A stretch of DNA of 64,000 nucleotides. It comes from a bacterium (lineage in GTDB: Bacteria; Electryoneota; RPQS01). Positions within the stretch are counted from its first letter, which is position 1, and each line of letters opens with the position of its first letter. A program made the translations under genes and the position numbers. Below, one piece after another: positions 1 through 64,000 of this stretch. The notes beneath the pieces are model-generated. The model searched no databases and was not told the DNA's origin. It saw only the letters and a list, made by a program, of their open reading frames with translations. The stretch covers positions 1 to 64,000 of the forward strand of contig JABWCQ010000001.1 in NCBI GenBank assembly GCA_013360195.1, written 5' to 3'.

Positions 1-3000
1 GTGACGTGGAACAACGTCATTCGCGAGACAAACTTCCGCGTGCTTCGCAACGGTTCGACGCTGGCGACGGTCGCACAGGATGTGCTGACCTATGACGATT
101 TGACGGCGGTGAACGGTGTTCGCTATTCTTATGCCGTGGTAGCGTTTAACGAGTGCGGTGACGGGGCTACCTCGCCTGCGGACTCGGGCGGGGTTTTGGC
201 TTCGCTGAATGCGCCGACGAACGTGCAGGCAACGGACAATTTGTGTGATTCCGTTGTCGTCACCTGGATGGACAATAACAGCGCTCCACAGGAGACAGGG
301 CACAATATTTTGCGCGACGGTGTTCAAATTGGCAGCGTTGGCGTGAATGTGACGACGTTCACCGATTTGACACCCGAACCGGGTGTTGTCTATGCCTATA
401 CGGTGCAGGCAACCGGCACCGGCGGTCCGGCAACCAGTTCCCCGAATAGTGGCGGCGCAGCTCCGTTGCCCGGCGTTCCTGTCTTGACCTTGACTGATGT
501 AACGTGTGATCAGATACTGTTCACATGGGTGGCAGGCGCGAATACGGACACCGTTCTTATTTATCGTGACGGTGTGCTTGTCGTTGCAGTTGCCGCACAG
601 AACGGCAACTCGAGCATCGAGATACCGACTGACGGTTTCCATTCCTATAATGCAGTAGGCGCGAACGAATGCGGTCGCGGTGACACATCGAACACGCTGA
701 CGGTTCAGCGCGACCAACTGCCGCCGGCTGTTACGAGCTTTGACGCACAAAGTGTCGATTGCGAAACGGTTGAACTTGGCTGGGACGCTCCGGCAGGCGT
801 GGACAGTATTCGGATCTTCCGGAATACAGTTCTGTTAACCACAGTTCCGGTTTCTCCGGACGTTTACATTGACGTTGTGGGCAACGGACCGCAAGAAGTG
901 CAGTATTGGTACGTGTCTGTCAATGAATGCGGAGAGTCCATGCCTTCGCAGGCGTTTCTCGTAAACGTCGAACAGGCACCGACGATTCCGACCAATGTGA
1001 CCGCTTCCAACGATGAGTGCACAACGGTGACCGTGACATGGAGTGCATCGCAGGGCGAAGTAAACGGATACGATATTTACCGCGACGGCATTCTGATTGC
1101 GACCGTTGATGCTTCAACGCTGGAATATGTTGATACACCGGGTGACAGCGATCCGCATCAGTATTCCATTTCGGCGAGCAGTATTAATTGCATTGATTCC
1201 GAGGCCAGTGTCGAAGCGACGGGCAGCACGCTGGAGCAGGTGGGAGTGCCGGGTAACGTCACGCAGCAAGACGATAACTGCGATATGGTTACTATTTGCT
1301 GGACAGCAGCAACAGGTGACTTGACCGGATATGTGATATACATTGACAGCGACTCTGTGGGCTCTGTGCTTGCAGGGACGACCTGTTTTACGTGGAACGG
1401 TGAACCGGGAACCTATAGCGCGCAAGTTGCGGCCTATTCCGCGTTGTGCGGAGTTGGAACCTTGTCTTCTGCAATTGATGTGACCATTTTCGCTCAGCCG
1501 GTTGCGCCGCCAAACTTCGCGGCGACAGACGACAGATGTGACAACGTTGTCTTAACGTGGGGAGCTCAGCCTGAATTCACGGGAGTGACGGCCTATCGAA
1601 TCACCCGTGACGGCAACGAGATATTCAACGGCAACTCGCTGAATGAAACGCGCACGTTCACGGATACAGGCGCAAGCATCGGCGCGCATACCTACGAAAT
1701 CACGGCACTGTCGAGCCTCGAAGATTGTGAAGATTCGGCGCCGTCCTCTGATTCCGGTTCATTGCTGCCGTTACCCGGAACACCGACCAATGTCAACGCA
1801 TCGGATACAAGCTGTCTGGATGTGTATGTGACGTGGACTTCAGGCGGCGGCACAGTCGACGGCTTTATTATTTTCAGAAACGGCAACCCGATTGATACGG
1901 TTGGTGCGGGTGTGTTCGACTATCATGATACGGGCATCGCACCGGGAGCTTCGGCTGATTATGCCGTCATGGCTTTCGACAATGTATGCGGAAACTCGGC
2001 GCCATCGTTCTCGGAAAACGGAACGCGTTTGCTTGGTCCGGACGCTCCGACAGGAGTTCTCGCATCTGACGATGACTGCGATGAAATTGCGGTATCCTGG
2101 AACGCGGCACCTGGTGACGTGACGGAGTATCGCGTCTATCGCGACGGAATTCTAGCAGGCTCTGTCCTGCCGCCGCAAACCAACTTCGTGGATGCTCCGG
2201 CAGCGGGGACTTATGCGTACACCGTTACGGCATTCAGCGTGAACTGCGGTGAAACGGCTCCGTCCGTTGCCGACAACGGCACGCGACTTCCGCAAATGGG
2301 TCAGGTGACCGGCGTTGTCGCATCTGTGGATAGCTGCAACGGAATACTTGTGTCGTGGACAGCATTCACAGGAGCGGTGAGCTACAATGTCTCGCGAGGC
2401 GGCGGATTCATCGCAACAGTTAATGCACCGACCACGCAGTATTTTGACAATTCCGTTGCTGAAGGTGTGGCGCACAGCTACACTATTGAAGCGGTTAATC
2501 CCTGCAACACAGGATTGGCATCCGCTCCGGCAGTTGGCTCGCGTGCGTCCACTCCTGGACAAGTTACTGGCTTGACGGCCACGAACAATCTCATCAGTCA
2601 GGTTTGTCTGAACTGGACGGATGTCGCGGGTGAACTTAGCTATCAGATTTACCGTGATGACATTCTGATTGCAACCAACAGCGCGGATGACGTGGATTAC
2701 TGCGACCTCACGGCCACGCCCGGTGTTACTTATACGTACACGGTTGCCGCGGCCAACGTCTGCGGTGAAGGCGATGAATCTGCAGGCGCACAAGGTGTGG
2801 CGGTGTTCAGCCTCGGCCAAGTGACGGGCGTGACCGCGACCACGACGGATTGTGATGACGTCTGCCTGAGCTGGACGGACATCTCGAATGAAACAGGCTA
2901 CGAAATTCTGCGCAACGGCGTGGTTCTGGCAACCGTTGGTGCAGATGTTGTAAGTTACTGTGACGCTACAGTCGCGCCGGGTGAGTGCTTCACGTACACC

Positions 3001-6000
3001 GTTCGCGGATTCAATGTCGGAGGCACGGGACCTGAGTCGGACAGCGTTCAGGGTTGCCGCCGCACGGTTCCGTCGCAGGTGACGGGTGTCACGGCCACGA
3101 GTACCAACTGCAATGCCGTGGTGTTGACGTGGAATGACGCAACGGATGAAGACCGTTACGATGTTTACCGCGACGGCAATTTGCTTGTGCAGAACGCCGG
3201 TGCATTGACGTACACGGATAACAGCGCGGTTCCCGGTGTTGTGTATTCCTACACTATTCGTGCCGTAAATGCCTGCGGAAACGCTCCGTTCAGCACAGCG
3301 GTTCAGGGCGTCCGCGCAACGGTGCCGCCGCTGGTGGCAGGATTGGTTGCGTCGGTGGACGTGTGCGGTCAGATAACGATCAACTGGACGGATCAGCTAT
3401 CCGAAACGGGCTATCGTGTTTACCGCGACGGCAATTTCCTGACCCCGATTGCAACGCTTGCGGCGAATACGGTTGTCTATGTCGACAACATTACGGGTTC
3501 ACATACCTATCATGTCCGGGCCTTTAACGACTGCGGAAACGGTGAACTTGGCAGCGGAACGAGTGGCATCGGTTTGACGGTACCGGGAGTTGCGACAGGA
3601 ATCACTGCCAGCGAGAATTGCGGCGACGTGACGGTCAATTGGACTGCTCCGGCGGCTGGACCGATTCAGGAATATCGTGTTCTCCGCAACGGTGTCCAGA
3701 TTGCCGTGGTACCCGTGGGAACGACAACTTACAATGACAATGACCTTGCGGCAGGAAATTACACGTACCGCATTATCACCGCCAACCAGTGCGGCGCTGG
3801 TGCGCAGTCCGCTCAAAGCAATGGCGTGACTGTTCTGCCCGCGCTCGTTCAGGTGCCGACTTTCACGGCCGTTGCCAGCCCGTGCTTCTGCGTGGATATT
3901 ACCTGGGGCAACGTGATCAATGAAGACGGTTACTTTATTTATTGCGACGGCGCGATTGTGGACACGATTAACGCCAATATCACATCCGCCCGCTATTGCC
4001 CGGCAGATACGCAATCCTGCGTGATTCAAGTCGCGGCATTCAATTCGTGCGGCATCGGGCCGCTGTCGCAAGGTATCTCGGTGACGCCGAACACTTATCC
4101 CATTCAGGTGTCGGGATTCGCAGCGAGCGAAAATCTGTGTGACCGCGTGCGTTTGACGTGGAGCGCTTACAATCAACCGGGTGTCACGCACCTGAAACTG
4201 CGCCGGGACGGAACGCCTATCGCCATGTTACTTGCCGGCAACACTTCCTTTGAACAGCTTGGAATCTGGCCGCAAAGCGTGTACAGCATTGCCGCGCTTC
4301 GTGTTTGTGCCGCAGGTGACACGATTGAGTCACCGCTGGCCACGGACAACGGCCGCACGGCTCCGACACCGGTTGCGCCGACTCAAATGGCGGCGTCCGA
4401 TGACGGCTGCGGGTTTGTCACGGTGACCTTCAACTTTACAAACGTAGACGGACAGGATTCCGTTTGGATTAAGCGCAACGGCAACGTCATCGCGCGTCTG
4501 GCCGGCGGTACGGCGGGACAGAACCGTCAGTACGTAGACAACGCTCCGCTTGCTCAGGCGGCGACCTATCAGGTCTGCCCTGTCTCGAATATTTGTGGTG
4601 AAGGCGACTGCGCAAGTGATATCGGTCAGGCTGCTCCGACCGCAGGTACGGTGACGAACGTGGCGGCGACGAATGACCGCTGTACGTCCATCATCATCTC
4701 TTGGACCGGAACGCAGCATGCGCTCAACTATCAGGTTCGCCGCAACGGGAATTTGATTGCTACGGTTCCGCAAGGTCAATTCTCGTATACAGACAACGTT
4801 CCCACCGGAACTTCAAACAACTACACGGTAACGGCAACGAACGCCTGCGGGAGCGGTCCGCAATCGCCAACGGTACCGGGTTCAACGATTCCGCTGCCGC
4901 CGGTTCCAACGGGTGTAAATGCCTCTGACGGACTGTGTAATCAGGTAATTGTGACATGGAACGAGATTGCGGTTGCGACCGGATATGAAGTGTGGCGCAA
5001 CAACGCGCTGCTGGCTGAAGTTCCTGGTGGAATCGAAACGTATACAGACCTTGCGGTAACTCCGGGCACGACCTACAACTATCAGGTGCGCGGAGTGAAT
5101 CAGTGCGGTCTTGGCACTCTTTCCGCAGCGACGACCGGATTCTCGGCACAGCAGGTGGCTACGGTGACGAATGTTGTGGCATCAACCAATCTGAATGACC
5201 GGGTTCGCATTACCTGGAACAACGTTGCGCAGGAGACCGGATATGAAATACTGCGCGGATTCCCGCCTGAAGTGATTGCCACGGTCGGAATCGACGTTAC
5301 CAGCTACAACGACTTCTCGGCTGCACCGGGTGAAGAGTACGAGTATAGGGTACGCGCTTTCAACGGATGCGGCAGTGGTCAGATGTCGGCGGTTTCCTAT
5401 GGATACCGTGTGCCTGTCGACCCGATTCCGTTCGGTGTTATCACTGTGACAGAAGAGCTGTTTGGCTGCATGTCCGCTGTTCCGGCTGACATGGACGAAG
5501 ATGGAGATATGGATGTCGTTGCGGCCGGCATGTTCTCGGACAAGGTCGTCTGGTATGAAAACAACGGCACGTGGGCGTACATCCCGCATGTTATCGTTGA
5601 AAACTGGGACGGTGCGCGTGCTGTAGCTGTCGGTGACATTGACGACGACGGCGATCTTGACGTTGCCGCAGTCGCGCAGTTTGCCGATCAGTTGGTTTGG
5701 TTCCGCCAGAACGCCAGCGGCACGTTCACGACATTTGTCATTGCGAACAACTACGACGGCGCACGTGACGTTTTGATCGTTGACCTTGACCGTGACGGAG
5801 ACAAGGACCTTGTCACTGCGGCGTGCGATGTCAATGATATTTCGTGGTGGCGCAACAACGGCAGTGAAACGTTCACGCGAGTTGTCGTGGACAACAACTT
5901 CGTCGGTGCACGCACTGTAGAAGTGGCTGATATCGGCAACGACAACGATTGGGACATTCTGGCATCGGCCTATGAAGGCGGTATGCTGGCTTGGTATTCG

Positions 6001-6780
6001 AACGGCGGCGGCATGGTGTATACGCGACACGTCCTGCTCGAAAACGTTTACGGGGCATCCTATATCAACGCGGCGAGACTTAATGCCGATAACGTGCTCG
6101 ACATCTACTTCTGCGTGGCACAGGATGCGCTGATCGGCTGGATTGACGGCGCGACGCAGGAGTTCAATTATGTCACCTCGCTGGTTCCGTTCCCGCGGGA
6201 AATGGACGCGATTGACATGGACGATGACAACCGTGCCGATCTGCTGCTTGCTGCCAATGAGAATCAGGAGATTTCGTGGTGGCGTAACACGGATAACCGG
6301 TTCTACCGCAATCCGATTACGACTACACTGATTCAGGCATCAGTCGTGAAGGGCGGAGATTTTGACAGTGACGGCGACACCGATGTTCTCGGCGCGGGTG
6401 AAGGCACGATCAAGATATGGCTTTCAAGCCTTGCCGAAGATATTCACGGAGCGGAATTGGCGTTGCCGCAAGATAACGGCGGCACAGACCAGCCGTACAG
6501 CCAGCACGTTGTGCCGCTGAATTACGAATTGTCGTCCAACTATCCGAATCCGTTCAACCCGATGACGCAGATTCGCTTCGGATTGCCGGAAGCACAATCG
6601 GTCAAACTGACAGTGTACGATGTGACGGGCCGTGAAGTCGCACGACTTGCGGATGGCGCATTCGGCGCGGGCTTCCACACAGTCACGTTTGATGCGTCGA
6701 ACCTTGCAAGTGGATTGTATCTATACCGCATCGAAGCGGGCGAATTCGTTTCGAGCCGCAAGATGATCTTAATGAAGTAA
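1..6780 (+). CDS. Giant secreted FN3-repeat and FG-GAP propeller protein, 5' end outside window
   Basis: The frame is open from base 1, so the true start lies upstream; 2259 residues are visible. Residues 1 to about 1805 form some 21 fibronectin-III-like modules of roughly 80-95 residues. Each opens with a pattern like P-T-x-V-x-A-S/T-x-D-x-C-x-x-V-x-V-T-W and ends near Y-x-V-x-A-x-N-x-C-G-x-G. The two cysteines recur in most modules and could form one disulphide per module (inference). Residues about 1815-2150 hold seven Asp-rich FG-GAP/VCBS-like repeats (for example DMDEDGDMD, DIDDDGDLD, DLDRDGDKD, DFDSDGDTD), fitting a seven-bladed propeller; two of the seven are degenerate in the Asp loop. 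From residue 2175 the tail NYPNPFNP...VYDVTGREV...SGLYLYRIEAG...KMILMK is the FlgD-Ig-like/type IX sorting domain. The likely role is cell-surface adhesion or matrix. The ligand is unknown. Confidence 0.85.
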   Translation: MTWNNVIRETNFRVLRNGSTLATVAQDVLTYDDLTAVNGVRYSYAVVAFNECGDGATSPADSGGVLASLNAPTNVQATDNLCDSVVVTWMDNNSAPQETGHNILRDGVQIGSVGVNVTTFTDLTPEPGVVYAYTVQATGTGGPATSSPNSGGAAPLPGVPVLTLTDVTCDQILFTWVAGANTDTVLIYRDGVLVVAVAAQNGNSSIEIPTDGFHSYNAVGANECGRGDTSNTLTVQRDQLPPAVTSFDAQSVDCETVELGWDAPAGVDSIRIFRNTVLLTTVPVSPDVYIDVVGNGPQEVQYWYVSVNECGESMPSQAFLVNVEQAPTIPTNVTASNDECTTVTVTWSASQGEVNGYDIYRDGILIATVDASTLEYVDTPGDSDPHQYSISASSINCIDSEASVEATGSTLEQVGVPGNVTQQDDNCDMVTICWTAATGDLTGYVIYIDSDSVGSVLAGTTCFTWNGEPGTYSAQVAAYSALCGVGTLSSAIDVTIFAQPVAPPNFAATDDRCDNVVLTWGAQPEFTGVTAYRITRDGNEIFNGNSLNETRTFTDTGASIGAHTYEITALSSLEDCEDSAPSSDSGSLLPLPGTPTNVNASDTSCLDVYVTWTSGGGTVDGFIIFRNGNPIDTVGAGVFDYHDTGIAPGASADYAVMAFDNVCGNSAPSFSENGTRLLGPDAPTGVLASDDDCDEIAVSWNAAPGDVTEYRVYRDGILAGSVLPPQTNFVDAPAAGTYAYTVTAFSVNCGETAPSVADNGTRLPQMGQVTGVVASVDSCNGILVSWTAFTGAVSYNVSRGGGFIATVNAPTTQYFDNSVAEGVAHSYTIEAVNPCNTGLASAPAVGSRASTPGQVTGLTATNNLISQVCLNWTDVAGELSYQIYRDDILIATNSADDVDYCDLTATPGVTYTYTVAAANVCGEGDESAGAQGVAVFSLGQVTGVTATTTDCDDVCLSWTDISNETGYEILRNGVVLATVGADVVSYCDATVAPGECFTYTVRGFNVGGTGPESDSVQGCRRTVPSQVTGVTATSTNCNAVVLTWNDATDEDRYDVYRDGNLLVQNAGALTYTDNSAVPGVVYSYTIRAVNACGNAPFSTAVQGVRATVPPLVAGLVASVDVCGQITINWTDQLSETGYRVYRDGNFLTPIATLAANTVVYVDNITGSHTYHVRAFNDCGNGELGSGTSGIGLTVPGVATGITASENCGDVTVNWTAPAAGPIQEYRVLRNGVQIAVVPVGTTTYNDNDLAAGNYTYRIITANQCGAGAQSAQSNGVTVLPALVQVPTFTAVASPCFCVDITWGNVINEDGYFIYCDGAIVDTINANITSARYCPADTQSCVIQVAAFNSCGIGPLSQGISVTPNTYPIQVSGFAASENLCDRVRLTWSAYNQPGVTHLKLRRDGTPIAMLLAGNTSFEQLGIWPQSVYSIAALRVCAAGDTIESPLATDNGRTAPTPVAPTQMAASDDGCGFVTVTFNFTNVDGQDSVWIKRNGNVIARLAGGTAGQNRQYVDNAPLAQAATYQVCPVSNICGEGDCASDIGQAAPTAGTVTNVAATNDRCTSIIISWTGTQHALNYQVRRNGNLIATVPQGQFSYTDNVPTGTSNNYTVTATNACGSGPQSPTVPGSTIPLPPVPTGVNASDGLCNQVIVTWNEIAVATGYEVWRNNALLAEVPGGIETYTDLAVTPGTTYNYQVRGVNQCGLGTLSAATTGFSAQQVATVTNVVASTNLNDRVRITWNNVAQETGYEILRGFPPEVIATVGIDVTSYNDFSAAPGEEYEYRVRAFNGCGSGQMSAVSYGYRVPVDPIPFGVITVTEELFGCMSAVPADMDEDGDMDVVAAGMFSDKVVWYENNGTWAYIPHVIVENWDGARAVAVGDIDDDGDLDVAAVAQFADQLVWFRQNASGTFTTFVIANNYDGARDVLIVDLDRDGDKDLVTAACDVNDISWWRNNGSETFTRVVVDNNFVGARTVEVADIGNDNDWDILASAYEGGMLAWYSNGGGMVYTRHVLLENVYGASYINAARLNADNVLDIYFCVAQDALIGWIDGATQEFNYVTSLVPFPREMDAIDMDDDNRADLLLAANENQEISWWRNTDNRFYRNPITTTLIQASVVKGGDFDSDGDTDVLGAGEGTIKIWLSSLAEDIHGAELALPQDNGGTDQPYSQHVVPLNYELSSNYPNPFNPMTQIRFGLPEAQSVKLTVYDVTGREVARLADGAFGAGFHTVTFDASNLASGLYLYRIEAGEFVSSRKMILMK

Positions 6781-6811
6781 TGTGAACCCGTGCAACGGTT
6801 TGCATGGCAGA

Positions 6812-6850
6812 TAAGCGAAGCGACGGAGAGACTCCGTCGCTTCGTGCTTA
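6812..6850 (+). terminator. Hairpin terminator after the FN3 giant gene
   Basis: A 12-bp perfect stem (6817-6828 with 6832-6843, 3-nt loop) extends outward with a bulge to TAAGC/GCTTA. It lies 32 bp past the stop codon. The T tract is weak, so termination efficiency is uncertain. Confidence 0.6.
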
Positions 6851-6900
6851 TTGCATCGCCCCATCACCTCGAAACCTAACCGGATTTGTTCGTACCGACC

Positions 6901-8904
6901 ATGTCAGAAGCATTAGACAGACTTAGCATAAACACCGTGCGCGGATTAGCCATTGATGCCGTACAGGCGGCCAATTCCGGTCATCCCGGGCTGCCTCTAG
7001 GCGCGGCGGTGATGGGATACACGATATTTCAGAGGCACCTTCGCCACAATCCGTTGGATCCTGCGTGGGTCAATCGCGATCGCTTCGTGCTTTCCGCAGG
7101 ACACGGCTGTGCGCTGTTATACTCACTGCTTCACCTGACCGGATATGACTTACCACTTGAGCAACTGAAGAAGTTCAGACAGTGGGGAAGCATCACACCC
7201 GGGCATCCCGAATTAGGCTTGACTCCGGGTGTGGAAGCCACCACCGGACCGTTGGGACAGGGAGTAGGCAACATTGTCGGTATCGCCATTGCGAGGAATA
7301 TACTCGCCTCGATGTTCAACCGGTATGGACACGAAGTGATAAACTTCCGCGTATTCGGCATCTGTTCGGATGGAGACCTGATGGAAGGTGTAAGCGCGGA
7401 AGCGGCGTCACTGGCAGGTCATCTGGGGCTCGGATCCATTGTGATGCTGTATGACGACAACCACATTACTATTGACGGTTCAACCGAAATTGCCTTTACC
7501 GAAGACGTCGGTGCGAGGTTTGAGAGTTACGGATGGCAGGTGCTGGCATGTGATGGCATGGACGCTGCGGAAGTTGATCAGGCCATTCGCGAAGGAATCG
7601 CAGAAACGGAAAGACCAACACTCATCCGTTGCAGGACTCAAATCGGATACGGTTCGCCCAATCGTGCCGGAACCTCCAAAGTGCACGGAGCGCCGCTTGG
7701 AGAGGATGAGCTCATATTGACGAAGAAGTCGCTGGGATTGCCGGAAAATGAAAAGTTCTACGTATCGTCCGAGGTTTTCAAGCACATGGGCGCAGCGCGG
7801 CAAACTGGTGCGGAACGGCAGGCGGCCTGGCAGAGTTTATTAGAAAAGTCCTTCGCATCGCACCCCGGTTTGCAGCATGAATGGCAAACGTTCTGGTCGC
7901 GCCGATTGCCGGAACACTGGGCGGATGCATTGCCCAAATGGAAGACGTCTGACAAGCCCATCGCTACCCGCAAGGCATCGGAGTTGTGTTTACACGCGCT
8001 GAAAGATCTGCCGTGGCTCGTGGGCGGGAGTGCGGATTTAGTCGAATCTAATCTGACGTATCTGGAAGGACGAGGAGATTTCCAAAAGGATACGCACCAC
8101 GGACGAAACATCCGCTTCGGAATCAGAGAGCACGGAATGGGTGCGATACTTAACGGCATCGCAAGCAGCGGCCCGTTCATGGCATTCGGTGCGACGTTCA
8201 TGACATTCCTGGACTACATGAAACCGTCGGTTCGCATTGCGGCGCTTTCACACCTGCCTGTTTGTTACATTTACACACACGACAGCATAGGATTGGGTGA
8301 AGACGGTCCGACGCATCAGCCGATCGAACAGTTAACCCACATGCGGGCGACTCCGAATCTGTGGACGATGCGTCCTGCCGATGCCAATGAAACGGCCGAG
8401 TGTTACCGGGTTGCTCTGGAGCGGACGGACGGGCCGGTCGCGCTATGTCTGACTCGTCAGGCGCTTCCGGTGCTTGATTACGCCGGAGAGAGAATGCCGG
8501 TCGAGCTCGGGGCGTACATCATTGCGGACGCGGATAACGGACGCCCCGATGTCATTCTTCTCGCGAGCGGAAGCGAAGTGGAGATTGCTGTCAGTGCTCG
8601 TGCGTTGCTCGCAAAGGAAGGAGTAACAGCACGTGTCGTGTCGGTTCCATGTCAGGAATTGTTCGACAAGCAGCCGTTGGCCTATCGCGAACAGGTCTTG
8701 CCGCCTGACATTCGCGCGCGAGTTGCAATTGAAGCGGGAGCTACGCAGGGATGGTGGAAGTATGTCGGGCTTGACGGCGATGTCGTCGGATTAGACAGGT
8801 TCGGTGCGTCTGCTCCTGCGAAAACTTTGTACGAGAAGTTCGGGCTTACTGCCGAAAATGTGACGGCACGGGCACTGACGGTGCTTTCAAAAGCAGGGAG
8901 ATAG
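6901..8904 (+). CDS. tkt: Transketolase
   Basis: Thiamine-diphosphate enzyme that transfers two-carbon ketol units between pentose, tetrose and hexose phosphates in the non-oxidative pentose phosphate pathway; cytoplasmic. The 667-residue length is typical of full-length bacterial transketolase. N-terminal ThDP-binding landmarks are [14 protein letters not shown] near residue 25, GPLGQGVGN near 117 and GDGDLMEG-like CSDGDLMEG near 155. The pyrimidine domain has IREHGMG and the conserved [17 protein letters not shown] chose ATG 6901 (MSEALDRLS); an in-frame TTG at 6886 would add five residues without a better ribosome site. The stop is followed after 1 nt by rpiB, so the two are co-transcribed with tal downstream. 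Confidence 0.96.
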
Positions 8905-8905
8905 A

Positions 8906-9355
8906 ATGAGGCTTGCAATTGGCAGCGACCACGCTGGATTTCATCTCAAACAGGAATTGGCTGATTGGCTCAAGAGTATCGGTCATGAGGTGAACGATGT
9001 TGGAACGCATTCAACCGATGCGGCCGACTATCCGGATTATGCTCAGAAAGTTGGCCATGAAGTCATTGGTCAGCGAGCCGAACGGGGGATCATTGTTTGC
9101 GGCAGCGGCGTGGGGGCGTGCGTGGCGGCAAACAAGATGAAGGGCATTCGCGCGGGTGTGTGTCACGACACATTTTCCGCGCGTCAAGGCGTCGAGGATG
9201 ATGATATGAATACACTTTGTTTGGGAGCGAGAATTGTTGGCGGCGAGCTGGCAAAGGAAGTGCTTAAGGCCTTCTTGACCGCGAAGTTCTCCGGCCTCGA
9301 AAGGCATCAGCGCCGATTGAACAAGGTTCTTGCGATCGAAGCAGCCGGAAAATAG
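8906..9355 (+). CDS. rpiB: Ribose-5-phosphate isomerase B
   Basis: Interconverts ribose 5-phosphate and ribulose 5-phosphate (RpiB/LacAB family). The protein has 149 residues, the usual family size. Diagnostic features are the N-terminal IGSDHAGFHLK, the catalytic cysteine in IIVCGSGVG (Cys65) and the phosphate-binding HQRRL near the C terminus. The start lies 1 nt after the tkt stop, which itself sits in an AGGGAG context that can serve as its ribosome site. The operon position between transketolase and transaldolase supports a pentose phosphate role rather than allose metabolism. Confidence 0.95.
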   Translation: MRLAIGSDHAGFHLKQELADWLKSIGHEVNDVGTHSTDAADYPDYAQKVGHEVIGQRAERGIIVCGSGVGACVAANKMKGIRAGVCHDTFSARQGVEDDDMNTLCLGARIVGGELAKEVLKAFLTAKFSGLERHQRRLNKVLAIEAAGK

Positions 9356-9382
9356 CGAGTCATTTCACTTAGGAGATACAAT

Positions 9383-10483
9383 ATGAGCCATCCGATCATG
9401 AAAGCCACGCTTGACCTCGGTCAGTCGCTTTGGCTGGATTATATCAGCCGCGAGTTAATGGATTCAGGCGGGCTGGAACGGCATGTCGCGGAAGGATTGC
9501 GAGGCATGACCTCAAATCCGTCCATATTCGAGAAGGCAATTGCTTCAAGTTCAGATTACGACGACGACATCCGTAAAGGGGCTGCCGCAGGACTTGGTGC
9601 GCATGAGGTTTTCGAAAATCTAGCCGTTGCCGATGTGTCACGCGCGTGCGGCATGCTCGTTAACGTTTACCGGGACTCGGAAGGTGTGGACGGTTATGTC
9701 AGTCTCGAAGTATCGCCGAAGCTCGCACACGATACGCAAGGAACAATAGACGAAGCGCTGCGTCTCTGGCAGCGAGTCAACCGTCCTAATCTCATGATCA
9801 AAGTGCCGGGAACTCCCGAAGGACTTCCGGCCGTGCTTGAACTTCTGACTCGCGGTGTGAATGTCAACATCACTCTTCTATTCACGCTCGATCAATACCG
9901 CCAAGTTCTGGAGACCTACTTAAGGGCGCTCGAGGAACGGCATGCGAAGGGGGAAGATCTGTCCCGGATAGCGTCTGTAGCAAGCTTCTTTGTGAGCCGG
10001 ATTGACTCAGTCGCAGATGCACAACTTGAGAAGATTGGTCGGAAGGATTTGCTTGCAAAAGGCGCGATCGCTAACGCTTGTCTTGCCTATAAGCACTTCC
10101 TCGATGTTACCGCGTCTGCAAGATGGCAGAAGCTCGCAAAGGCGGGTGCACAGGTGCAGCGGCCGCTTTGGGCGTCCACGTCCACAAAGAATCCTGAGTA
10201 TTCGGATGTGCTCTATGTTGAGGAACTAATCGCCGCAAACACGGTCAATACGGTCCCGCCGCAGACGCTTTCGGCTTTCAAGGATCATGGCAAGCCGTCC
10301 GCAAGGCTAATGATGAATATGGCCAAAGCGTCCGAGACAATCGCAGAAATGAGAAAGTTGGGAGTGGACATTGACAAAATCGCCTTTGATCTCATCGAAG
10401 ACGGAGTCGTGAAGTTCGCGCAGTCCTTTGATGCGATGCTCGCGGCGATTGACTCAAAGCTTAAAGCCCCGATGGCTGTATAA
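9383..10483 (+). CDS. tal: Transaldolase (long form)
   Basis: Transfers dihydroxyacetone units from sedoheptulose 7-phosphate to glyceraldehyde 3-phosphate through a Schiff base. At 366 residues it matches the longer transaldolase subfamily seen in actinobacteria, cyanobacteria and others, rather than the ~220-residue FSA-like type. Landmarks are the N-terminal SLWLDYISRELM and GMTSNPSIFEKA, the active-site lysine segment NLMIKVPGTPEG and VNITLLF. A clear AGGAG precedes the ATG (TTAGGAGATACAAT). It closes the tkt-rpiB-tal unit and is followed by a strong hairpin. Confidence 0.95.
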   Translation: MSHPIMKATLDLGQSLWLDYISRELMDSGGLERHVAEGLRGMTSNPSIFEKAIASSSDYDDDIRKGAAAGLGAHEVFENLAVADVSRACGMLVNVYRDSEGVDGYVSLEVSPKLAHDTQGTIDEALRLWQRVNRPNLMIKVPGTPEGLPAVLELLTRGVNVNITLLFTLDQYRQVLETYLRALEERHAKGEDLSRIASVASFFVSRIDSVADAQLEKIGRKDLLAKGAIANACLAYKHFLDVTASARWQKLAKAGAQVQRPLWASTSTKNPEYSDVLYVEELIAANTVNTVPPQTLSAFKDHGKPSARLMMNMAKASETIAEMRKLGVDIDKIAFDLIEDGVVKFAQSFDAMLAAIDSKLKAPMAV

Positions 10484-10502
10484 CTGCTTCCTTGGTTTTG
10501 TG

Positions 10503-10544
10503 AAACTGAGAGCGGCAGGCCGGTTGGCCTGCCGCTCTCAGTTT
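10503..10544. terminator. Bidirectional hairpin between tal and carbonic anhydrase
   Basis: A perfect 19-bp inverted repeat (10503-10521 with 10526-10544, loop GGTT) lies between the convergent stops of tal and the reverse-strand carbonic anhydrase gene. A-rich and T-rich outer ends (AAAC/GTTT) give a short U tract in both directions. Confidence 0.85.
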
Positions 10545-10557
10545 CGATATCGTTATG

Positions 10558-11364
10558 TCAATGCCGTGCCTTGGAGCTTGCCGTTGATCTTGCTGTTTGA
10601 GTCTTATCTGCCTCAGAATCGTGACCATCCCGGTTGGTCGATGATATCGGCTTTTGCAGTTGCTTCGTTGAAATGAGTTCCTTCGAGGACTTGACATCCG
10701 CTTTACCAAGTTGGGATTGCCAATCTACGACCCCTGTTTCAATATCGTAGACGGCCGACAGCACGACGCATTTCCCGTCCATCACAGCCTGTTCTATTGC
10801 ACGCGAGCCGGCCAGCAGATGGACAGCGCCGGCGCGGGCATTTTCCTTGACCACTCCGGCGAATATTTCTTCGGGTGCATAACCTTTGGCTTGGCAGGCC
10901 TCGGCGTGCGGCTTGATTTGAGTGATCAGGCTGTTCAGCGGCTCCGCAAATTCCGACTCGGAAAGTGCGGCTCCGACCGCGCCGCATCTTGTATGTCCCA
11001 TGACAACGACCACCGGGCAGTTCAAATGACCCACTGCATAATCTGCCGAGGCTACGACATCAGCGGGTGTGACATTTCCTGCTACTCGAATGACGAACAA
11101 CTCACCGAGACCAGTGTCAAAAATCTCTTCCGGAGGAACTCGCGAATCTGAGCACGTAATCACACATGCATAGGGGCTCTGTCCGGTCGAGAGTTTTTCA
11201 CGTGCTGCCGCACCGCTATCCCAGACTTTTGGCTTGCCTGAGACGAAGCGTTCATTTCCGTTCTGCAGGTTTTCCAAAGCGGATTGGCTCGTCCACACAG
11301 ACGTGTTGCCACTGCCAAACACGAGCGAAGCGGTTCCCATTGCCAAGACACACAGCCAGATCAT
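10558..11364 (-). CDS. Exported beta-class carbonic anhydrase
   Basis: Hydrates CO2 to bicarbonate using zinc. The 268-residue protein starts with a hydrophobic signal peptide (cleavage probably after the VFG near residue 17), so it should act in the periplasm. The zinc ligands and dyad of beta-carbonic anhydrases are visible: CSDSRVPPE (Cys71, Asp73-Arg75) and GHTRCGAV (His124, Cys127). The start is supported by a strong AGGAGG seven bases upstream. After the catalytic domain there is an unusual polar tail of about 45 residues, rich in Ser, Lys and Thr, of no recognised function. The gene stands alone on the reverse strand, with the pentose phosphate operon ending convergently against it. 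Confidence 0.93.
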   Translation of the reverse strand: MIWLCVLAMGTASLVFGSGNTSVWTSQSALENLQNGNERFVSGKPKVWDSGAAAREKLSTGQSPYACVITCSDSRVPPEEIFDTGLGELFVIRVAGNVTPADVVASADYAVGHLNCPVVVVMGHTRCGAVGAALSESEFAEPLNSLITQIKPHAEACQAKGYAPEEIFAGVVKENARAGAVHLLAGSRAIEQAVMDGKCVVLSAVYDIETGVVDWQSQLGKADVKSSKELISTKQLQKPISSTNRDGHDSEADKTQTARSTASSKARH

Positions 11365-11500
11365 CTTGCCTCCTAATTACTTGTAAGTGAATTTTCTGCA
11401 AAGTGCATTCCAGCGAGTTGCCTGAACTCATGCTAACGGCGCGTTTATTGCTCTTTTCCAGAAATCACTGTAGACAAACTTAGCGTGCATATCAAGGGCC

Positions 11501-11872
11501 ATGGAAAATCCTATAGCAAGTTCAATCCAGCATGTCAACCGGGCGAGGCTCGACGAGATTGGCATGGGCGATCCGGCATTCACCGCGGAAATCATCGAGA
11601 TTATGCTTGAAGACGGCGCAACACGCGTCAAGAATATCCGCGCTGCATGCAATTCCGGCTTTTTCGAAGAGGCAGGGAAGCTGGCACATTCACTGAAAGG
11701 TGCTGCTCTTAATGTTGGTGCATCGGAACTTGCGAATCTGTGTGCCGTTATCGATGAAACCGTGCGCAAACGTGGCCTGCCGTGTCCGGACGAGCTTGTC
11801 GGTAGTATTGAAAAGGAGTTCACAATCGTGGCCGACGAACTGAACAAAATCAAATGTGAATTGAGTGCATGA
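11501..11872 (+). CDS. Hpt-domain phosphotransfer protein
   Basis: A 123-residue protein consisting essentially of one histidine phosphotransfer domain. The motif AHSLKGAALNVGA contains the phosphorylatable His63 followed by the typical S-L-K-G. Such proteins pass phosphoryl groups between a hybrid kinase and a response regulator. The start codon of the response regulator overlaps its stop (ATGA), implying translational coupling and a functional pair. No histidine kinase is encoded nearby, so the phosphodonor must be elsewhere in the genome. Confidence 0.88.
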   Translation: MENPIASSIQHVNRARLDEIGMGDPAFTAEIIEIMLEDGATRVKNIRAACNSGFFEEAGKLAHSLKGAALNVGASELANLCAVIDETVRKRGLPCPDELVGSIEKEFTIVADELNKIKCELSA

Positions 11873-12510
11873 AAGTCCTTGCTGTTGATGACGACCGCGT
11901 AACACTGACTACTCTGCGGCGCCTGCTCGAAAAGTTCGGCTATGAACCCCTGTTGGCTTCAAACGGAACAGAAGCGTTGCGGCTCTTCATGGAGTTTCAT
12001 CCCAAGATGCTCATTACGGATTGGATGATGCCTGAAATGGAGGGGCCGACCGTCGTCAAGACTGTGCGAGCCTTCGCGGAATCGGAGTACACATACATCA
12101 TTATGCTGACCTCGAGACAGGACAAGGATGATCTGATGGCCGGAATGCTTGCCGGGGTGGACGAGTTCTTAACCAAACCGATTGATCCCGACCAACTGCG
12201 AGCGCGTCTGCGTGTCGGAAAACGTATCATGCAGCTGCAAGCGAGTCTGAATAGGCGTGTGCGCGAGTTGGAAGAAGAACGCGAGCACGTGAAAGTGCTG
12301 CAGGGATTTCTGCCTATTTGTGCGTATTGTAAGAAAATCCGAGATGACGAGAATCTCTGGTCACAAGTGGAAGAATACATCTCCGAACACCAGGCAAATG
12401 TGCAGTTCTCACACTCTATTTGTCCCGACTGCTACGAATCAAAGGTAAAACCGATGGAAGAGGCATTCTGGGCGAAGAAAAGGGCTGAGCAGGAAATCGC
12501 CCAAGGATAA
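11869..12510 (+). CDS. Response regulator with C-terminal Cys4 motif
   Basis: The 213-residue protein has a receiver domain (residues 1-120) with acidic Asp7-Asp9, phosphoacceptor Asp51 in ITDWMMPEMEG, and Lys103 in the TKP turn. A short coiled segment (about 120-145) follows, then a compact module with Cys151-x2-Cys154 in LPICAYCKKIRDD and Cys185-x2-Cys188 in SICPDCYE. The four cysteines look like a zinc-binding knuckle. The same LPICxxCKKIRD...CPxC segment is known at the ends of many PAS/GAF sensory proteins, where its function is undefined. There is no DNA-binding or GGDEF domain. It presumably receives phosphate from the Hpt protein encoded immediately upstream. Confidence 0.9.
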   Translation: MKVLAVDDDRVTLTTLRRLLEKFGYEPLLASNGTEALRLFMEFHPKMLITDWMMPEMEGPTVVKTVRAFAESEYTYIIMLTSRQDKDDLMAGMLAGVDEFLTKPIDPDQLRARLRVGKRIMQLQASLNRRVRELEEEREHVKVLQGFLPICAYCKKIRDDENLWSQVEEYISEHQANVQFSHSICPDCYESKVKPMEEAFWAKKRAEQEIAQG

Positions 12511-12530
12511 GTATTCGAGAATCGGATATC

Positions 12531-12558
12531 AAGCCGTACCGAATTGGTACGGCTTTTT
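12531..12558 (+). terminator. Rho-independent terminator after the response regulator
   Basis: A perfect 10-bp stem (12531-12540 with 12546-12555, loop GAATT) ends in a run of Ts, 20 bp past the response-regulator stop. Confidence 0.85.
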
Positions 12559-12614
12559 GCTTGCATGTTCCTTCGGAATGATGTATCTTCGGAAAACAGT
12601 TTACGAGGCGTGAC

Positions 12615-13286
12615 ATGTCACCGGAACAAGCCGCAGCATATATCGACCACACACTTCTGAAGCCCGAAGCCACGGCGCAACAGATTATGCAACTCTGCGA
12701 TGAAGCGAAGGGGTTTCGTTTCAAGACTGTTTGTGTCAATCCGAGATTCGTACGTCTGTGCGCGGCTGAGTTGCAGGCAACGGATGTTCTGGTCTGCACC
12801 GTTGTCGGATTTCCGCTTGGTGCCACAAGCACAGAATCCAAAGTCGCAGAGTGCCTTCAGGCCGTTTCTGACGGCGCAAGCGAGATTGACATGGTGCTGT
12901 GGATCGGCGGGCTGAAGTCCGGAGCGGAGCGTGATGTGCAGTATGACATTCGAGCTGTTGCGGATGCCTGCCGTCGAAGCGGTGCGGTCTTAAAAGTGAT
13001 TCTCGAAACGGCAGCGCTTTCGGTAAGCGAAATCTCCGTTGCCTGCAGGCTTTCTATTGAAGCCGGGGCATCGTGGGTGAAGACGTCTACCGGTTTCGGA
13101 CCCGGCGGAGCTACCATCGAGGCCGTTAAGTTGATGCACAATGCCGTTGCCTCTCATGGACTCAAGGTTAAGGCGTCCGGAGGTATTAGAACTTTGGATG
13201 ACATGCGCAAGATGATTGAAGCGGGTGCGGAACGCGTTGGCACGTCGAGCGGAGTGGCAATTCTGAATGAGCTTCGCTCATCGTAG
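12615..13286 (+). CDS. deoC: Deoxyribose-phosphate aldolase
   Basis: Cleaves 2-deoxyribose 5-phosphate to acetaldehyde and glyceraldehyde 3-phosphate, linking nucleoside salvage to central carbon metabolism. The 223 residues match the short bacterial DeoC type. The conserved catalytic set is present: Asp92 in SEIDMV, the Schiff-base Lys156 in WVKTSTGF and Lys186 in KVKASGGIR. It is monocistronic: a terminator lies on each side, and the next gene is convergent. No other deo gene is close. Confidence 0.95.
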   Translation: MSPEQAAAYIDHTLLKPEATAQQIMQLCDEAKGFRFKTVCVNPRFVRLCAAELQATDVLVCTVVGFPLGATSTESKVAECLQAVSDGASEIDMVLWIGGLKSGAERDVQYDIRAVADACRRSGAVLKVILETAALSVSEISVACRLSIEAGASWVKTSTGFGPGGATIEAVKLMHNAVASHGLKVKASGGIRTLDDMRKMIEAGAERVGTSSGVAILNELRSS

Positions 13287-13310
13287 CGTGCGGGTTGCTT
13301 ATGCGAACGG

Positions 13311-13337
13311 AAACGGGCGGCCAAGTGCCGCCCGTTT
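13311..13337. terminator. Bidirectional hairpin between deoC and the NHL lipoprotein
   Basis: A perfect 11-bp stem (13311-13321 with 13327-13337, loop CAAGT) lies between two convergent stop codons. It has AAA/TTT at the ends. Confidence 0.8.
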
Positions 13338-13364
13338 AGCTTGGAATAGATCCTTGTTTAGTGA

Positions 13365-15413
13365 CTAAATGGACTTCAAATGCGAAGTCAGCTTGGCCTT
13401 ACCGTTTGCCTTATCGTCAGATTTCAAGTCCACTGTCCACGCAACCGAAACCGGCACGCAAAGACCTTTGTTTTCGTCCGTACAATAGGCAAAGTGCATG
13501 GTAACGTCCAGGCTGCCGCCGTCAGTCAAGCAGGCGGCAGGAATTGTCAAACTGACAGGGAGGGGTTGAACGGGCGATTTCTCTTCCAGTGTCCTGCCCG
13601 TTGAGCTTCGGACCGCAAACATAATGGGCGCTTCCTTGTTCAAGTGGACGCCTTGAGGCAACATTGGATGCAATTCAAGCTCCAAATCAATTCCGCTTCT
13701 GAAAGTTGCGTTCACAGTTTCGCGAGCATCGGGTTCCGTCATCTCGCTCTCCAATACTCGTAAACCGCGAAGAGCGAATTCTGTCCAATTGCCATTGGGC
13801 ATGGACACGCGAATGATCCGATCATGATTCGTGTCTGCGATATAGAGCAAGTCGCCCGAAATTGAAATTCCGCCCGGCTCGTATAAAGAGAGGTTCTGCC
13901 GGTCTTCCGCGGCAAGCTCCGGATTGCCTGAGCCAATGAAGTCAAACGAGAGCTTCGAGTCGGGATCGAGCTTCTTTATCTTGTGATTGTATGTATCGGC
14001 AACGAGTATGTCTCCGTCGTAAACGGCGACTCCCAGCGGATGCTGCAGAAGTGTGCGGTCGAATTTCCCCGTTTGATCTCCGAAATCAAAAAGTCCCGTT
14101 CCCACGAGAGTTTGCACCTCCGCCGTGTTCACGTTCGCGCGTCTTACTGCGCTCACTTCGCTGTCCGCAAAATATAACCACTCACCTGACAGCGCTAGTC
14201 CCGAGGGCTGCGCCAAGGCTGCTGAACGCGTGCCGACTCCGTCAATGACATCTTCGCGGCCGGAGCCTGCCCATGCGCGAGCCACTCCTGTGGCAATATC
14301 CAGTGTCCACAATTGATGTGGACCGGCCATCGCGATGTAAAGTGTGCTTCCTCTTAATGCCAGGTCCCACGGGCTGTTCAGTCCTTGAGATGTTCCAATG
14401 CCACCGCCAAGTCGGTCATACACTTGTACTCCGCGGCCACTGATCGTCTCGACAGACTTTGCCGACAGGTCAAGCTTGCGGATAAGGTGGTTATCGGTGT
14501 CAGCGACGTACAAAATCTCCTTCTGATCGTCAAACGCCATGCCTTGCGGATTGTTGAATTCCGCTTGTGTGAAACCGCCGTCCTTCGTTCCTTTCCGCCC
14601 CGAACCTGCAATTGCCAAAACCTGTCCGCTCGTGTCCGCGATGATGATTCTGTCATGATTCGAATCGGCAATGAACACCCGATCGCGTGTCGCCAGCACT
14701 TTTCCTGGGAATGCCAATCCCGTTGCCGAAGGCACGCGGGAATGCCGATTGAATTCCGGCGGGCCGGCGGCTAAAACGCCCTTCTCCCGACCTTCGTCCA
14801 GTAACGCTTCAATCACGCCGTCGAGAATCTCGCGGTTGCCTTCTCCCGAAAGCTGGCCAACTACCCGGCCTTCGGCATCAATCACGGCAAGTGTCGGCCA
14901 CGCCTGCACCCCATACTCCGACCAAATGCGGTGATGCTCATCCACGATGACAGGATGTTCGATGTGGTAGCGATGACATGCGGTCAGAATGTTTGCCTTG
15001 TCGCTCTCGTTGTCAAATTTCGCTGAATGCACGCCGATGACCACCACCGGTTTTCCAGCGTATTTCTTTTCGATGTATTCCAAGTCCGGGAGAATGTGCA
15101 TGCAGTTGATACAACAATATGTCCAGAAGTCAAGCACGACCACTCGCCCGCGCAACTCTTCCTGCATGTACAACGGACGATCCGTGTTTACCCAGGCAAA
15201 GTTGCGCGGAAATTCAGGCGCTCTTACCCGAGAAGATGGAAGCTGCGGTCGCTGCATTGCTGACTCCGTAATGGTCGTTTGTGATGCGGGTTCGGTCATT
15301 GTGGCAAAAGGGAAGGGAACACGGACAGGCGTTGGGTTGCCCGTGCATGAAACGAAAGCCGTTACATACGCGAGAATTCCAATGAATTTGGCAATAGATT
15401 GATATTTTTTCAT
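13365..15413 (-). CDS. Thioredoxin-fold and NHL-repeat lipoprotein (NHLRC2-like)
   Basis: A 682-residue exported protein. The N terminus is a signal peptide ending in a lipobox-like FVSC, so lipidation is likely. Residues about 65-205 form a TlpA/thioredoxin-like domain with FWTYCCINCMH, where the usual CxxC is read as C-C-x-N-C. Residues about 220-560 contain NHL-type propeller repeats, recognisable by repeated 'xxIADTxNHRI' elements (DRVFIADSNHDRI, ILYVADTDNHLI, DILVADTYNHKI, LLYIADTNHDRI). A C-terminal beta domain follows. The architecture matches the NHLRC2 family. The redox substrate is unknown; the CCINC motif is characteristic of this family and should not be assumed to behave like a classical disulphide oxidoreductase. 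Confidence 0.88.
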   Translation of the reverse strand: MKKYQSIAKFIGILAYVTAFVSCTGNPTPVRVPFPFATMTEPASQTTITESAMQRPQLPSSRVRAPEFPRNFAWVNTDRPLYMQEELRGRVVVLDFWTYCCINCMHILPDLEYIEKKYAGKPVVVIGVHSAKFDNESDKANILTACHRYHIEHPVIVDEHHRIWSEYGVQAWPTLAVIDAEGRVVGQLSGEGNREILDGVIEALLDEGREKGVLAAGPPEFNRHSRVPSATGLAFPGKVLATRDRVFIADSNHDRIIIADTSGQVLAIAGSGRKGTKDGGFTQAEFNNPQGMAFDDQKEILYVADTDNHLIRKLDLSAKSVETISGRGVQVYDRLGGGIGTSQGLNSPWDLALRGSTLYIAMAGPHQLWTLDIATGVARAWAGSGREDVIDGVGTRSAALAQPSGLALSGEWLYFADSEVSAVRRANVNTAEVQTLVGTGLFDFGDQTGKFDRTLLQHPLGVAVYDGDILVADTYNHKIKKLDPDSKLSFDFIGSGNPELAAEDRQNLSLYEPGGISISGDLLYIADTNHDRIIRVSMPNGNWTEFALRGLRVLESEMTEPDARETVNATFRSGIDLELELHPMLPQGVHLNKEAPIMFAVRSSTGRTLEEKSPVQPLPVSLTIPAACLTDGGSLDVTMHFAYCTDENKGLCVPVSVAWTVDLKSDDKANGKAKLTSHLKSI

Positions 15414-15579
15414 TTACAATAACCCACCCTGTGTGAGCAAGAACTAAAAGCATATAGCAGAGACGTATTCGTTCAGGAAAAGTTCCGGAGAGTCGGAAGC
15501 CAAATGCTTAAGACTAATAATTACAAATACTAACATGATCAAAACTCTCTGTGCGGACGAAATCGCGGTGAGTCGTTTC

Positions 15580-15608
15580 TTGAATAAGACCTGCAATTTC
15601 TGTATTTT
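15580..15608 (+). promoter_or_regulatory. Sigma70-type promoter of the shikimate operon
   Basis: TTGAAT at 15580-15585 and TATTTT at 15603-15608 are separated by exactly 17 bp, placing transcription start near 15615, about 26 bases before the ATG. No clear Shine-Dalgarno lies between them. Confidence 0.55.
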
Positions 15609-15640
15609 AAGTCCACTTTACGTGCGAATTGAATTCTCTT

Positions 15641-16567
15641 ATGTCCCATTCCCCGAAGAACCGTTTTACGGAACAGCCCGAACTTCAGTCACAGGCAAGT
15701 ACAGGTCACCTCTTTCAGCCCGCGCCGAGCAGCTCTTTCTCGTACCATCGTGTCCTTCGACGAGTGCATGATGCTGACACTGTTGTCGGTGTGCGAGGAG
15801 TCGCGGTCGGTGGACAAGAGCTTACTGTGATCGCAGGTCCGTGCGCAGTCGAATCACCGCAACAACTGATGGCAGCCGCCGAACAGGCTGCTGCGAGTGG
15901 CGCACATCTGCTTCGCGGCGGAGCCTTCAAGCTGCGAACTTCTCCGTACGCATTCTCCGGACTCGGAGAAGCGGGGCTAAGACTGCTAAGCGAGGCTCGC
16001 CGCGTTTCAGGACTACCCGTGGTTACGGAAGTCGTGGACGAGGAGAGCGTCTTGCTCGCGGCAGCACATGCCGACATGCTCCAGATCGGCACGAGAAACA
16101 TGCACAACTATGTGTTGCTGAAGCAAGCGGCGTCCACAGGCAAACCAGTGCTGCTCAAGCGGGGTATGGCTGCAACGCTCGATGAGTTTCTGCATGCCGC
16201 CGAATACATTCTTGCGGCTGGGAATTCGCAAGTTGTGTTGTGTGAACGAGGTATCCGCACGTTTTCTGATTTCACCCGTAACACTCTCGACCTGAATATC
16301 GTTCCGGCACTCAAACAGCTTACGCACCTACCTGTAATTACCGACCCCTCGCATGGAACCGGCAGACGTGACTTGGTTCCGGCGATGGCGCGCGCATCCA
16401 TTGCCGCTGGTGCAGACGGTGTTTTGATCGAAATGCATCCCGATCCAGAGCGTGCTCTTTCAGACGGCTATCAATCCCTTGATCCAATCGAATTCAAGGA
16501 AATGGTCACGGACCTTGCGCGTATTGCGCCGATTGTCGGGCGAACGCTGACTTTGCGTGGACAGTAA
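15641..16567 (+). CDS. aroF: DAHP synthase (3-deoxy-7-phosphoheptulonate synthase), class I-beta
   Basis: First step of the shikimate pathway: condenses phosphoenolpyruvate with erythrose 4-phosphate. The 308-residue protein has the catalytic barrel from about residue 55 on, with IAGPCAVES, LRGGAFKLRTSPYAF, IGTRNMHN, LLKRGMAAT, CERGIRTF and DPSHGTGRRDL, all diagnostic of the AroF/KdsA-like I-beta group. The first ~35 residues are Ser/Gln/Pro-rich. The ferredoxin-like regulatory domain of the Thermotoga-type enzyme appears to be missing, and there is no chorismate mutase fusion, so feedback control through those domains is not expected. I chose ATG 15641; TTG 15629 is an in-frame alternative. 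The symbol follows common usage for this family. Confidence 0.92.
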   Translation: MSHSPKNRFTEQPELQSQASTGHLFQPAPSSSFSYHRVLRRVHDADTVVGVRGVAVGGQELTVIAGPCAVESPQQLMAAAEQAAASGAHLLRGGAFKLRTSPYAFSGLGEAGLRLLSEARRVSGLPVVTEVVDEESVLLAAAHADMLQIGTRNMHNYVLLKQAASTGKPVLLKRGMAATLDEFLHAAEYILAAGNSQVVLCERGIRTFSDFTRNTLDLNIVPALKQLTHLPVITDPSHGTGRRDLVPAMARASIAAGADGVLIEMHPDPERALSDGYQSLDPIEFKEMVTDLARIAPIVGRTLTLRGQ

Positions 16568-17861
16568 GGAGTTTTCCGTTCGGATTTCCCCCGCTTCAGA
16601 GCCGATCAGGGGTGAAGTAAGGATATCCGGTGATAAATCCGTTTCGATCCGACGCGCACTCTTTAGTCTGCTTGGTTCGCAAACCGTGTCCTTGAAAAAC
16701 TATGGCACCGGACACGATTGTTTGACAGCCCTTTCATGTTTGCGAACGCTCGGCATTCCGGTCTTGTCTGATGGCCGCAATGTTGTTATCCACCGAGGCA
16801 CTGTTCAATCCGGTGTGACATTGGATTGTCAAAACTCCGGCACCACCGCAAGATTGCTCGTGGGAATGCTCGCCGGTCGCGAGGGGAATTGGACATTAGT
16901 CGGCGATGAGTCATTGTCAAAACGACCTATGCGCCGCGTGGCCGTTCCGCTTTCCAGAATGGGCGCAGAAATCGAACTCAGCGAATCGGGCTGCCTACCG
17001 GCAAAAATTGTCGGGCAAAAGCTCCGAGGAACAGAAGTTGACCTGAATATCGCGAGCGCGCAAATCAAAAGCGCGCTCTTGCTTGCTGGGCTGTCCGCGT
17101 CCGGAGTCACACGTATACGCGAACCGTTCAATTCAAGGGATCATACAGAGCGGCTGCTCGGGCTCCGGCAAGACGAAGACAGGTTTTGGACAGTGAGCAG
17201 GCAAACTCTGCTCTCGAAACCGCTCGATTTGAGCGGGGAAGTGCCCGGTGACATTTCCAGCGCGGCATTCTGGGTCGTTGCGGCACTGCTTGTCCCGCAA
17301 TCTGAGTTGACCATCGGAAATGTGCTGCTCAATCCGCTCCGTGCGCGATGGTTTGAATGTCTCCGCCGTTCAGGCGCTGATATCTCCGCTGCTGTTGAAG
17401 GAAATGTATGCGGTGAACCGGTTGGAAGAATCACTGCTCGCTATTCGCGAATGATGCCGCTCAAGGTCACCGCGGACGAGGTCCCGGGATTGATTGACGA
17501 GATTCCTGCCCTCGCCGTTCTCGCGGCAACGATTGAAGGTCGATCGGAGTTCTACAATATTGGCGAACTTCGCGTAAAGGAAAGCGACCGGCTGCAGGCC
17601 GTTGCGTCTGGACTGGAAACGATGGGAGTTTCGGTTGAGATTAATGGTGATGATTTGTTCGTCAATGGTGGTTCACCGTTGCGCGGTGGAGTAATCGATC
17701 CGGCTGGCGACCATCGAATCGCGATGGCTTTCTCACTCGCCGCACTCACAGCTCGAAGCCAAACTGACATCTTGAACGCATCGTGCGCGGCCGTTTCTTA
17801 CCCTGAGTTCTATGATGAACTCGCAAAGCTTTCCCCTGACGCCGGAATACAAAAATACTAA
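16557..17861 (+). CDS. aroA: 5-enolpyruvylshikimate-3-phosphate synthase
   Basis: Sixth step of the pathway: transfers enolpyruvyl from PEP to shikimate 3-phosphate. The 434 residues are typical. Landmarks are GDKSVSIRRALF (substrate lysine), NSGTTARLLVGMLAG, SKRPMRRV, the RVKESDRL motif and DHRIAMAF. The only possible start is GTG 16557, because a stop codon lies three codons upstream in frame; it overlaps the end of the DAHP synthase gene by 11 nt. The AAGGAG that follows the start cannot serve it, so translation is probably coupled. Confidence 0.95.
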   Translation: MDSKEFSVRISPASEPIRGEVRISGDKSVSIRRALFSLLGSQTVSLKNYGTGHDCLTALSCLRTLGIPVLSDGRNVVIHRGTVQSGVTLDCQNSGTTARLLVGMLAGREGNWTLVGDESLSKRPMRRVAVPLSRMGAEIELSESGCLPAKIVGQKLRGTEVDLNIASAQIKSALLLAGLSASGVTRIREPFNSRDHTERLLGLRQDEDRFWTVSRQTLLSKPLDLSGEVPGDISSAAFWVVAALLVPQSELTIGNVLLNPLRARWFECLRRSGADISAAVEGNVCGEPVGRITARYSRMMPLKVTADEVPGLIDEIPALAVLAATIEGRSEFYNIGELRVKESDRLQAVASGLETMGVSVEINGDDLFVNGGSPLRGGVIDPAGDHRIAMAFSLAALTARSQTDILNASCAAVSYPEFYDELAKLSPDAGIQKY

Positions 17862-18701
17862 ATGGCATTTAGATTCGGACTAATCGGCGAGCACATCTCG
17901 TCCAGCCTCTCACCCGTCCTGTTCTCGTGGGCGTTTCAGAATACGGGTCTTTCGGGGTCGTATACTCTTTACGACTTCCCCCGCAGATTGGCCCGGTCGT
18001 TCCTGTTGCAGGCACGAATTAGCTGGGACGGGATGAACGTAACGGCGCCGCACAAGGATCTTGCGTTTTCGTTGTGTGATGAGTTGACCGACAGTGCTCT
18101 CAGTGTGCAGGCCGTGAATACGCTGGTCAGAAAGCAAGGCAAGCTGGTCGGCCACAACACGGACGTCGCTGGTTTCCGTTATGCGCTTGAACAGAAACTC
18201 GAAATTGCGTCGCGTGCGGAACGTGTGCTGATTATCGGGACAGGCGGCGCCGCTCGCGCCACCATGCTTGCCGTGGCGCAGCTTCTGACTCCGACCGAGA
18301 TCGCCATTGCTTCACGCCGCCCCGCTGACGCAGCCGACAGAGTGTCTTCTGTCCTGCCTGCGCCCTATGCGCCCGTGATGCTAACGCATACAAAAGCGCG
18401 CAAACGATTGCATGAATTTGATATTGTGGTTCAGGCGACTCCTGTCGGCCATCTGTCCAGTCCAGGTTTCCCGCTCGATCCGCCATTTGCCTTCAAACCC
18501 GGTGCGCTTGTCTATGACTTGATATACTCACCGCGTAAAACACTGTTTCTCGAATCGGCACAGTCATTCGGCGCTGTCACGGAAAACGGTTTGGTCATGC
18601 TGCTTGCCCAAGCTGCCGAAAGTTTTCAGATTTGGACAGGTAAACCCTTTCCTCTGGAACATGCCGTACGCGAGCTCTTGCCGGAGTTGCGAAACTCGTG
18701 A
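17862..18701 (+). CDS. aroE: Shikimate 5-dehydrogenase
   Basis: NADPH-dependent reduction of 3-dehydroshikimate to shikimate. The 279 residues fit AroE. Substrate-binding SSLSPVLFS, the catalytic Lys/Asp pair in NVTAPHKDLA and GHNTDVAGF, and the Rossmann motif GTGGAARAT are all visible. The ATG abuts the aroA stop with no gap, indicating coupling within the operon. The arrangement gives no hint of quinate specificity. Confidence 0.95.
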   Translation: MAFRFGLIGEHISSSLSPVLFSWAFQNTGLSGSYTLYDFPRRLARSFLLQARISWDGMNVTAPHKDLAFSLCDELTDSALSVQAVNTLVRKQGKLVGHNTDVAGFRYALEQKLEIASRAERVLIIGTGGAARATMLAVAQLLTPTEIAIASRRPADAADRVSSVLPAPYAPVMLTHTKARKRLHEFDIVVQATPVGHLSSPGFPLDPPFAFKPGALVYDLIYSPRKTLFLESAQSFGAVTENGLVMLLAQAAESFQIWTGKPFPLEHAVRELLPELRNS

Positions 18702-19861
18702 TCCGCTTCCTGACAGCTGGAGAAAGCCACGGTCCCGGGCTAACCGGAATCCTGGAAGGCATGCCGGCTGGTTTGGCCGTCTCGGAAGCGGATATCGCCC
18801 ATGACTTGGCACGGCGGCAAAAAGGCCACGGGCGCGGCGGTCGCATGAAGATTGAATCAGACTATGCTCGGATTACCAGCGGCGTTCGCTACGGATTGAC
18901 TCTTGGTTCGCCGATTGCTCTCTTTATCGAAAACAAGGATTGGGAGAACTGGCGCGATAAGATGTCACTTGAAGATCCCGGTGCGCACAAGCGAACAGAG
19001 AAACTCACTAGTCCGCGGCCCGGACATGCCGACTACGCCGGCTCTGTCAAATACCATCAAGACGATATTCGAAATATCATCGAACGTTCGTCTGCTCGTG
19101 AGACGACAATGCGGGTTGCTCTGGCGGCGATTTGCCGCAAATTCTTTGCTGAATTCGGAATCCGCGTTATCAGTCATGTCGTCAACATCGGCGGTGTGCA
19201 GGCAAAACCAGTTGATTCGGACATCCCGCTTCAACAGCTCGCGGCAATTGTCGAAGCGAGCCCCGTGCGCTGCGCAGATGCGGACGTTGAGGACAAGATG
19301 GTGCGGCTGATTGATGATGCGGTTGTGAGGAAGGATACTGTCGGCGGTGTCTTCGAAGTCATCGTTGACGGTTTGCCGACAGGTCTCGGCAGTTTCGTTC
19401 ATTACGACCGTCGGCTCGACGGAATCCTTGCACAAGCGATGATGTCCATACACGCCATGAAGGGCGTTGAATTCGGAATGGGTTTCGAGGTCGCAAATGT
19501 CCCTGGCAGCGCCGTTCATGATCGGATGTATCCACATGATAAGGGCGTCATTCGCAAGTCAAATGCCGCAGGCGGCACGGAAGGTGGAATGACCAACGGA
19601 GAACGGCTCGTGATTCGCGTGGCCATGAAACCGCTATCCTCACTCATGCAACCGCTCGAATCCGTCAATCTTAAGACAGGCGAGCCTGTCGAAGCCCTGC
19701 GGGAACGGAGTGACGTTTGCGCTGTGCCTGCAGGGGGCATTGTCGGCGAAGCCATGGCCTTGCTCGCGCTGATGAATCCGTTTCTCGAGAAGTTCGGCGG
19801 CGATTCCATTACCGAGATTCGCGCCCATGTAAACGCAACTCCCCGCTCACCATGGCAATAG
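18698..19861 (+). CDS. aroC: Chorismate synthase
   Basis: Last step of the pathway: FMN-dependent trans-elimination of phosphate from EPSP to give chorismate. The 387 residues match the long bacterial form. Landmarks are GESHGPGLTG at the N terminus, RRQKGHGRGGRMKIE, SPRPGHADYAG, RSSARETTMR and GGTEGGMTNGE. The start is GTG 18698, overlapping the aroE stop by 4 nt (GTGA). Confidence 0.96.
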   Translation: MIRFLTAGESHGPGLTGILEGMPAGLAVSEADIAHDLARRQKGHGRGGRMKIESDYARITSGVRYGLTLGSPIALFIENKDWENWRDKMSLEDPGAHKRTEKLTSPRPGHADYAGSVKYHQDDIRNIIERSSARETTMRVALAAICRKFFAEFGIRVISHVVNIGGVQAKPVDSDIPLQQLAAIVEASPVRCADADVEDKMVRLIDDAVVRKDTVGGVFEVIVDGLPTGLGSFVHYDRRLDGILAQAMMSIHAMKGVEFGMGFEVANVPGSAVHDRMYPHDKGVIRKSNAAGGTEGGMTNGERLVIRVAMKPLSSLMQPLESVNLKTGEPVEALRERSDVCAVPAGGIVGEAMALLALMNPFLEKFGGDSITEIRAHVNATPRSPWQ

Positions 19862-20373
19862 TCTACCTTTGCGGGTTGCCTGGATCCGGCAAGAGCACAA
19901 TCGGACCACTGCTTGCGGAATTGCGCGGTCAACCATTTGTCGATTTGGATTCTATGATTGAAGCTCGCGCCGGGATGGAAATTCCGGCGATTTTTCGCTC
20001 TATGGGAGAGCCTGCCTTTCGTGATTTTGAGAACCTGGCGCTTGTGCAAGCCGCAAGTCGCGGCGATAGTGTCATTGCGCTCGGTGGTGGTGCATTGGAA
20101 CGCGAAGACAATCGCGCCATCGTTATGGCAAGCGGGCTGCTGGTTCAGCTTGATGCGCCTTTGTCTGTCTTAGCGGCGCGCACCATGAAGAGTACCGGCC
20201 GGCCGCTTCTCGATGGCGCCGAGACGATGGCTGAACGAATTCTTGCGCTGCAAGCTTTGGCAGAACAGCGAAAAGAGCAATTCGAACTTGCCGCCTTGAC
20301 GTTTCCGACTGCAAATGAAGATCCGAAGCAAACCGCACTGATGATTTTCGAGGCGATTGATGGACTCGTTTGA
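19852..20373 (+). CDS. aroK: Shikimate kinase
   Basis: Phosphorylates shikimate at O3 with ATP. The 173-residue protein begins MAIVYLCGLPGSGKSTIG, whose GxxGSGKST is the Walker A loop; DLDSMIE and FRDFEN bind shikimate; ALGGGALE and the lid region TGRPLL follow. I set the start at ATG 19852, giving a 10-nt overlap with aroC. A frame-open extension further upstream lies wholly inside aroC and has no kinase-like sequence. Confidence 0.94.
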   Translation: MAIVYLCGLPGSGKSTIGPLLAELRGQPFVDLDSMIEARAGMEIPAIFRSMGEPAFRDFENLALVQAASRGDSVIALGGGALEREDNRAIVMASGLLVQLDAPLSVLAARTMKSTGRPLLDGAETMAERILALQALAEQRKEQFELAALTFPTANEDPKQTALMIFEAIDGLV

Positions 20374-21925
20374 ACTGCGCACAAATAGCGGTATCATACC
20401 CGTTCGGTTTGCACGGGCAAACTTCGAGTGGATTTCCGCCGAAATGTCCCGCTGGCTGGGCATACGCAGACCTCGGGTATTCATCGTCACGGACGAGAAT
20501 GTTGCGCTTCATCATCTCGAATACCTGAAGGCTGCCTTGGTGGCAGAGGGATACGAATTTGACTCTTTTGTGCTTCCGCCCGGTGAGGATCAGAAGAACT
20601 TGAGTAGAGTCAAGTCGCTGCTCGACATATTGATACAAAAGAACTATGCCCGTGACGACCTGATTCTTGCATTTGGCGGGGGAGTCGTCACAGATGTCGC
20701 TGGATTTGTTGCAAGCATATTCAAACGCGGAATTGAGTGGATTGCCGTTCCGACTACGGTTCTGGCTATGGTGGATGCCGCAATCGGCGGCAAGACTGGC
20801 ATCAATCACGAGCTTGGCAAGAATCTTATCGGCACATTTCATCAGCCGAGACTCGTGCTTGCAGAACTTTCGATTCTCCGAACACTCCCCGCGCGCGAAA
20901 CTCGCTCAGGTGCGGCTGAAATTGTCAAAGGAGCATTGCTTTGCGGCGGCGAATTCTGGCGGGAAATTGAATCCGCCGGAATGGACGCGACGTGCTGGCA
21001 GCCGCGCCAGCTCGAAAGATTGATTTCACGGGGTGCAGCCGCAAAAATTGACATTGTCTCCCGCGATGAACGCGAAAGCGGAGAGCGGGTGCTGCTGAAT
21101 CTTGGTCACACCTTCGGCCACGCACTGGAACAGGCAACGGGCTACGGTAAACTTACTCACGGTGAAGCTGTCTTCTACGGTCTGCGTGCATCCATATTCC
21201 TCTCTGAGAGCTGTGGAATGATGACGCAACCGTTAGCCCGCAAACTTGAGTCGCAGATTGGCACTCTTTCACTTCCCGGTGCAAAGTGCTCTCCGCAAGA
21301 TCTTCTGTCTGCAATGAAGTCGGACAAAAAAACTGCGTCGGGGAAGCTGCGCTGGATTCTCCTGCGCGAGCCCGGCAAGCCTGTTGTCAGTCATGATGTT
21401 CCGGAGTCTGTCGTCCAGGAATGCGCGAATTGGCTTTCAGAGACTGTCTCAAATGGAACGGCATCTGCATCCCTTCCTCGCCGCCGCAGGATTGTTATCC
21501 TTAATGGTCCGAATCTAAACTTGCTTGGTTCACGTGAACCTGCAGTTTACGGGACGATGTCCTATGACGACCTCTGCAAGCAGTGTGCGGAGTGGGCGGA
21601 AGACCTGAATTTAGACCTTGTTATTCGGCAAAGCAATCTTGAAGGCGAGTTTGCCGAATTGGTGCAATGGACACGAGGGTGGGCGGACGGACTTGTCCTC
21701 AATCCCGGTGCCTTCACTCATACGTCCGTCGCCGTTCGCGATGCTTTGGCCGCTGCCAATCTGCCCTCCATCGAAGTCCATCTTTCATCCCCCGCCGCGC
21801 GCGAAGACTTTCGCCATCGTTCACTCATCCAGGACCTTTGCCGCAAATCCTTTTCCGGGCTTGGACCTGAGGGCTACCGTCTCGCCATGCAAGAACTTGC
21901 CTTCTGCCTGCCGGAAACCCTCTAG
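20360..21925 (+). CDS. aroB-aroQ: Fused 3-dehydroquinate synthase / type II 3-dehydroquinate dehydratase
   Basis: One 521-residue polypeptide carries pathway steps two and three. Residues 1 to about 345 are AroB: NAD-binding GGGVVTDVAGFVAS, GGKTGINHELGKNLIG, and zinc ligands in AEIVKGALL, NLGHTFGHALE and LTHGEAVFYG. After a roughly 30-residue linker (about 345-377, ending RRRR), residues 378-521 are a complete type II dehydratase: ILNGPNLNLLG, the catalytic Tyr in EPAVYG, VIRQSNLEGE, VLNPGAFTHTS and EVHLSSP. There is no stop or frameshift between the domains. The start ATG 20360 overlaps aroK by 14 nt; TTG 20357 would add one Met. The fusion could channel dehydroquinate, but that is inference. 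Confidence 0.94.
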   Translation: MDSFELRTNSGIIPVRFARANFEWISAEMSRWLGIRRPRVFIVTDENVALHHLEYLKAALVAEGYEFDSFVLPPGEDQKNLSRVKSLLDILIQKNYARDDLILAFGGGVVTDVAGFVASIFKRGIEWIAVPTTVLAMVDAAIGGKTGINHELGKNLIGTFHQPRLVLAELSILRTLPARETRSGAAEIVKGALLCGGEFWREIESAGMDATCWQPRQLERLISRGAAAKIDIVSRDERESGERVLLNLGHTFGHALEQATGYGKLTHGEAVFYGLRASIFLSESCGMMTQPLARKLESQIGTLSLPGAKCSPQDLLSAMKSDKKTASGKLRWILLREPGKPVVSHDVPESVVQECANWLSETVSNGTASASLPRRRRIVILNGPNLNLLGSREPAVYGTMSYDDLCKQCAEWAEDLNLDLVIRQSNLEGEFAELVQWTRGWADGLVLNPGAFTHTSVAVRDALAAANLPSIEVHLSSPAAREDFRHRSLIQDLCRKSFSGLGPEGYRLAMQELAFCLPETL

Positions 21926-22108
21926 CACCCTGCCCCGTAGAATAGAGACTTCCGGAACTTTGCCAACGGCTTGAAATTCCCCCGAATTTTCCGTAAGTTG
22001 AGTATTCACCGGAATCTAATCCAATCTCTTGTGAATGCCGTCACAATCTTTTCAATGGTCTTCATCAAGGATTTCCAAACTTCTTATTATTAACATTTTG
22101 TAACCAAA

Positions 22109-23098
22109 ATGAGTCGCGAAATTCACAACGTTGTTATTGTCGGCTCCGGCCCTGCCGGACTCACCGCGGCGATTTATGCTGGCCGGGCTAACCTGAATCC
22201 TGTGGTTATTGACGGTATTCAACCCGGAGGCCAGCTCATGATTACCAGCGACGTCGAAAATTATCCCGGTTTTCCTGATGGAATCGAGGGACCAGCCTTG
22301 ATGGAGCTCATGCGCCGTCAGGCCGAGCGCTTTGGTACCCGCTATGTTGAAGACGAAGCCATCTCAATCGAGGTAACTTCGCGCCCGTTCAAAGTAAACC
22401 TCGGCTATCTGGAGCCGCTCTACAGCCACTCTGTGATTGTAGCTTCAGGAGCCTCGGCCAAGTGGCTGGGTCTCGAAAGTGAAAAAAGACTGCAAGGCAA
22501 AGGTGTTTCAGCGTGCGCGACCTGCGATGGTTTCTTCTTTCGCGGAAAAGTCGTTGCGGTAGTCGGCGGCGGAGATACGGCCATGGAGGAAGCGTCCTAC
22601 CTGACGCGCCATGCGTCGAAAGTCTATCTCATACACCGGCGCGATTCATTCAGGGCCTCGAAAATCATGCAAGACCGCGTGCTCACCAACGAAAAAATTG
22701 AAGTGATATACAATTCAGGAGTCACTGAAGTTCTGAGCGATGCCGCCGAAACGCATGTTAATGGTCTTAAGCTCAAGAATTTCGTTACCGGTCAGGAGAG
22801 CGTGTTGCCTGTGGACGGCTTCTTTGTGGCCATCGGACACGAACCGAACACAAAAATCATCCGCGATATCCTTAAGACAGACGAAAACGGCTATGTCCTC
22901 CATCATCCAGACTCGTCATGGACAGATATCGAAGGACTGTTTGTTGCGGGCGATGTTCACGACCACCATTACCGGCAGGCGGTAACCGCGGCCGGAGCCG
23001 GTTGTATGGCTGCCATCGATGCCGAACGCTGGCTCGAAAGCGAAGCCCACAGCGGCAGGCTGAAAGCCGCTGAAGAGAACTTTCTCGCAACCGCCTAA
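22109..23098 (+). CDS. trxB: Thioredoxin reductase
   Basis: Flavoenzyme that reduces thioredoxin with NADPH. The 329 residues fit the low-molecular-weight type. FAD-binding GSGPAGLTAAIYAGRA is at the N terminus, the redox pair is CATC (Cys136, Cys139) in CATCDGFF, the NADPH site is VVGGGDTAMEEASYL followed by HRRDSFRASKIM, and the second FAD motif is GLFVAGDVHDHHYRQAVTAAGAG. It is followed after 5 nt by lpdA. The 183-bp gap before it shows no obvious terminator for the shikimate operon. Confidence 0.95.
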   Translation: MSREIHNVVIVGSGPAGLTAAIYAGRANLNPVVIDGIQPGGQLMITSDVENYPGFPDGIEGPALMELMRRQAERFGTRYVEDEAISIEVTSRPFKVNLGYLEPLYSHSVIVASGASAKWLGLESEKRLQGKGVSACATCDGFFFRGKVVAVVGGGDTAMEEASYLTRHASKVYLIHRRDSFRASKIMQDRVLTNEKIEVIYNSGVTEVLSDAAETHVNGLKLKNFVTGQESVLPVDGFFVAIGHEPNTKIIRDILKTDENGYVLHHPDSSWTDIEGLFVAGDVHDHHYRQAVTAAGAGCMAAIDAERWLESEAHSGRLKAAEENFLATA

Positions 23099-23103
23099 GC
23101 ATC

Positions 23104-24507
23104 ATGTCAACTTCTGAATTTGATATTGTCGTGCTTGGCGGTGGTCCCGGCGGATACGTCGCCGCCATTCGCGCTGCCCAATTGGGGCTGAAGACCTGTG
23201 TCGTGGATGAACAGCCGCTCGGCGGAGTGTGCGTCAATTGGGGATGTATTCCCTCCAAGGCGTTGCTCAAAGCGGCCGAGTTGTATCAGGACATCCAGCA
23301 TGTCGCCCCGCAAATGGGCATCAAGGCTAAAACCGACGGCTTCGATTGGTCACGTATCATCCAGCGCTCTCGTGAAGTTTCAGAAAAGAATTCATCAGGC
23401 GTGGAATTCCTTGTCCGAAAAAGCAAGATTCACCGCCCGGTCGGACGCTTCCGCATTGTTGGTGACCACGAAATCGAAGTCCACGAAAAAGGCAATCCGG
23501 CCAAAGTCATTGACAAGATTCGCGGCAAGCACATGATTATCGCTACGGGAAGTGTCAATCGTACTTTGCCGGGTGTTACGGTGGATCGCAAGCGCATCAT
23601 CACCTACATGGAGGCAATGTCGCTTGAAAAGCAGCCGAAATCCCTGGTGATTGTCGGTGCAGGTGCGATTGGGTGCGAGTTTGCGTATTTTTACCGAGCG
23701 CTTGGAACAGACGTTACTCTGGTGGAAGTGCAGAACCGCATCCTGCCCCTCGAAGACGGCGAGTCGAGCAAGTTCGTTGAAGCTGCATTCAAAAAGATTG
23801 GCATGAATGTTTTAACGAATACTCGCGTCAGCTCCATCGTTGCCACGAATGGCGGCGTTTCTGTGCAGATCGAAGGGCAGGACAAACCGATGAGTGCTGA
23901 CCACTGTCTTGTGGCCATCGGATTCGCGGCGAATGTTGAAGGCTGGGGATTTGAGAAGACCGGTGTTGCGCTCGAAAAAGGATTTATCAAAGTTGACAGC
24001 TTTTTCAAAACCAACAAGCCCGGTTACTATGCAATCGGCGACGTCATTGGAGCTCCGCAGCTTGCGCATACTGCGTCGCATGAAGGCATTGTTTGTGTCG
24101 ATGCGATTGCCGGTAAGCATCCGCATCCGATTGATTACACCAACAACCCCGCCTGTACCTACTGCCAGCCGCAAGTCGCGAGTGTGGGATACACTGAAGA
24201 GAAATGCAAAGAACTCGGGCTTGAGTACAAAGTAGGTCGGTTCCCCTTTAGCGCGTCCGGCAAGGCTCGCGCCATCGGTCACACCGAAGGACACGTCAAG
24301 CTGATTTTCGAAAAGAAATACGGCCAACTGCTCGGTGCGCATATTGTCGGTTCCGAGGCGACCGAGATGATTGCTCAGCTTGCTCTTGCCAGAGTGCTTG
24401 AAGCCACCCCGGAAACGATATACAATACCGTTCACGCACATCCGACGCTGACGGAAGCGGTCATGGAGGCCGCACTTGCCGCCGACGGTCGCGCAGTCCA
24501 TATGTAG
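23104..24507 (+). CDS. lpdA: Dihydrolipoamide dehydrogenase
   Basis: E3 subunit of 2-oxoacid dehydrogenase or glycine-cleavage complexes; reoxidises dihydrolipoyl groups with NAD. The 467 residues have N-terminal GGGPGGYVAAIRAAQLG, the redox disulphide in GGVCVNWGCIPSKALL (Cys43, Cys48), NAD-binding VGAGAIGCEFAYFY, and the C-terminal catalytic HAHPTLTEAVMEAAL. No E1 or E2 gene is adjacent, so its partner complex cannot be told from this window. Its pairing with trxB suggests a shared redox-related transcript. Confidence 0.94.
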   Translation: MSTSEFDIVVLGGGPGGYVAAIRAAQLGLKTCVVDEQPLGGVCVNWGCIPSKALLKAAELYQDIQHVAPQMGIKAKTDGFDWSRIIQRSREVSEKNSSGVEFLVRKSKIHRPVGRFRIVGDHEIEVHEKGNPAKVIDKIRGKHMIIATGSVNRTLPGVTVDRKRIITYMEAMSLEKQPKSLVIVGAGAIGCEFAYFYRALGTDVTLVEVQNRILPLEDGESSKFVEAAFKKIGMNVLTNTRVSSIVATNGGVSVQIEGQDKPMSADHCLVAIGFAANVEGWGFEKTGVALEKGFIKVDSFFKTNKPGYYAIGDVIGAPQLAHTASHEGIVCVDAIAGKHPHPIDYTNNPACTYCQPQVASVGYTEEKCKELGLEYKVGRFPFSASGKARAIGHTEGHVKLIFEKKYGQLLGAHIVGSEATEMIAQLALARVLEATPETIYNTVHAHPTLTEAVMEAALAADGRAVHM

Positions 24508-24571
24508 AAAATGTGCGGCAACTGCCTAAGTCGCTGCCCGCAACTTCGTTCTAACGGAACGGAGAAATGAA

Positions 24572-24991
24572 ATGAAAACTATTTTCTTGATCTCCCTGAT
24601 GATTGCCGCGTCGCTTTCCTTTGCTGAAGAGCATGGTACTGAAACGATGCTTGCTCAAGTCACACAATTCAATTCAGAAAACGCACCGCCGCGTGTTATG
24701 CCGCTCTACGAACAAGGATGGAACGAAGGGGCTCCGGTCGGTGATTCGAAATCCGGCAAACTTGGCTGGTTCGGACTTGGTCTCGTCGGCAACATCCCGT
24801 TCATGTGGCTCCCGTGGATCGTTGAGCCGCGCCGACCGGCGAAACCGACCATACAGGCCGAGGAAGAGTACAACAGCGGCTTCAAAAACGGCTACCGTGC
24901 CGGATGGAAAAATGCGCACAAAGGCTTCTATATTGCCGGAGCAATTGTGTCTACTGCCGCCGCCGTCACGATTGCTGCAACGCAAGAGTAA
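24572..24991 (+). CDS. Small exported protein of unknown function
   Basis: The 139 residues start with a signal peptide (MKTIFLISLMIAASLSFAEE, cleavage after SFA). A GGAGAA ribosome site precedes the ATG. A Trp-rich hydrophobic stretch near residues 68-90 (WFGLGLVGNIPFMWLPWIV) is followed by EEEYNSGFKNGYRAGWKNAHKG and a C-terminal Ala-rich hydrophobic segment. The Gly/Tyr pattern 'YxxGFxxGYxxGW' is seen in several small Bacteroidetes-like envelope proteins, but I do not recognise a named family. It may be inner-membrane anchored. The gene lies 2 nt before a small lipoprotein gene. Confidence 0.7.
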   Translation: MKTIFLISLMIAASLSFAEEHGTETMLAQVTQFNSENAPPRVMPLYEQGWNEGAPVGDSKSGKLGWFGLGLVGNIPFMWLPWIVEPRRPAKPTIQAEEEYNSGFKNGYRAGWKNAHKGFYIAGAIVSTAAAVTIAATQE

Positions 24992-24993
24992 CC

Positions 24994-25380
24994 ATGATTA
25001 AACTTGTCCCGCATGTGCTCGTGCTGGCGTTGATGATCGGTTGCGGCAAAGAGGAAGTTAAAAAGGCTCAGACTTCCGCTCCGCCGCAGGAAATGAGGAA
25101 GTCCGACCCGGCAGCGTTTGTTACGCAGAGTTTTCTAAGTGACCAGGCCGCCAAACGCCTCGACGTGCGCAAGCAACTTGATTCACTTCGCGCACTGCAT
25201 GTCATTGACCGGGACAAAATATCCGCCGTCATCAACCGCCGCAAGGGAGAGTTGATGGTACTGAAGAAAAACCTGCGCAACAGCACCGTCTATTCCACAG
25301 CACAGCGCGATTCGCTCATTGCGCCGCTCGAAGAAGAGTCCATTGAACTTGCTGGCGACCTGATTGCCGTCGCGAAGTAA
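24994..25380 (+). CDS. Small putative lipoprotein of unknown function
   Basis: The 128-residue protein begins MIKLVPHVLVLALMIGCGK, a short signal sequence ending in a lipobox-like IGC, so Cys17 would be lipidated. The rest is highly charged and probably helical (repeated Lys/Arg/Asp/Glu with heptad-like Leu spacing between residues 45 and 120). The ATG 24994 was chosen because the frame-open extension upstream lies inside the preceding gene and is Cys/Arg-rich nonsense. No family is recognised. Confidence 0.65.
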   Translation: MIKLVPHVLVLALMIGCGKEEVKKAQTSAPPQEMRKSDPAAFVTQSFLSDQAAKRLDVRKQLDSLRALHVIDRDKISAVINRRKGELMVLKKNLRNSTVYSTAQRDSLIAPLEEESIELAGDLIAVAK

Positions 25381-25418
25381 ATTAACTGCAACGTTATCCA
25401 ATCCTAATTCTCTGATAC

Positions 25419-26885
25419 ATGGCTAAGAACATCACCCCTCGGGAAAAAGACTACGCCGAGTGGTATCTCGATTTGGTTCGCGAAGCTAAACTTGCCGATT
25501 ACTCGCCTGTTAAGGGCTGCATGGTTATTCGTCCCAACGGGTATGCACTCTGGGAGGGAATCCAAAGGCAGCTCGACAAAATGTTCAAGGACACCGGTCA
25601 CGTCAACGCATACTTCCCGATGCTCATCCCGCAAAGCTTTCTCGAAAAAGAGGCTGAGCACGTCGAAGGATTTGCCATGGAATGCGCAGTCGTGACACAC
25701 TCAGGTCTGGAACCGGACGGAACAGGCCGATTGAAACCGAAAGGCAAGCTCGAAGAAAACTATGTGCTCCGGCCAACGTCCGAGACTATTATCTGGTCCA
25801 TGTACAAGAATTGGGTGCAGAGCTACCGTGACTTGCCCATCCTGATTAATCAATGGGCAAATGTTTATCGTTGGGAAATGCGCACTCGTCTCTTTCTGCG
25901 CACGGCTGAGTTCCTCTGGCAAGAGGGTCACACCGCGCACGCCACCGCCGAAGAAGCGGTCGAAGAGACGATCAAGATGCTGAATGTCTATCGCGATTTC
26001 GCTGAGAACTACATGGCGATGCCCGTCATGTACGGACTTAAGAGTGAAGGCCAGAAATTCCCCGGTGCTGTTGATACGTATTGCATTGAGGCAATGATGC
26101 AGGACAAAAAGGCGTTGCAAGCAGGCACGTCGCATTTCCTCGGCCAGAATTTCGCCAAAGCGTTTGACGTTCAGTTCCAGACAGACCACAACACGCTCGA
26201 CTATGTCTGGGCTACGTCATGGGGTGTCTCGACGCGGCTAATCGGTGCTATCATTATGTCGCACTCCGATGACGACGGCGTAATCATACCGCCGCGACTC
26301 GCGCAATGGCCGGTGATATTTATTCCAATTGCTCGCAAGGATGACGAGCGCGCCTCAGTTTTGGATGCAGTCAATCGCATTCGCAAGGAGCTTTCCGACC
26401 ATAGCATCGGCTCGCGTGTGGATGACCGCGACAATGTTACGCCCGGCTTCAAGTTCGCTGAAGCAGAACTTTTCGGATATCCGGTTCGTGTTGAACTCGG
26501 CCCGCGTGATTTGGCTGCCGGCAATTGCGTCGTCACACTTCGACACAACCGCGAGAAAATTACTGTTCCGCTTTCCGGTGCGGCTTCCGAGATTCCCAAG
26601 CTGCTTGACCGAGTGCAGCACGAACTGTTCGAGCAATCCCGTGTACGCATGATTGCAAATACAAGAAAAATCGACTCCTATTCTGATTTCAAGGAGTTTA
26701 TCGACGCCGACGGCGGTTTTGCACTTGTCCATTGGGCAGGGGATTCTGCCGACGAAAAGCGTGTCCAGGAAGAAACAAAGGCGACTCTGCGTGTGATTCC
26801 CATGGACGGTGAAAAGGAATCCGGTGTCTGCATGCTTACCGGTAAACCGTCCAAGCAGCGCGTCGTCTTCGCCAAAGCATATTGA
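25419..26885 (+). CDS. proS: Prolyl-tRNA synthetase, archaeal/eukaryote-like type
   Basis: Charges tRNA-Pro with proline. The 488-residue length and the opening [35 protein letters not shown] are those of the ProS type 3 (archaeal/eukaryote-like) group, which lacks the ~180-residue editing insertion of the E. coli-type enzyme. Class II motif 2 appears as [26 protein letters not shown], and motif 3 near [20 protein letters not shown]. The C-terminal domain ends [10 protein letters not shown], with a Tyr terminus typical of this subgroup. It stands between small envelope genes with no operon partner of obvious relevance. Confidence 0.94.
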
Positions 26886-26937
26886 TTACATTCGGTCGGT
26901 CCCGGGCAAGAATAAACCCGCTCTGCGGAGGTGCCTC

Positions 26938-27603
26938 ATGCTTCGTGCTTCTCGTTCCGCATTTCTTTTTCTGAGCCTGCTCTGCGCTCTGTCACCGTTG
27001 TTTGCGCAAAGTGCCGCGAACGGTGTTTCGTGGGGGTTCACCCGCACTTATTGGGACGGCACTTGGTACCGGGACGGCTATGCACAAGCCGGAACCGGCG
27101 GCAACATGATTAGCGTTCGCCGTGATTTGCCGATGAACAATCAAACTCGCATTGCCATTCTCGGAAGCTACAGCTGGCTCCGGCACACGACCACAACACT
27201 GCGCGAACCGGTGGTCATTGACCCAGTTACCGATGAAGTGATTTCCGGCGGTCTGCTTACAACCCGCACGGACAAAACCTATTTTCGTGAAATTGAGCTT
27301 GCCGCCCACCTTCACCACTATGTTGACAGCGAGGGGCGTTCGCAATTCTATTTGGGCGGAGGTCCCTCGGCACGCTGGGGTTCAGCCGGTAAACGGGAAC
27401 AGAACAGCCGTAAGTCCGAGTTCCATACGAACGCCGCGTGGTTCGGCCTCTCTGCTTTGGTCGGCATGAAACAACAGTGGAGCGACGGCGCTTTGACCAC
27501 GTTTTTCGAACCGCGATTGCTCTGGAGTCCCGACCCGTCCGACCGCTTTCAGGAAACTTTTCCGCCCGTCAATCTCATCGTTGCGATGGGCGTGCTCTGG
27601 TAA
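26938..27603 (+). CDS. Putative outer-membrane beta-barrel protein
   Basis: The 221 residues start with a signal peptide (MLRASRSAFLFLSLLCALSPLFAQS). The mature part alternates polar and aromatic residues in short stretches typical of transmembrane beta strands and ends in Trp (NLIVAMGVLW), as outer-membrane barrels commonly do. A clear GGAGGTG precedes the ATG. Size would suit an eight-stranded barrel. I recognise no specific family. The following gene begins within 6 nt, but its cytoplasmic cobalamin function is unrelated. Confidence 0.65.
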   Translation: MLRASRSAFLFLSLLCALSPLFAQSAANGVSWGFTRTYWDGTWYRDGYAQAGTGGNMISVRRDLPMNNQTRIAILGSYSWLRHTTTTLREPVVIDPVTDEVISGGLLTTRTDKTYFREIELAAHLHHYVDSEGRSQFYLGGGPSARWGSAGKREQNSRKSEFHTNAAWFGLSALVGMKQQWSDGALTTFFEPRLLWSPDPSDRFQETFPPVNLIVAMGVLW

Positions 27604-27608
27604 AAACA

Positions 27609-28175
27609 TTGACTGATTCTCAAAAAACTTCTGCTGAGCGCGAGAAACCGGAAGGACTCGTCCTCATTAATACCGGCGATGGCAAGGGAAAAACAACTGC
27701 CGCACTCGGTACCGTCCTGCGAGCTGTTGGCTACGGCCACCATGTTCTCATTGTTCAGTTCATCAAAGGCAGCTGGACATATGGGGAAATGAAATCCATC
27801 AAGCGGCTTGAGCCCGAAGTGGAGTTTCATCGCATGGGAAAGGGCTTTGTCGGCATTATAGATGACAATCTGCCGCGCGAAGCCCACGAACAGGCTGCGA
27901 AGGAAGCCCTTGAATTTGCAATTGAGAAGATGAAATCCGGTGACTACCAGCTTGTCCTGTTGGACGAGATCTTTGTCGCCGTAATGCTGAATCTCCTGAC
28001 TGTAGCCGATCTCCATCGAGTCCTCGATGTCCGGCCAAAGAACACCACATTGATACTGACCGGGCGCGGGGCTCCGGCTGAAATACTCGAACGCGGTGAC
28101 ACCGTGACCGAGATGAAAGAAATCAAACATGCCTTCCAGCGCGGCATTCTTGCCCAACGCGGGGTGGACTACTGA
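27609..28175 (+). CDS. cobO: Corrinoid (cob(I)yrinic acid a,c-diamide) adenosyltransferase, CobO/BtuR type
   Basis: Transfers the adenosyl group of ATP to reduced corrinoids. The 188 residues have the family's P-loop variant NTGDGKGKTTAALGT near residue 21, then IVQFIKGSWTYGE, HRMGKGF, LVLLDEIF and LTGRGAP, all typical of the BtuR/CobA/CobP family. The start appears to be TTG 27609; no ATG or GTG lies between the upstream stop and the conserved region, and a CTG at 27597 is the only nearby alternative. No other cobalamin gene is present, so salvage rather than local biosynthesis is all that can be inferred. Confidence 0.9.
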   Translation: MTDSQKTSAEREKPEGLVLINTGDGKGKTTAALGTVLRAVGYGHHVLIVQFIKGSWTYGEMKSIKRLEPEVEFHRMGKGFVGIIDDNLPREAHEQAAKEALEFAIEKMKSGDYQLVLLDEIFVAVMLNLLTVADLHRVLDVRPKNTTLILTGRGAPAEILERGDTVTEMKEIKHAFQRGILAQRGVDY

Positions 28176-28177
28176 CC

Positions 28178-30160
28178 TTGAGCGAAACACAAGAAAAAAA
28201 TAACTCTCAGAAGAAACCGCTGCCCGGTGCGACGAAGAAGTTCAACTTCTCCCTCTGGTATCTCGTGGCGGTGTTGCTCGCATTGTTCATCGCGCAGGCC
28301 TACATGGGCGGTCAGCGCTATGAAAAGCTTACGTACTCCCGGTTCAAGGAACTCCTGAATGAAGACAAAATCAAGAACGTCATCATCACTCAGGAGAACA
28401 TCCGCGGTGAGGCCCTCCTTGATTCCGCCGGAATTCAAGTGCAAACTCCCTTCGAAACCGTCCGCGTCGAAGATTCCGAACTCGTCAAACAGCTTGAAGC
28501 TAAAGGCATCGAATTCGAAGGCCGCTTCGATTCCGATTGGTTGAAGGGCTTCTTCTTTGCTTGGATTCTCCCTCTTGGTATCATTATTCTGCTCTGGAGC
28601 TTTCTCATCCGCAGGATGGGCGGCGGCGGAACCGGCGGCTTAATGTCATTTGGAAAATCCCGCGCGAAAGTCTACGTGGAAAGTTCGACCAAAATCAACT
28701 TCAGTGATGTTGCCGGAATTGACGAAGCTGTTGAAGAATTGAAAGAAGTCGTGGACTTTCTGAAACACCCGGCCAAGTTTCGTGCCCTCGGAGCTCAGAT
28801 ACCAAAAGGCGTTATGCTCGTCGGTCCTCCGGGAACCGGAAAAACACTTCTCGCGAAGGCGGTAGCCGGTGAAGCAAATGTTCCCTTCTTCTCAATCTCT
28901 GGTTCCGACTTCGTCGAAATGTTCGTTGGCGTCGGTGCTGCCCGTGTGCGCGACCTGTTCGCACAAGCTCAAACGAAAGCGCCTTGCATTGTCTTCATTG
29001 ACGAGCTTGACGCGCTCGGAAAAGCTCGCGGAGCCAATCCGTGGGCTAGTCACGATGAACGTGAGCAAACCTTGAATGCTCTCCTTGTGGAGATGGACGG
29101 CTTTGAAAGCTCGAAAGGCGTCATCATCATGGCGGCAACAAACCGTCCAGAAATCCTTGACATGGCCCTCATGCGTCCCGGACGGTTCGACCGGCAAGTT
29201 GTCGTGGACCCGCCCAATATCGATGGTCGTGAAGCGATTCTGAGAGTCCATTGCAAAGGCAAGAAGATAGCCAAGGAAGTGAATCTGCGCGTCATTGCCG
29301 CTCGTACTCCCGGTTTTGCCGGTGCGGACTTGGCAAATGCCATTAACGAAGCCGCTCTGCTCGCCGCGCGGCGAGGTAAAAAGGAAATCGGCATGCGCGA
29401 GCTTGAAGAAGCTGTTGACCGCGAAATGACCGGACTCGAGCGGCGCAGCCGCGTGATGACGCCCAAAACAAAGGAAAAGATCGCCTATCACGAATGCGGG
29501 CATGCCTTGGTGGGTGCTAAGCTTCCTCATACCGACCCCATTCACCGCGTGTCCATCATCCCCCGCGGCACCTCGACACTTGGCCACACTCTCTACCTGC
29601 CGGCCGAAGAGCAAGTCCTGATTACCAAGCAGGAGATTGTGGACAAAATCAAAGTTGCCCTGGGAGGACGGGCGGCAGAAGAGCTGATTTACGGCGAAGT
29701 CTCGTCGGGTGCCTATAGCGATTTGCAGCAGGTCACCGGAATGGCTCGAGCCATGGTCATGGACTATGGCATGTCCGAAAAACTCGGTCAGGTCGTCTAC
29801 CGCAAGCGCGGTGGCGGTCGTGACAATCCGTTTCAGGCACAGGACGATTACTACGGCGAAAAGACTGCCGAAGCCATCGACCACGAAGTTCGCGAAATCA
29901 TCGACAATTGTTACGATGAAGCAAAACGGATTCTCGCGGAGAATCTGGATGTTCTGAAAAGCATGACTGCCGAGCTCCTCAAAGTCGAGATCCTTGAAGG
30001 CGATGCGCTGGCGCAGTTCCTCGGCAAAGACCGAATTACCGACTACTCCGAGCACATGAAAAATGGTTCCGGACCCGTCGCGGACGACCCGTCGAAGGAT
30101 GAGGAAGCGCCATCAGGGGATGACCCGAATGTCGGGCACAACCTCGACAAGGAAGGTTGA
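28178..30160 (+). CDS. ftsH: ATP-dependent zinc metalloprotease FtsH
   Basis: Membrane-bound AAA+ protease for quality control of membrane and regulatory proteins. The 660 residues show two N-terminal membrane segments (about 25-45 and 125-145) flanking a periplasmic domain, then the AAA module with Walker [14 protein letters not shown], Walker [13 protein letters not shown] and the pore loop FVEMFVG. The zinc protease motif is HECGH. The start is TTG 28178, two bases after the cobO stop. The C-terminal ~40 residues are acidic and Ser/Pro-rich, with no visible motif. Confidence 0.96.
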
Positions 30161-30323
30161 TTTGAACCAATTTCGCACTCTGCGCGCTGGATTCTGCAAT
30201 TGGCTCGCACTTTGCGTGGTTCATTTCCACCACACTGTTCGATTTTATTCAGTTTGCGTTCTGCAACACCCCCGCTTTTTCGGGCACATCACTTGCCCAT
30301 CGTATGAACACACAAGCCGAAGG

Positions 30324-30890
30324 ATGAAAAGTATGTTGCCGCTGATTTTGTTGATGCTCCTCTGCACTGCCGCGTTCGCGGATGATAATGCACCCGTGCA
30401 AATTAATTTCAATCTTGTGCAGGTCAACAAATACGCCGGTCAGGAGGATGTGCTGGGAAATATCCAGACTCCCGGACAGCGAATTGTCATTGATGTCGGC
30501 AACGGCGAAACCATGCTGCAATATCTTGCTGCGGCGGCCAAAGTCCCCGTTAAGGTGCGGCAGTTCACGACAAGCGGCCCGGGAAGCTCAACCGATGCGC
30601 ATGTCGTCGAATGGGAGACGTTTCGTGTGTTCACCGCTCCCAGCGGGACGGATTCATTCAAAGTGATGTCGTCCCGCACCGGATGCCCCGGTACGGAAGT
30701 GGCACCTTCGGTTGCGGTCTCGTTCGCGTCAAAGGGCGGCTGGAGCGACCCGATTCGCTTCGGTCCTTTGACCTCGAACACCACCTGCCCCCTTGGACAC
30801 GGCTTCACGCTCGAAGTCGTCGGGCAAGGTTCACAACCGCCGCGCATAAAACTCATAGAAGCAGGTTCAACCATGATGGGTAAACGATAG
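30324..30890 (+). CDS. Exported protein of unknown function
   Basis: The 188-residue protein begins with a signal peptide (MKSMLPLILLMLLCTAAFADD, cleavage after AFA). The mature part is mostly beta-like, with two cysteines (in RTGCPG and NTTCPLGHG) that could pair in the periplasm. ATG 30324 was chosen because it starts exactly at the signal peptide and has AAGGATG context; the open frame further upstream overlaps the end of ftsH and reads as non-protein-like. No family recognised. A strong terminator follows. Confidence 0.65.
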   Translation: MKSMLPLILLMLLCTAAFADDNAPVQINFNLVQVNKYAGQEDVLGNIQTPGQRIVIDVGNGETMLQYLAAAAKVPVKVRQFTTSGPGSSTDAHVVEWETFRVFTAPSGTDSFKVMSSRTGCPGTEVAPSVAVSFASKGGWSDPIRFGPLTSNTTCPLGHGFTLEVVGQGSQPPRIKLIEAGSTMMGKR

Positions 30891-30920
30891 GGTGGATGCA
30901 GCGACACTTGGAAAAAGGAG

Positions 30921-30950
30921 AAGCGGGCGATGAGTAATCATCGCCCGCTT
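30921..30950 (+). terminator. Hairpin terminator after the exported protein
   Basis: A perfect 13-bp stem (30921-30933 with 30938-30950, loop GTAA), 30 bp after the stop, is followed by CGTTTGTCC. It closes the forward run that begins with trxB or proS. Confidence 0.8.
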
Positions 30951-31147
30951 CGTTTGTCCGAATCGATGCTTACTCTCAATTGGTGCACCTCCATGGATGC
31001 ACCTCACCATCTCCCGCTTATCAAGCCTCCCGACCCCAAATCATGCCTCTCGAAAATCCTCTTCGCCAACGTAAGTTCAATGCCAGAACCCTCTAATTGC
31101 AAATTGAACAAATGTTTGAATAAAATATTATTTTGAGGAACAAACTA

Positions 31148-31177
31148 TTGACATCTTGTGTATATATATCGTATATT
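31148..31177 (+). promoter_or_regulatory. Consensus-like sigma70 promoter with no forward gene behind it
   Basis: TTGACA at 31148-31153 and TATATT at 31172-31177 are separated by 18 bp, in a strongly AT-rich context. Transcription would start near 31184 and run into the hairpin at 31224-31240, giving a transcript of about 60 nt. No protein gene follows on this strand. Confidence 0.45.
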
Positions 31178-31216
31178 AGATGCAATCACTGATTTGACAA
31201 TCCAATGAGTTGGCAC

Positions 31217-31240
31217 AAAAAAAGGCGCGTGTTGCGCGCC
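31217..31240 (-). terminator. Rho-independent terminator of the reverse-strand operon
   Basis: On the reverse strand, a GC-rich hairpin GGCGCG-loop-CGCGCC (31224-31229 with 31235-31240) is followed by seven Ts. It lies 23 bp past the stop of the DUF4846-like gene, a classic terminator for the uvrA-to-DUF4846 run. Confidence 0.88.
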
Positions 31241-31263
31241 CTCTTTATGATAATAGAATGCGA

Positions 31264-32064
31264 TTACAGATTCAGCCGTATCCGTCTCAACTCCGCCTTC
31301 GATCCGGCTCCAATCTCAAACTTCGCTCCGTCAAGCGTGTACCATTCTGAAACTCCTTGAACCGGAGAGAAGGGACGAGGTAAATAGAGCGCTGTGCTGG
31401 GGGTACCGCACATACCTAATAGCAAAAGCCGCTCGCCCTTTTGATTGCGGCACAGATCCATTACTATCCCCACCCAGCTTTCTTTCTCGTTGCGCAGCGC
31501 GACAATCAAATCGCCAATCGCAATCGAGTCGTCCACTATCGCTTGAGTCTCACGTCGTAGGGCAATCGCACCCATCTCTTCGGCGACAAAACTCAGATAG
31601 CGCTCATAATTGGACTGACTTCCGTCAGGTGTCGTCTGCTGGATAAATGTGATTCTGCCGCCGCTCTTTCGCGGGCGCAGTCCCTCGTACCAGTCGCTCC
31701 ACCGCGCCGCCTGCCCGTTGTCAAGCGGAAATGCGATATCGCCGCGACGCCCGTGTTCCCACAGATACTGTCCCCACAGCCGCACAATGCCGTCAACCCC
31801 GACGTCCCGTGAATTGTCAAACGGCTGGATAGCCGTCTTGCCGATGACATTCTCGTCGCAGAGTAATGTCTTGCCGTCACCCGCCAAAATCTCGCCCGGC
31901 GGATAGAGTTTCGTGTCACGCAGTGTCTTGGCGAAATCTCCCGCCACCTTGCTCACTCGCTCGTAACCCGGTGGTGTCTGAATATTGCCAATGGTCTGTG
32001 CAGTGCCCGCCGATGCAAGAAGGGCAGCGATCAGGATTGTGACGAGAATTTTCATAGGTCTCAT
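31264..32064 (-). CDS. Exported DUF4846-like protein
   Basis: The 266 residues begin with a signal peptide (MRPMKILVTILIAALLASAGTAQ). The mature sequence, with PPGYERV near the start, a central LWGQYLWEHGR...AFPLDNGQAARWSDWYEGLRP, then SFVAEEMGAIALRRET and IGDLIVAL, follows the pattern I know from DUF4846 proteins of Bacteroidetes-like bacteria (function unknown). ATG 32064 overlaps the stop of the permease gene by 4 nt (ATGA); ATG 32055 is an alternative. It is the last gene of the reverse-strand run and has its own terminator. The family assignment is from memory of motifs, so moderate. Confidence 0.7.
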   Translation of the reverse strand: MRPMKILVTILIAALLASAGTAQTIGNIQTPPGYERVSKVAGDFAKTLRDTKLYPPGEILAGDGKTLLCDENVIGKTAIQPFDNSRDVGVDGIVRLWGQYLWEHGRRGDIAFPLDNGQAARWSDWYEGLRPRKSGGRITFIQQTTPDGSQSNYERYLSFVAEEMGAIALRRETQAIVDDSIAIGDLIVALRNEKESWVGIVMDLCRNQKGERLLLLGMCGTPSTALYLPRPFSPVQGVSEWYTLDGAKFEIGAGSKAELRRIRLNL

Positions 32065-32789
32065 TTGAAAAAGAATAGAAAGCGCACGCCAACTGCCGCC
32101 AACACTGCCAGCAAAATTCCGCGAAATACCCGTGCGCGCATCCGCGATACCAGAACTTTGCCAAAATACGAACCTGCAACCATCAACGCCATTAGCGGCA
32201 GCAAGAGCAACACATCTTTCATCGTCAGGATGCTCGTTCCTCCCCACACAGCGATTTTGGCCACGTGAGTTCCTGCTGCTGCAAGAGCTTCTGTGCCGAG
32301 AAAGCTCTCTTTAATCAATCCGTATCTCAAGAAATACGGCGCGATGATCAACCCCGAGCCGCCTACTACGCCGCTCGAAACTCCGGCCGGGATTCCAATC
32401 CACGACATGGACCGCAAATCTGCCGATTTAGGCCACTGCACTCGCAGAAAATTCAACAGCACGTAGATGACGAGATACGCGCCTAATATCCGCGCAATCC
32501 ATATTGCCGGAAGATATGCGTAACCCAGCGCGCCCAGCGCCGCTCCCGGAATTGCCGTCAGCAGAAATGCTCGCAAGACCTGCCAGTTGATTCCGGCTCG
32601 CGCAAACCACGCCCGCGAAAAATTACCGGCCAGCAGCAGCAGCGACAGATATGGCACGGCCAGCTTCATCCCGACAATCTCAGCCAAGATCGGCAGATAG
32701 ACCATGCCGCCGCCGACGCCCGCAATCCCCGAAACTGTCGAGGCCAGCAGTGCGCCGGCGGCCAATATCATGTAATCAGTCAGCGGCAA
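32061..32789 (-). CDS. TauE/SafE (TSUP) family membrane permease
   Basis: A 242-residue protein with about seven to eight hydrophobic segments covering nearly the whole length. The N-terminal glycine-rich GALLASTVSGIAGVGGGMVYLPIL and the mid-protein repeat IPAGVSSGVVGGSGLIIAPYFL are the paired motifs of the TSUP family, which exports or imports sulfite, sulfonates or other small organic anions. The substrate cannot be deduced. Its start lies 4 nt after the aspA stop, and it overlaps the DUF4846-like gene by 4 nt, so these three are probably translated from one mRNA. Confidence 0.85.
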   Translation of the reverse strand: MPLTDYMILAAGALLASTVSGIAGVGGGMVYLPILAEIVGMKLAVPYLSLLLLAGNFSRAWFARAGINWQVLRAFLLTAIPGAALGALGYAYLPAIWIARILGAYLVIYVLLNFLRVQWPKSADLRSMSWIGIPAGVSSGVVGGSGLIIAPYFLRYGLIKESFLGTEALAAAGTHVAKIAVWGGTSILTMKDVLLLLPLMALMVAGSYFGKVLVSRMRARVFRGILLAVLAAVGVRFLFFFK

Positions 32790-32793
32790 TGTG

Positions 32794-34212
32794 TCATCCG
32801 CCGCCTGCTCCGGCCGACTGTAAATCCGGATCCGTCAAGCGCCGAGGTTCAAGAATCTCCTTCATCTGCTCTTCGGTCAACAGTTTGTGTTCGCGAATCA
32901 GTTGCACGATGGACTTCCCCGTCTTCACCGATTCCTTGGCAAGTTCCGCGGCCTTTGCATAACCGATATACGGATTCATGATTGTGGCCATGCCAACGGA
33001 GGACTCAAAGTACATCCGGCAGCGTTCACGGTCAACGGTGATGCCGTCCACGCAGCGTTTACTGAACACTTCAATGGACGTGCTCAATATGTGCAATGCT
33101 TGCTGAAGATTGTAATTCATCACCGGCATCATGACATTGAGATCCATCTGTCCGGCATGCGCGCAGTAGGCAACGGTCTGGTCAAACCCTACGACCTGAT
33201 AGCACACCTGATTCATCATTTCCGCCATTGAAGGATTGACCTTGCCCGGCATGATGGAAGAGCCCGGCTGCACGGCCGGCAAGTAGATCTCCTGTAATCC
33301 TGTCCGGGGCCCGCTGCTTAGCAATCTGAGATCGGAGACAATTTTTCCGAGCTCTAAAGCGAGCAGCCTCAATGCGGATGAAAAGTGCAGAAAGTCTCCC
33401 AGACTTTGTGTCACCTCAAACAGGTCTTCTGCAGGGTGAAACGCTATGCCGGTTCGGGCGGAGATTTCCTTTGCCACTCGCGCGCGATATTCAGGATGAG
33501 CATTCATACCCGTTCCCGCTGCCGTACCGCCCAGATTCAATTGCCGCAGACCGGCTTCCGCTTCGACCAAACGAGCGCGGCAGCGCTTCATAATTGAGGC
33601 ATAGCCGCCGAACTCTTGACCAAGTCGAATCGGTACTGCATCCTGCAAGTGCGTGCGCGCACTCTTGATAATATCGTCAAATTCCTTCGCCTTGGCGTCG
33701 AGCGCCGAGATTATCATGTCTACAGATTTCAGCAAGTCAGGAAACTTCAGACACAAGCCAATACGCATTGCCGCCGGATACGTGTCGTTCGTGGACTGTG
33801 CCATGTTGACGTGGTCGTTCGGATTCACCTTGCTGTAGTCACCGCGTTTCAATCCCAGTAATTCAGCCGCACGATTCGCAATCACTTCATTGACGTTCAT
33901 GTTTGTCGAAGTGCCCGCGCCGGCCTGATACACATCCACTACAATCTGGTCGGCATGTTTGCCCGACAGAAGCTCGTCTGCCGCAGAAATTATCGCCTTC
34001 GACTGCTCCTCTGTCAGCAAGTGCAAATCGCGATGCACGACTGCCGCGGAACGCTTTATCGTCACGTATGCTCTCACAAATACAGGGTGTGGCCGCAACC
34101 CCGAAATCGGGAAGTTGGCCACTGCGCGTGCCGTTTGCACGCCGTAGTACGCATTCGCCGGGACCTGCAATTCGCCCAGCGAGTCCTTTTCAATTCTAAA
34201 TTCGCTGCTCAT
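32794..34212 (-). CDS. aspA: Aspartate ammonia-lyase
   Basis: Reversibly converts aspartate to fumarate and ammonia. The 472 residues carry the superfamily signature GSSIMPGKVNP (residues 317-327, catalytic Ser318), GAGTSTNMNVNEVIANRA near 98 and NPNDHVNMAQSTND near 130. Choice of aspartase over fumarase rests on the opening RIEKDSLGELQVPANAYYGVQTARAV, and on THLQDAVPIRLGQEF, both closer to aspartases. A Gly-rich tail (AGAGGG) is unusual. It lies 20 nt from nadA, which uses an aspartate-derived substrate, but whether the link is metabolic is open. Confidence 0.87.
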   Translation of the reverse strand: MSSEFRIEKDSLGELQVPANAYYGVQTARAVANFPISGLRPHPVFVRAYVTIKRSAAVVHRDLHLLTEEQSKAIISAADELLSGKHADQIVVDVYQAGAGTSTNMNVNEVIANRAAELLGLKRGDYSKVNPNDHVNMAQSTNDTYPAAMRIGLCLKFPDLLKSVDMIISALDAKAKEFDDIIKSARTHLQDAVPIRLGQEFGGYASIMKRCRARLVEAEAGLRQLNLGGTAAGTGMNAHPEYRARVAKEISARTGIAFHPAEDLFEVTQSLGDFLHFSSALRLLALELGKIVSDLRLLSSGPRTGLQEIYLPAVQPGSSIMPGKVNPSMAEMMNQVCYQVVGFDQTVAYCAHAGQMDLNVMMPVMNYNLQQALHILSTSIEVFSKRCVDGITVDRERCRMYFESSVGMATIMNPYIGYAKAAELAKESVKTGKSIVQLIREHKLLTEEQMKEILEPRRLTDPDLQSAGAGGG

Positions 34213-34232
34213 GATCCGTTCTAATAAGTTGA

Positions 34233-35264
34233 TTATTCGTTCGCAACGCTGTCAGGTAGCTTCAAGTTGTCGCGGATCCCGCCCGTCAATTCAAACATCC
34301 GCTCGAGTGCCCTGCGCGCTCGCGAACGGTCTGGTTCGTCCACTTCTATCTGAAACCGATTCTGCTGCAATGCCTGCTCGACGTCATCCAAAGAAATCGC
34401 CTTCATAAATCTGCAAATTTTGCAAGCCCGGTAAAAATTCTTGTCAGGCACACTGATTTGCAGTAAATCGGACAGCCCGCATTCAGTTACTGCAAGAAAG
34501 TCCGTAGCCTCGCTCGCCTGTGCGTACTCCACCATTCCCGAGGTTGACAGCGCGGCATCTGCCAACGCAACCACGTCATCGCGGCATTCCGGATGCACAA
34601 GTATCTTGATCCCCGGGATCTGCCTGCGCATGGTCATGACTGTCTCCGGTGTAATCTGGTGATGCACGTAACAATAGCCGTCCCACGCGATAATTGTCTT
34701 CTCCGGCACGTGCAGTGCAACATGACGAGCCAAATTCTGGTCTGGAACAAACAAGATGTGCTTGCTTTCGAGCGCGCGCACGACCGAAACCGCGTTGGAG
34801 CTTGTGCAGCACGCGTCCGACTGCGCCTTCACGTCCGCCGTGGTGTTTACATACGTAACGACTTGCAAGTCGGGATAGGTGCGGCGCAATTCCGCCGCGC
34901 GTTTCGCTACATCCTCTCCAGTCGCCATGTCCGCCAGTGAGCAGCCTGCCGCGAGGTTTGGCAGCAGCACGGTCTTCTCAGGGTTGACAATTTTTGCTGT
35001 CTCAGCCATAAAGTGCACACCGCAAAACACAATCACGTCCGCGTCTTTGACCTCGGCGGCTTTCAGCGACAACCCAAGTGAGTCACCGAGAAAATCCGCA
35101 ACTTCGAAGATTTCCGGGCGCTGATAGTTGTGCGCCAGCACGACGGCATTGCGCTCGCGTTTTAAGCGTTTGATTCGGTCTATCGATCCCAGCAGAGGTG
35201 CGATCCGATCCTCAGTGTAATAGTCCGGATCAAGTCGGTGGAGCTTATTGTAGAGTTCAGTCAT
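34233..35264 (-). CDS. nadA: Quinolinate synthase A
   Basis: Iron-sulphur enzyme condensing iminoaspartate with dihydroxyacetone phosphate to quinolinate in de novo NAD synthesis. The 343 residues include LAHNYQRPEI, CGVHFMAETAKI, NLAAGCSLADMA, YVNTTADVKAQSD and HPEC. By comparison with the E. coli enzyme, the [4Fe-4S] ligands are probably Cys108, Cys198 (in GYCYVHH) and Cys284 (in CKICRFMKAI). Neither nadB nor nadC is in the window. It is separated by 10 nt from the peptidase gene upstream and 20 nt from aspA downstream. Confidence 0.94.
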   Translation of the reverse strand: MTELYNKLHRLDPDYYTEDRIAPLLGSIDRIKRLKRERNAVVLAHNYQRPEIFEVADFLGDSLGLSLKAAEVKDADVIVFCGVHFMAETAKIVNPEKTVLLPNLAAGCSLADMATGEDVAKRAAELRRTYPDLQVVTYVNTTADVKAQSDACCTSSNAVSVVRALESKHILFVPDQNLARHVALHVPEKTIIAWDGYCYVHHQITPETVMTMRRQIPGIKILVHPECRDDVVALADAALSTSGMVEYAQASEATDFLAVTECGLSDLLQISVPDKNFYRACKICRFMKAISLDDVEQALQQNRFQIEVDEPDRSRARRALERMFELTGGIRDNLKLPDSVANE

Positions 35265-35274
35265 ATCTTCGCTG

Positions 35275-37457
35275 TTACCCGTTCAAGAATCTGCGCAGAT
35301 TCTTCCCCACAAGATGAAATATGTCGTCGCGCGTGAAGCCCGCCTCATAAAGCTTGCGGAATGCCGCTTTCTGGTCAGACTGGCGCATGTCGTCAAAGGA
35401 TTCGCCGAAATTCAAATGCACATATCGCTGACGTCCCTTATGAAGGGTCATGAGCTGCTCGACTGTGGGCTCTCCTGTGATATCAATCAGCAGTAACGCG
35501 GAACTGACCAGTAGCGAGTCCCGAATCTCAGCCGGAGTTGACGCAAATTGTGACAGGGAAGCCGTTACAATTCCCTGTGATCCCCACTTCTGCACTCGCG
35601 GAGACGTGTTGAAATCCAGTGGGATCAAAGCGTATGTCCCGGAGTCCTTCAGCAATTGAAAAATCTCGTCGCTCATAGCGAGCTTTGCCGCTTCTGCGCC
35701 CGGTGTCAGATTCACCAGTGACAGACCCATCTTCGTCAATGTCAGCACATCATGAACCGGCCGCTTGCTCAGACCGACTTCCGGAACAGCCAATACGACC
35801 GCGCTCTTCAATTCGTCCTGCTTATTTACCGCGTCCTTCAGGCCGCTGCTGGTGATATTCTTGTCAGCACAATATGCGTGCAGGTGCGAGGCGCTGCTGA
35901 TGAGTTCAGGTATCGGTGTCGCCGAATTGTGGGGAAGCCAGGCCACCTCAATCGATGAGGACTGCTTCACTGTTCCGGTCCTGTCAATGAAGAATCCGTC
36001 CACGTCAATCGTTGTTGCGAAATATGTCATCATCCGCAGTGAATCGGAGCGGCTGGCAAGCGACGTTTGCTCGCTGCCAAGCCTGCGAATCAGTGCTTCG
36101 GAATGTCTCCCGACGTCCGCAAAGGATTCGAGGTTCAGCCAAGCTCCATCGTCACAATAGTGATGATAGAACGGATGACTTCCCTTGGAAAAGAAGGCGA
36201 CTCCCGGAGCTCCGTATTCGACAAACGGCGCGTAGTCACTGGCACCGTCCCCGTCGTAAATTGCCAAACGAGGCGGCTTGCCGGATTCTGCGAGCGAATC
36301 CGCCCACGTTTTGCCAATTGAACCAAGAAGTTCAAGTCCAACGATAGTCGTTCCGCCGTCGCCTTGACCAACCATGTCGAAGTTGAGCATCGCGGTAATA
36401 TTGCCAAAGGGAATCGTCGGATTCTCGACGAAGTAATTGCTGCCGAGTAAACCGTCCTCTTCCGCCGTAAACCAGATGAACATCACCGACCGCTTGAGCG
36501 CCGGACCTTGCGCAACAGCCCGCGCCAGCTCGGCAATGAGAGCGCTTCCGGACGCGTTGTCATCCGCTCCGTTGTAAGGAACTTTCGCCGCGTTCAGACC
36601 ACAATGGTCAAGATGCGCGCCGACGACGATAATCTCATTCTTCAGCACTGCGTCGGTTCCGTACTTGATGGCGCACACGTTCCGCGCTTCCTTACCCTTC
36701 AACTGCCTGTTGTTAACAGTTAAGGAAACCTGCTTTCCGGTCGGAAGCGGTGTCGCCTCGCGCTTAATCTTGTCCTGATAGCTCTTTATCGAGTAGCCGG
36801 TATTCTCCAAGAGTATCTGAAGCACGCGGTCGCCGATGTAAAGAAGCGGGAAAGCAGGGTCGTAACTCTTCTCCGAGATTGCAGCTCCATTCACGGGCAT
36901 GGTCCGCTCGTGCCACATCACAGCGACTGCGCCTCTCTCTTTGGCCCACTGCAGCATCTTGCCTCGGCGATTCTCGGAAGAGAAGCTGTAGGCACTCTTG
37001 GGTTCTCCACGCAGAATGACGACAATCTTTCCATTGACGTCGACATCTCCGTAATCATTCCGTCCCTTTTCGTCGGAGACGATGCCATGCCCAACGATGA
37101 CCGCTTCCGTGTTGACAAACTTCGAACCTGAGTGAGTCACGAAATTGTAATCGAGTCCGTGGACAAAGGTTATCTTGCCGAGTTCACTTCCGGATATCGA
37201 CAATGATGAACCTTGTTCCTGTGTGACAAGAATCGGAACCGGTTGAAAGAATCCGTCCGTTCCGATGGGCGACAGCCCAAGTTCACGGCAATAGTCGGCC
37301 ATGAATTGTTCGGCCTTTGTTCCACCGGGGTGTCCGGAACGGCGACCTTCGAACTCGTCGCCTGCAAGGACATTTGCAAGGTCGAGAGCGCGCTGCGCAT
37401 CAAAAGACTGGGCGCAGAGCAGGGAAACCGAAACGAAAGTCAACAGGAATGCTCTGA

Positions 37458-37461
<4 letters not shown>
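35275..37461 (-). CDS. Exported M28-family metallopeptidase
   Basis: A 728-residue protein with a signal peptide (cleavage after SLLCAQ). Residues about 75-210 resemble a PA (protease-associated) domain insert. The zinc peptidase domain has the M28 ligand set in [31 protein letters not shown] (catalytic Glu and zinc Glu) and a later Asp/His region around DGASDYAPF and HPFYHHY. The C-terminal 200 residues have no recognised domain. It should act in the periplasm or outside the cell as an aminopeptidase. Its ATG overlaps the uvrA stop by 4 nt, an odd pairing of an exported peptidase with a DNA-repair gene. Confidence 0.9.
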
Positions 37462-40334
<2,873 letters not shown>

Positions 40335-40368
40335 CTAATTGTAAAATTGAACCTTAGTGTGAACATTT

Positions 40369-40397
40369 AATGTACCGAAAAATCAGCCGATAATCAA
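40369..40397 (-). promoter_or_regulatory. Probable uvrA promoter
   Basis: On the reverse strand TTGATT (40392-40397) and TACATT (40369-40374) are 17 bp apart, placing transcription start about 28 bases before the uvrA ATG. Each hexamer matches four of six consensus bases. Confidence 0.4.
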
Positions 40398-40465
40398 GGC
40401 AGATGGGCAGAACACTCCACAAACCGTAGCATCTTTCGGCAACACTTTCCCTCGGCAAAAAGTGC

Positions 40466-40494
40466 TTGACAAACTCACAATCCATTAGTATATT
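40466..40494 (+). promoter_or_regulatory. Sigma70-type promoter upstream of the sigma54 regulator
   Basis: TTGACA at 40466-40471 and TATATT at 40489-40494 with a 17-bp spacer match consensus in 11 of 12 positions. The start would be near 40501, leaving a leader of roughly 165 bases before the regulator ATG. Confidence 0.65.
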
Positions 40495-40667
40495 GAGCGC
40501 ACCTATGGCAGAATATGTACTAACATGCTGCTTTTAGGAAGGATGTACATATACTTGCTATAGCGATGGCGATGGCGCGAAGTTGTGGATAAGGTTTGTT
40601 ATGCTGACAATTTTCAACACGTTTGACCCCATACACCTTCGTCAGAGTCGAAGAGGAGCGCCGTCAC
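40495..40667 (+). other. Long 5' leader of the sigma54 regulator gene
   Basis: Together with 40335-40465 this forms a 333-bp gene-free gap. The leader contains a ten-codon open frame (ATG 40505 to TAG) and a GATGGCGATGGCGCG stretch, but no hairpin good enough to call. I see no riboswitch signature. Confidence 0.4.
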
Positions 40668-42047
40668 ATGGCCAAAAATCGAATTCTTGTTGTAGACGAC
40701 GAACAGCACTTCCGTGATTGGTTAGTCCAAACTCTTAAGCGTAGAAATTACACGGTCGAAGCCTGCGAGGATGGGCTGACCGCACTCAACCTCCTTGAAG
40801 ACGGTCAACAGTTTGATGTGATCGTGACGGATGTCCGGATGCCTAAGATGTCCGGCCTCCAACTTCTGAGAACCGTACATGAGCGGTTTCCGGGAGTCGA
40901 TGTAGTTATCATGACGCAATACGGCAGCGTACCGGAAGCCGTGGCCGCCTTGAAAGACGGGGCAATCGACTTTCTCGAGAAGCCCTTCCCCCAAGAGACT
41001 CTCCTCCTGCGTATTCAGAAAGCCTTTGAATCGCGCAAGCTCAAACTCGAAAACTATCAGTTGAAACGTGAACTGGGCACGAAGTTTCAGTTCAACAACA
41101 TACTTGGTCAGTCGCCCAAGATGCTCGAGGTATTGGAGCAGCTCGAGATGATTGTGCCGACAAAAGCGACAGTGCTGATTCAAGGGGAATCAGGCACCGG
41201 CAAGGAATTGATCGCACGCGCCTTGCACGAAAACAGCCCGCGCCGGAACGGCCCGTTTGTAAAGATCAACTGTGCGGCGATGCCGGAAACACTCATGGAA
41301 TCGGAACTCTTCGGTCACGAGAAGGGTGCTTTTACGGGCGCAATCAAGACTGTGGAAGGCCGGTTTGCGATGGCGAACGGAGGGACGTTACTGTTAGATG
41401 AAGTTTCGGAAATGTCACCGACGATGCAGGCCAAACTGCTGCGGGTGCTTCAAGAACGGGAGTTTGAGAAACTCGGAGGGCGCGAGACCATCAAGATTGA
41501 CGTGAGAATCGTGGCTACGACGAACCGAGACTTGAAAAAGGCAATTTCCGAAGATCAGTTCCGCGAAGATTTGTATCACCGGCTAAACGTTTGTCCGATC
41601 AAGGTAAGTCCACTGCGCGAGCGTCGCGAGGATATTCCGGTTCTGGCAACGCACTTTGTGGCGTACTATGCCAATGAATACGCGAAGGATGTTCACGGGC
41701 TGGACGAAACGGCGATGGAGCAGCTTCTGAACTACGAGTGGCCGGGAAACGTGCGTGAACTTCAGCACAAGATGGAGCGGGCAGTTATCATGTGCGATGA
41801 GACCATGGTACGGACGAAGCACCTTTATCTGGACGGCATAGAGGCCGCGCCGCACTCAGAGACGATGTTTACCCTTGACGCACAGACGACTGCGACGCTG
41901 TCAGAGATAGAGAAGGCGGCGATCTTCCGGGCATTGCGCGTGCATGATAACAATCGCACGAAGACGGCGGAATCACTCGGCATCTCCATCCGAACATTAC
42001 GAAACAAACTGCGGGAATACCGGGAAGAAGGTATCTCCGTTGATTGA
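40668..42047 (+). CDS. Sigma54-dependent response regulator (NtrC family)
   Basis: The 459-residue activator has three domains. Residues 1-120 are a receiver with phosphoacceptor Asp55 in VTDVRMPKMSG. Residues about 140-375 are an AAA+ sigma54-interaction module with Walker A GESGTGKE, the sigma54-contacting GAFTGA loop and WPGNVREL. The C terminus is a Fis-type helix-turn-helix ending NRTKTAESLGISIRTLRNKLREYR. I chose ATG 40668, preceded by AGGAG; TTG 40623 is a weaker alternative. No kinase is adjacent. A sigma54-type element inside the flagellar operon 13 kb downstream makes it a candidate flagellar master regulator of the FlgR/FlrC kind. Confidence 0.94.
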   Translation: MAKNRILVVDDEQHFRDWLVQTLKRRNYTVEACEDGLTALNLLEDGQQFDVIVTDVRMPKMSGLQLLRTVHERFPGVDVVIMTQYGSVPEAVAALKDGAIDFLEKPFPQETLLLRIQKAFESRKLKLENYQLKRELGTKFQFNNILGQSPKMLEVLEQLEMIVPTKATVLIQGESGTGKELIARALHENSPRRNGPFVKINCAAMPETLMESELFGHEKGAFTGAIKTVEGRFAMANGGTLLLDEVSEMSPTMQAKLLRVLQEREFEKLGGRETIKIDVRIVATTNRDLKKAISEDQFREDLYHRLNVCPIKVSPLRERREDIPVLATHFVAYYANEYAKDVHGLDETAMEQLLNYEWPGNVRELQHKMERAVIMCDETMVRTKHLYLDGIEAAPHSETMFTLDAQTTATLSEIEKAAIFRALRVHDNNRTKTAESLGISIRTLRNKLREYREEGISVD

Positions 42048-42067
42048 TTGAATAGCTCCGAATTGAC

Positions 42068-42099
42068 AAAAGGGTTCCCTTCACGGGAACCCTTTTTGT
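42068..42099. terminator. Bidirectional terminator after the sigma54 regulator
   Basis: A perfect 12-bp stem (42068-42079 with 42085-42096, loop TTCAC) with As on one side and Ts on the other lies between convergent genes. It should work on both strands. Confidence 0.88.
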
Positions 42100-42121
42100 T
42101 TGCATCCACTCACTTCTTTGA

Positions 42122-43849
42122 CTACCGACGGGCAACGACTCTAAACATCGTGAGGTTGAGATGAAGCAGAGGAAGCGTTATTTCGCTCTCCTGCGTTGAC
42201 AATCCCGGGTCCTCCCAAACATAGCCGTCAAAAGAGACTTCGATGCCGTAAGACGCAGCGCCGACAACGTCCATCCAATCCAGCCGGAGTTCACCTGATT
42301 CCATATAACGAATTGTCAACTCACGCGGTATCGGTTCCGGCACCTGGTAGGCAGTACGCAATCTTTTTCCACTGATTGGATCAACGGCGACAATCCTTTC
42401 GCCGGCAAGCAGCGGACGCAGCAACGGGCATTGTCCGACAATGTCATCGGCCAAAACTGCGACGCCAAGCGGCTCGATGAGTATTTCTCCGCTTGGATCC
42501 GTCGTCCACACTTCTACGGGGTGAGTCCAAGTGCCGAATACAGTGCATTGCATGTCACCTTGCCACGGCCAAGGTTCGGTAATGCGCGGTTTGATGTTCA
42601 CAAACTCGAATCTGCGGCACATGAAACTGACATCCGCTCCTTCAGGCCCTCCCAAATCTTTTAGAAATGGCCGCTCGGCGTAAGCGGGGATCCAGCGGGA
42701 GAAGTGTGCGTCGCAATCATTCACAAGCAAGCCGAATCCATGCTGAGGGTGATTTGTCGGAGTAACACTTAACATATCCGTAATTTCAGGGAATTGCATT
42801 GCAGTCGCCCAGAGAGGTGTCGGACCGTCCGGCAGTTTGTTCCCGTCCATATCCGGCGCGACGATAATGAACTTCATCAATGTATCCACGAAGAAGTAAC
42901 AGTGCATTTGCTCACTATATGCAAATGAGTAAAGGCCGGGAGGATATCGCATCTGCCAGAAGGGGAAAGGCTGTACGACTTGACCGTGATCAATCATTGC
43001 GGCCGTGAGATGGCTTCCGCCATCCCGATGAGCACCGGCGAGCATGAGCAGGGATATGCCGGGCGCGAAGTAGTCTTCGAATCCATGCATGTCCGATACC
43101 TCGAGTGGTCCGAGGTCAAAGAGAATCTCCTGAGAGTCGCCGGGTTGAAATGCGGCAAGCTGCCAATTTTCGGGAGGGTCCTTCGGCAAGTAACGCACGA
43201 CCCAACTTGTCAGCCACGATGACTCGAGCATTTTCTTCAACGCATTGTAGGTATGAATGCGACGGTATTCCCTCAGTTTATCCCGAGTAAACCGGTAGTC
43301 GGCATCGGTACTGTCGAGACCAATTGAATCCTTGTAAGCGAGTTCCGCGCCGTAAGCCGGTATCTCGGTGTCAGTTTCGGGTAATGAATTGGATTGACCC
43401 TTGTGCGTGCCTTCGTGGACAAGCAACTCTTCAAGATAATCGGTGTTGCCGCTGCTTCCGGCGTCTGCGAGCACGTCATCGTTGATATTTATCTCGTCCC
43501 AGTATTCACCGCCTGCATAGTCGTCATTCAGCGTCTCCGCTTCCATTGTGCCCGATTCAAGCTGACCTTGCAGTGCGTTTGCCAACGTAGAGCAGGAGAC
43601 GGTTAGAGTGTTTCCGGCGGCGTCGGTGTATGTAATTGAATCCGGAGGCGGAGTGCGGATGGAATCAATAGCCTGGCGAACTGTTGTGCTTTCGCTTGAA
43701 GTAAGCGGCCGACCGCTCCAACTACTATCGTACTGAAAATCCAGCGGATTTCTGGAAGGAGGGCGAGATATCCACGATTCTGTCGCCGTAAGAATACCGG
43801 CAATGAATATCACTGACGCCGTCCAGAACATGATATTTCGAAATACCAT
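42122..43849 (-). CDS. Secreted protein with HEGTH zincin-like motif, unknown function
   Basis: A 575-residue protein with an N-terminal hydrophobic signal or anchor (residues 5-22) and a strong AAAGGAG ribosome site. The segment EELLVHEGTHKGQ contains HExxH (His145, Glu146, His149), the metal-binding motif of zincin peptidases; a glutamate in the following TEIPAYGAELAYK (Glu162 or Glu169) could be the third ligand. The rest (from about residue 230) is Trp/Pro-rich beta-type sequence with no recognised family. The ending WDEPGL-like 'ASYGIEVSFDGYVWED...FRVVARR' resembles an FN3-type fold. It may be an exported metallopeptidase; this is inference from one motif. Confidence 0.7.
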   Translation of the reverse strand: MVFRNIMFWTASVIFIAGILTATESWISRPPSRNPLDFQYDSSWSGRPLTSSESTTVRQAIDSIRTPPPDSITYTDAAGNTLTVSCSTLANALQGQLESGTMEAETLNDDYAGGEYWDEININDDVLADAGSSGNTDYLEELLVHEGTHKGQSNSLPETDTEIPAYGAELAYKDSIGLDSTDADYRFTRDKLREYRRIHTYNALKKMLESSWLTSWVVRYLPKDPPENWQLAAFQPGDSQEILFDLGPLEVSDMHGFEDYFAPGISLLMLAGAHRDGGSHLTAAMIDHGQVVQPFPFWQMRYPPGLYSFAYSEQMHCYFFVDTLMKFIIVAPDMDGNKLPDGPTPLWATAMQFPEITDMLSVTPTNHPQHGFGLLVNDCDAHFSRWIPAYAERPFLKDLGGPEGADVSFMCRRFEFVNIKPRITEPWPWQGDMQCTVFGTWTHPVEVWTTDPSGEILIEPLGVAVLADDIVGQCPLLRPLLAGERIVAVDPISGKRLRTAYQVPEPIPRELTIRYMESGELRLDWMDVVGAASYGIEVSFDGYVWEDPGLSTQESEITLPLLHLNLTMFRVVARR

Positions 43850-43908
43850 GATTCACTCCTTTCAACCATTACAAAAATCTGGGTGCGCAGGGAGCAGAGT
43901 GATGCACA

Positions 43909-43957
43909 AAAACAGAGCGAGCCTTCTAACCCATGCGCGGTTACGGAAGACTCGCTT
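43909..43957 (-). terminator. Hairpin with U tract in the leader of the HEGTH gene
   Basis: On the reverse strand the arms 43957-43947 and 43927-43917 pair with one mismatch, continuing into an inner GGTT/AACC stem with a two-base bulge; five Ts follow three bases later (43913-43909). It sits 60 bp before the start codon of the HEGTH gene, in the same direction, so it is either the end of an unseen small transcript or a leader attenuator. Confidence 0.5.
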
Positions 43958-44242
43958 TGACCTGCTTATCAGCCGAAACCGGCCGATATCGATTACCTGT
44001 TGTTTCAATATACCATGTCAATCTTCGTGAAGCAAGCGGAGCCTGAACTAAACAGAAAAATTGTGAACTTGTTCTGTCCAACGGTTAATGGATGAAAACA
44101 AGTGATGCAATTCATATATGCAGGATTACTGTGAACGTTCCTCGCGTGATGAGTCGATTGCTCCAGCAGCGACCAAATCATGATTCTGGAGTTGTTTATC
44201 CGAGAGCGTTAGCTTGTTTAAGTCGATAGCATCACTGGTTTG

Positions 44243-44342
44243 AGTTAGAGGCATAGGAAAACAATAACATGATTCTTGTCAATTCATGTGCTCTGAGCTA
44301 TGTCAATTGCGCAGGCAAGTTCAAGTTAGAGGAGTAGGAAAA
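44243..44342 (+). repeat. 19-bp imperfect direct repeat before the flagellar promoter
   Basis: Copies at 44243-44261 and 44324-44342 share 17 of 19 bases (AGTTAGAGG-NN-TAGGAAAA), 81 bp apart. A further shared TGTCAATT occurs at 44277 and 44301. They could be protein-binding sites for the flagellar promoter 110 bp downstream. Confidence 0.4.
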
Positions 44343-44452
44343 TGGTGCCGGAAGAAGAATATTAGACAAAGAACTTCCAAACTTAAGAGTCCGAGCTTCA
44401 AACGCTATGTACATATAAATCAATATGTTTTGGTGGATACTAACCAGCGGAT

Positions 44453-44480
44453 TAAAGTTTTGACGCGGTAGGCACGATAA
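44453..44480 (+). promoter_or_regulatory. Sigma28 (FliA/SigD)-like flagellar promoter
   Basis: TAAAGTTT at 44453-44460 is an exact match to the sigma28 -35 consensus. CACGATAA at 44473-44480 matches six of eight bases of the -10 GCCGATAA, with a 12-bp spacer (consensus 11). Transcription would begin near 44487, about 36 bases before the flgC ATG, and the transcript would include the AAGGGA ribosome site. Confidence 0.65.
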
Positions 44481-44522
44481 CTGCTTATTGCACTCGTGGC
44501 AAAAAAGTTCAAGGGAAACTTC

Positions 44523-45011
44523 ATGGAAATCCATCCCCTCTTCAACGGTATGAACACAAGCACGTCGGGAATGACCGCTCAGCGCAAGCGAATGAATGCG
44601 ATCGCTGAGAACATTGCCAATATCGAGACTACCCGCACGGAAGAGGGTGGTCCGTACCGCAGGAAGGACACAGTGCTCTCTGAAGAGAAACGATTTGAAG
44701 CAGTGCTTGAGCGCGGCACACACCAGAAACTGGCAAGGTCAGACGGCAGCCACATGTTTGGCCGTTCGGAAGCCAAGATTCTCGCTCCGTCCAACGGAGT
44801 AACGGCTTCGATACAAGAAGATCAAAGCCCTTTCCGCGAAGTATATGATCCGAGCCATCCCGATGCGGACGAGAACGGAATTGTGCGCATGCCCAATGTA
44901 GACATTGTGCAGGAAATGACTGAGCTAATCAGCGCCTCGAGAGCCTTTGAAGCTAATGTCACGGCGTTTAATGCGACCAAGGCGATGATGAAGAAAGCGC
45001 TTGAACTATAA
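44523..45011 (+). CDS. flgC: Flagellar proximal rod protein FlgC
   Basis: Forms part of the periplasmic rod of the basal body, exported by the flagellar type III system. The 162-residue protein has the N-terminal rod signature (SGMTAQRKRMNAIAENIANIETTRTEEGGPYRRK) and the C-terminal partner (DIVQEMTELISASRAFEANVTAFNATKAMMKKAL), the two helices that pack in rod and hook proteins. I prefer ATG 44523, with AAGGGA six bases upstream; GTG 44496 would add nine residues not seen in FlgC. It is the first gene of the operon; its usual upstream partner flgB is missing here. Confidence 0.94.
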   Translation: MEIHPLFNGMNTSTSGMTAQRKRMNAIAENIANIETTRTEEGGPYRRKDTVLSEEKRFEAVLERGTHQKLARSDGSHMFGRSEAKILAPSNGVTASIQEDQSPFREVYDPSHPDADENGIVRMPNVDIVQEMTELISASRAFEANVTAFNATKAMMKKALEL

Positions 45012-45014
45012 TCC

Positions 45015-45209
45015 ATGAAAATCAACTCCAGCTACACTTCCACCGTATCTCTGCAGCAGAAAGTTGCAGGTCAGCAGAGTACGCAGCCTGCCGGGCAGCG
45101 GGACGACGCTGAGGCCAGACTGCGCGAACTCATCGCACAAAAGCATGCTGAATTTGATCGCTTCCGCCCGGTCGAAGAGCTGGGCAAACATCTTGACTTG
45201 AGGGCCTGA
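45015..45209 (+). CDS. Small protein between flgC and fliE, possibly FlgM-like
   Basis: A 64-residue ORF fills the gap between flgC and fliE with 3-nt and 1-nt spacing, which strongly suggests a real, co-translated gene. It opens MKINSSYTSTVSLQQK, is Gln/Ser/Thr-rich to about residue 28, then forms charged helices (RLRELIAQKHAEFDRF and RPVEELGKHLDL). The MKIN start and helix-turn-helix end recall the anti-sigma28 factor FlgM, but it is shorter than the usual 85-100 residues and the match is weak. No family is firmly recognised. Confidence 0.65.
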   Translation: MKINSSYTSTVSLQQKVAGQQSTQPAGQRDDAEARLRELIAQKHAEFDRFRPVEELGKHLDLRA

Positions 45210-45210
45210 C

Positions 45211-45510
45211 ATGATTTACGGTATTGACAGTATCAAACCGATTCCGCCGATTGCCGAAGGCACACAGCCCAAGGCAGCACCCGGAGCAGGCGAGTCATTT
45301 GGCGACACTCTATCGAACTTCATCGGCAACGTCAACGCGATGCAGGTGCAGGCGGGCGAGAAGACACAGCAATTTGCGACCGGACAGATTCAGGATATCC
45401 ATGAAGTCATGGCGGCTGTCGAGGAGGCATCCATCTCGATGGCACTGCTCCTGGAAATTCGCAAGAAGGCGCTTGAAGGGTATCAGGAGCTAATGAGAAC
45501 GCCGGTATAA
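45211..45510 (+). CDS. fliE: Flagellar hook-basal body protein FliE
   Basis: The adaptor that joins the MS ring to the proximal rod. The 99 residues include SFGDTLSNFIGNVNAMQVQAGEKTQ and the C-terminal DIHEVMAAVEEASISMALLLEIRKKALEGYQELMR, which is diagnostic of FliE. The order flgC-fliE-fliF is conserved across phyla. Confidence 0.95.
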   Translation: MIYGIDSIKPIPPIAEGTQPKAAPGAGESFGDTLSNFIGNVNAMQVQAGEKTQQFATGQIQDIHEVMAAVEEASISMALLLEIRKKALEGYQELMRTPV

Positions 45511-45541
45511 TCAGGGCGAGTAAACACGAACATTTCAATAC

Positions 45542-47248
45542 ATGGGCAATCCACTCGACACTCTGCGTGAACTCTGGCAACGGCTGACCATCAATCAGCG
45601 GGCAATGCTAATCATCGGCGTCGGTCTGATCGTGGCGATTTCGGCTGCGGCAATCACGTATACGACTCGTCCGGTGATGGCGACGCTATACAGCGGACTT
45701 GAGTCAAAGGATGCGGCGGCGGTCGCCGATCAACTTCGGGACGAGAAGATACCGTTTGACGTGACAAGCGACGGGACAATTAAAGTCCCGCAACAGCATG
45801 TTAACACTCTGCGATTGACATTTGCCGAGAAGGGAATCCCGCACTCGGGTGAACTTGGATACGAGATATTTGACAAGCCGCAACTTGGCTTGACAGATCA
45901 GCTTCAGAAACTGAATCAGCGTCGGGCAGTTGAAGGCGAGCTGGCGCGAACCATGTCATCAATAGAGGGCGTCGAGAATGCCCGTGTGCATCTCGTGGTG
46001 CCTGAGCAGCGGTTGTTCAAAGAGGACCAGAAGCCCGCGACAGCGTCAGTTGTGCTCACTCTGAAGCCGGGTTTCAGCATGAGCAAGAAGCAGGTCGCTG
46101 CTTTGACCACGCTGACGGCATATGCTGTGGAAGGACTTGACCCGGAGCATGTAACAATTATGGATTCGGAGGGCAATCCACTGACGAACGGGCCGCGCGA
46201 TGACCTGGCGGGATTATCGTCGACGCAGCTTGAAATGCAGACAATGGTTGAACAAGAGCTCGAACGAAAGGCGCAGTCGCTTTTATCTGATGTGGTCGGT
46301 CCGGGGAGATCCCGTGTCGAAGTCACGGTGAAATTGAATTGGAATCGGATTGAGCGGACTTCAGAGGATTACAATCCAGATAGGGTTGCGACACTTTCCG
46401 AGGAAACTCAGACGAGCGATGACCCGAATACCGGCGCCTCCGAAAAAAGCGTGACCAATTACCAAGTTCCGAGAACAGTAGAAAAGGTTGTGCCGGAAGT
46501 AGGGAACGTAGAAAAGATATGGGCATCCGTTTTGATTGACGGGAATTACACGAGCAATGTGGACTCGGCAGGCAACGCGGTCTTGCAGTATGTGGAGCGA
46601 ACTCCTCAGGAGCTTGAGAAATTCAGGCAGATGGTGTCAAGCGCGCTGGGAATTGACGCAAACCGCAGTGATGAATTGACGGTCATGTCATTTCAGTTCA
46701 ACGAGACAACTGCGCTGTTGACTCCTGCGGTTCAGACTCCGACAAACTGGCTGTCGCTGCTCATGCAATACGCAGACAAGATTATTCTTGCGCTGGTGCT
46801 CGTTCTGGCCTTCTTTGCTATTCGCAGTGTGATGAATAGGATGAGTGAGAGACTTCCGTCTCTGCCTCACGGAGCGGCGGTGATGCAGTTGGGACCGGGC
46901 GGACAGCCAGTAATGATGGCGGCTGCCGCACACGGAGGTCAACTTGCAGCGAGCGCGCCCGCAGCCGGTCAGCTCCCGCACGCCACGTACGACAATTCAG
47001 CCAGCGGTGGTTCGGTCAGTCCAATGGGAACAGCCGCAGCGGTGATGAATGCTCCAGCGGGTCCCAAGGTCGTGTTCAAGAGCCAGACAGAGGGTCCACA
47101 ACTAATCGAGATCGATGATGGCGGACCGTCAGTTGAGGCGATTCGGGCTCAGGAAATGCTAAACAGGACCGTGCAGTTTGTAATGAACAAACCGGAGAAC
47201 GCGGCACAAATTCTTAGAAGCTGGGTGGCAGATGGCGCAAACCAATAA
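45542..47248 (+). CDS. fliF: Flagellar MS-ring protein FliF
   Basis: Builds the inner-membrane MS ring on which the motor and export gate assemble. The 568 residues have two membrane segments, about residues 22-42 and 413-432, with the ring-building periplasmic part between them (RPVMATLYSGLESKDAAAV, LGLTDQLQKLNQRRAVEGELART, ENARVHLVVPEQRLF). The cytoplasmic tail ends NRTVQFVMNKPENAAQILRSWV, the FliG-binding segment. The fliG start overlaps it by 17 nt. Confidence 0.96.
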   Translation: MGNPLDTLRELWQRLTINQRAMLIIGVGLIVAISAAAITYTTRPVMATLYSGLESKDAAAVADQLRDEKIPFDVTSDGTIKVPQQHVNTLRLTFAEKGIPHSGELGYEIFDKPQLGLTDQLQKLNQRRAVEGELARTMSSIEGVENARVHLVVPEQRLFKEDQKPATASVVLTLKPGFSMSKKQVAALTTLTAYAVEGLDPEHVTIMDSEGNPLTNGPRDDLAGLSSTQLEMQTMVEQELERKAQSLLSDVVGPGRSRVEVTVKLNWNRIERTSEDYNPDRVATLSEETQTSDDPNTGASEKSVTNYQVPRTVEKVVPEVGNVEKIWASVLIDGNYTSNVDSAGNAVLQYVERTPQELEKFRQMVSSALGIDANRSDELTVMSFQFNETTALLTPAVQTPTNWLSLLMQYADKIILALVLVLAFFAIRSVMNRMSERLPSLPHGAAVMQLGPGGQPVMMAAAAHGGQLAASAPAAGQLPHATYDNSASGGSVSPMGTAAAVMNAPAGPKVVFKSQTEGPQLIEIDDGGPSVEAIRAQEMLNRTVQFVMNKPENAAQILRSWVADGANQ

Positions 47249-48254
47249 ACCGACTCCGCAGCGAATCACAAATCTCCAGAAGGCCGCGGTGCTGATGATT
47301 TCCATCGGCCCGGACGCTTCGGCAGAGCTTTACAAACGGCTGCAGCAAGAGGAGATTGAAGAAATCACCAAAGAAATGCTGCGTCTCAGAAACGTAGATT
47401 CGGCTTTGGCAAATTCTGTTGTGGAAGAGTTTTACCACATGATGTCGGCGCAGGACTTCGTTGCTGTCGGCGGTATACAATACGCAGAGGAAGTTCTCAA
47501 TCGCTCACTTGGACAGGAGAAGGCGGTCGAAATCATTCGCCGTATAGAGCGCATGATTCGAGTCAAAGGCTTTAATGTCTTGAAGAACGTCGATGCAAAT
47601 CAGCTTCTCGCATTCATGCAGAAAGAACACCCGCAAACGATCGCCTTCGTGCTTAGCCAGCTGCAGCCCGCACAGAGCGCGCAGATTCTTGCTGATCTCT
47701 CGCCGGACCTGCAGGCTGAGGTCATGATGAGATATGCAAACATGGAGCGGGTTGCTCCGGAGACGATTTCCGCCGTAGAGGCTGTTCTTGAATCGCGAGT
47801 TGACTTTTCGCAAAGCTCAAGCAAGCTTGGCGGCGTGAAGGCTGCCGCTGAGATTCTAAATCTTATTGGAACGTCTGCGGAGCGCTCAATCTTGGCGAAG
47901 ATTAATGAGCGTGCGCCGGAACTTGCCACCGAGATGAAGAATCTCATGTTTGTGTTCGAGGATATCATCCAGCTTGATGATCGGTCGATTCAAAAGGTGC
48001 TTAAAGAAGTTGACAACAAGGACCTCGCACTTGCGTTGAAGCATGTCAATCCGGATGTCAAGGCGAGAGTTCTGGCAAATATGTCCGAGCGTGCGGCCGA
48101 GACAATCAAGGAGGAAATCGAGTATATGGGACCTGTGCGGCTCAAGGAAGTAGAAGTTGCACAGCAGCAGGTTGTTGACACAATTCGCAAGCTTGAAGAG
48201 CAGGGTCAGATCGTCGTGGCAACGGGAAGCAAGGGCGAGGTCATGGTGGAGTAG
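47232..48254 (+). CDS. fliG: Flagellar motor switch protein FliG
   Basis: Rotor component that couples torque to the stator and switching to FliM. The 340 residues contain the N-terminal MS-ring-binding domain, the EHPQT motif in KEHPQTIAFVLSQL, and the C-terminal torque helix with charged residues in DIIQLDDRSIQKVLKEVDNKDLALAL, ending VEVAQQQVVDTIRKLEEQGQI. The start is ATG 47232, inside the fliF end. Confidence 0.96.
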   Translation: MAQTNKPTPQRITNLQKAAVLMISIGPDASAELYKRLQQEEIEEITKEMLRLRNVDSALANSVVEEFYHMMSAQDFVAVGGIQYAEEVLNRSLGQEKAVEIIRRIERMIRVKGFNVLKNVDANQLLAFMQKEHPQTIAFVLSQLQPAQSAQILADLSPDLQAEVMMRYANMERVAPETISAVEAVLESRVDFSQSSSKLGGVKAAAEILNLIGTSAERSILAKINERAPELATEMKNLMFVFEDIIQLDDRSIQKVLKEVDNKDLALALKHVNPDVKARVLANMSERAAETIKEEIEYMGPVRLKEVEVAQQQVVDTIRKLEEQGQIVVATGSKGEVMVE

Positions 48255-48255
48255 T

Positions 48256-48954
48256 ATGGGAAAGGTACTGAGATTAGCAGACGATGCGGCAATTACGCCC
48301 GCACAATTCACCAGATTCACTGAACGGCCTGTGAACTTTTTCAAGGAAGTTGTGCAGGATCCGGCTAGACCTGTCCGGCCGGCAACGTTGCTTGGAACGA
48401 ACGCCGCGCTTCGTGTTCCGGAGTCAGAACGAAAGCGTCATGCCGCTGAGGTCGAGAGAGCTCGATTGGAGGGAATTGAGCAAGGCAAGATTCTTGGACG
48501 CGACATCGCCTTCCGGGAGCTTTCGCCCGCACTCGAGCTTATGGAGCAATACGCTCAAATGCTGATCGCTGAACGCGCAGATTTAGCTTTGCGATTTGAA
48601 GATCAGCTCGTCAGCCTTGCGACTCAAATGGCCGAGAAAATCTTGAACACCGAGCTTCAGATCAAGCCCGAACTGCTTGCGGGAATTGTGAAGAATGCTT
48701 TGCGCTCCATCGGGGAGGCAAAGCAGGTAACGGTCAGAGTGCATCCCAAGGATCTTGAGATTCTGCGTGACAAGACTTCAGAAATAGCGAGTACTCTTTC
48801 TTCATCGGCGGTGCTCGACCTTCGTCCGGATGAGAGCTTGAGTCGCGGCGATTGCTTGATCGATTCAGATATTGGTTCGCTTGATGCGCGGCTGGCTACA
48901 CAGCTTTCAACTTTGAAACAACAGCTTGAAATGTCGTTGGAGAAGCGAGCGTGA
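48256..48954 (+). CDS. fliH: Flagellar export ATPase regulator FliH
   Basis: Binds and restrains the FliI ATPase and docks it to the C ring. The 232-residue protein has a charged coiled N-terminal half (ERKRHAAEVERARLEGIEQGK) and the FliH/HrpE-type C-terminal domain (LATQMAEKILNTELQIKPELLAGIVKNALRSI, then VRVHPKDLEILRD). ATG 48256 lies 1 nt after the fliG stop; the open frame further upstream lies inside fliG. Overlaps fliI by 4 nt. Confidence 0.9.
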   Translation: MGKVLRLADDAAITPAQFTRFTERPVNFFKEVVQDPARPVRPATLLGTNAALRVPESERKRHAAEVERARLEGIEQGKILGRDIAFRELSPALELMEQYAQMLIAERADLALRFEDQLVSLATQMAEKILNTELQIKPELLAGIVKNALRSIGEAKQVTVRVHPKDLEILRDKTSEIASTLSSSAVLDLRPDESLSRGDCLIDSDIGSLDARLATQLSTLKQQLEMSLEKRA

Positions 48955-50255
48955 GCGACTTGCTCGCACAAGCGCAGAGTTTGCTTCAGCATTCAACCCC
49001 AGTGCGCGCTGTGGGCCGCGTGAACAGTGTGCGAGGACTGGTCCTTGAATCAAAGGGTCCGCGAAGTGCAATTGGAAATCTCTGCTGCGTAGCCACATCA
49101 AAGGGCGACAGACTGGCGGAAGTTGTCGGCTTTGACGGCCCGATGACTTTGCTCATGGCACTTGAGGATCTCGGTGGTGTTTGTCCGGGTGACGAAGTGG
49201 TTGACTTGAACAGAACACAGCTTGTTCCTGTCGGCAACGGCTTGCTTGGCCGTGTTATCAACAGCCTTGGTGAGCCTATTGACGGTAGAGGTGCGATTCA
49301 GGCTCAAACTTACCGGCCGCTGAACAATGAGAGTCCAAGCCCATTGTCCAGGCCGCGAGTGACGAGGCCATTGCAAGTCGGAGTCCGGGCCATCGATGGT
49401 ATGCTGACATTTGGAGAAGGGCAGCGTGTGGGCATTTTCGCCGGCAGTGGAGTCGGGAAAAGCGTTCTGTTAGGCATGATGGCACGCAACACGAATGCGG
49501 ACGTTATCGTCGTCGGACTCGTGGGCGAACGCGGCAGAGAGGTGCGGGACTTTATTGAAGACGCGCTTGGTCCGGATGGTTTGAGCAAGTCTGTTGTTGT
49601 CTGTGAAACATCAGACCGATGGCCGCTTCTGCGGATAAAAGGCGCTTTGGCGGCGACATCAATTGCGGAGTATTTTCGGGATCAGGGGAAACGGGTGCTG
49701 CTGATGATGGACAGCGTTACGCGCGTCTGCCATGCCTTGCGTGAAGTCGGTTTGTCACTCAATGAACCGGTCGCGACCAGGGGTTATCCGCCGTCAGTCT
49801 TTGCCATGCTGCCAAAACTTCTCGAACGAACAGGCAACTCGGATAAAGGATCCATTACGGCAATCTATACCGTACTTGTTGACGGCGACGATATGCTTGA
49901 GCCCGTGGCAGACAGCATGCGAAGCATTCTGGACGGTCATATCGTGCTGTCCAGAAAGATCGCGGCACGCGGGCACTTCCCGGCGATTGATGTATTGAGC
50001 AGCATAAGCCGAGTGATGCCGCATGTCGTGGACAGCGAGCATCGCAGATGTGTCGCGAAAATCAATGAATGGCTTGCCTCTTATCAAGAAGGGGAAGACC
50101 TAATATCGATTGGAGCATACGCGCGAGGATCGATACCGACGCTTGACCAGGCCATTGAGAAGTTACCTTCAATACATATGTATTTGAAGCAAGATATGAA
50201 TGAAGGTTCCTCTTTTGCAGAAGCAAAGGAAGGTTTAAGGCTGCTCGCGGGGTAA
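48951..50255 (+). CDS. fliI: Flagellum-specific ATP synthase FliI
   Basis: Hexameric ATPase of the flagellar export apparatus, related to F1 beta. The 434 residues contain Walker A GSGVGKS (about 165-171), GLVGERGREVRDFIED, Walker B VLLMMDSVTRVCHALREVGL and the C-terminal DQAIEKLPSIHMYLKQ. The start is GTG 48951, overlapping the fliH stop by 4 nt (GTGA). Length is typical of FliI. Confidence 0.96.
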   Translation: MSDLLAQAQSLLQHSTPVRAVGRVNSVRGLVLESKGPRSAIGNLCCVATSKGDRLAEVVGFDGPMTLLMALEDLGGVCPGDEVVDLNRTQLVPVGNGLLGRVINSLGEPIDGRGAIQAQTYRPLNNESPSPLSRPRVTRPLQVGVRAIDGMLTFGEGQRVGIFAGSGVGKSVLLGMMARNTNADVIVVGLVGERGREVRDFIEDALGPDGLSKSVVVCETSDRWPLLRIKGALAATSIAEYFRDQGKRVLLMMDSVTRVCHALREVGLSLNEPVATRGYPPSVFAMLPKLLERTGNSDKGSITAIYTVLVDGDDMLEPVADSMRSILDGHIVLSRKIAARGHFPAIDVLSSISRVMPHVVDSEHRRCVAKINEWLASYQEGEDLISIGAYARGSIPTLDQAIEKLPSIHMYLKQDMNEGSSFAEAKEGLRLLAG

Positions 50256-50699
50256 ATGAAAAAGTTCAGATTCAGCCTTGACAGGGTATTGCGAGTGCGA
50301 AAGATCCAAGAGTCTCTGCGACTATCCGAACAGAGACGGGCGGAGAGAGCACTTGCAGCTCAGCAGCAGAAGCTTGAACTCTTCGCCAATGAGAAAGAGG
50401 CGCAATGTCTCTCCATGGATGCGGCAATTCAAACTGAATTCCGAATTGTCGACCGTCAAATTGACTGGAAGTACCTGCAAAGAATTGACAGAATTGTCGG
50501 TTATCAAACCGGAGTCGTTAACGAATACCTGCGGCATGAGTCTGAAGCTCGCCGCAGGTTCATCGAAGCCAGAAAGCGCTCAATGAGTCTTGAAAAGCTT
50601 GGAGAGAAAAAGCGGGACGCATGGCGGAGTGAATTGATTGAATTAGAGCAGAAGATCGCCGACGAGCAATCACGCAAACGCAGCGGACACTCACAATGA
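50256..50699 (+). CDS. fliJ: Flagellar export protein FliJ
   Basis: A coiled-coil stalk protein of the export ATPase complex. The 147 residues form two long charged helices; the opening MKKFRFSLDRVLRVRKIQESL is typical of FliJ. The ATG abuts the fliI stop without a gap. The position directly between fliI and motE agrees with the Bacillus-type order. Confidence 0.88.
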   Translation: MKKFRFSLDRVLRVRKIQESLRLSEQRRAERALAAQQQKLELFANEKEAQCLSMDAAIQTEFRIVDRQIDWKYLQRIDRIVGYQTGVVNEYLRHESEARRRFIEARKRSMSLEKLGEKKRDAWRSELIELEQKIADEQSRKRSGHSQ

Positions 50700-51367
50700 A
50701 GAAACTCATCATACCTATCGCGATTTACACCGGCACGTTTGTTGTGCTGAATGTTGGCATGTACTTTCTGCTGCGCATGACACAGCCGAAAAGTGAAATC
50801 CTCAGTGCCGTGCAAAGCGATTCAACTGCTTCCACGCACGATGATTCCCTGATCGTTGGGCAAACCCACGAAGCCAACGAACCTCATGCCGGTACTGATT
50901 CGCTTGGGCACGACGGGGCGGTTGTCTCTTCGGATAGCACAAGCGCGCATGGCACTTCAAGCGCGGCCGCGGCTACAGGCAATGAAACCGCACTAAGCAA
51001 GAGCGGAACGAACGCCAGTCAATCCGAGGCCGGGACTGAAAACGCGATCTCTGCGGCTGGCGATGGCCATGAAAGCGGAGAAGACTCTGCCGACGAGACG
51101 GCCGAGGAGCAAGACGGCGAAGTCGTTTTGACCGAAGCTCCGAAATCAACTGCTGAGATTGCCAAGTTGGCCAAACTGCTAGAGGGTATGAAGCCGGATG
51201 AAGCCGCAGTCATTGCCGAGCGTCTTCCGACCGAGACCATTGTTCAACTTGTAATGCGAATGAAGAGCCGCAGCGGAGCGAAAATGATGGCATCGCTCCC
51301 TGTTCCGATAGCGGCATCTGTTGCGACGAAAATGGCTGAACTGTCAGGAGTTAAGAGCCCCTCATGA
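50696..51367 (+). CDS. motE: MotE-like protein (MgtE N-terminal-like domain)
   Basis: A 223-residue membrane protein with one N-terminal segment (residues 3-27). A low-complexity acidic and Ser/Ala-rich linker (about 40-145) leads to a C-terminal domain AKLLEGMKPDEAAVIAERLPTETIVQLVMRMKSRSGAKMMASL. This is the MgtE-N-like fold found in MotE (YlxF in Bacillus), which acts in motility by stabilising the stator component MotC in some bacteria. The start overlaps fliJ by 4 nt and fliK overlaps its end by 4 nt. Function here is inferred from order and domain. Confidence 0.8.
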   Translation: MKKLIIPIAIYTGTFVVLNVGMYFLLRMTQPKSEILSAVQSDSTASTHDDSLIVGQTHEANEPHAGTDSLGHDGAVVSSDSTSAHGTSSAAAATGNETALSKSGTNASQSEAGTENAISAAGDGHESGEDSADETAEEQDGEVVLTEAPKSTAEIAKLAKLLEGMKPDEAAVIAERLPTETIVQLVMRMKSRSGAKMMASLPVPIAASVATKMAELSGVKSPS

Positions 51368-53865
51368 AGGCGGGATTGCTGAAAGCAGTCAAAACGGTTC
51401 TGCCGAAGAGCGCCGTTCCTCGGCCTGCCCTGCAGAAGGAGAAAGGCTTTGGCAGCGTGCTTTCCGTAGTATCAGACACTACTTCTCCGCCGGGGAGAAA
51501 GGCGAGTACCGGTACCTTCCAAAGACCGTCGGCACAACAGCCGGCGGTTTTGCTTTCAGGACGCTATAGTGTTGCACATGAGGAATCACAAGACAACTTG
51601 AAGGAACGGTCGAAGACCGTGGGAACGAGGGAATATAAATCGTCGGCACAGGCCACCGCGACACTTGCGAGTGTCGTGCCAGCGCAGGGAGTTTCTTCAG
51701 GCATTACGGTGATCGCACATGCACCGGAGTCGGGTCATCAGACCGAAAGAGTCATTAAGCCTGAAGCCAAAGCAAGTGAATCGGCAGGGGTTGACCAATT
51801 GAAGGGTAGTCGGGCAGCGGCTATCGAGGGACGCCAATCGAACATGGCCGGACTAATTGTTTCCACTGCGGCGCAGCGAGAGGGGCAGTCTTTGAAAGTG
51901 ACCACACTGAAAGCAACTGACAAACCCGATACCCTCGCCAAGTCCAATAGTGATTTGACACATCATGTCGACTTGCGCCCCACACAAGCCAATCCGCAGA
52001 GGGCAAATGCTCATGCACAAGTCACGCCGCAAGAAACGGTAACTCGCAAGAAAACTCGCGCTGCGGACACCGTGGCCAGCGCGGAAGACCATGTATCTAT
52101 CAGGCAGTCAGCAATTCCGGAAGGATTGCAAAAGAACGCAAGCTCGGCGACCGAGCGCTCCTTCGGTGCATGGCCGGAATCACAATCCCATAGTAAGCTT
52201 GTGTCGCGTTCGGCAAACAATTCAGCCGAGACTTCCGTCCCGGTTCGCCAAGCGCCTCATTCTCAAATTAAAGATCAGAGCAGTTCGCATAAGGAAATAC
52301 CTGAGCAAAACCGGGGGAAAGTAGAACAAGTAACAGGCCTCAAGCATTCGAAGCTTGACACCGCAGAAGCACCAACGATAATGAATACTGGCAGGCATAG
52401 GACCACGAATGGCACACTTCGCACGGCCAGTACGAATGCTCAGAGTGTCAGGGCACTGCCTGCCGGTGAAGTTCAAGACACGTCAAATAAGGTATTGAAC
52501 ACGACAAATGACGTGACATCTCCAGTTGGCTTAGACCTGAGTGTGAAATCGGCAGTCACGGAGATCATCAGTCATTTTCAGTCCACATTCCGCTTTGAAG
52601 CAAAAGTGCGCAATTCAAGCGGCAATCTGGCAAGCTTTGAATCTGATACGAAGGTCCGTGCTGTGAAACCGGGCGAAGTATCCAATAGCTCACTTAAGTC
52701 TGAAGAGTTCATTCCATTCATTTCTTCTGAAAACGATTCTCCTAAGGTGAAAATCCACACCGAGGGAGATTCAGTCTACTTCAAACTGCCGATCATTTCT
52801 TCTGAAAACGATTCTCCAAAGGTGAAAATCCACACCGAGGGAGATTCAGTCTACTTCAAACTGCCGAAGCTGCAACTGGAGGGGAGCGCTATTTTGAAGC
52901 AGGGAATTGCACCTGCGCCCACAGGACCTGAAGTGAGATATCAGGGCAATTTTGAAAATGTTTTTGATCCTGCTGATGCTCGCTCCGATGGCAAGGAACG
53001 ACGTCCAGCTTGGGAAGGACGACCAAGTGAGGTGATTGGCAAACCGATGAAACCGCCTGCCATGGACAATACGCATGGCTCTTTGAAAGCTCCTGAGACT
53101 GTTTCGCCTCAGGAAAAGGCCTTTAATATGTCAGCCGCAATGAAACTGACTCCACCTGTGTTTGACGCGATTCCCCAGGCAGCAGCAATACGGAACGAAG
53201 AAAGAACCAAGCGGACCGTTGAAACAAGTCATGGGAAACCGGATGAGCCTTGGAGAACGACAGAGGATTCCCATCGCTCAGAGTTTAGCAATAAGGCTCA
53301 AGAAGTGCGGCAACCTCATTCCAGTGAGAACGAAAGCCGTGCCGGTGCCGGACAAGTTCGAGAAATTGCACCACAGAATAACTCATCAGTTGCAACTTCC
53401 AAAGTCGTCGCTCCTCACCAGAACACGCTCCCAGACAACATTCGGGTCGCGATTCAACAAGCACTGGAACTGTCAAAACAGAGAGTAGTTGAGCCGGACG
53501 AGCTCCGGATTTCGGTTCCGCTCGGTGAAATGGGCACCATTGACATCGACATCATCAACGAGTCCGAATCATACTCTCTGAAGATTGCTGCCGATCCTCA
53601 AGCGATTGCTATTCTTGCAGACCAGCGCGAGCAACTCGTGAGTTGGTTGAGGCAACACGGGCATCCGGTGGAGCAAATTGATATTTCACCCCGATTCACC
53701 GGGGAGCATGACCAACTTGAATCTGAGTGGCAACTGCCGACGCAGAGTGGGCGAGATGATACTGGAAGTCCAAACTGGTCAGAGGATCGGAGTGGCGACG
53801 TAAGCCCGGAATCCGGCCATCTGCCCAAGCCCTCTCTTGCCGGGGGACGTGTCTGGACAGCCTGA
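51364..53865 (+). CDS. fliK: Flagellar hook-length control protein FliK
   Basis: The molecular ruler that sets hook length and switches export specificity. The protein is 833 residues, large for FliK, and most of it is a Ser/Thr/Gln/Lys-rich low-complexity stretch as expected for a ruler. The C-terminal Flg_hook domain is at about residues 700-785 (ELRISVPLGEMGTIDIDI...LADQREQLVSWLRQHGHPVEQIDIS). A 25-residue tandem duplication occurs mid-protein (residues about 452-501). The start ATG 51364 overlaps motE by 4 nt. Confidence 0.88.
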   Translation: MKAGLLKAVKTVLPKSAVPRPALQKEKGFGSVLSVVSDTTSPPGRKASTGTFQRPSAQQPAVLLSGRYSVAHEESQDNLKERSKTVGTREYKSSAQATATLASVVPAQGVSSGITVIAHAPESGHQTERVIKPEAKASESAGVDQLKGSRAAAIEGRQSNMAGLIVSTAAQREGQSLKVTTLKATDKPDTLAKSNSDLTHHVDLRPTQANPQRANAHAQVTPQETVTRKKTRAADTVASAEDHVSIRQSAIPEGLQKNASSATERSFGAWPESQSHSKLVSRSANNSAETSVPVRQAPHSQIKDQSSSHKEIPEQNRGKVEQVTGLKHSKLDTAEAPTIMNTGRHRTTNGTLRTASTNAQSVRALPAGEVQDTSNKVLNTTNDVTSPVGLDLSVKSAVTEIISHFQSTFRFEAKVRNSSGNLASFESDTKVRAVKPGEVSNSSLKSEEFIPFISSENDSPKVKIHTEGDSVYFKLPIISSENDSPKVKIHTEGDSVYFKLPKLQLEGSAILKQGIAPAPTGPEVRYQGNFENVFDPADARSDGKERRPAWEGRPSEVIGKPMKPPAMDNTHGSLKAPETVSPQEKAFNMSAAMKLTPPVFDAIPQAAAIRNEERTKRTVETSHGKPDEPWRTTEDSHRSEFSNKAQEVRQPHSSENESRAGAGQVREIAPQNNSSVATSKVVAPHQNTLPDNIRVAIQQALELSKQRVVEPDELRISVPLGEMGTIDIDIINESESYSLKIAADPQAIAILADQREQLVSWLRQHGHPVEQIDISPRFTGEHDQLESEWQLPTQSGRDDTGSPNWSEDRSGDVSPESGHLPKPSLAGGRVWTA
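52718..52867 (+). repeat. 75-bp tandem duplication inside fliK
   Basis: Two copies (52718-52792 and 52793-52867) differ at a single base (T at 52743 versus A at 52818, a silent or conservative change). The copy keeps frame, adding 25 residues. Such near-identity implies a recent event. Confidence 0.95.
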
Positions 53866-53950
53866 ACAAAATTGCCCGCTGAACCGGGTAAAATGTCGTT
53901 TCTAAAACTTAAAGTAATAAATGACAAATTGTTGAGAAATGACTTCCGGT

Positions 53951-53966
53951 TGGCCTGTCCTTTGCT
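53951..53966 (+). promoter_or_regulatory. Sigma54-type -24/-12 promoter element
   Basis: TGGCCT-N5-TTGCT matches the sigma54 consensus TGGCAC-N5-TTGCW, with the GG and GC dinucleotides exactly 12 bp apart. It lies in the 117-bp gap after fliK, just before the zinc-ribbon, flgD and flgE genes. Predicted start is about 53977, only six bases before the zinc-ribbon ATG. Confidence 0.6.
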
Positions 53967-53982
53967 TTAATGAGGTCGAGTC

Positions 53983-54207
53983 ATGAGAAAATCGACCCCA
54001 ATATTGCCAAAATGCACCTGCGGTGCACTAAAATATCGAGCTGTTGAGGCTGGGAAGTCCCGGACGGGTAAGAGGCTCTTTACAATCGCGTGCCTGTCCT
54101 GCGGGCGGCAACAGGAAGTCAGTAAAACCGCGTTTGCCCTGTGTCAATACTTGACGACACACGAACCAAGCAAGGCTTTTCTGCAACTTTATCAAATGGA
54201 GTCATAG
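53983..54207 (+). CDS. Small zinc-ribbon protein in the flagellar operon
   Basis: A 74-residue protein with Cys11-x-Cys13 (PKCTCGALK) and Cys37-x2-Cys40 (ACLSCGRQQ), spacing that fits one zinc-ribbon knuckle. The rest is helical (TAFALCQYLTTHEPSKAFLQLYQ). Its stop is 1 nt before flgD, and a GAGG ribosome site lies eight bases before the ATG. I know no flagellar protein of this form at this position. It could bind nucleic acid or a protein partner; the function is unknown. Confidence 0.7.
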   Translation: MRKSTPILPKCTCGALKYRAVEAGKSRTGKRLFTIACLSCGRQQEVSKTAFALCQYLTTHEPSKAFLQLYQMES

Positions 54208-54208
54208 A

Positions 54209-54928
54209 ATGGCTGTCGGAGCAGTGAACAACACTTTCAACGTTCCGTCTGCAGAGCAGATAGGCTCGCGCGCGGATACGCTTGACCAACTCGATTTTCT
54301 GCAAATGCTGATGGCACAGATGCGGAATCAGGATCCGATGAGTCCGATGGACAGCCAGGAATATGCGGCGCAATTAGCCCAATTCTCTTCTGTTCAAGAG
54401 TTGTCCGCGATAAAGGCGGCACTGGACGAGTCAATCAACATGAATCTTCTAATGACTCAGTCCATCAACGGTAACCTTGCGGCCGCGCTTGTCGGGAAAA
54501 CGGTTCGCGCACAGAATAACTCGATCGAAATTGGCGAATCGAGTGACGCGGATCTTCGCTATACATTGAGTGCCGCGGCGACCAATGTGCAGGTCGAAGT
54601 CTTGAATGCAGACGGCGAAGTCGTTCGCACAATTACGGCCAATGCGCAGTCTGCCGGGAATGCGGCAGTATACTGGGATGGACGCGACCAAGACGGAAAC
54701 CGGGTTCCGAACGGAAACTACACTTTCAATGTCACGGCTGCCGACGCCGATGGTAATGATGTAACCGCTGCCACGTATGTTGAAGGTGTTGTGACGTCGG
54801 TCAACTACGCAGAAGGTGGTGTCACTTTGACTGTAAACGGCAGGCAGATTCTGCTCGGCGATATCATGGCCGTTTTGTCCGGCAATGATAGCGGAACTCC
54901 GGGATCAAATTCATCTTTTGCAGGCTAG
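54209..54928 (+). CDS. flgD: Hook assembly cap protein FlgD
   Basis: The hook scaffolding cap, required for FlgE polymerisation. The 239-residue protein has the conserved N-terminal LDQLDFLQMLMAQMRNQDPM...YAAQLAQFSSVQEL, then a FlgD Ig-like domain (VEVLNADGEVVRTITA...VYWDGRDQDGNRVPNGNYTF) and a C-terminal TUDOR-like part. Unlike the window's first protein, here the Ig-like fold is in its genuine flagellar context. Confidence 0.94.
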   Translation: MAVGAVNNTFNVPSAEQIGSRADTLDQLDFLQMLMAQMRNQDPMSPMDSQEYAAQLAQFSSVQELSAIKAALDESINMNLLMTQSINGNLAAALVGKTVRAQNNSIEIGESSDADLRYTLSAAATNVQVEVLNADGEVVRTITANAQSAGNAAVYWDGRDQDGNRVPNGNYTFNVTAADADGNDVTAATYVEGVVTSVNYAEGGVTLTVNGRQILLGDIMAVLSGNDSGTPGSNSSFAG

Positions 54929-54933
54929 GGCTG

Positions 54934-55335
54934 ATGAGTACTATTGATTCGCTGATCACTCGATTGCAGCAAATACAGCCGGTCGGCAGTCCCGTAACGA
55001 CGCCGGCCTCACGGCCGGGACATGCACGTCCGCAGGATGGCAAGTTCGGCGAACTTCTTGAGCAAACCGTTCGCGATTCGCAGCCCGTCAAGTTTTCGGC
55101 CCATGCGCAAAACAGGCTACAACATCGGCAAATCAGCTTGACAGAGCCACAGGTTGCCCGGCTGGAAAAAGGGGTGTCCAACGCAGCGGACAAGGGAGCG
55201 GAGTCATCGCTCGTGTTATTGGACAATCTTGCATTCATCGTGAGTGTACGCAACCGGACCGTTGTGACAGCACTTGAGCAAGCACAGACAAGCTCACACG
55301 TATTCACACAAATTGACAGCGCAGTAATTGCATAA
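54934..55335 (+). CDS. Flagellar operon protein of the TIGR02530 type
   Basis: A 133-residue protein between flgD and flgE. The C-terminal part SAHAQNRLQHRQISLTEPQ...LVLLDNLAFIVSVRNRTVVTAL matches the small family (TIGR02530) long noted as a protein of unknown function lying at this place in flagellar operons of Firmicutes, Geobacter and Bdellovibrio. The N-terminal 45 residues are Pro/Gly-rich. The ATG lies 5 nt after flgD. Confidence 0.82.
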   Translation: MSTIDSLITRLQQIQPVGSPVTTPASRPGHARPQDGKFGELLEQTVRDSQPVKFSAHAQNRLQHRQISLTEPQVARLEKGVSNAADKGAESSLVLLDNLAFIVSVRNRTVVTALEQAQTSSHVFTQIDSAVIA

Positions 55336-55413
55336 ATCTGAAACCGGGCCGGCCCTCTTGCAGGAGGCCCCAACAAGGGCGGAACGATTGACGCCCGAAA
55401 AGGGAACAAAATT

Positions 55414-57087
55414 ATGATGACATCACTTTTCAGTGCCGTGGCGGGTCTGTCGACTCACCAAACCAAAATGGACGTCATTGGCGACAACCTTGCCAATGTG
55501 AACACCATTGGCTTCAAAAGCAGCCGCGTCTCCTTCGCAACAGGATTTTCGCAGCTGCTGCAGCCTGCTGAGGGACCGATTGATCAGCGGGGGGGTAGCA
55601 ACGGAATTGAAGTCGGATTAGGAACCCGCATAAACTCGATCGATCGCATCTTTTCGCAGGGGAATTTTGAGAACACAGGGAATCGCAATGATCTCGCCAT
55701 TCAGGGAGACGGATTCTTCGTTCTCGGAGACGGGCAGCGACAGTACTACGCGCGGGCGGGCAATTTCCAGATCGATGCAAACGGATCGCTCCTTGCGGCC
55801 GGTGGAAGAATGCACGTACTGGGCCGGCTTGCCGACAAGAACGGCGTCCTGATTCCGTCGTCCTCGATTGAACCGCTTAAATTGCCCTTTGGAGAGAAGG
55901 ATCCTGCACGGGCGACAACTGAAATTCGTTACTTCTGCAACCTTGATGCGAATTCCTCAAAACTTCAAACATACTCCGCGTCATTTGCGTTCATTTCGGA
56001 AGGCATTCCTGCCGGACGTAACACTGAGCTGAACGATTTAGATCAGGCTACTGCTCCCATGGACGACGGCGATGTGATTCGTCTTACGGCTTCCCGCCGC
56101 GACGGTACCGAAGTGAACATCACGTTTACATACGGTGAAGGCAATGACGGCACGACTGTCGGCGATCTGCTCGACAGATTCAATTCAGTTGATGGCTTTG
56201 ATTCGGAATCTCAAAGCGGGTCGAAGCTTGCCATTGACGCATCCGGCAAAATCATACTGAAAGACAATCTCGCAGGGAACAGCGACACGACGATTTCCAT
56301 GTCATTTGAAGACCTTCAGGGCTCAACGGCATCGTCAATGCTCCTTCCCACTTTTGTGAACACCGAGACCGGTCTGACCGGTACGCACTCGGTGTCCATC
56401 TATGTTTACGACAGTCGCGGCGAGCGCCACAAGGTGGAGGTGAACTTCACGCAAGATACGTCGCAGCAGAACAAGTGGAACTGGCAGGCCATCGTCGACG
56501 ACGGCGGCGTTGATGAGATTAACAACTTCCTGGCAGGAAACAGCGGAACCGTGAGTTTCAACAGCGACGGATCATTGCTTAGCTTTGATGGCGGCCCGCT
56601 GACGTTCACACCACCGCAGGCTCAGTCACTCGTCGTCGACCTGAACGCGGGGACAGTGGGAACATTCGACGGCATTACACAGTTCTCCGGGCCGACCACA
56701 ACGATTGCTATCCATCAGGATGGTCATGCCATGGGGGTGTTGTCAGACTTCACGGTTGACAATGAAGGTAAGATTATTGGCAGTTACTCAAACGGCATTT
56801 CGAGAACACTTGGACAGATCGCGCTGGCACGATTTGCAAACCCGTCCGGTTTGACATTGTCCGGCGAGAACATATACAGTGCGACGGTGAATTCGGGTGA
56901 CCCGCTGGTTGGTGTTGACAACGGAAATGTCAACCAGATCTACGCAGGTTACCTTGAACTTAGCACAGTGGACATGGCGGAGCAATTCACTGAGATGATT
57001 ATCGCTCAAAGAGGATTTCAGGCTGCATCCCGAGTTATCACGGTTGCTGACCAACTCTTGAACGAAGTCACACAGCTCAAACGGTAA
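55414..57087 (+). CDS. flgE: Flagellar hook protein FlgE
   Basis: Builds the extracellular hook. The 557 residues carry the N-terminal rod/hook signature (MTSLFSAVAGLSTHQTKMDVIGDNLANVNTIGFKSSRVSF) and the C-terminal partner (YLELSTVDMAEQFTEMIIAQRGFQAASRVITVADQLL). Between them is the hook D1/D2 region, with sections such as DLNAGTVGTF and GVLSDFTVDNEGKIIG. The start could be either of two consecutive ATGs (55414 or 55417). Confidence 0.93.
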   Translation: MMTSLFSAVAGLSTHQTKMDVIGDNLANVNTIGFKSSRVSFATGFSQLLQPAEGPIDQRGGSNGIEVGLGTRINSIDRIFSQGNFENTGNRNDLAIQGDGFFVLGDGQRQYYARAGNFQIDANGSLLAAGGRMHVLGRLADKNGVLIPSSSIEPLKLPFGEKDPARATTEIRYFCNLDANSSKLQTYSASFAFISEGIPAGRNTELNDLDQATAPMDDGDVIRLTASRRDGTEVNITFTYGEGNDGTTVGDLLDRFNSVDGFDSESQSGSKLAIDASGKIILKDNLAGNSDTTISMSFEDLQGSTASSMLLPTFVNTETGLTGTHSVSIYVYDSRGERHKVEVNFTQDTSQQNKWNWQAIVDDGGVDEINNFLAGNSGTVSFNSDGSLLSFDGGPLTFTPPQAQSLVVDLNAGTVGTFDGITQFSGPTTTIAIHQDGHAMGVLSDFTVDNEGKIIGSYSNGISRTLGQIALARFANPSGLTLSGENIYSATVNSGDPLVGVDNGNVNQIYAGYLELSTVDMAEQFTEMIIAQRGFQAASRVITVADQLLNEVTQLKR

Positions 57088-57096
57088 GCTTTAAGC

Positions 57097-57128
57097 CTGC
57101 GGCGCGTCCTTGAACGGGCGCGCCGCAG
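57097..57128 (+). terminator. GC-rich hairpin between flgE and fliL
   Basis: CTGCGGCGCG (57097-57106) pairs perfectly with CGCGCCGCAG (57119-57128), with three further inner pairs and a six-base loop. There is no T tract, so it is more likely an mRNA-stability or partial-attenuation element than a full terminator. The region 57129-57234 shows no SwrD-like small ORF. Confidence 0.5.
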
Positions 57129-57234
57129 CGCCTGCTGCCGCAATTGTCAGTTCCCCACTCCCGCTATCATCGTCGCTTTCTCCAGCCGATCTGCAGTTCT
57201 GAAACCTAATCAGTACTTCGGCATAAGGTGAAAG

Positions 57235-57792
57235 ATGGCAAAAGAAAAACCCGCAAAACAAGAGACGCCTGAGGCGCAGCCCGTGGTGAAGAAGAAGTCA
57301 CCGCTGATGAAATACCTGATCATCGCGGGTATTCTGATTGCACAAACGGCAGCCGCTTACTTCATTCAGAAGACCCTGATTGGTTCATCAATACCAACTG
57401 ATTCCGAGGCGATTGCCAATGTGGAGTCGCACGGTGAAGAAGACGCCGATAGTGAAGAGTCTTCAGATGGCCACGCAAACTCTCCCACCGGGAATACAGT
57501 AGCTCTTCTTGACGAGATCATCGTCAATCCGGCTGGAACCGGCGGCCGCAGGTTTCTTTCCACAGTTGTCGGTTTGGCCCTGAAGGATCCCAAGCAGGAT
57601 GCCGAAGTTCAGGCAAACATGCCTTTGATTCGCGATGCTGCAATCACATTGCTTTCCTCAAAAACACTTGACCAGTTGGCAAGCGTCAGCTACCGGGACT
57701 CAATCAGGCAGGAACTCATGGCGACCGTTAACCACATGATAAAAGACAAGCCGGTGAAAGCGGTCGTTTTCTCAACATACGTGTTGCAATAG
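57235..57792 (+). CDS. fliL: Flagellar basal body-associated protein FliL
   Basis: A 185-residue single-pass inner-membrane protein that aids stator-rotor function. A basic N terminus precedes the membrane segment (about 25-45, LMKYLIIAGILIAQTAAAYFI). An acidic linker follows, then the periplasmic FliL domain with LDEIIVNPAGTGGRRFLSTVVGLALKD and the C-terminal FSTYVLQ. Ribosome site AGGTGAAAG precedes the ATG. Confidence 0.92.
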   Translation: MAKEKPAKQETPEAQPVVKKKSPLMKYLIIAGILIAQTAAAYFIQKTLIGSSIPTDSEAIANVESHGEEDADSEESSDGHANSPTGNTVALLDEIIVNPAGTGGRRFLSTVVGLALKDPKQDAEVQANMPLIRDAAITLLSSKTLDQLASVSYRDSIRQELMATVNHMIKDKPVKAVVFSTYVLQ

Positions 57793-57798
57793 CCTTCT

Positions 57799-58788
57799 AT
57801 GAGCAAAATCCTGACACAAGAAGAAATCGATTCGCTGCTGCGCAATGTTGCAGCCGCGGATATGGCCGAACAATCGGGAGTACAGGCAGAGCGCCCTGTT
57901 CACTTGTACGATTTTAAGCATCCAGACAGGATGTCTAAGGATCAGCAACGCGCACTGCGTACGATTCACGACGGTTTCGCGAGGGCGTTCGGTACCTATC
58001 TCTCCGGTACCCTTCGAACACTGGTCGACATCAATCTGCTTTCAATCGATCAAGCGGCCTATTCGGAATACATGCTTTCCCTAAGTGTGCCGTCGTGCCT
58101 GTACATTGTCTCCTCAAATCAGCTCAAAGGTTCAATAATCGTTGAGGTATCGCCCCAGTTCTCGCTTCTTGTCGTTGACAGACTTCTGGGTGGTTTGGGA
58201 ACAAGGCAGGAGACGCTTCGTGAGTTGACTATCATTGAACAGACGATCCTGCGGCGTGTGGTTGAATCGGGTTTGTCTTCATTAGCCGACGCGTGGCGGA
58301 CAGTGCATCCAATGTCCCTTTACGTTGAATCCTACGAGGCAAATCCACAGTTTGTACAGATTGCGCCGGCTTCGGAGTCTGCCGTGGTGATTTCGTGTGA
58401 AATCGTAATTCGCGATTTCACTTATCCGATGAACATCTGCTTTCCCTACTTTGTCCTTGAACCGCTGCTTGTAAACTTGACCACCGGTTGGGCAAACATG
58501 ACGACAAAGCAAATCAGACCGGAAGAGCGCAACGAGTTAATTGAACGCATTCGTCTGAGCAAACTGCCGTTACGCGCACAACTCGGTTCGGCTACCATCA
58601 ATATGCATGAATACCTGTCACTTAAAGTTGGTGATGTTCTGCTGTTGGACCAGCGTGTCGAAGACCCGGTAAAAGTCTGGGTGAACAAGAAAGTGAAGTT
58701 CTGGGCTGAACCGGGTAATTCAAAATATCAGCAAGCTATACGCATAACACGCGTCATTTCCGATCAGGAGGAAATCGTTCATGAGTGA
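57799..58788 (+). CDS. fliM: Flagellar motor switch protein FliM
   Basis: Central C-ring component. The N-terminal EIDSLL within MSKILTQEEIDSLLRNV is the CheY-P docking motif, the middle is the CheC-like domain, and the C-terminal SpoA domain ends around the YLSLKVGDVLLLDQRVEDPVKVWV segment. The 329 residues are typical. The fliN gene overlaps its end by 8 nt. Confidence 0.95.
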   Translation: MSKILTQEEIDSLLRNVAAADMAEQSGVQAERPVHLYDFKHPDRMSKDQQRALRTIHDGFARAFGTYLSGTLRTLVDINLLSIDQAAYSEYMLSLSVPSCLYIVSSNQLKGSIIVEVSPQFSLLVVDRLLGGLGTRQETLRELTIIEQTILRRVVESGLSSLADAWRTVHPMSLYVESYEANPQFVQIAPASESAVVISCEIVIRDFTYPMNICFPYFVLEPLLVNLTTGWANMTTKQIRPEERNELIERIRLSKLPLRAQLGSATINMHEYLSLKVGDVLLLDQRVEDPVKVWVNKKVKFWAEPGNSKYQQAIRITRVISDQEEIVHE

Positions 58789-59656
58789 GACTTTTCGAGT
58801 TGCCGTTACCGAAGATTCGCGAGTAAGAGCGGAACAGTCGTTCGGCCAACACTTTGCAAAGAGCCTCGGCTCGTACATAGAGCGACAGATTGAAGTGGAA
58901 ATCGACGGCCCCTACGCTTTTGACTTCAAGGAAGTTAAGGCTCTACTTCCCGGAGAAGTCGTCGCTTGCACGGTGCACACCGTAGACATGTCCATCGGGA
59001 AGACGCATTTCCTCTTGTCCAAGGAACACACAGCTGTAATCGCCGACCTATTGAATATGGGTGACGGCACCGCGCTGTTCGCAGCTGAAGAGCATCTTGA
59101 AACAATTCGCGATCTCTTCAAAGAGTCTATTTCCGCGTACTTCGCAGACATTGCAAAGAGCGGTGGTCCTCACCACCTTGCGGAGGAGGCCCGCTCTGTG
59201 GTCATGGACATTTCTCCTTCTGATTTTGTCGGGTCCTGGACTGTCAGTCTCATCCGAATCGGTCCAGATCCCGAGCTCTCAATCGTCAAGATTACCAGCA
59301 ACGAGCTCATTGACACGCTCTTTCCCCCGAAGACCGCACCCAAGAAGAGCGGTACGAACGGGACAATGATGGACGTACTGGACCCGTCTCTTCGAAAGGA
59401 GATGAGTCTTGTCATGGACATCGAATTGCCCATCGCGATCGAGCTCGGTCGGACAAACATGCTGATTCGAGACATTGTGAAGCTGTCTCCCGGATCAGTG
59501 GTAGAACTTGATAAGTTGTCCGGTGAACCTGTTGACCTCTATGTGAACAACAAGAGATTTGCCCGTGGTGAAGTCGTCGTAATTGAGGAAAACTTCGCAG
59601 TTCGCATCACTGAATTGATCAATCCCGAAGAGAGATTGGCAAGCAGCAAGAACTGA
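58781..59656 (+). CDS. fliN: Flagellar motor switch protein FliN with N-terminal CheC-like extension (FliY-like)
   Basis: The C-terminal ~80 residues (about 210-285: MDIELPIAIELGRTNMLIRDIVKLSPGSVVELDKLSGEPVDLYVNNKRFARGEVV) are a FliN/SpoA domain. The first ~190 residues are an extra domain that resembles the CheC-like part of FliY/FliM; FliN of E. coli has only 137 residues and B. subtilis FliY about 378, so this 291-residue protein is intermediate. The helix DLFKESIS resembles the CheC phosphatase pattern D-xxx-E-xx-N, but the Asn is Ser, so dephosphorylation of CheY-P is doubtful. Start ATG 58781 has AGGAGG upstream. Confidence 0.85.
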   Translation: MSETFRVAVTEDSRVRAEQSFGQHFAKSLGSYIERQIEVEIDGPYAFDFKEVKALLPGEVVACTVHTVDMSIGKTHFLLSKEHTAVIADLLNMGDGTALFAAEEHLETIRDLFKESISAYFADIAKSGGPHHLAEEARSVVMDISPSDFVGSWTVSLIRIGPDPELSIVKITSNELIDTLFPPKTAPKKSGTNGTMMDVLDPSLRKEMSLVMDIELPIAIELGRTNMLIRDIVKLSPGSVVELDKLSGEPVDLYVNNKRFARGEVVVIEENFAVRITELINPEERLASSKN

Positions 59657-59657
59657 C

Positions 59658-59996
59658 ATGGGCGTTGATGTTTTCAAGACCTTTGTGGCACTTGCATTTG
59701 TTCTGGGCCTTATCTTTGTCATAGCTTGGGCATATCGCAAGTACTTGCCGACCGGAGCGCCAGCGGGCAAAGACACTACCGGTTGGCGAATTCTCGGGTC
59801 AAGAATGCTCGGGCCGGGGCGGCAACTTATGGTTTTGGAGATCGGGAAGAAGCTCCTGATAGTTGGATTGTCAAAAGAGCAAATCTCGCCGCTAATGGAG
59901 GTTGAGAATGATGAGGACATTAAACTGATCAGCGATGCACTCTCCAACAAACAGTCCGTCTCGTTCGCTGAAATCCTGAAACGAGCGAAAACATGA
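59658..59996 (+). CDS. fliO: Flagellar biosynthesis protein FliO
   Basis: A short inner-membrane protein that assists assembly of the FliP export gate. The 112 residues have one membrane segment near the N terminus (VFKTFVALAFVLGLIFVIAWAYRKYL). The cytoplasmic domain has WRILGSRMLGPGRQLMVLEIGKKLLIVGLSKEQISPL, the FliO pattern. The fliP start overlaps the stop by 4 nt. Confidence 0.88.
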   Translation: MGVDVFKTFVALAFVLGLIFVIAWAYRKYLPTGAPAGKDTTGWRILGSRMLGPGRQLMVLEIGKKLLIVGLSKEQISPLMEVENDEDIKLISDALSNKQSVSFAEILKRAKT

Positions 59997-60724
59997 GGAG
60001 ATTGCTTTTTTTAGCAGCGCTTCTCGTTTCGACGACTCTGTTTGCGCAAGCACTCCCGACGATCTCACTGCAAGTAGACAGCAGCCCGGATCCAGCAAAG
60101 ACTGTCACCACTTTGCAGATAGTAGGATTGATGACGATGCTGGCACTGGCTCCGGCGCTGGTGCTGATGATGACAAGCTTCACCAGGATCATCATCGTGT
60201 TCCACTTTCTCCGGCAAGCGATGGGCGCGGCACAAGTTCCGCCTCCTCAGCTAATGGTCGGACTTGCGCTGATACTATCCTTCTATATCATGTCACCGGC
60301 TATAAATGAAGCTAACACGAATGCGCTCCAACCTTATCTTCGTGGCGAGATCGAACAGAAAGCGGCGTGGGAGCAGGCGGCCAAACCGTTCAAGCAATTC
60401 ATGCTGAAGCAGGTTCGGGAAAAGGACTTGGCGCTATTTGCCGACATGGCCAGCAACACCGCACCGGCAAATGTTGATGAGATTGGTATGTCGGTATTGC
60501 TGCCCGCTTATGCAATCAGCGAAATGAGAATTGCGTTTCAAATCGGCTTCGTCATTTATCTGCCTTTCCTAATTATTGACATGGTGGTATCGTCAGTATT
60601 GCTCGCGATGGGAATGATGATGCTTCCGCCGGTTACCGTTTCCTTACCATTCAAAATTTTGCTTTTTGTCATGGTTGACGGATGGTATTTACTCGTTCAG
60701 TCCCTGGTAAACAGCTTTCACTAA
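59993..60724 (+). CDS. fliP: Flagellar export gate protein FliP
   Basis: Core of the export gate pentamer. The 243 residues begin with a signal peptide (cleavage around FAQALP), then a helix-rich membrane region with SFTRIIIVFHFLRQAMGAAQVPPPQLMVGLALILSFYIMSP and the C-terminal IGFVIYLPFLIIDMVVSSVLLAMGMMMLPPV, both strongly conserved. Start ATG 59993 overlaps fliO. Confidence 0.96.
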   Translation: MRRLLFLAALLVSTTLFAQALPTISLQVDSSPDPAKTVTTLQIVGLMTMLALAPALVLMMTSFTRIIIVFHFLRQAMGAAQVPPPQLMVGLALILSFYIMSPAINEANTNALQPYLRGEIEQKAAWEQAAKPFKQFMLKQVREKDLALFADMASNTAPANVDEIGMSVLLPAYAISEMRIAFQIGFVIYLPFLIIDMVVSSVLLAMGMMMLPPVTVSLPFKILLFVMVDGWYLLVQSLVNSFH

Positions 60725-60732
60725 CACCTAAC

Positions 60733-61002
60733 ATGACACAAGAACTCGCAGCATACTTGACCAGTCAGGCTCTCACAACAGCGCTAATTGTCAGTGCACC
60801 AATGCTCTTGGCGGGCATGATTGTGGGTATTGCCGTTTCGATCTTTCAAGCTGTCACGCAAATCAACGAAATGACGCTTGCTTTTGTTCCAAAGATAGTT
60901 GTAACGGCTTTTGCGCTTCTAGTGTTCATGCAATGGATGGCCGCAAAGCTTGTTGATTTCATGCAGTACATTTTTGCACTTATTCCAAACATCGCCAAAT
61001 GA
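60733..61002 (+). CDS. fliQ: Flagellar export gate protein FliQ
   Basis: An 89-residue protein with two membrane helices joined by a short loop (AVSIFQAVTQINEMTLAFVPK, diagnostic of FliQ). ATG 60733 lies 8 nt after fliP; an open frame extending to 60682 lies inside fliP. The HDOD gene overlaps the stop by 4 nt. Confidence 0.95.
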   Translation: MTQELAAYLTSQALTTALIVSAPMLLAGMIVGIAVSIFQAVTQINEMTLAFVPKIVVTAFALLVFMQWMAAKLVDFMQYIFALIPNIAK

Positions 61003-61850
61003 AATCGCGCGAGGAGATTGCCGCGGTCCTGCGCGGAATCAAGAATTTGCCGACACTTCCAGACGTTGCAACGAAAGTAATTGAGCTGTCTGAAGATCCG
61101 GAAGTTTCGCCGAAGATGATTGCTGAAGCAGTAGAGCGCGATCCCGCAATCGCGACTCGCTTGTTAAAGCTTGTTAATTCTCCATACTTCGGCATTCGTG
61201 GTACGGTGACAAGCATTAATCAGGCTCTGGTGTTCCTGGGAGTTTCGAACTTGCGAAACCTTGTGCTGTCAACCAGTGTAATGGATCTCTTCTCGCAGGA
61301 AGGAGAGGTTGGGTCATATGATCGAAAAGGTCTTTGGCTGCATTCCATGGCAACGGCCGTAGCAGCGCGTGAATTGTCGAAGAGACTTAGAGTCGTTGAC
61401 CCGGAGGTCGCTTTTACGGCAGGCTTGATTCATGATGTAGGAAAAGTCGTTCTGGACAAGTATTTCCCTGACGATTTCAAGCGAGTTGTGGAGCTTATGG
61501 ACGCACACGGCTCCGTAATGCTCGATGCTGAGGCAGCGGTGTTTGGACTTACTCATGCCGATGTCGGGCTTCACCTTGTGCATGGCTGGAACCTGCCTGA
61601 AATCCTGCGGGACGCAGTCGGCTGTCACCATGCGCCAAGATCCGCACGGAACAATCCGCAAATAGCGGCACTCGTTGGGTACGCTGATAGAGTCGCACGT
61701 GAGCTGCGGTTGGGGAATGGGGGCGGCGAAATGCCGGAGTTGGACAGCCAATTCAATTCCGTGCTTCCACTGCAAGAGAATGAACTCGAGCGCTTCTGTG
61801 AGGAAACCGCAGAGTATTTCGAAGAACAGGTAGCAGCTCTGGCGAGCTGA
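60999..61850 (+). CDS. HDOD-domain signalling protein inserted in the flagellar operon
   Basis: A 283-residue cytoplasmic protein of the HDOD family (an HD-related domain without known catalysis). The opening IKNLPTLPDVATKVIELSEDP and AVERDPAIATRLLKLVNSPYFGIRGTVTSINQALVFLGVSNLRNLVLS are diagnostic. Several metal-type residues of a true HD domain remain (LWLHSMAT, GLIHDVGKVVLD, HADVGLHLVHGW, CHHAP), so activity cannot be ruled out. It lies between fliQ and fliR with ATGA overlap to fliQ, thus in the same mRNA as the export gate. Its likely role is in coordinating motility with signalling, by analogy with other HDOD proteins. Confidence 0.88.
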   Translation: MKSREEIAAVLRGIKNLPTLPDVATKVIELSEDPEVSPKMIAEAVERDPAIATRLLKLVNSPYFGIRGTVTSINQALVFLGVSNLRNLVLSTSVMDLFSQEGEVGSYDRKGLWLHSMATAVAARELSKRLRVVDPEVAFTAGLIHDVGKVVLDKYFPDDFKRVVELMDAHGSVMLDAEAAVFGLTHADVGLHLVHGWNLPEILRDAVGCHHAPRSARNNPQIAALVGYADRVARELRLGNGGGEMPELDSQFNSVLPLQENELERFCEETAEYFEEQVAALAS

Positions 61851-61857
61851 CACGTGA

Positions 61858-62640
61858 ATGGTCCTGCCATTCCAGATTTCATCGGTTGAGCACTTCGCTC
61901 TGGTATTCATTCGCGTGTCCGCGGCTCTGGCTGTGCTGCCAGTTTTCCGGCACCGCGCGGTACCGGCATCGTGGAAAGCTGCTTTAGCCATTGCGATTTC
62001 GCTCCTTATAGCCCCAACAATTGTACCGGCACAATTGCCCGGTACAGGTACAATTGCCGACTATCTTATTGTCGGGCTGAGTGAAACTGTGTGCGGCCTG
62101 TTGATGGGTTTCGCAGGGCAGTTTGTCTTTTTTGCGATAGACATTTGCGGACGAATTCTCGGACTCCAGTCCGGACTTTCGATCGTTGCCACAATTGATC
62201 CCAACAGCGATACTCAGAGTGACGTGCTTACTCAAGTGTACGAGTTACTGGCAATTCTTGTCTTCCTATCCCTTGATGGCCATTTGATGATGCTACAGGC
62301 GGTGCGCTCCAGCTTTGATGCTGTCGCAATAGGGTCGCTGTCGATGGACGGAAAGCTAGCCGACTGGTCGGTATCACAGGCAGGTCTTGTTTTGGCGCGT
62401 GGAGTTCAGCTTGCGGCACCAATGATGGTCACATTGCTGTTAACGGATGTGGCACTGGGAATCCTAACTCGTGTTGCACCAACCATGAACGTCTTTGTAC
62501 TTGGTTTTCCGCTTAAGATTGGCATTACGTTGCTGTTTGCTTCATTGACAGCCAGTATGATAGCGGGGATATTTGCCTCACAATATGCCAGTTTCATGAA
62601 AGGCTTCCCGGAATTCTTGAGATTGCTGGGAGGGAATTGA
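61858..62640 (+). CDS. fliR: Flagellar export gate protein FliR
   Basis: Completes the FliPQR gate. The 260 residues have six predicted membrane helices. Landmarks are VFIRVSAALAVLPVFRHRAVPASWKAALAIAISLLIAPT near the N terminus, ETVCGLLMGFAGQFVFFAIDICGRILGLQSGLSI, and the C-terminal LGILTRVAPTMNVFVLGFPLKIGITLLF. ATG 61858 follows the HDOD stop by 7 nt. Confidence 0.95.
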   Translation: MVLPFQISSVEHFALVFIRVSAALAVLPVFRHRAVPASWKAALAIAISLLIAPTIVPAQLPGTGTIADYLIVGLSETVCGLLMGFAGQFVFFAIDICGRILGLQSGLSIVATIDPNSDTQSDVLTQVYELLAILVFLSLDGHLMMLQAVRSSFDAVAIGSLSMDGKLADWSVSQAGLVLARGVQLAAPMMVTLLLTDVALGILTRVAPTMNVFVLGFPLKIGITLLFASLTASMIAGIFASQYASFMKGFPEFLRLLGGN

Positions 62641-62643
62641 TTC

Positions 62644-63714
62644 GTGTTCGATCGCGACGCAAGAACAGAGCAACCAACACCGCGAAGGCGGGAACAAGCG
62701 CGTGAAAAGGGCTCGGTTGCTCGTTCTCAGGACTTGAACTCAGCTGTACTCCTGTTCGGTTCGGCAATTGTCTTTTCTGTATTCGGTGCCGGGATGGTTT
62801 CCGGACTCGGTGACATTCTCAAGAAGCTGTTGGTGTACTCCGGAAACACGAACCTGAGGAATGAGAGTATTGCTTCTCTTATTGAGGAGCAGCTCTATGC
62901 TACTGGTGCTGTGGTTATGCCGTTCCTGGTGTCCATTCTGGTTGTCGGACTTTTGGTGAATATCAGCCAGGTTGGATTCAAGGTAACTTGGAAGGCCGCA
63001 GCGCCGAAGTGGGAAAGGTTGAACCCGATTTCCGGATTTCAACGTTTCTTTTCAGTTAGGGCATTAGTAGAGCTCGGCAAGAGTATTTTGAAATTGCTGT
63101 TCGTCGGATTAGCTCTTTATTTCACGCTCCGCAGCACGTCGCTTGAGACAAGCTGGCTGTTTTACATGGATACAAGTCAGATAGTCGGTGAGATTGGTCG
63201 AATGCTGAACGATCTTTTCTTCGCTGCAGCTCTCGCGCTGCTTGCAATTGGATTAGCAGATTTCGCATATCAACGATGGGACCACGAACAGTCGCTGAAA
63301 ATGACCAAGGAGGAGGTCAAGGAGGAGGCAAAGCAGCAGGAAGGTGATCCCAAAGTCAAGAGCAAGATCCGCGAAATCATGATTCGGTCATCGTTAAAGA
63401 GGATGATGAAGAGTGTACCGGAAGCTGACGTTGTCATCACGAATCCTGTCCACCTTGCAGTAGCCATTAAATACGACCGCGCAAAAAACTTGGCGCCAAT
63501 CGTTGTGGCAAAAGGTGCAAGAAAGGTCGCTGAACGAATTAAGGAAATTGCCGCGGAGAATGGTGTTCCGATTATTGAGAACAAACCACTTGCGCGGGCG
63601 CTGTTCAAGTCAGTCGATATCGGCCTCGAAATTCCCGTCGAGCTCTACAAGGCAGTAGCCGAAGTTCTGGCATATGTTTACAGAATTAAGAACAAGTACT
63701 TTGGAGTCGCGTAA
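62644..63714 (+). CDS. flhB: Flagellar export switch protein FlhB
   Basis: Controls the switch of export substrate from rod/hook to filament proteins. The 356 residues open with RDARTEQPTPRRREQAREKGSVARSQDLNSA, show four membrane helices to about residue 215, and end in the cytoplasmic autocleavage domain. The cleavage site reads Asn267-Pro268-Val269-His270 instead of the usual NPTH; the Asn-Pro bond itself is kept. The start is GTG 62644, 3 nt after the fliR stop. Confidence 0.94.
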   Translation: MFDRDARTEQPTPRRREQAREKGSVARSQDLNSAVLLFGSAIVFSVFGAGMVSGLGDILKKLLVYSGNTNLRNESIASLIEEQLYATGAVVMPFLVSILVVGLLVNISQVGFKVTWKAAAPKWERLNPISGFQRFFSVRALVELGKSILKLLFVGLALYFTLRSTSLETSWLFYMDTSQIVGEIGRMLNDLFFAAALALLAIGLADFAYQRWDHEQSLKMTKEEVKEEAKQQEGDPKVKSKIREIMIRSSLKRMMKSVPEADVVITNPVHLAVAIKYDRAKNLAPIVVAKGARKVAERIKEIAAENGVPIIENKPLARALFKSVDIGLEIPVELYKAVAEVLAYVYRIKNKYFGVA

Positions 63715-63720
63715 ACGTAA

Positions 63721-64000
63721 ATGAGCACATCAGTCGCACAAAAGTCCGGTGGCAGCAATGCCGCGAGCGAGAAGCGCGGTGGTTTGAGCACGCTGCTAAA
63801 GCAAAGCGATGTCGTAATGGCACTTGCGCTGGTGGCCGTTGTCGTTGTCATGATTGTTCCGATTCCGACGTTTCTGTTAGATATCGCACTCGCGTGTTCG
63901 ATAACAATATCGTTGGCGATTCTATTGACGGCGCTTTATGTCGAAGAACCCTTGAAGTTCTCCGTCTTTCCGGGACTGCTGCTTGTTGTAACACTTTTCC
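63721..64000 (+). CDS. flhA: Flagellar export protein FlhA, 3' end outside window
   Basis: Translating from ATG 63721 gives an N-terminal basic segment (MSTSVAQKSGGSNAASEKRG) followed by SDVVMALALVAVVVVMIVPIPTFLLDIALACSITISLAILLTALYVEEPLKFSVFPGLLLVVTLF. The IPTFLLDIALA and FSVFP stretches are hallmarks of FlhA, the large export-gate protein. Only the first ~93 codons are present. The start is 6 nt after flhB. The gene order fliR-flhB-flhA is typical. Confidence 0.94.
   Translation, partial: MSTSVAQKSGGSNAASEKRGGLSTLLKQSDVVMALALVAVVVVMIVPIPTFLLDIALACSITISLAILLTALYVEEPLKFSVFPGLLLVVTLF

Follow-up and report, generated by a model that had tools for sequence, protein, structure and literature searches.

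An in-frame fusion of dehydroquinate synthase and type II dehydroquinate dehydratase at the end of an aro gene cluster in one bacterial order of Electryoneota

The DNA analysed is a 64,000-nucleotide stretch of an Electryoneota genome (contig JABWCQ010000001.1, positions 1 to 64,000; hereafter the window). It carries a + strand aro cluster in which seven shikimate steps are distributed over six genes (Table 1). The genes overlap or abut, and the cluster is probably co-transcribed as one operon; promoter and terminator scans at this site gave results near chance level. The last gene, here called aroBQ, is a single open frame of 521 codons encoding dehydroquinate synthase (DHQS, AroB) followed by a type II dehydroquinate dehydratase (DHQase, AroQ). 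Its ATG is preceded by GAGG and overlaps the aroK stop by 14 nt, and its own stop lies at 21923-21925.

Table 1. Features of the aro cluster and of the fusion gene in the window
Feature	Position	Strand	Evidence
DAHP synthase, step 1, first gene of the putative operon	15629..16567	+	PF00793 (E 9.3e-75), synteny
aroA, EPSP synthase, step 6	16557..17861	+	PF00275, synteny
aroE, shikimate dehydrogenase, step 4	17862..18701	+	PF08501/PF18317, synteny
aroC, chorismate synthase, step 7	18698..19861	+	PF01264
aroK, shikimate kinase, step 5	19852..20373	+	PF01202, synteny
aroBQ fusion gene	20360..21925	+	open frame, Pfam, orthologues
AroB part (DHQ_synthase + DHQS_C), residues 70-325	20567..21334	+	Pfam, alignments
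C-terminal AroB helix and linker, residues 349-375	21404..21484	+	alignments, start codon scan, model
AroQ part (DHquinase_II), residues 377-513	21488..21898	+	Pfam, alignments, PMC10772564, PMC6011038

Two further gene pairs flank the cluster. Transketolase and transaldolase genes (6886-8904 and 9383-10483) lie on the same strand 5-9 kb upstream, and could be a source of erythrose 4-phosphate for step 1; a transaldolase gene is found upstream of the aro operon in two relatives as well. Directly after aroBQ come a thioredoxin reductase-like gene (22109-23098) and a lipoamide dehydrogenase-like gene (23104-24507), a pair kept in those genomes of family f1 whose contigs extend there.

Pfam matches to DHQ_synthase (residues 70-182, E 1.2e-45), DHQS_C (residues 184-325, E 1.6e-36) and DHquinase_II (E 4.3e-49) were all far over their cut-offs. 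The first part also matched the AroB equivalog TIGR01357 over its full length (NCBIfam; 338.9 bits against a cut-off of 305), and the second part matched PF01220 at full length (166.2 bits, positions 1-137 of 138) and scored above or near the cut-offs of the NCBIfam type II DHQase models. Among solved structures, the closest to the first part were stand-alone DHQ synthases, and those closest to the second were stand-alone type II DHQases. The open frame and the Pfam and NCBIfam matches bore out the coordinates and domain calls of the original prediction, which had been made from the letters of the window. A scan of the window detected no in-frame ATG, GTG or TTG in the 45 codons upstream of the GPNLN motif, so AroQ is not separately translatable there, and an internal start was ruled out in the window. 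Among the linkers of relatives, ATG occurs only in L005, and GTG or TTG in some.

The catalytic residues of both enzymes are retained. Using a numbering in which the window residue equals the C. glutamicum number + 373, AroQ residues N385, R392, Y397, N448, H454, D461, E472, H474, R481 and R485 correspond to the C. glutamicum DHQD catalytic set (N12, R19, Y24, N75, H81, D88, E99, H101, R108 and R112), which is invariant and ungapped in all 12 fused proteins found in the order. Together with the full-length PF01220 match, these residues confirmed the prediction that the dehydratase is of type II. In AroB, E187, K190, R243, N247, H250, H254 and H267 are invariant in the 12 genomes, and the zinc-ligand and substrate motifs E..K, R...N..H...H, HGEA and DKK are invariant or nearly so in the 12 fused proteins; we presume these residue roles from the known spacing of DHQS motifs. 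Judged from sequence, both domains should be active. One AroQ position departs from the usual pattern: the Asn of HLSN (C. glutamicum 104; residue 477, window 21788-21790), which adjoins the substrate-binding Ser103 (C. glutamicum numbering), is Asp in 11 of the 12 fused proteins and in both proteins of a neighbouring family, f4, and residue 477 of the window protein is Ser.

To place the fusion in its lineage, we compared 13 genomes of the order, in two families (f1 and f2). The same uninterrupted fusion, of similar length, was present in 12/12 genomes having both enzymes, with 46-58% identity to the window protein among fused relatives; the thirteenth (G012, 88% complete) is without AroB, AroQ and chorismate synthase. 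The last conserved AroB Leu is separated from GPNLN by 24 residues in nine of the genomes and by 25 in the other three, and the linker sequence varies freely apart from one invariant Gly (G366). The in-frame fusion proposed for the window is therefore one uninterrupted frame there and in 11 further assemblies. The stretch at 21390-21490, where the original prediction had allowed that a sequencing error might have removed a stop codon, is open in those 11 independent assemblies, excluding this error. The aro gene order is kept around the fusion in relatives as far as contigs extend; no DAHP synthase match was found beside aroA in G002. In each of the 12 genomes the fusion is itself the sole AroB and the sole type II DHQase, with no second AroB or second DHQase in any of them, and no type I DHQase (PF01487) was found in the phylum's 39 genomes, controls having matched as expected. 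Hence, if the pathway works, the fusion must perform both steps.

We searched a sample of 386 bacterial genomes, 302 of which gave a match. Among the matches listed, a stop-free match across both domains occurred only in the order's 12 genomes and in none of the 373 others, within a search reach that could miss very divergent AroB-AroQ fusions. Spanning matches in G245, G110, G380, G053, G082, G068 and G022 contained internal stops and represent neighbour genes in one frame; the long AroQ frames in G255, G323, G085 and G384 had out-of-frame extensions and were likewise rejected. No AroB-AroQ fusion was found in the small phyla around G110, G245 and G053. A profile search of a separate collection with the family alignment returned 80 named loci, 0 of them fused, and a scan of the same contig collection with the single window protein gave no match. 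Both genes lay within the fetched stretch in 49/80 of these loci, many adjacent, the adjacent split pairs including Chloroflexota, Actinomycetota and Fidelibacterota loci. Bacteria often carry aroB and aroQ side by side as separate genes, so little change to an ordinary gene order is needed to produce the fusion. Open-access literature yielded no report of an AroB-type II AroQ fusion. A bacterial fusion of this kind had been predicted to be rare, and the search for two-domain proteins agreed: it is fixed in one order and absent from the 373 genomes and 80 loci sampled, and neither there nor in the open-access literature did we find an identical fusion. Present in all enzyme-bearing genomes of the order and in none of the 373 others sampled, the AroB-AroQ fusion is real and lineage-specific.

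The origin of the fusion was addressed with quick trees of each domain, in which support is SH-aLRT only. The 12 fused proteins formed one clade in both trees (support 98 for AroB, 86 for AroQ), and f4, the closest family beyond the order, was its sister, the two joining with support 93 (AroB) and 86 (AroQ). The f4 genomes have the same aro order (G014; G019 within contig reach), but with aroB and aroQ separate, overlapping by ATGA in G014. As both trees place the fused clade beside f4, the fusion appears to have arisen once from neighbours; the simplest history would be a single event in the order's ancestor, from a split operon as the ancestral state. A pair in another family, f7, considered as the source of the fusion, was supported by neither domain tree; in the f7 genome G022, aroB and aroQ share one frame but are separated by two TAA.

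The f4 genomes contain fusions of their own. Their AroQ is fused C-terminally to a 4HBT (hotdog) thioesterase (L102:2472-3350 in G014, L103:2472-3359 in G019), and the AroB of G014 carries a fused shikimate kinase-like stretch at its N-terminus. The same operon has thus given different fusions in neighbouring families. Elsewhere in the phylum, aroB and aroQ are adjacent or nearly so in seven genomes of f7 and f8 (G017, G022, G025, G028, G031, G034 and G021), in none of which chorismate synthase was detected, so that the pair may serve a purpose other than chorismate there. In G017 its neighbours include a phosphoglycerate mutase-like gene, a zinc alcohol dehydrogenase and a B12-radical SAM protein. 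Neither AroB, AroQ nor type I DHQase was found in f3, f5 and f6 (17 genomes, mostly >85% complete), and among these a chorismate synthase was found in G036 only. These absences suggest aromatic amino acid auxotrophy across large parts of the phylum.

Taken together, these observations lead us to propose, with a probability of about 0.88, that AroBQ is a bifunctional shikimate enzyme. Made from the last gene of the seven-step aro operon, it would be the sole enzyme that the cell has for steps 2 and 3, its N-terminal AroB converting DAHP to 3-dehydroquinate and its C-terminal type II AroQ converting 3-dehydroquinate to 3-dehydroshikimate. It would have formed once, in the order's ancestor, through loss of the boundary between two adjoining operon genes, which overlap in the sister family. 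The likely benefit would not be a closed tunnel but a fixed 1:1 supply of the two activities and a locally raised dehydroquinate concentration, and the gain from proximity would be modest. AroQ trimers and AroB dimers would probably be its building blocks, and the AroQ dodecamer seen in other type II enzymes may not form.

An unlikely but credible competitor is a neutral fusion through stop loss or a small indel, giving fixed stoichiometry only and no kinetic benefit. Adjacent aroB-aroQ pairs being common, the ATGA overlap in G014 and the single frame with two TAA in G022 speak for such an origin; however, no reversal was seen in 12/12 deeply diverged genomes, and the length of the linker has stayed constant.

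True channelling, in which the two active sites are opposed and AroQ receives dehydroquinate directly from AroB, is improbable. The two steps are consecutive and on one chain, the linker length is constant, and an engineered DHD-SDH fusion lowered DHS accumulation, an effect ascribed to proximity (PMC10305709). However, an AlphaFold2 model of moderate quality (mean pLDDT 81.6, pTM 0.66), built from the window protein aligned with free AroB and free AroQ sequences, had two confident cores; a helix spanning model residues 348-363 was followed by a linker of low confidence, which is probably flexible, and the linker and part of AroB fell at <50 pLDDT. In a Foldseek search with this model DHQS structures ranked first, and the AROM complex aligned over 477 columns with an rmsd of 14; neither model nor search supported a fixed domain arrangement. 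No conserved inter-domain surface was identified, and the published description of Candida Aro1 is of a flexible dimer whose domains are relatively autonomous (PMC9074039).

That a missed stop or frameshift merely joins two genes can be dismissed: although the window genome is a 46-contig assembly and aroB and aroQ are adjacent yet split elsewhere in the phylum, the independent genomes refute this reading, since the open frame recurs in 11 other assemblies (46-58% identity) with a linker constant within one residue, and the window keeps no start codon ahead of AroQ.

In AroQ, four trimers form a tetrahedral dodecamer with 23 symmetry (PMC7144000, PMC10772564). The essential Asp88 is supplied by the neighbouring subunit, and the smallest unit capable of catalysis is a trimer (PMC6011038). 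DHQS, by contrast, occurs as an obligate dimer (PMC6851490). In the C. glutamicum dodecamer, the strand V124-I125-A126 is part of the trimer-joining contact (PMC10772564). When the 12 fused AroQs were compared with 52 free ones at each alignment column (C. glutamicum numbering), the greatest difference lay at position 123, which is Gly in 50/52 free proteins, 1/12 fused and 0/2 from f4. The other 11 fused proteins have Ala, Arg, Lys, Asp or Glu there (Lys in the window), L004 alone keeping Gly, and both f4 proteins have Ala. Position 128 is Phe or Leu in 49/52 free proteins and charged or polar in 11/12 fused, the window protein having Leu. Both positions flank the inter-trimer strand 124-126. 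All fused proteins retain a hydrophobic residue in column 125 as well as the trimer residue D88, and by sequence the AroQ trimer looks intact. All solved AroQs compared have Gly at 123; one, 6hs8, has Gln at 128. With Gln128 in 6hs8, Leu128 in the window and Gly123 in L004, the interface argument is suggestive only. Our hypothesis from these columns is that the inter-trimer contact is remodelled or lost in the fused AroQs. Since f4 shares the altered columns, this change would predate the fusion; since f4 lacks a fusion to AroB, the change may also have another cause.

The original prediction held that joining a dodecamer to a dimer poses an assembly problem. The mismatch itself stands, on published work, but with the dodecamer interface apparently altered and the trimer apparently intact the problem may already be partly solved. 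We tentatively suggest that the common ancestor of the order and f4 lost the AroQ dodecamer contact, so that AroQ could be fused N-terminally to AroB in the order and C-terminally to the hotdog thioesterase in f4, and that AroBQ forms a new trimer/dimer particle, for example a D3 hexamer. It would then be a naturally non-dodecameric type II DHQase coupled to the enzyme that acts just before it. A more doubtful arrangement keeps the normal AroQ dodecamer, with AroB dimers on its six two-fold edges in a closed tetrahedral 12-mer of ~680 kDa and the strand-side change tolerated. The 23 symmetry of the dodecamer (PMC7144000, PMC10772564) includes two-fold axes that could seat a C2 AroB dimer, so the native symmetries would be compatible, and column 125 remains hydrophobic throughout; against this, the near-invariant Gly 123 is lost and position 128 is polar in the fused clade.

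AroBQ can be compared with several known systems. As in fungal AROM/Aro1, DHQ synthase shares its chain with the next-step enzyme. In AROM, however, the DHQase is of type I and three other enzymes are present (order DHQS-EPSPS-SK-DHQD-SD), whereas AroBQ joins DHQS directly to the unrelated type II DHQase, which needs at least a trimer. AroBQ is not AROM-type: it has two domains only, and EPSPS, SK and SD are separate genes. The predicted contrast with AROM thus held, the fusion being two-domain and type II in a genome without PF01487. AroK-AroB fusions (NCBIfam PRK14021, PRK13951), a type also present in the sister-family genome G014, are bacterial two-enzyme shikimate fusions including AroB, but with an N-terminal shikimate kinase (step 5, non-consecutive) as partner. 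Plant DHQD-SDH (AroDE) also places two consecutive steps on one chain, and its active sites face each other (PMC10305709), but the steps are 3 and 4 and the DHQase is type I. Free type II DHQases (C. glutamicum, M. tuberculosis, H. pylori) belong to the same family as the AroQ part and share its catalytic residues, including the neighbour-subunit Asp88 (PMC6011038, PMC10772564). They are dodecamers in which a Gly next to the inter-trimer strand is conserved, whereas nearly all fused AroQs are without that Gly and carry AroB at the N-terminus. The direct joining of DHQS to a type II DHQase is found in none of AROM, AroK-AroB and plant DHQD-SDH; AroBQ is a modest variation on known pathway fusions.

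One phylum thus spans a series from separate neighbouring operon genes to a fixed two-enzyme fusion. AroBQ provides a character by which the order can be marked and, for engineering of the shikimate pathway, a natural template, and it raises the testable question of whether joining steps 2 and 3 increases flux without a tunnel. The trimer and dodecamer contacts of type II DHQase clash with a dimeric AroB partner, which raises a second testable question, whether the high-order oligomer was lost before the genes fused. This possible loss of dodecamerisation ahead of fusion is the most interesting part of the finding.
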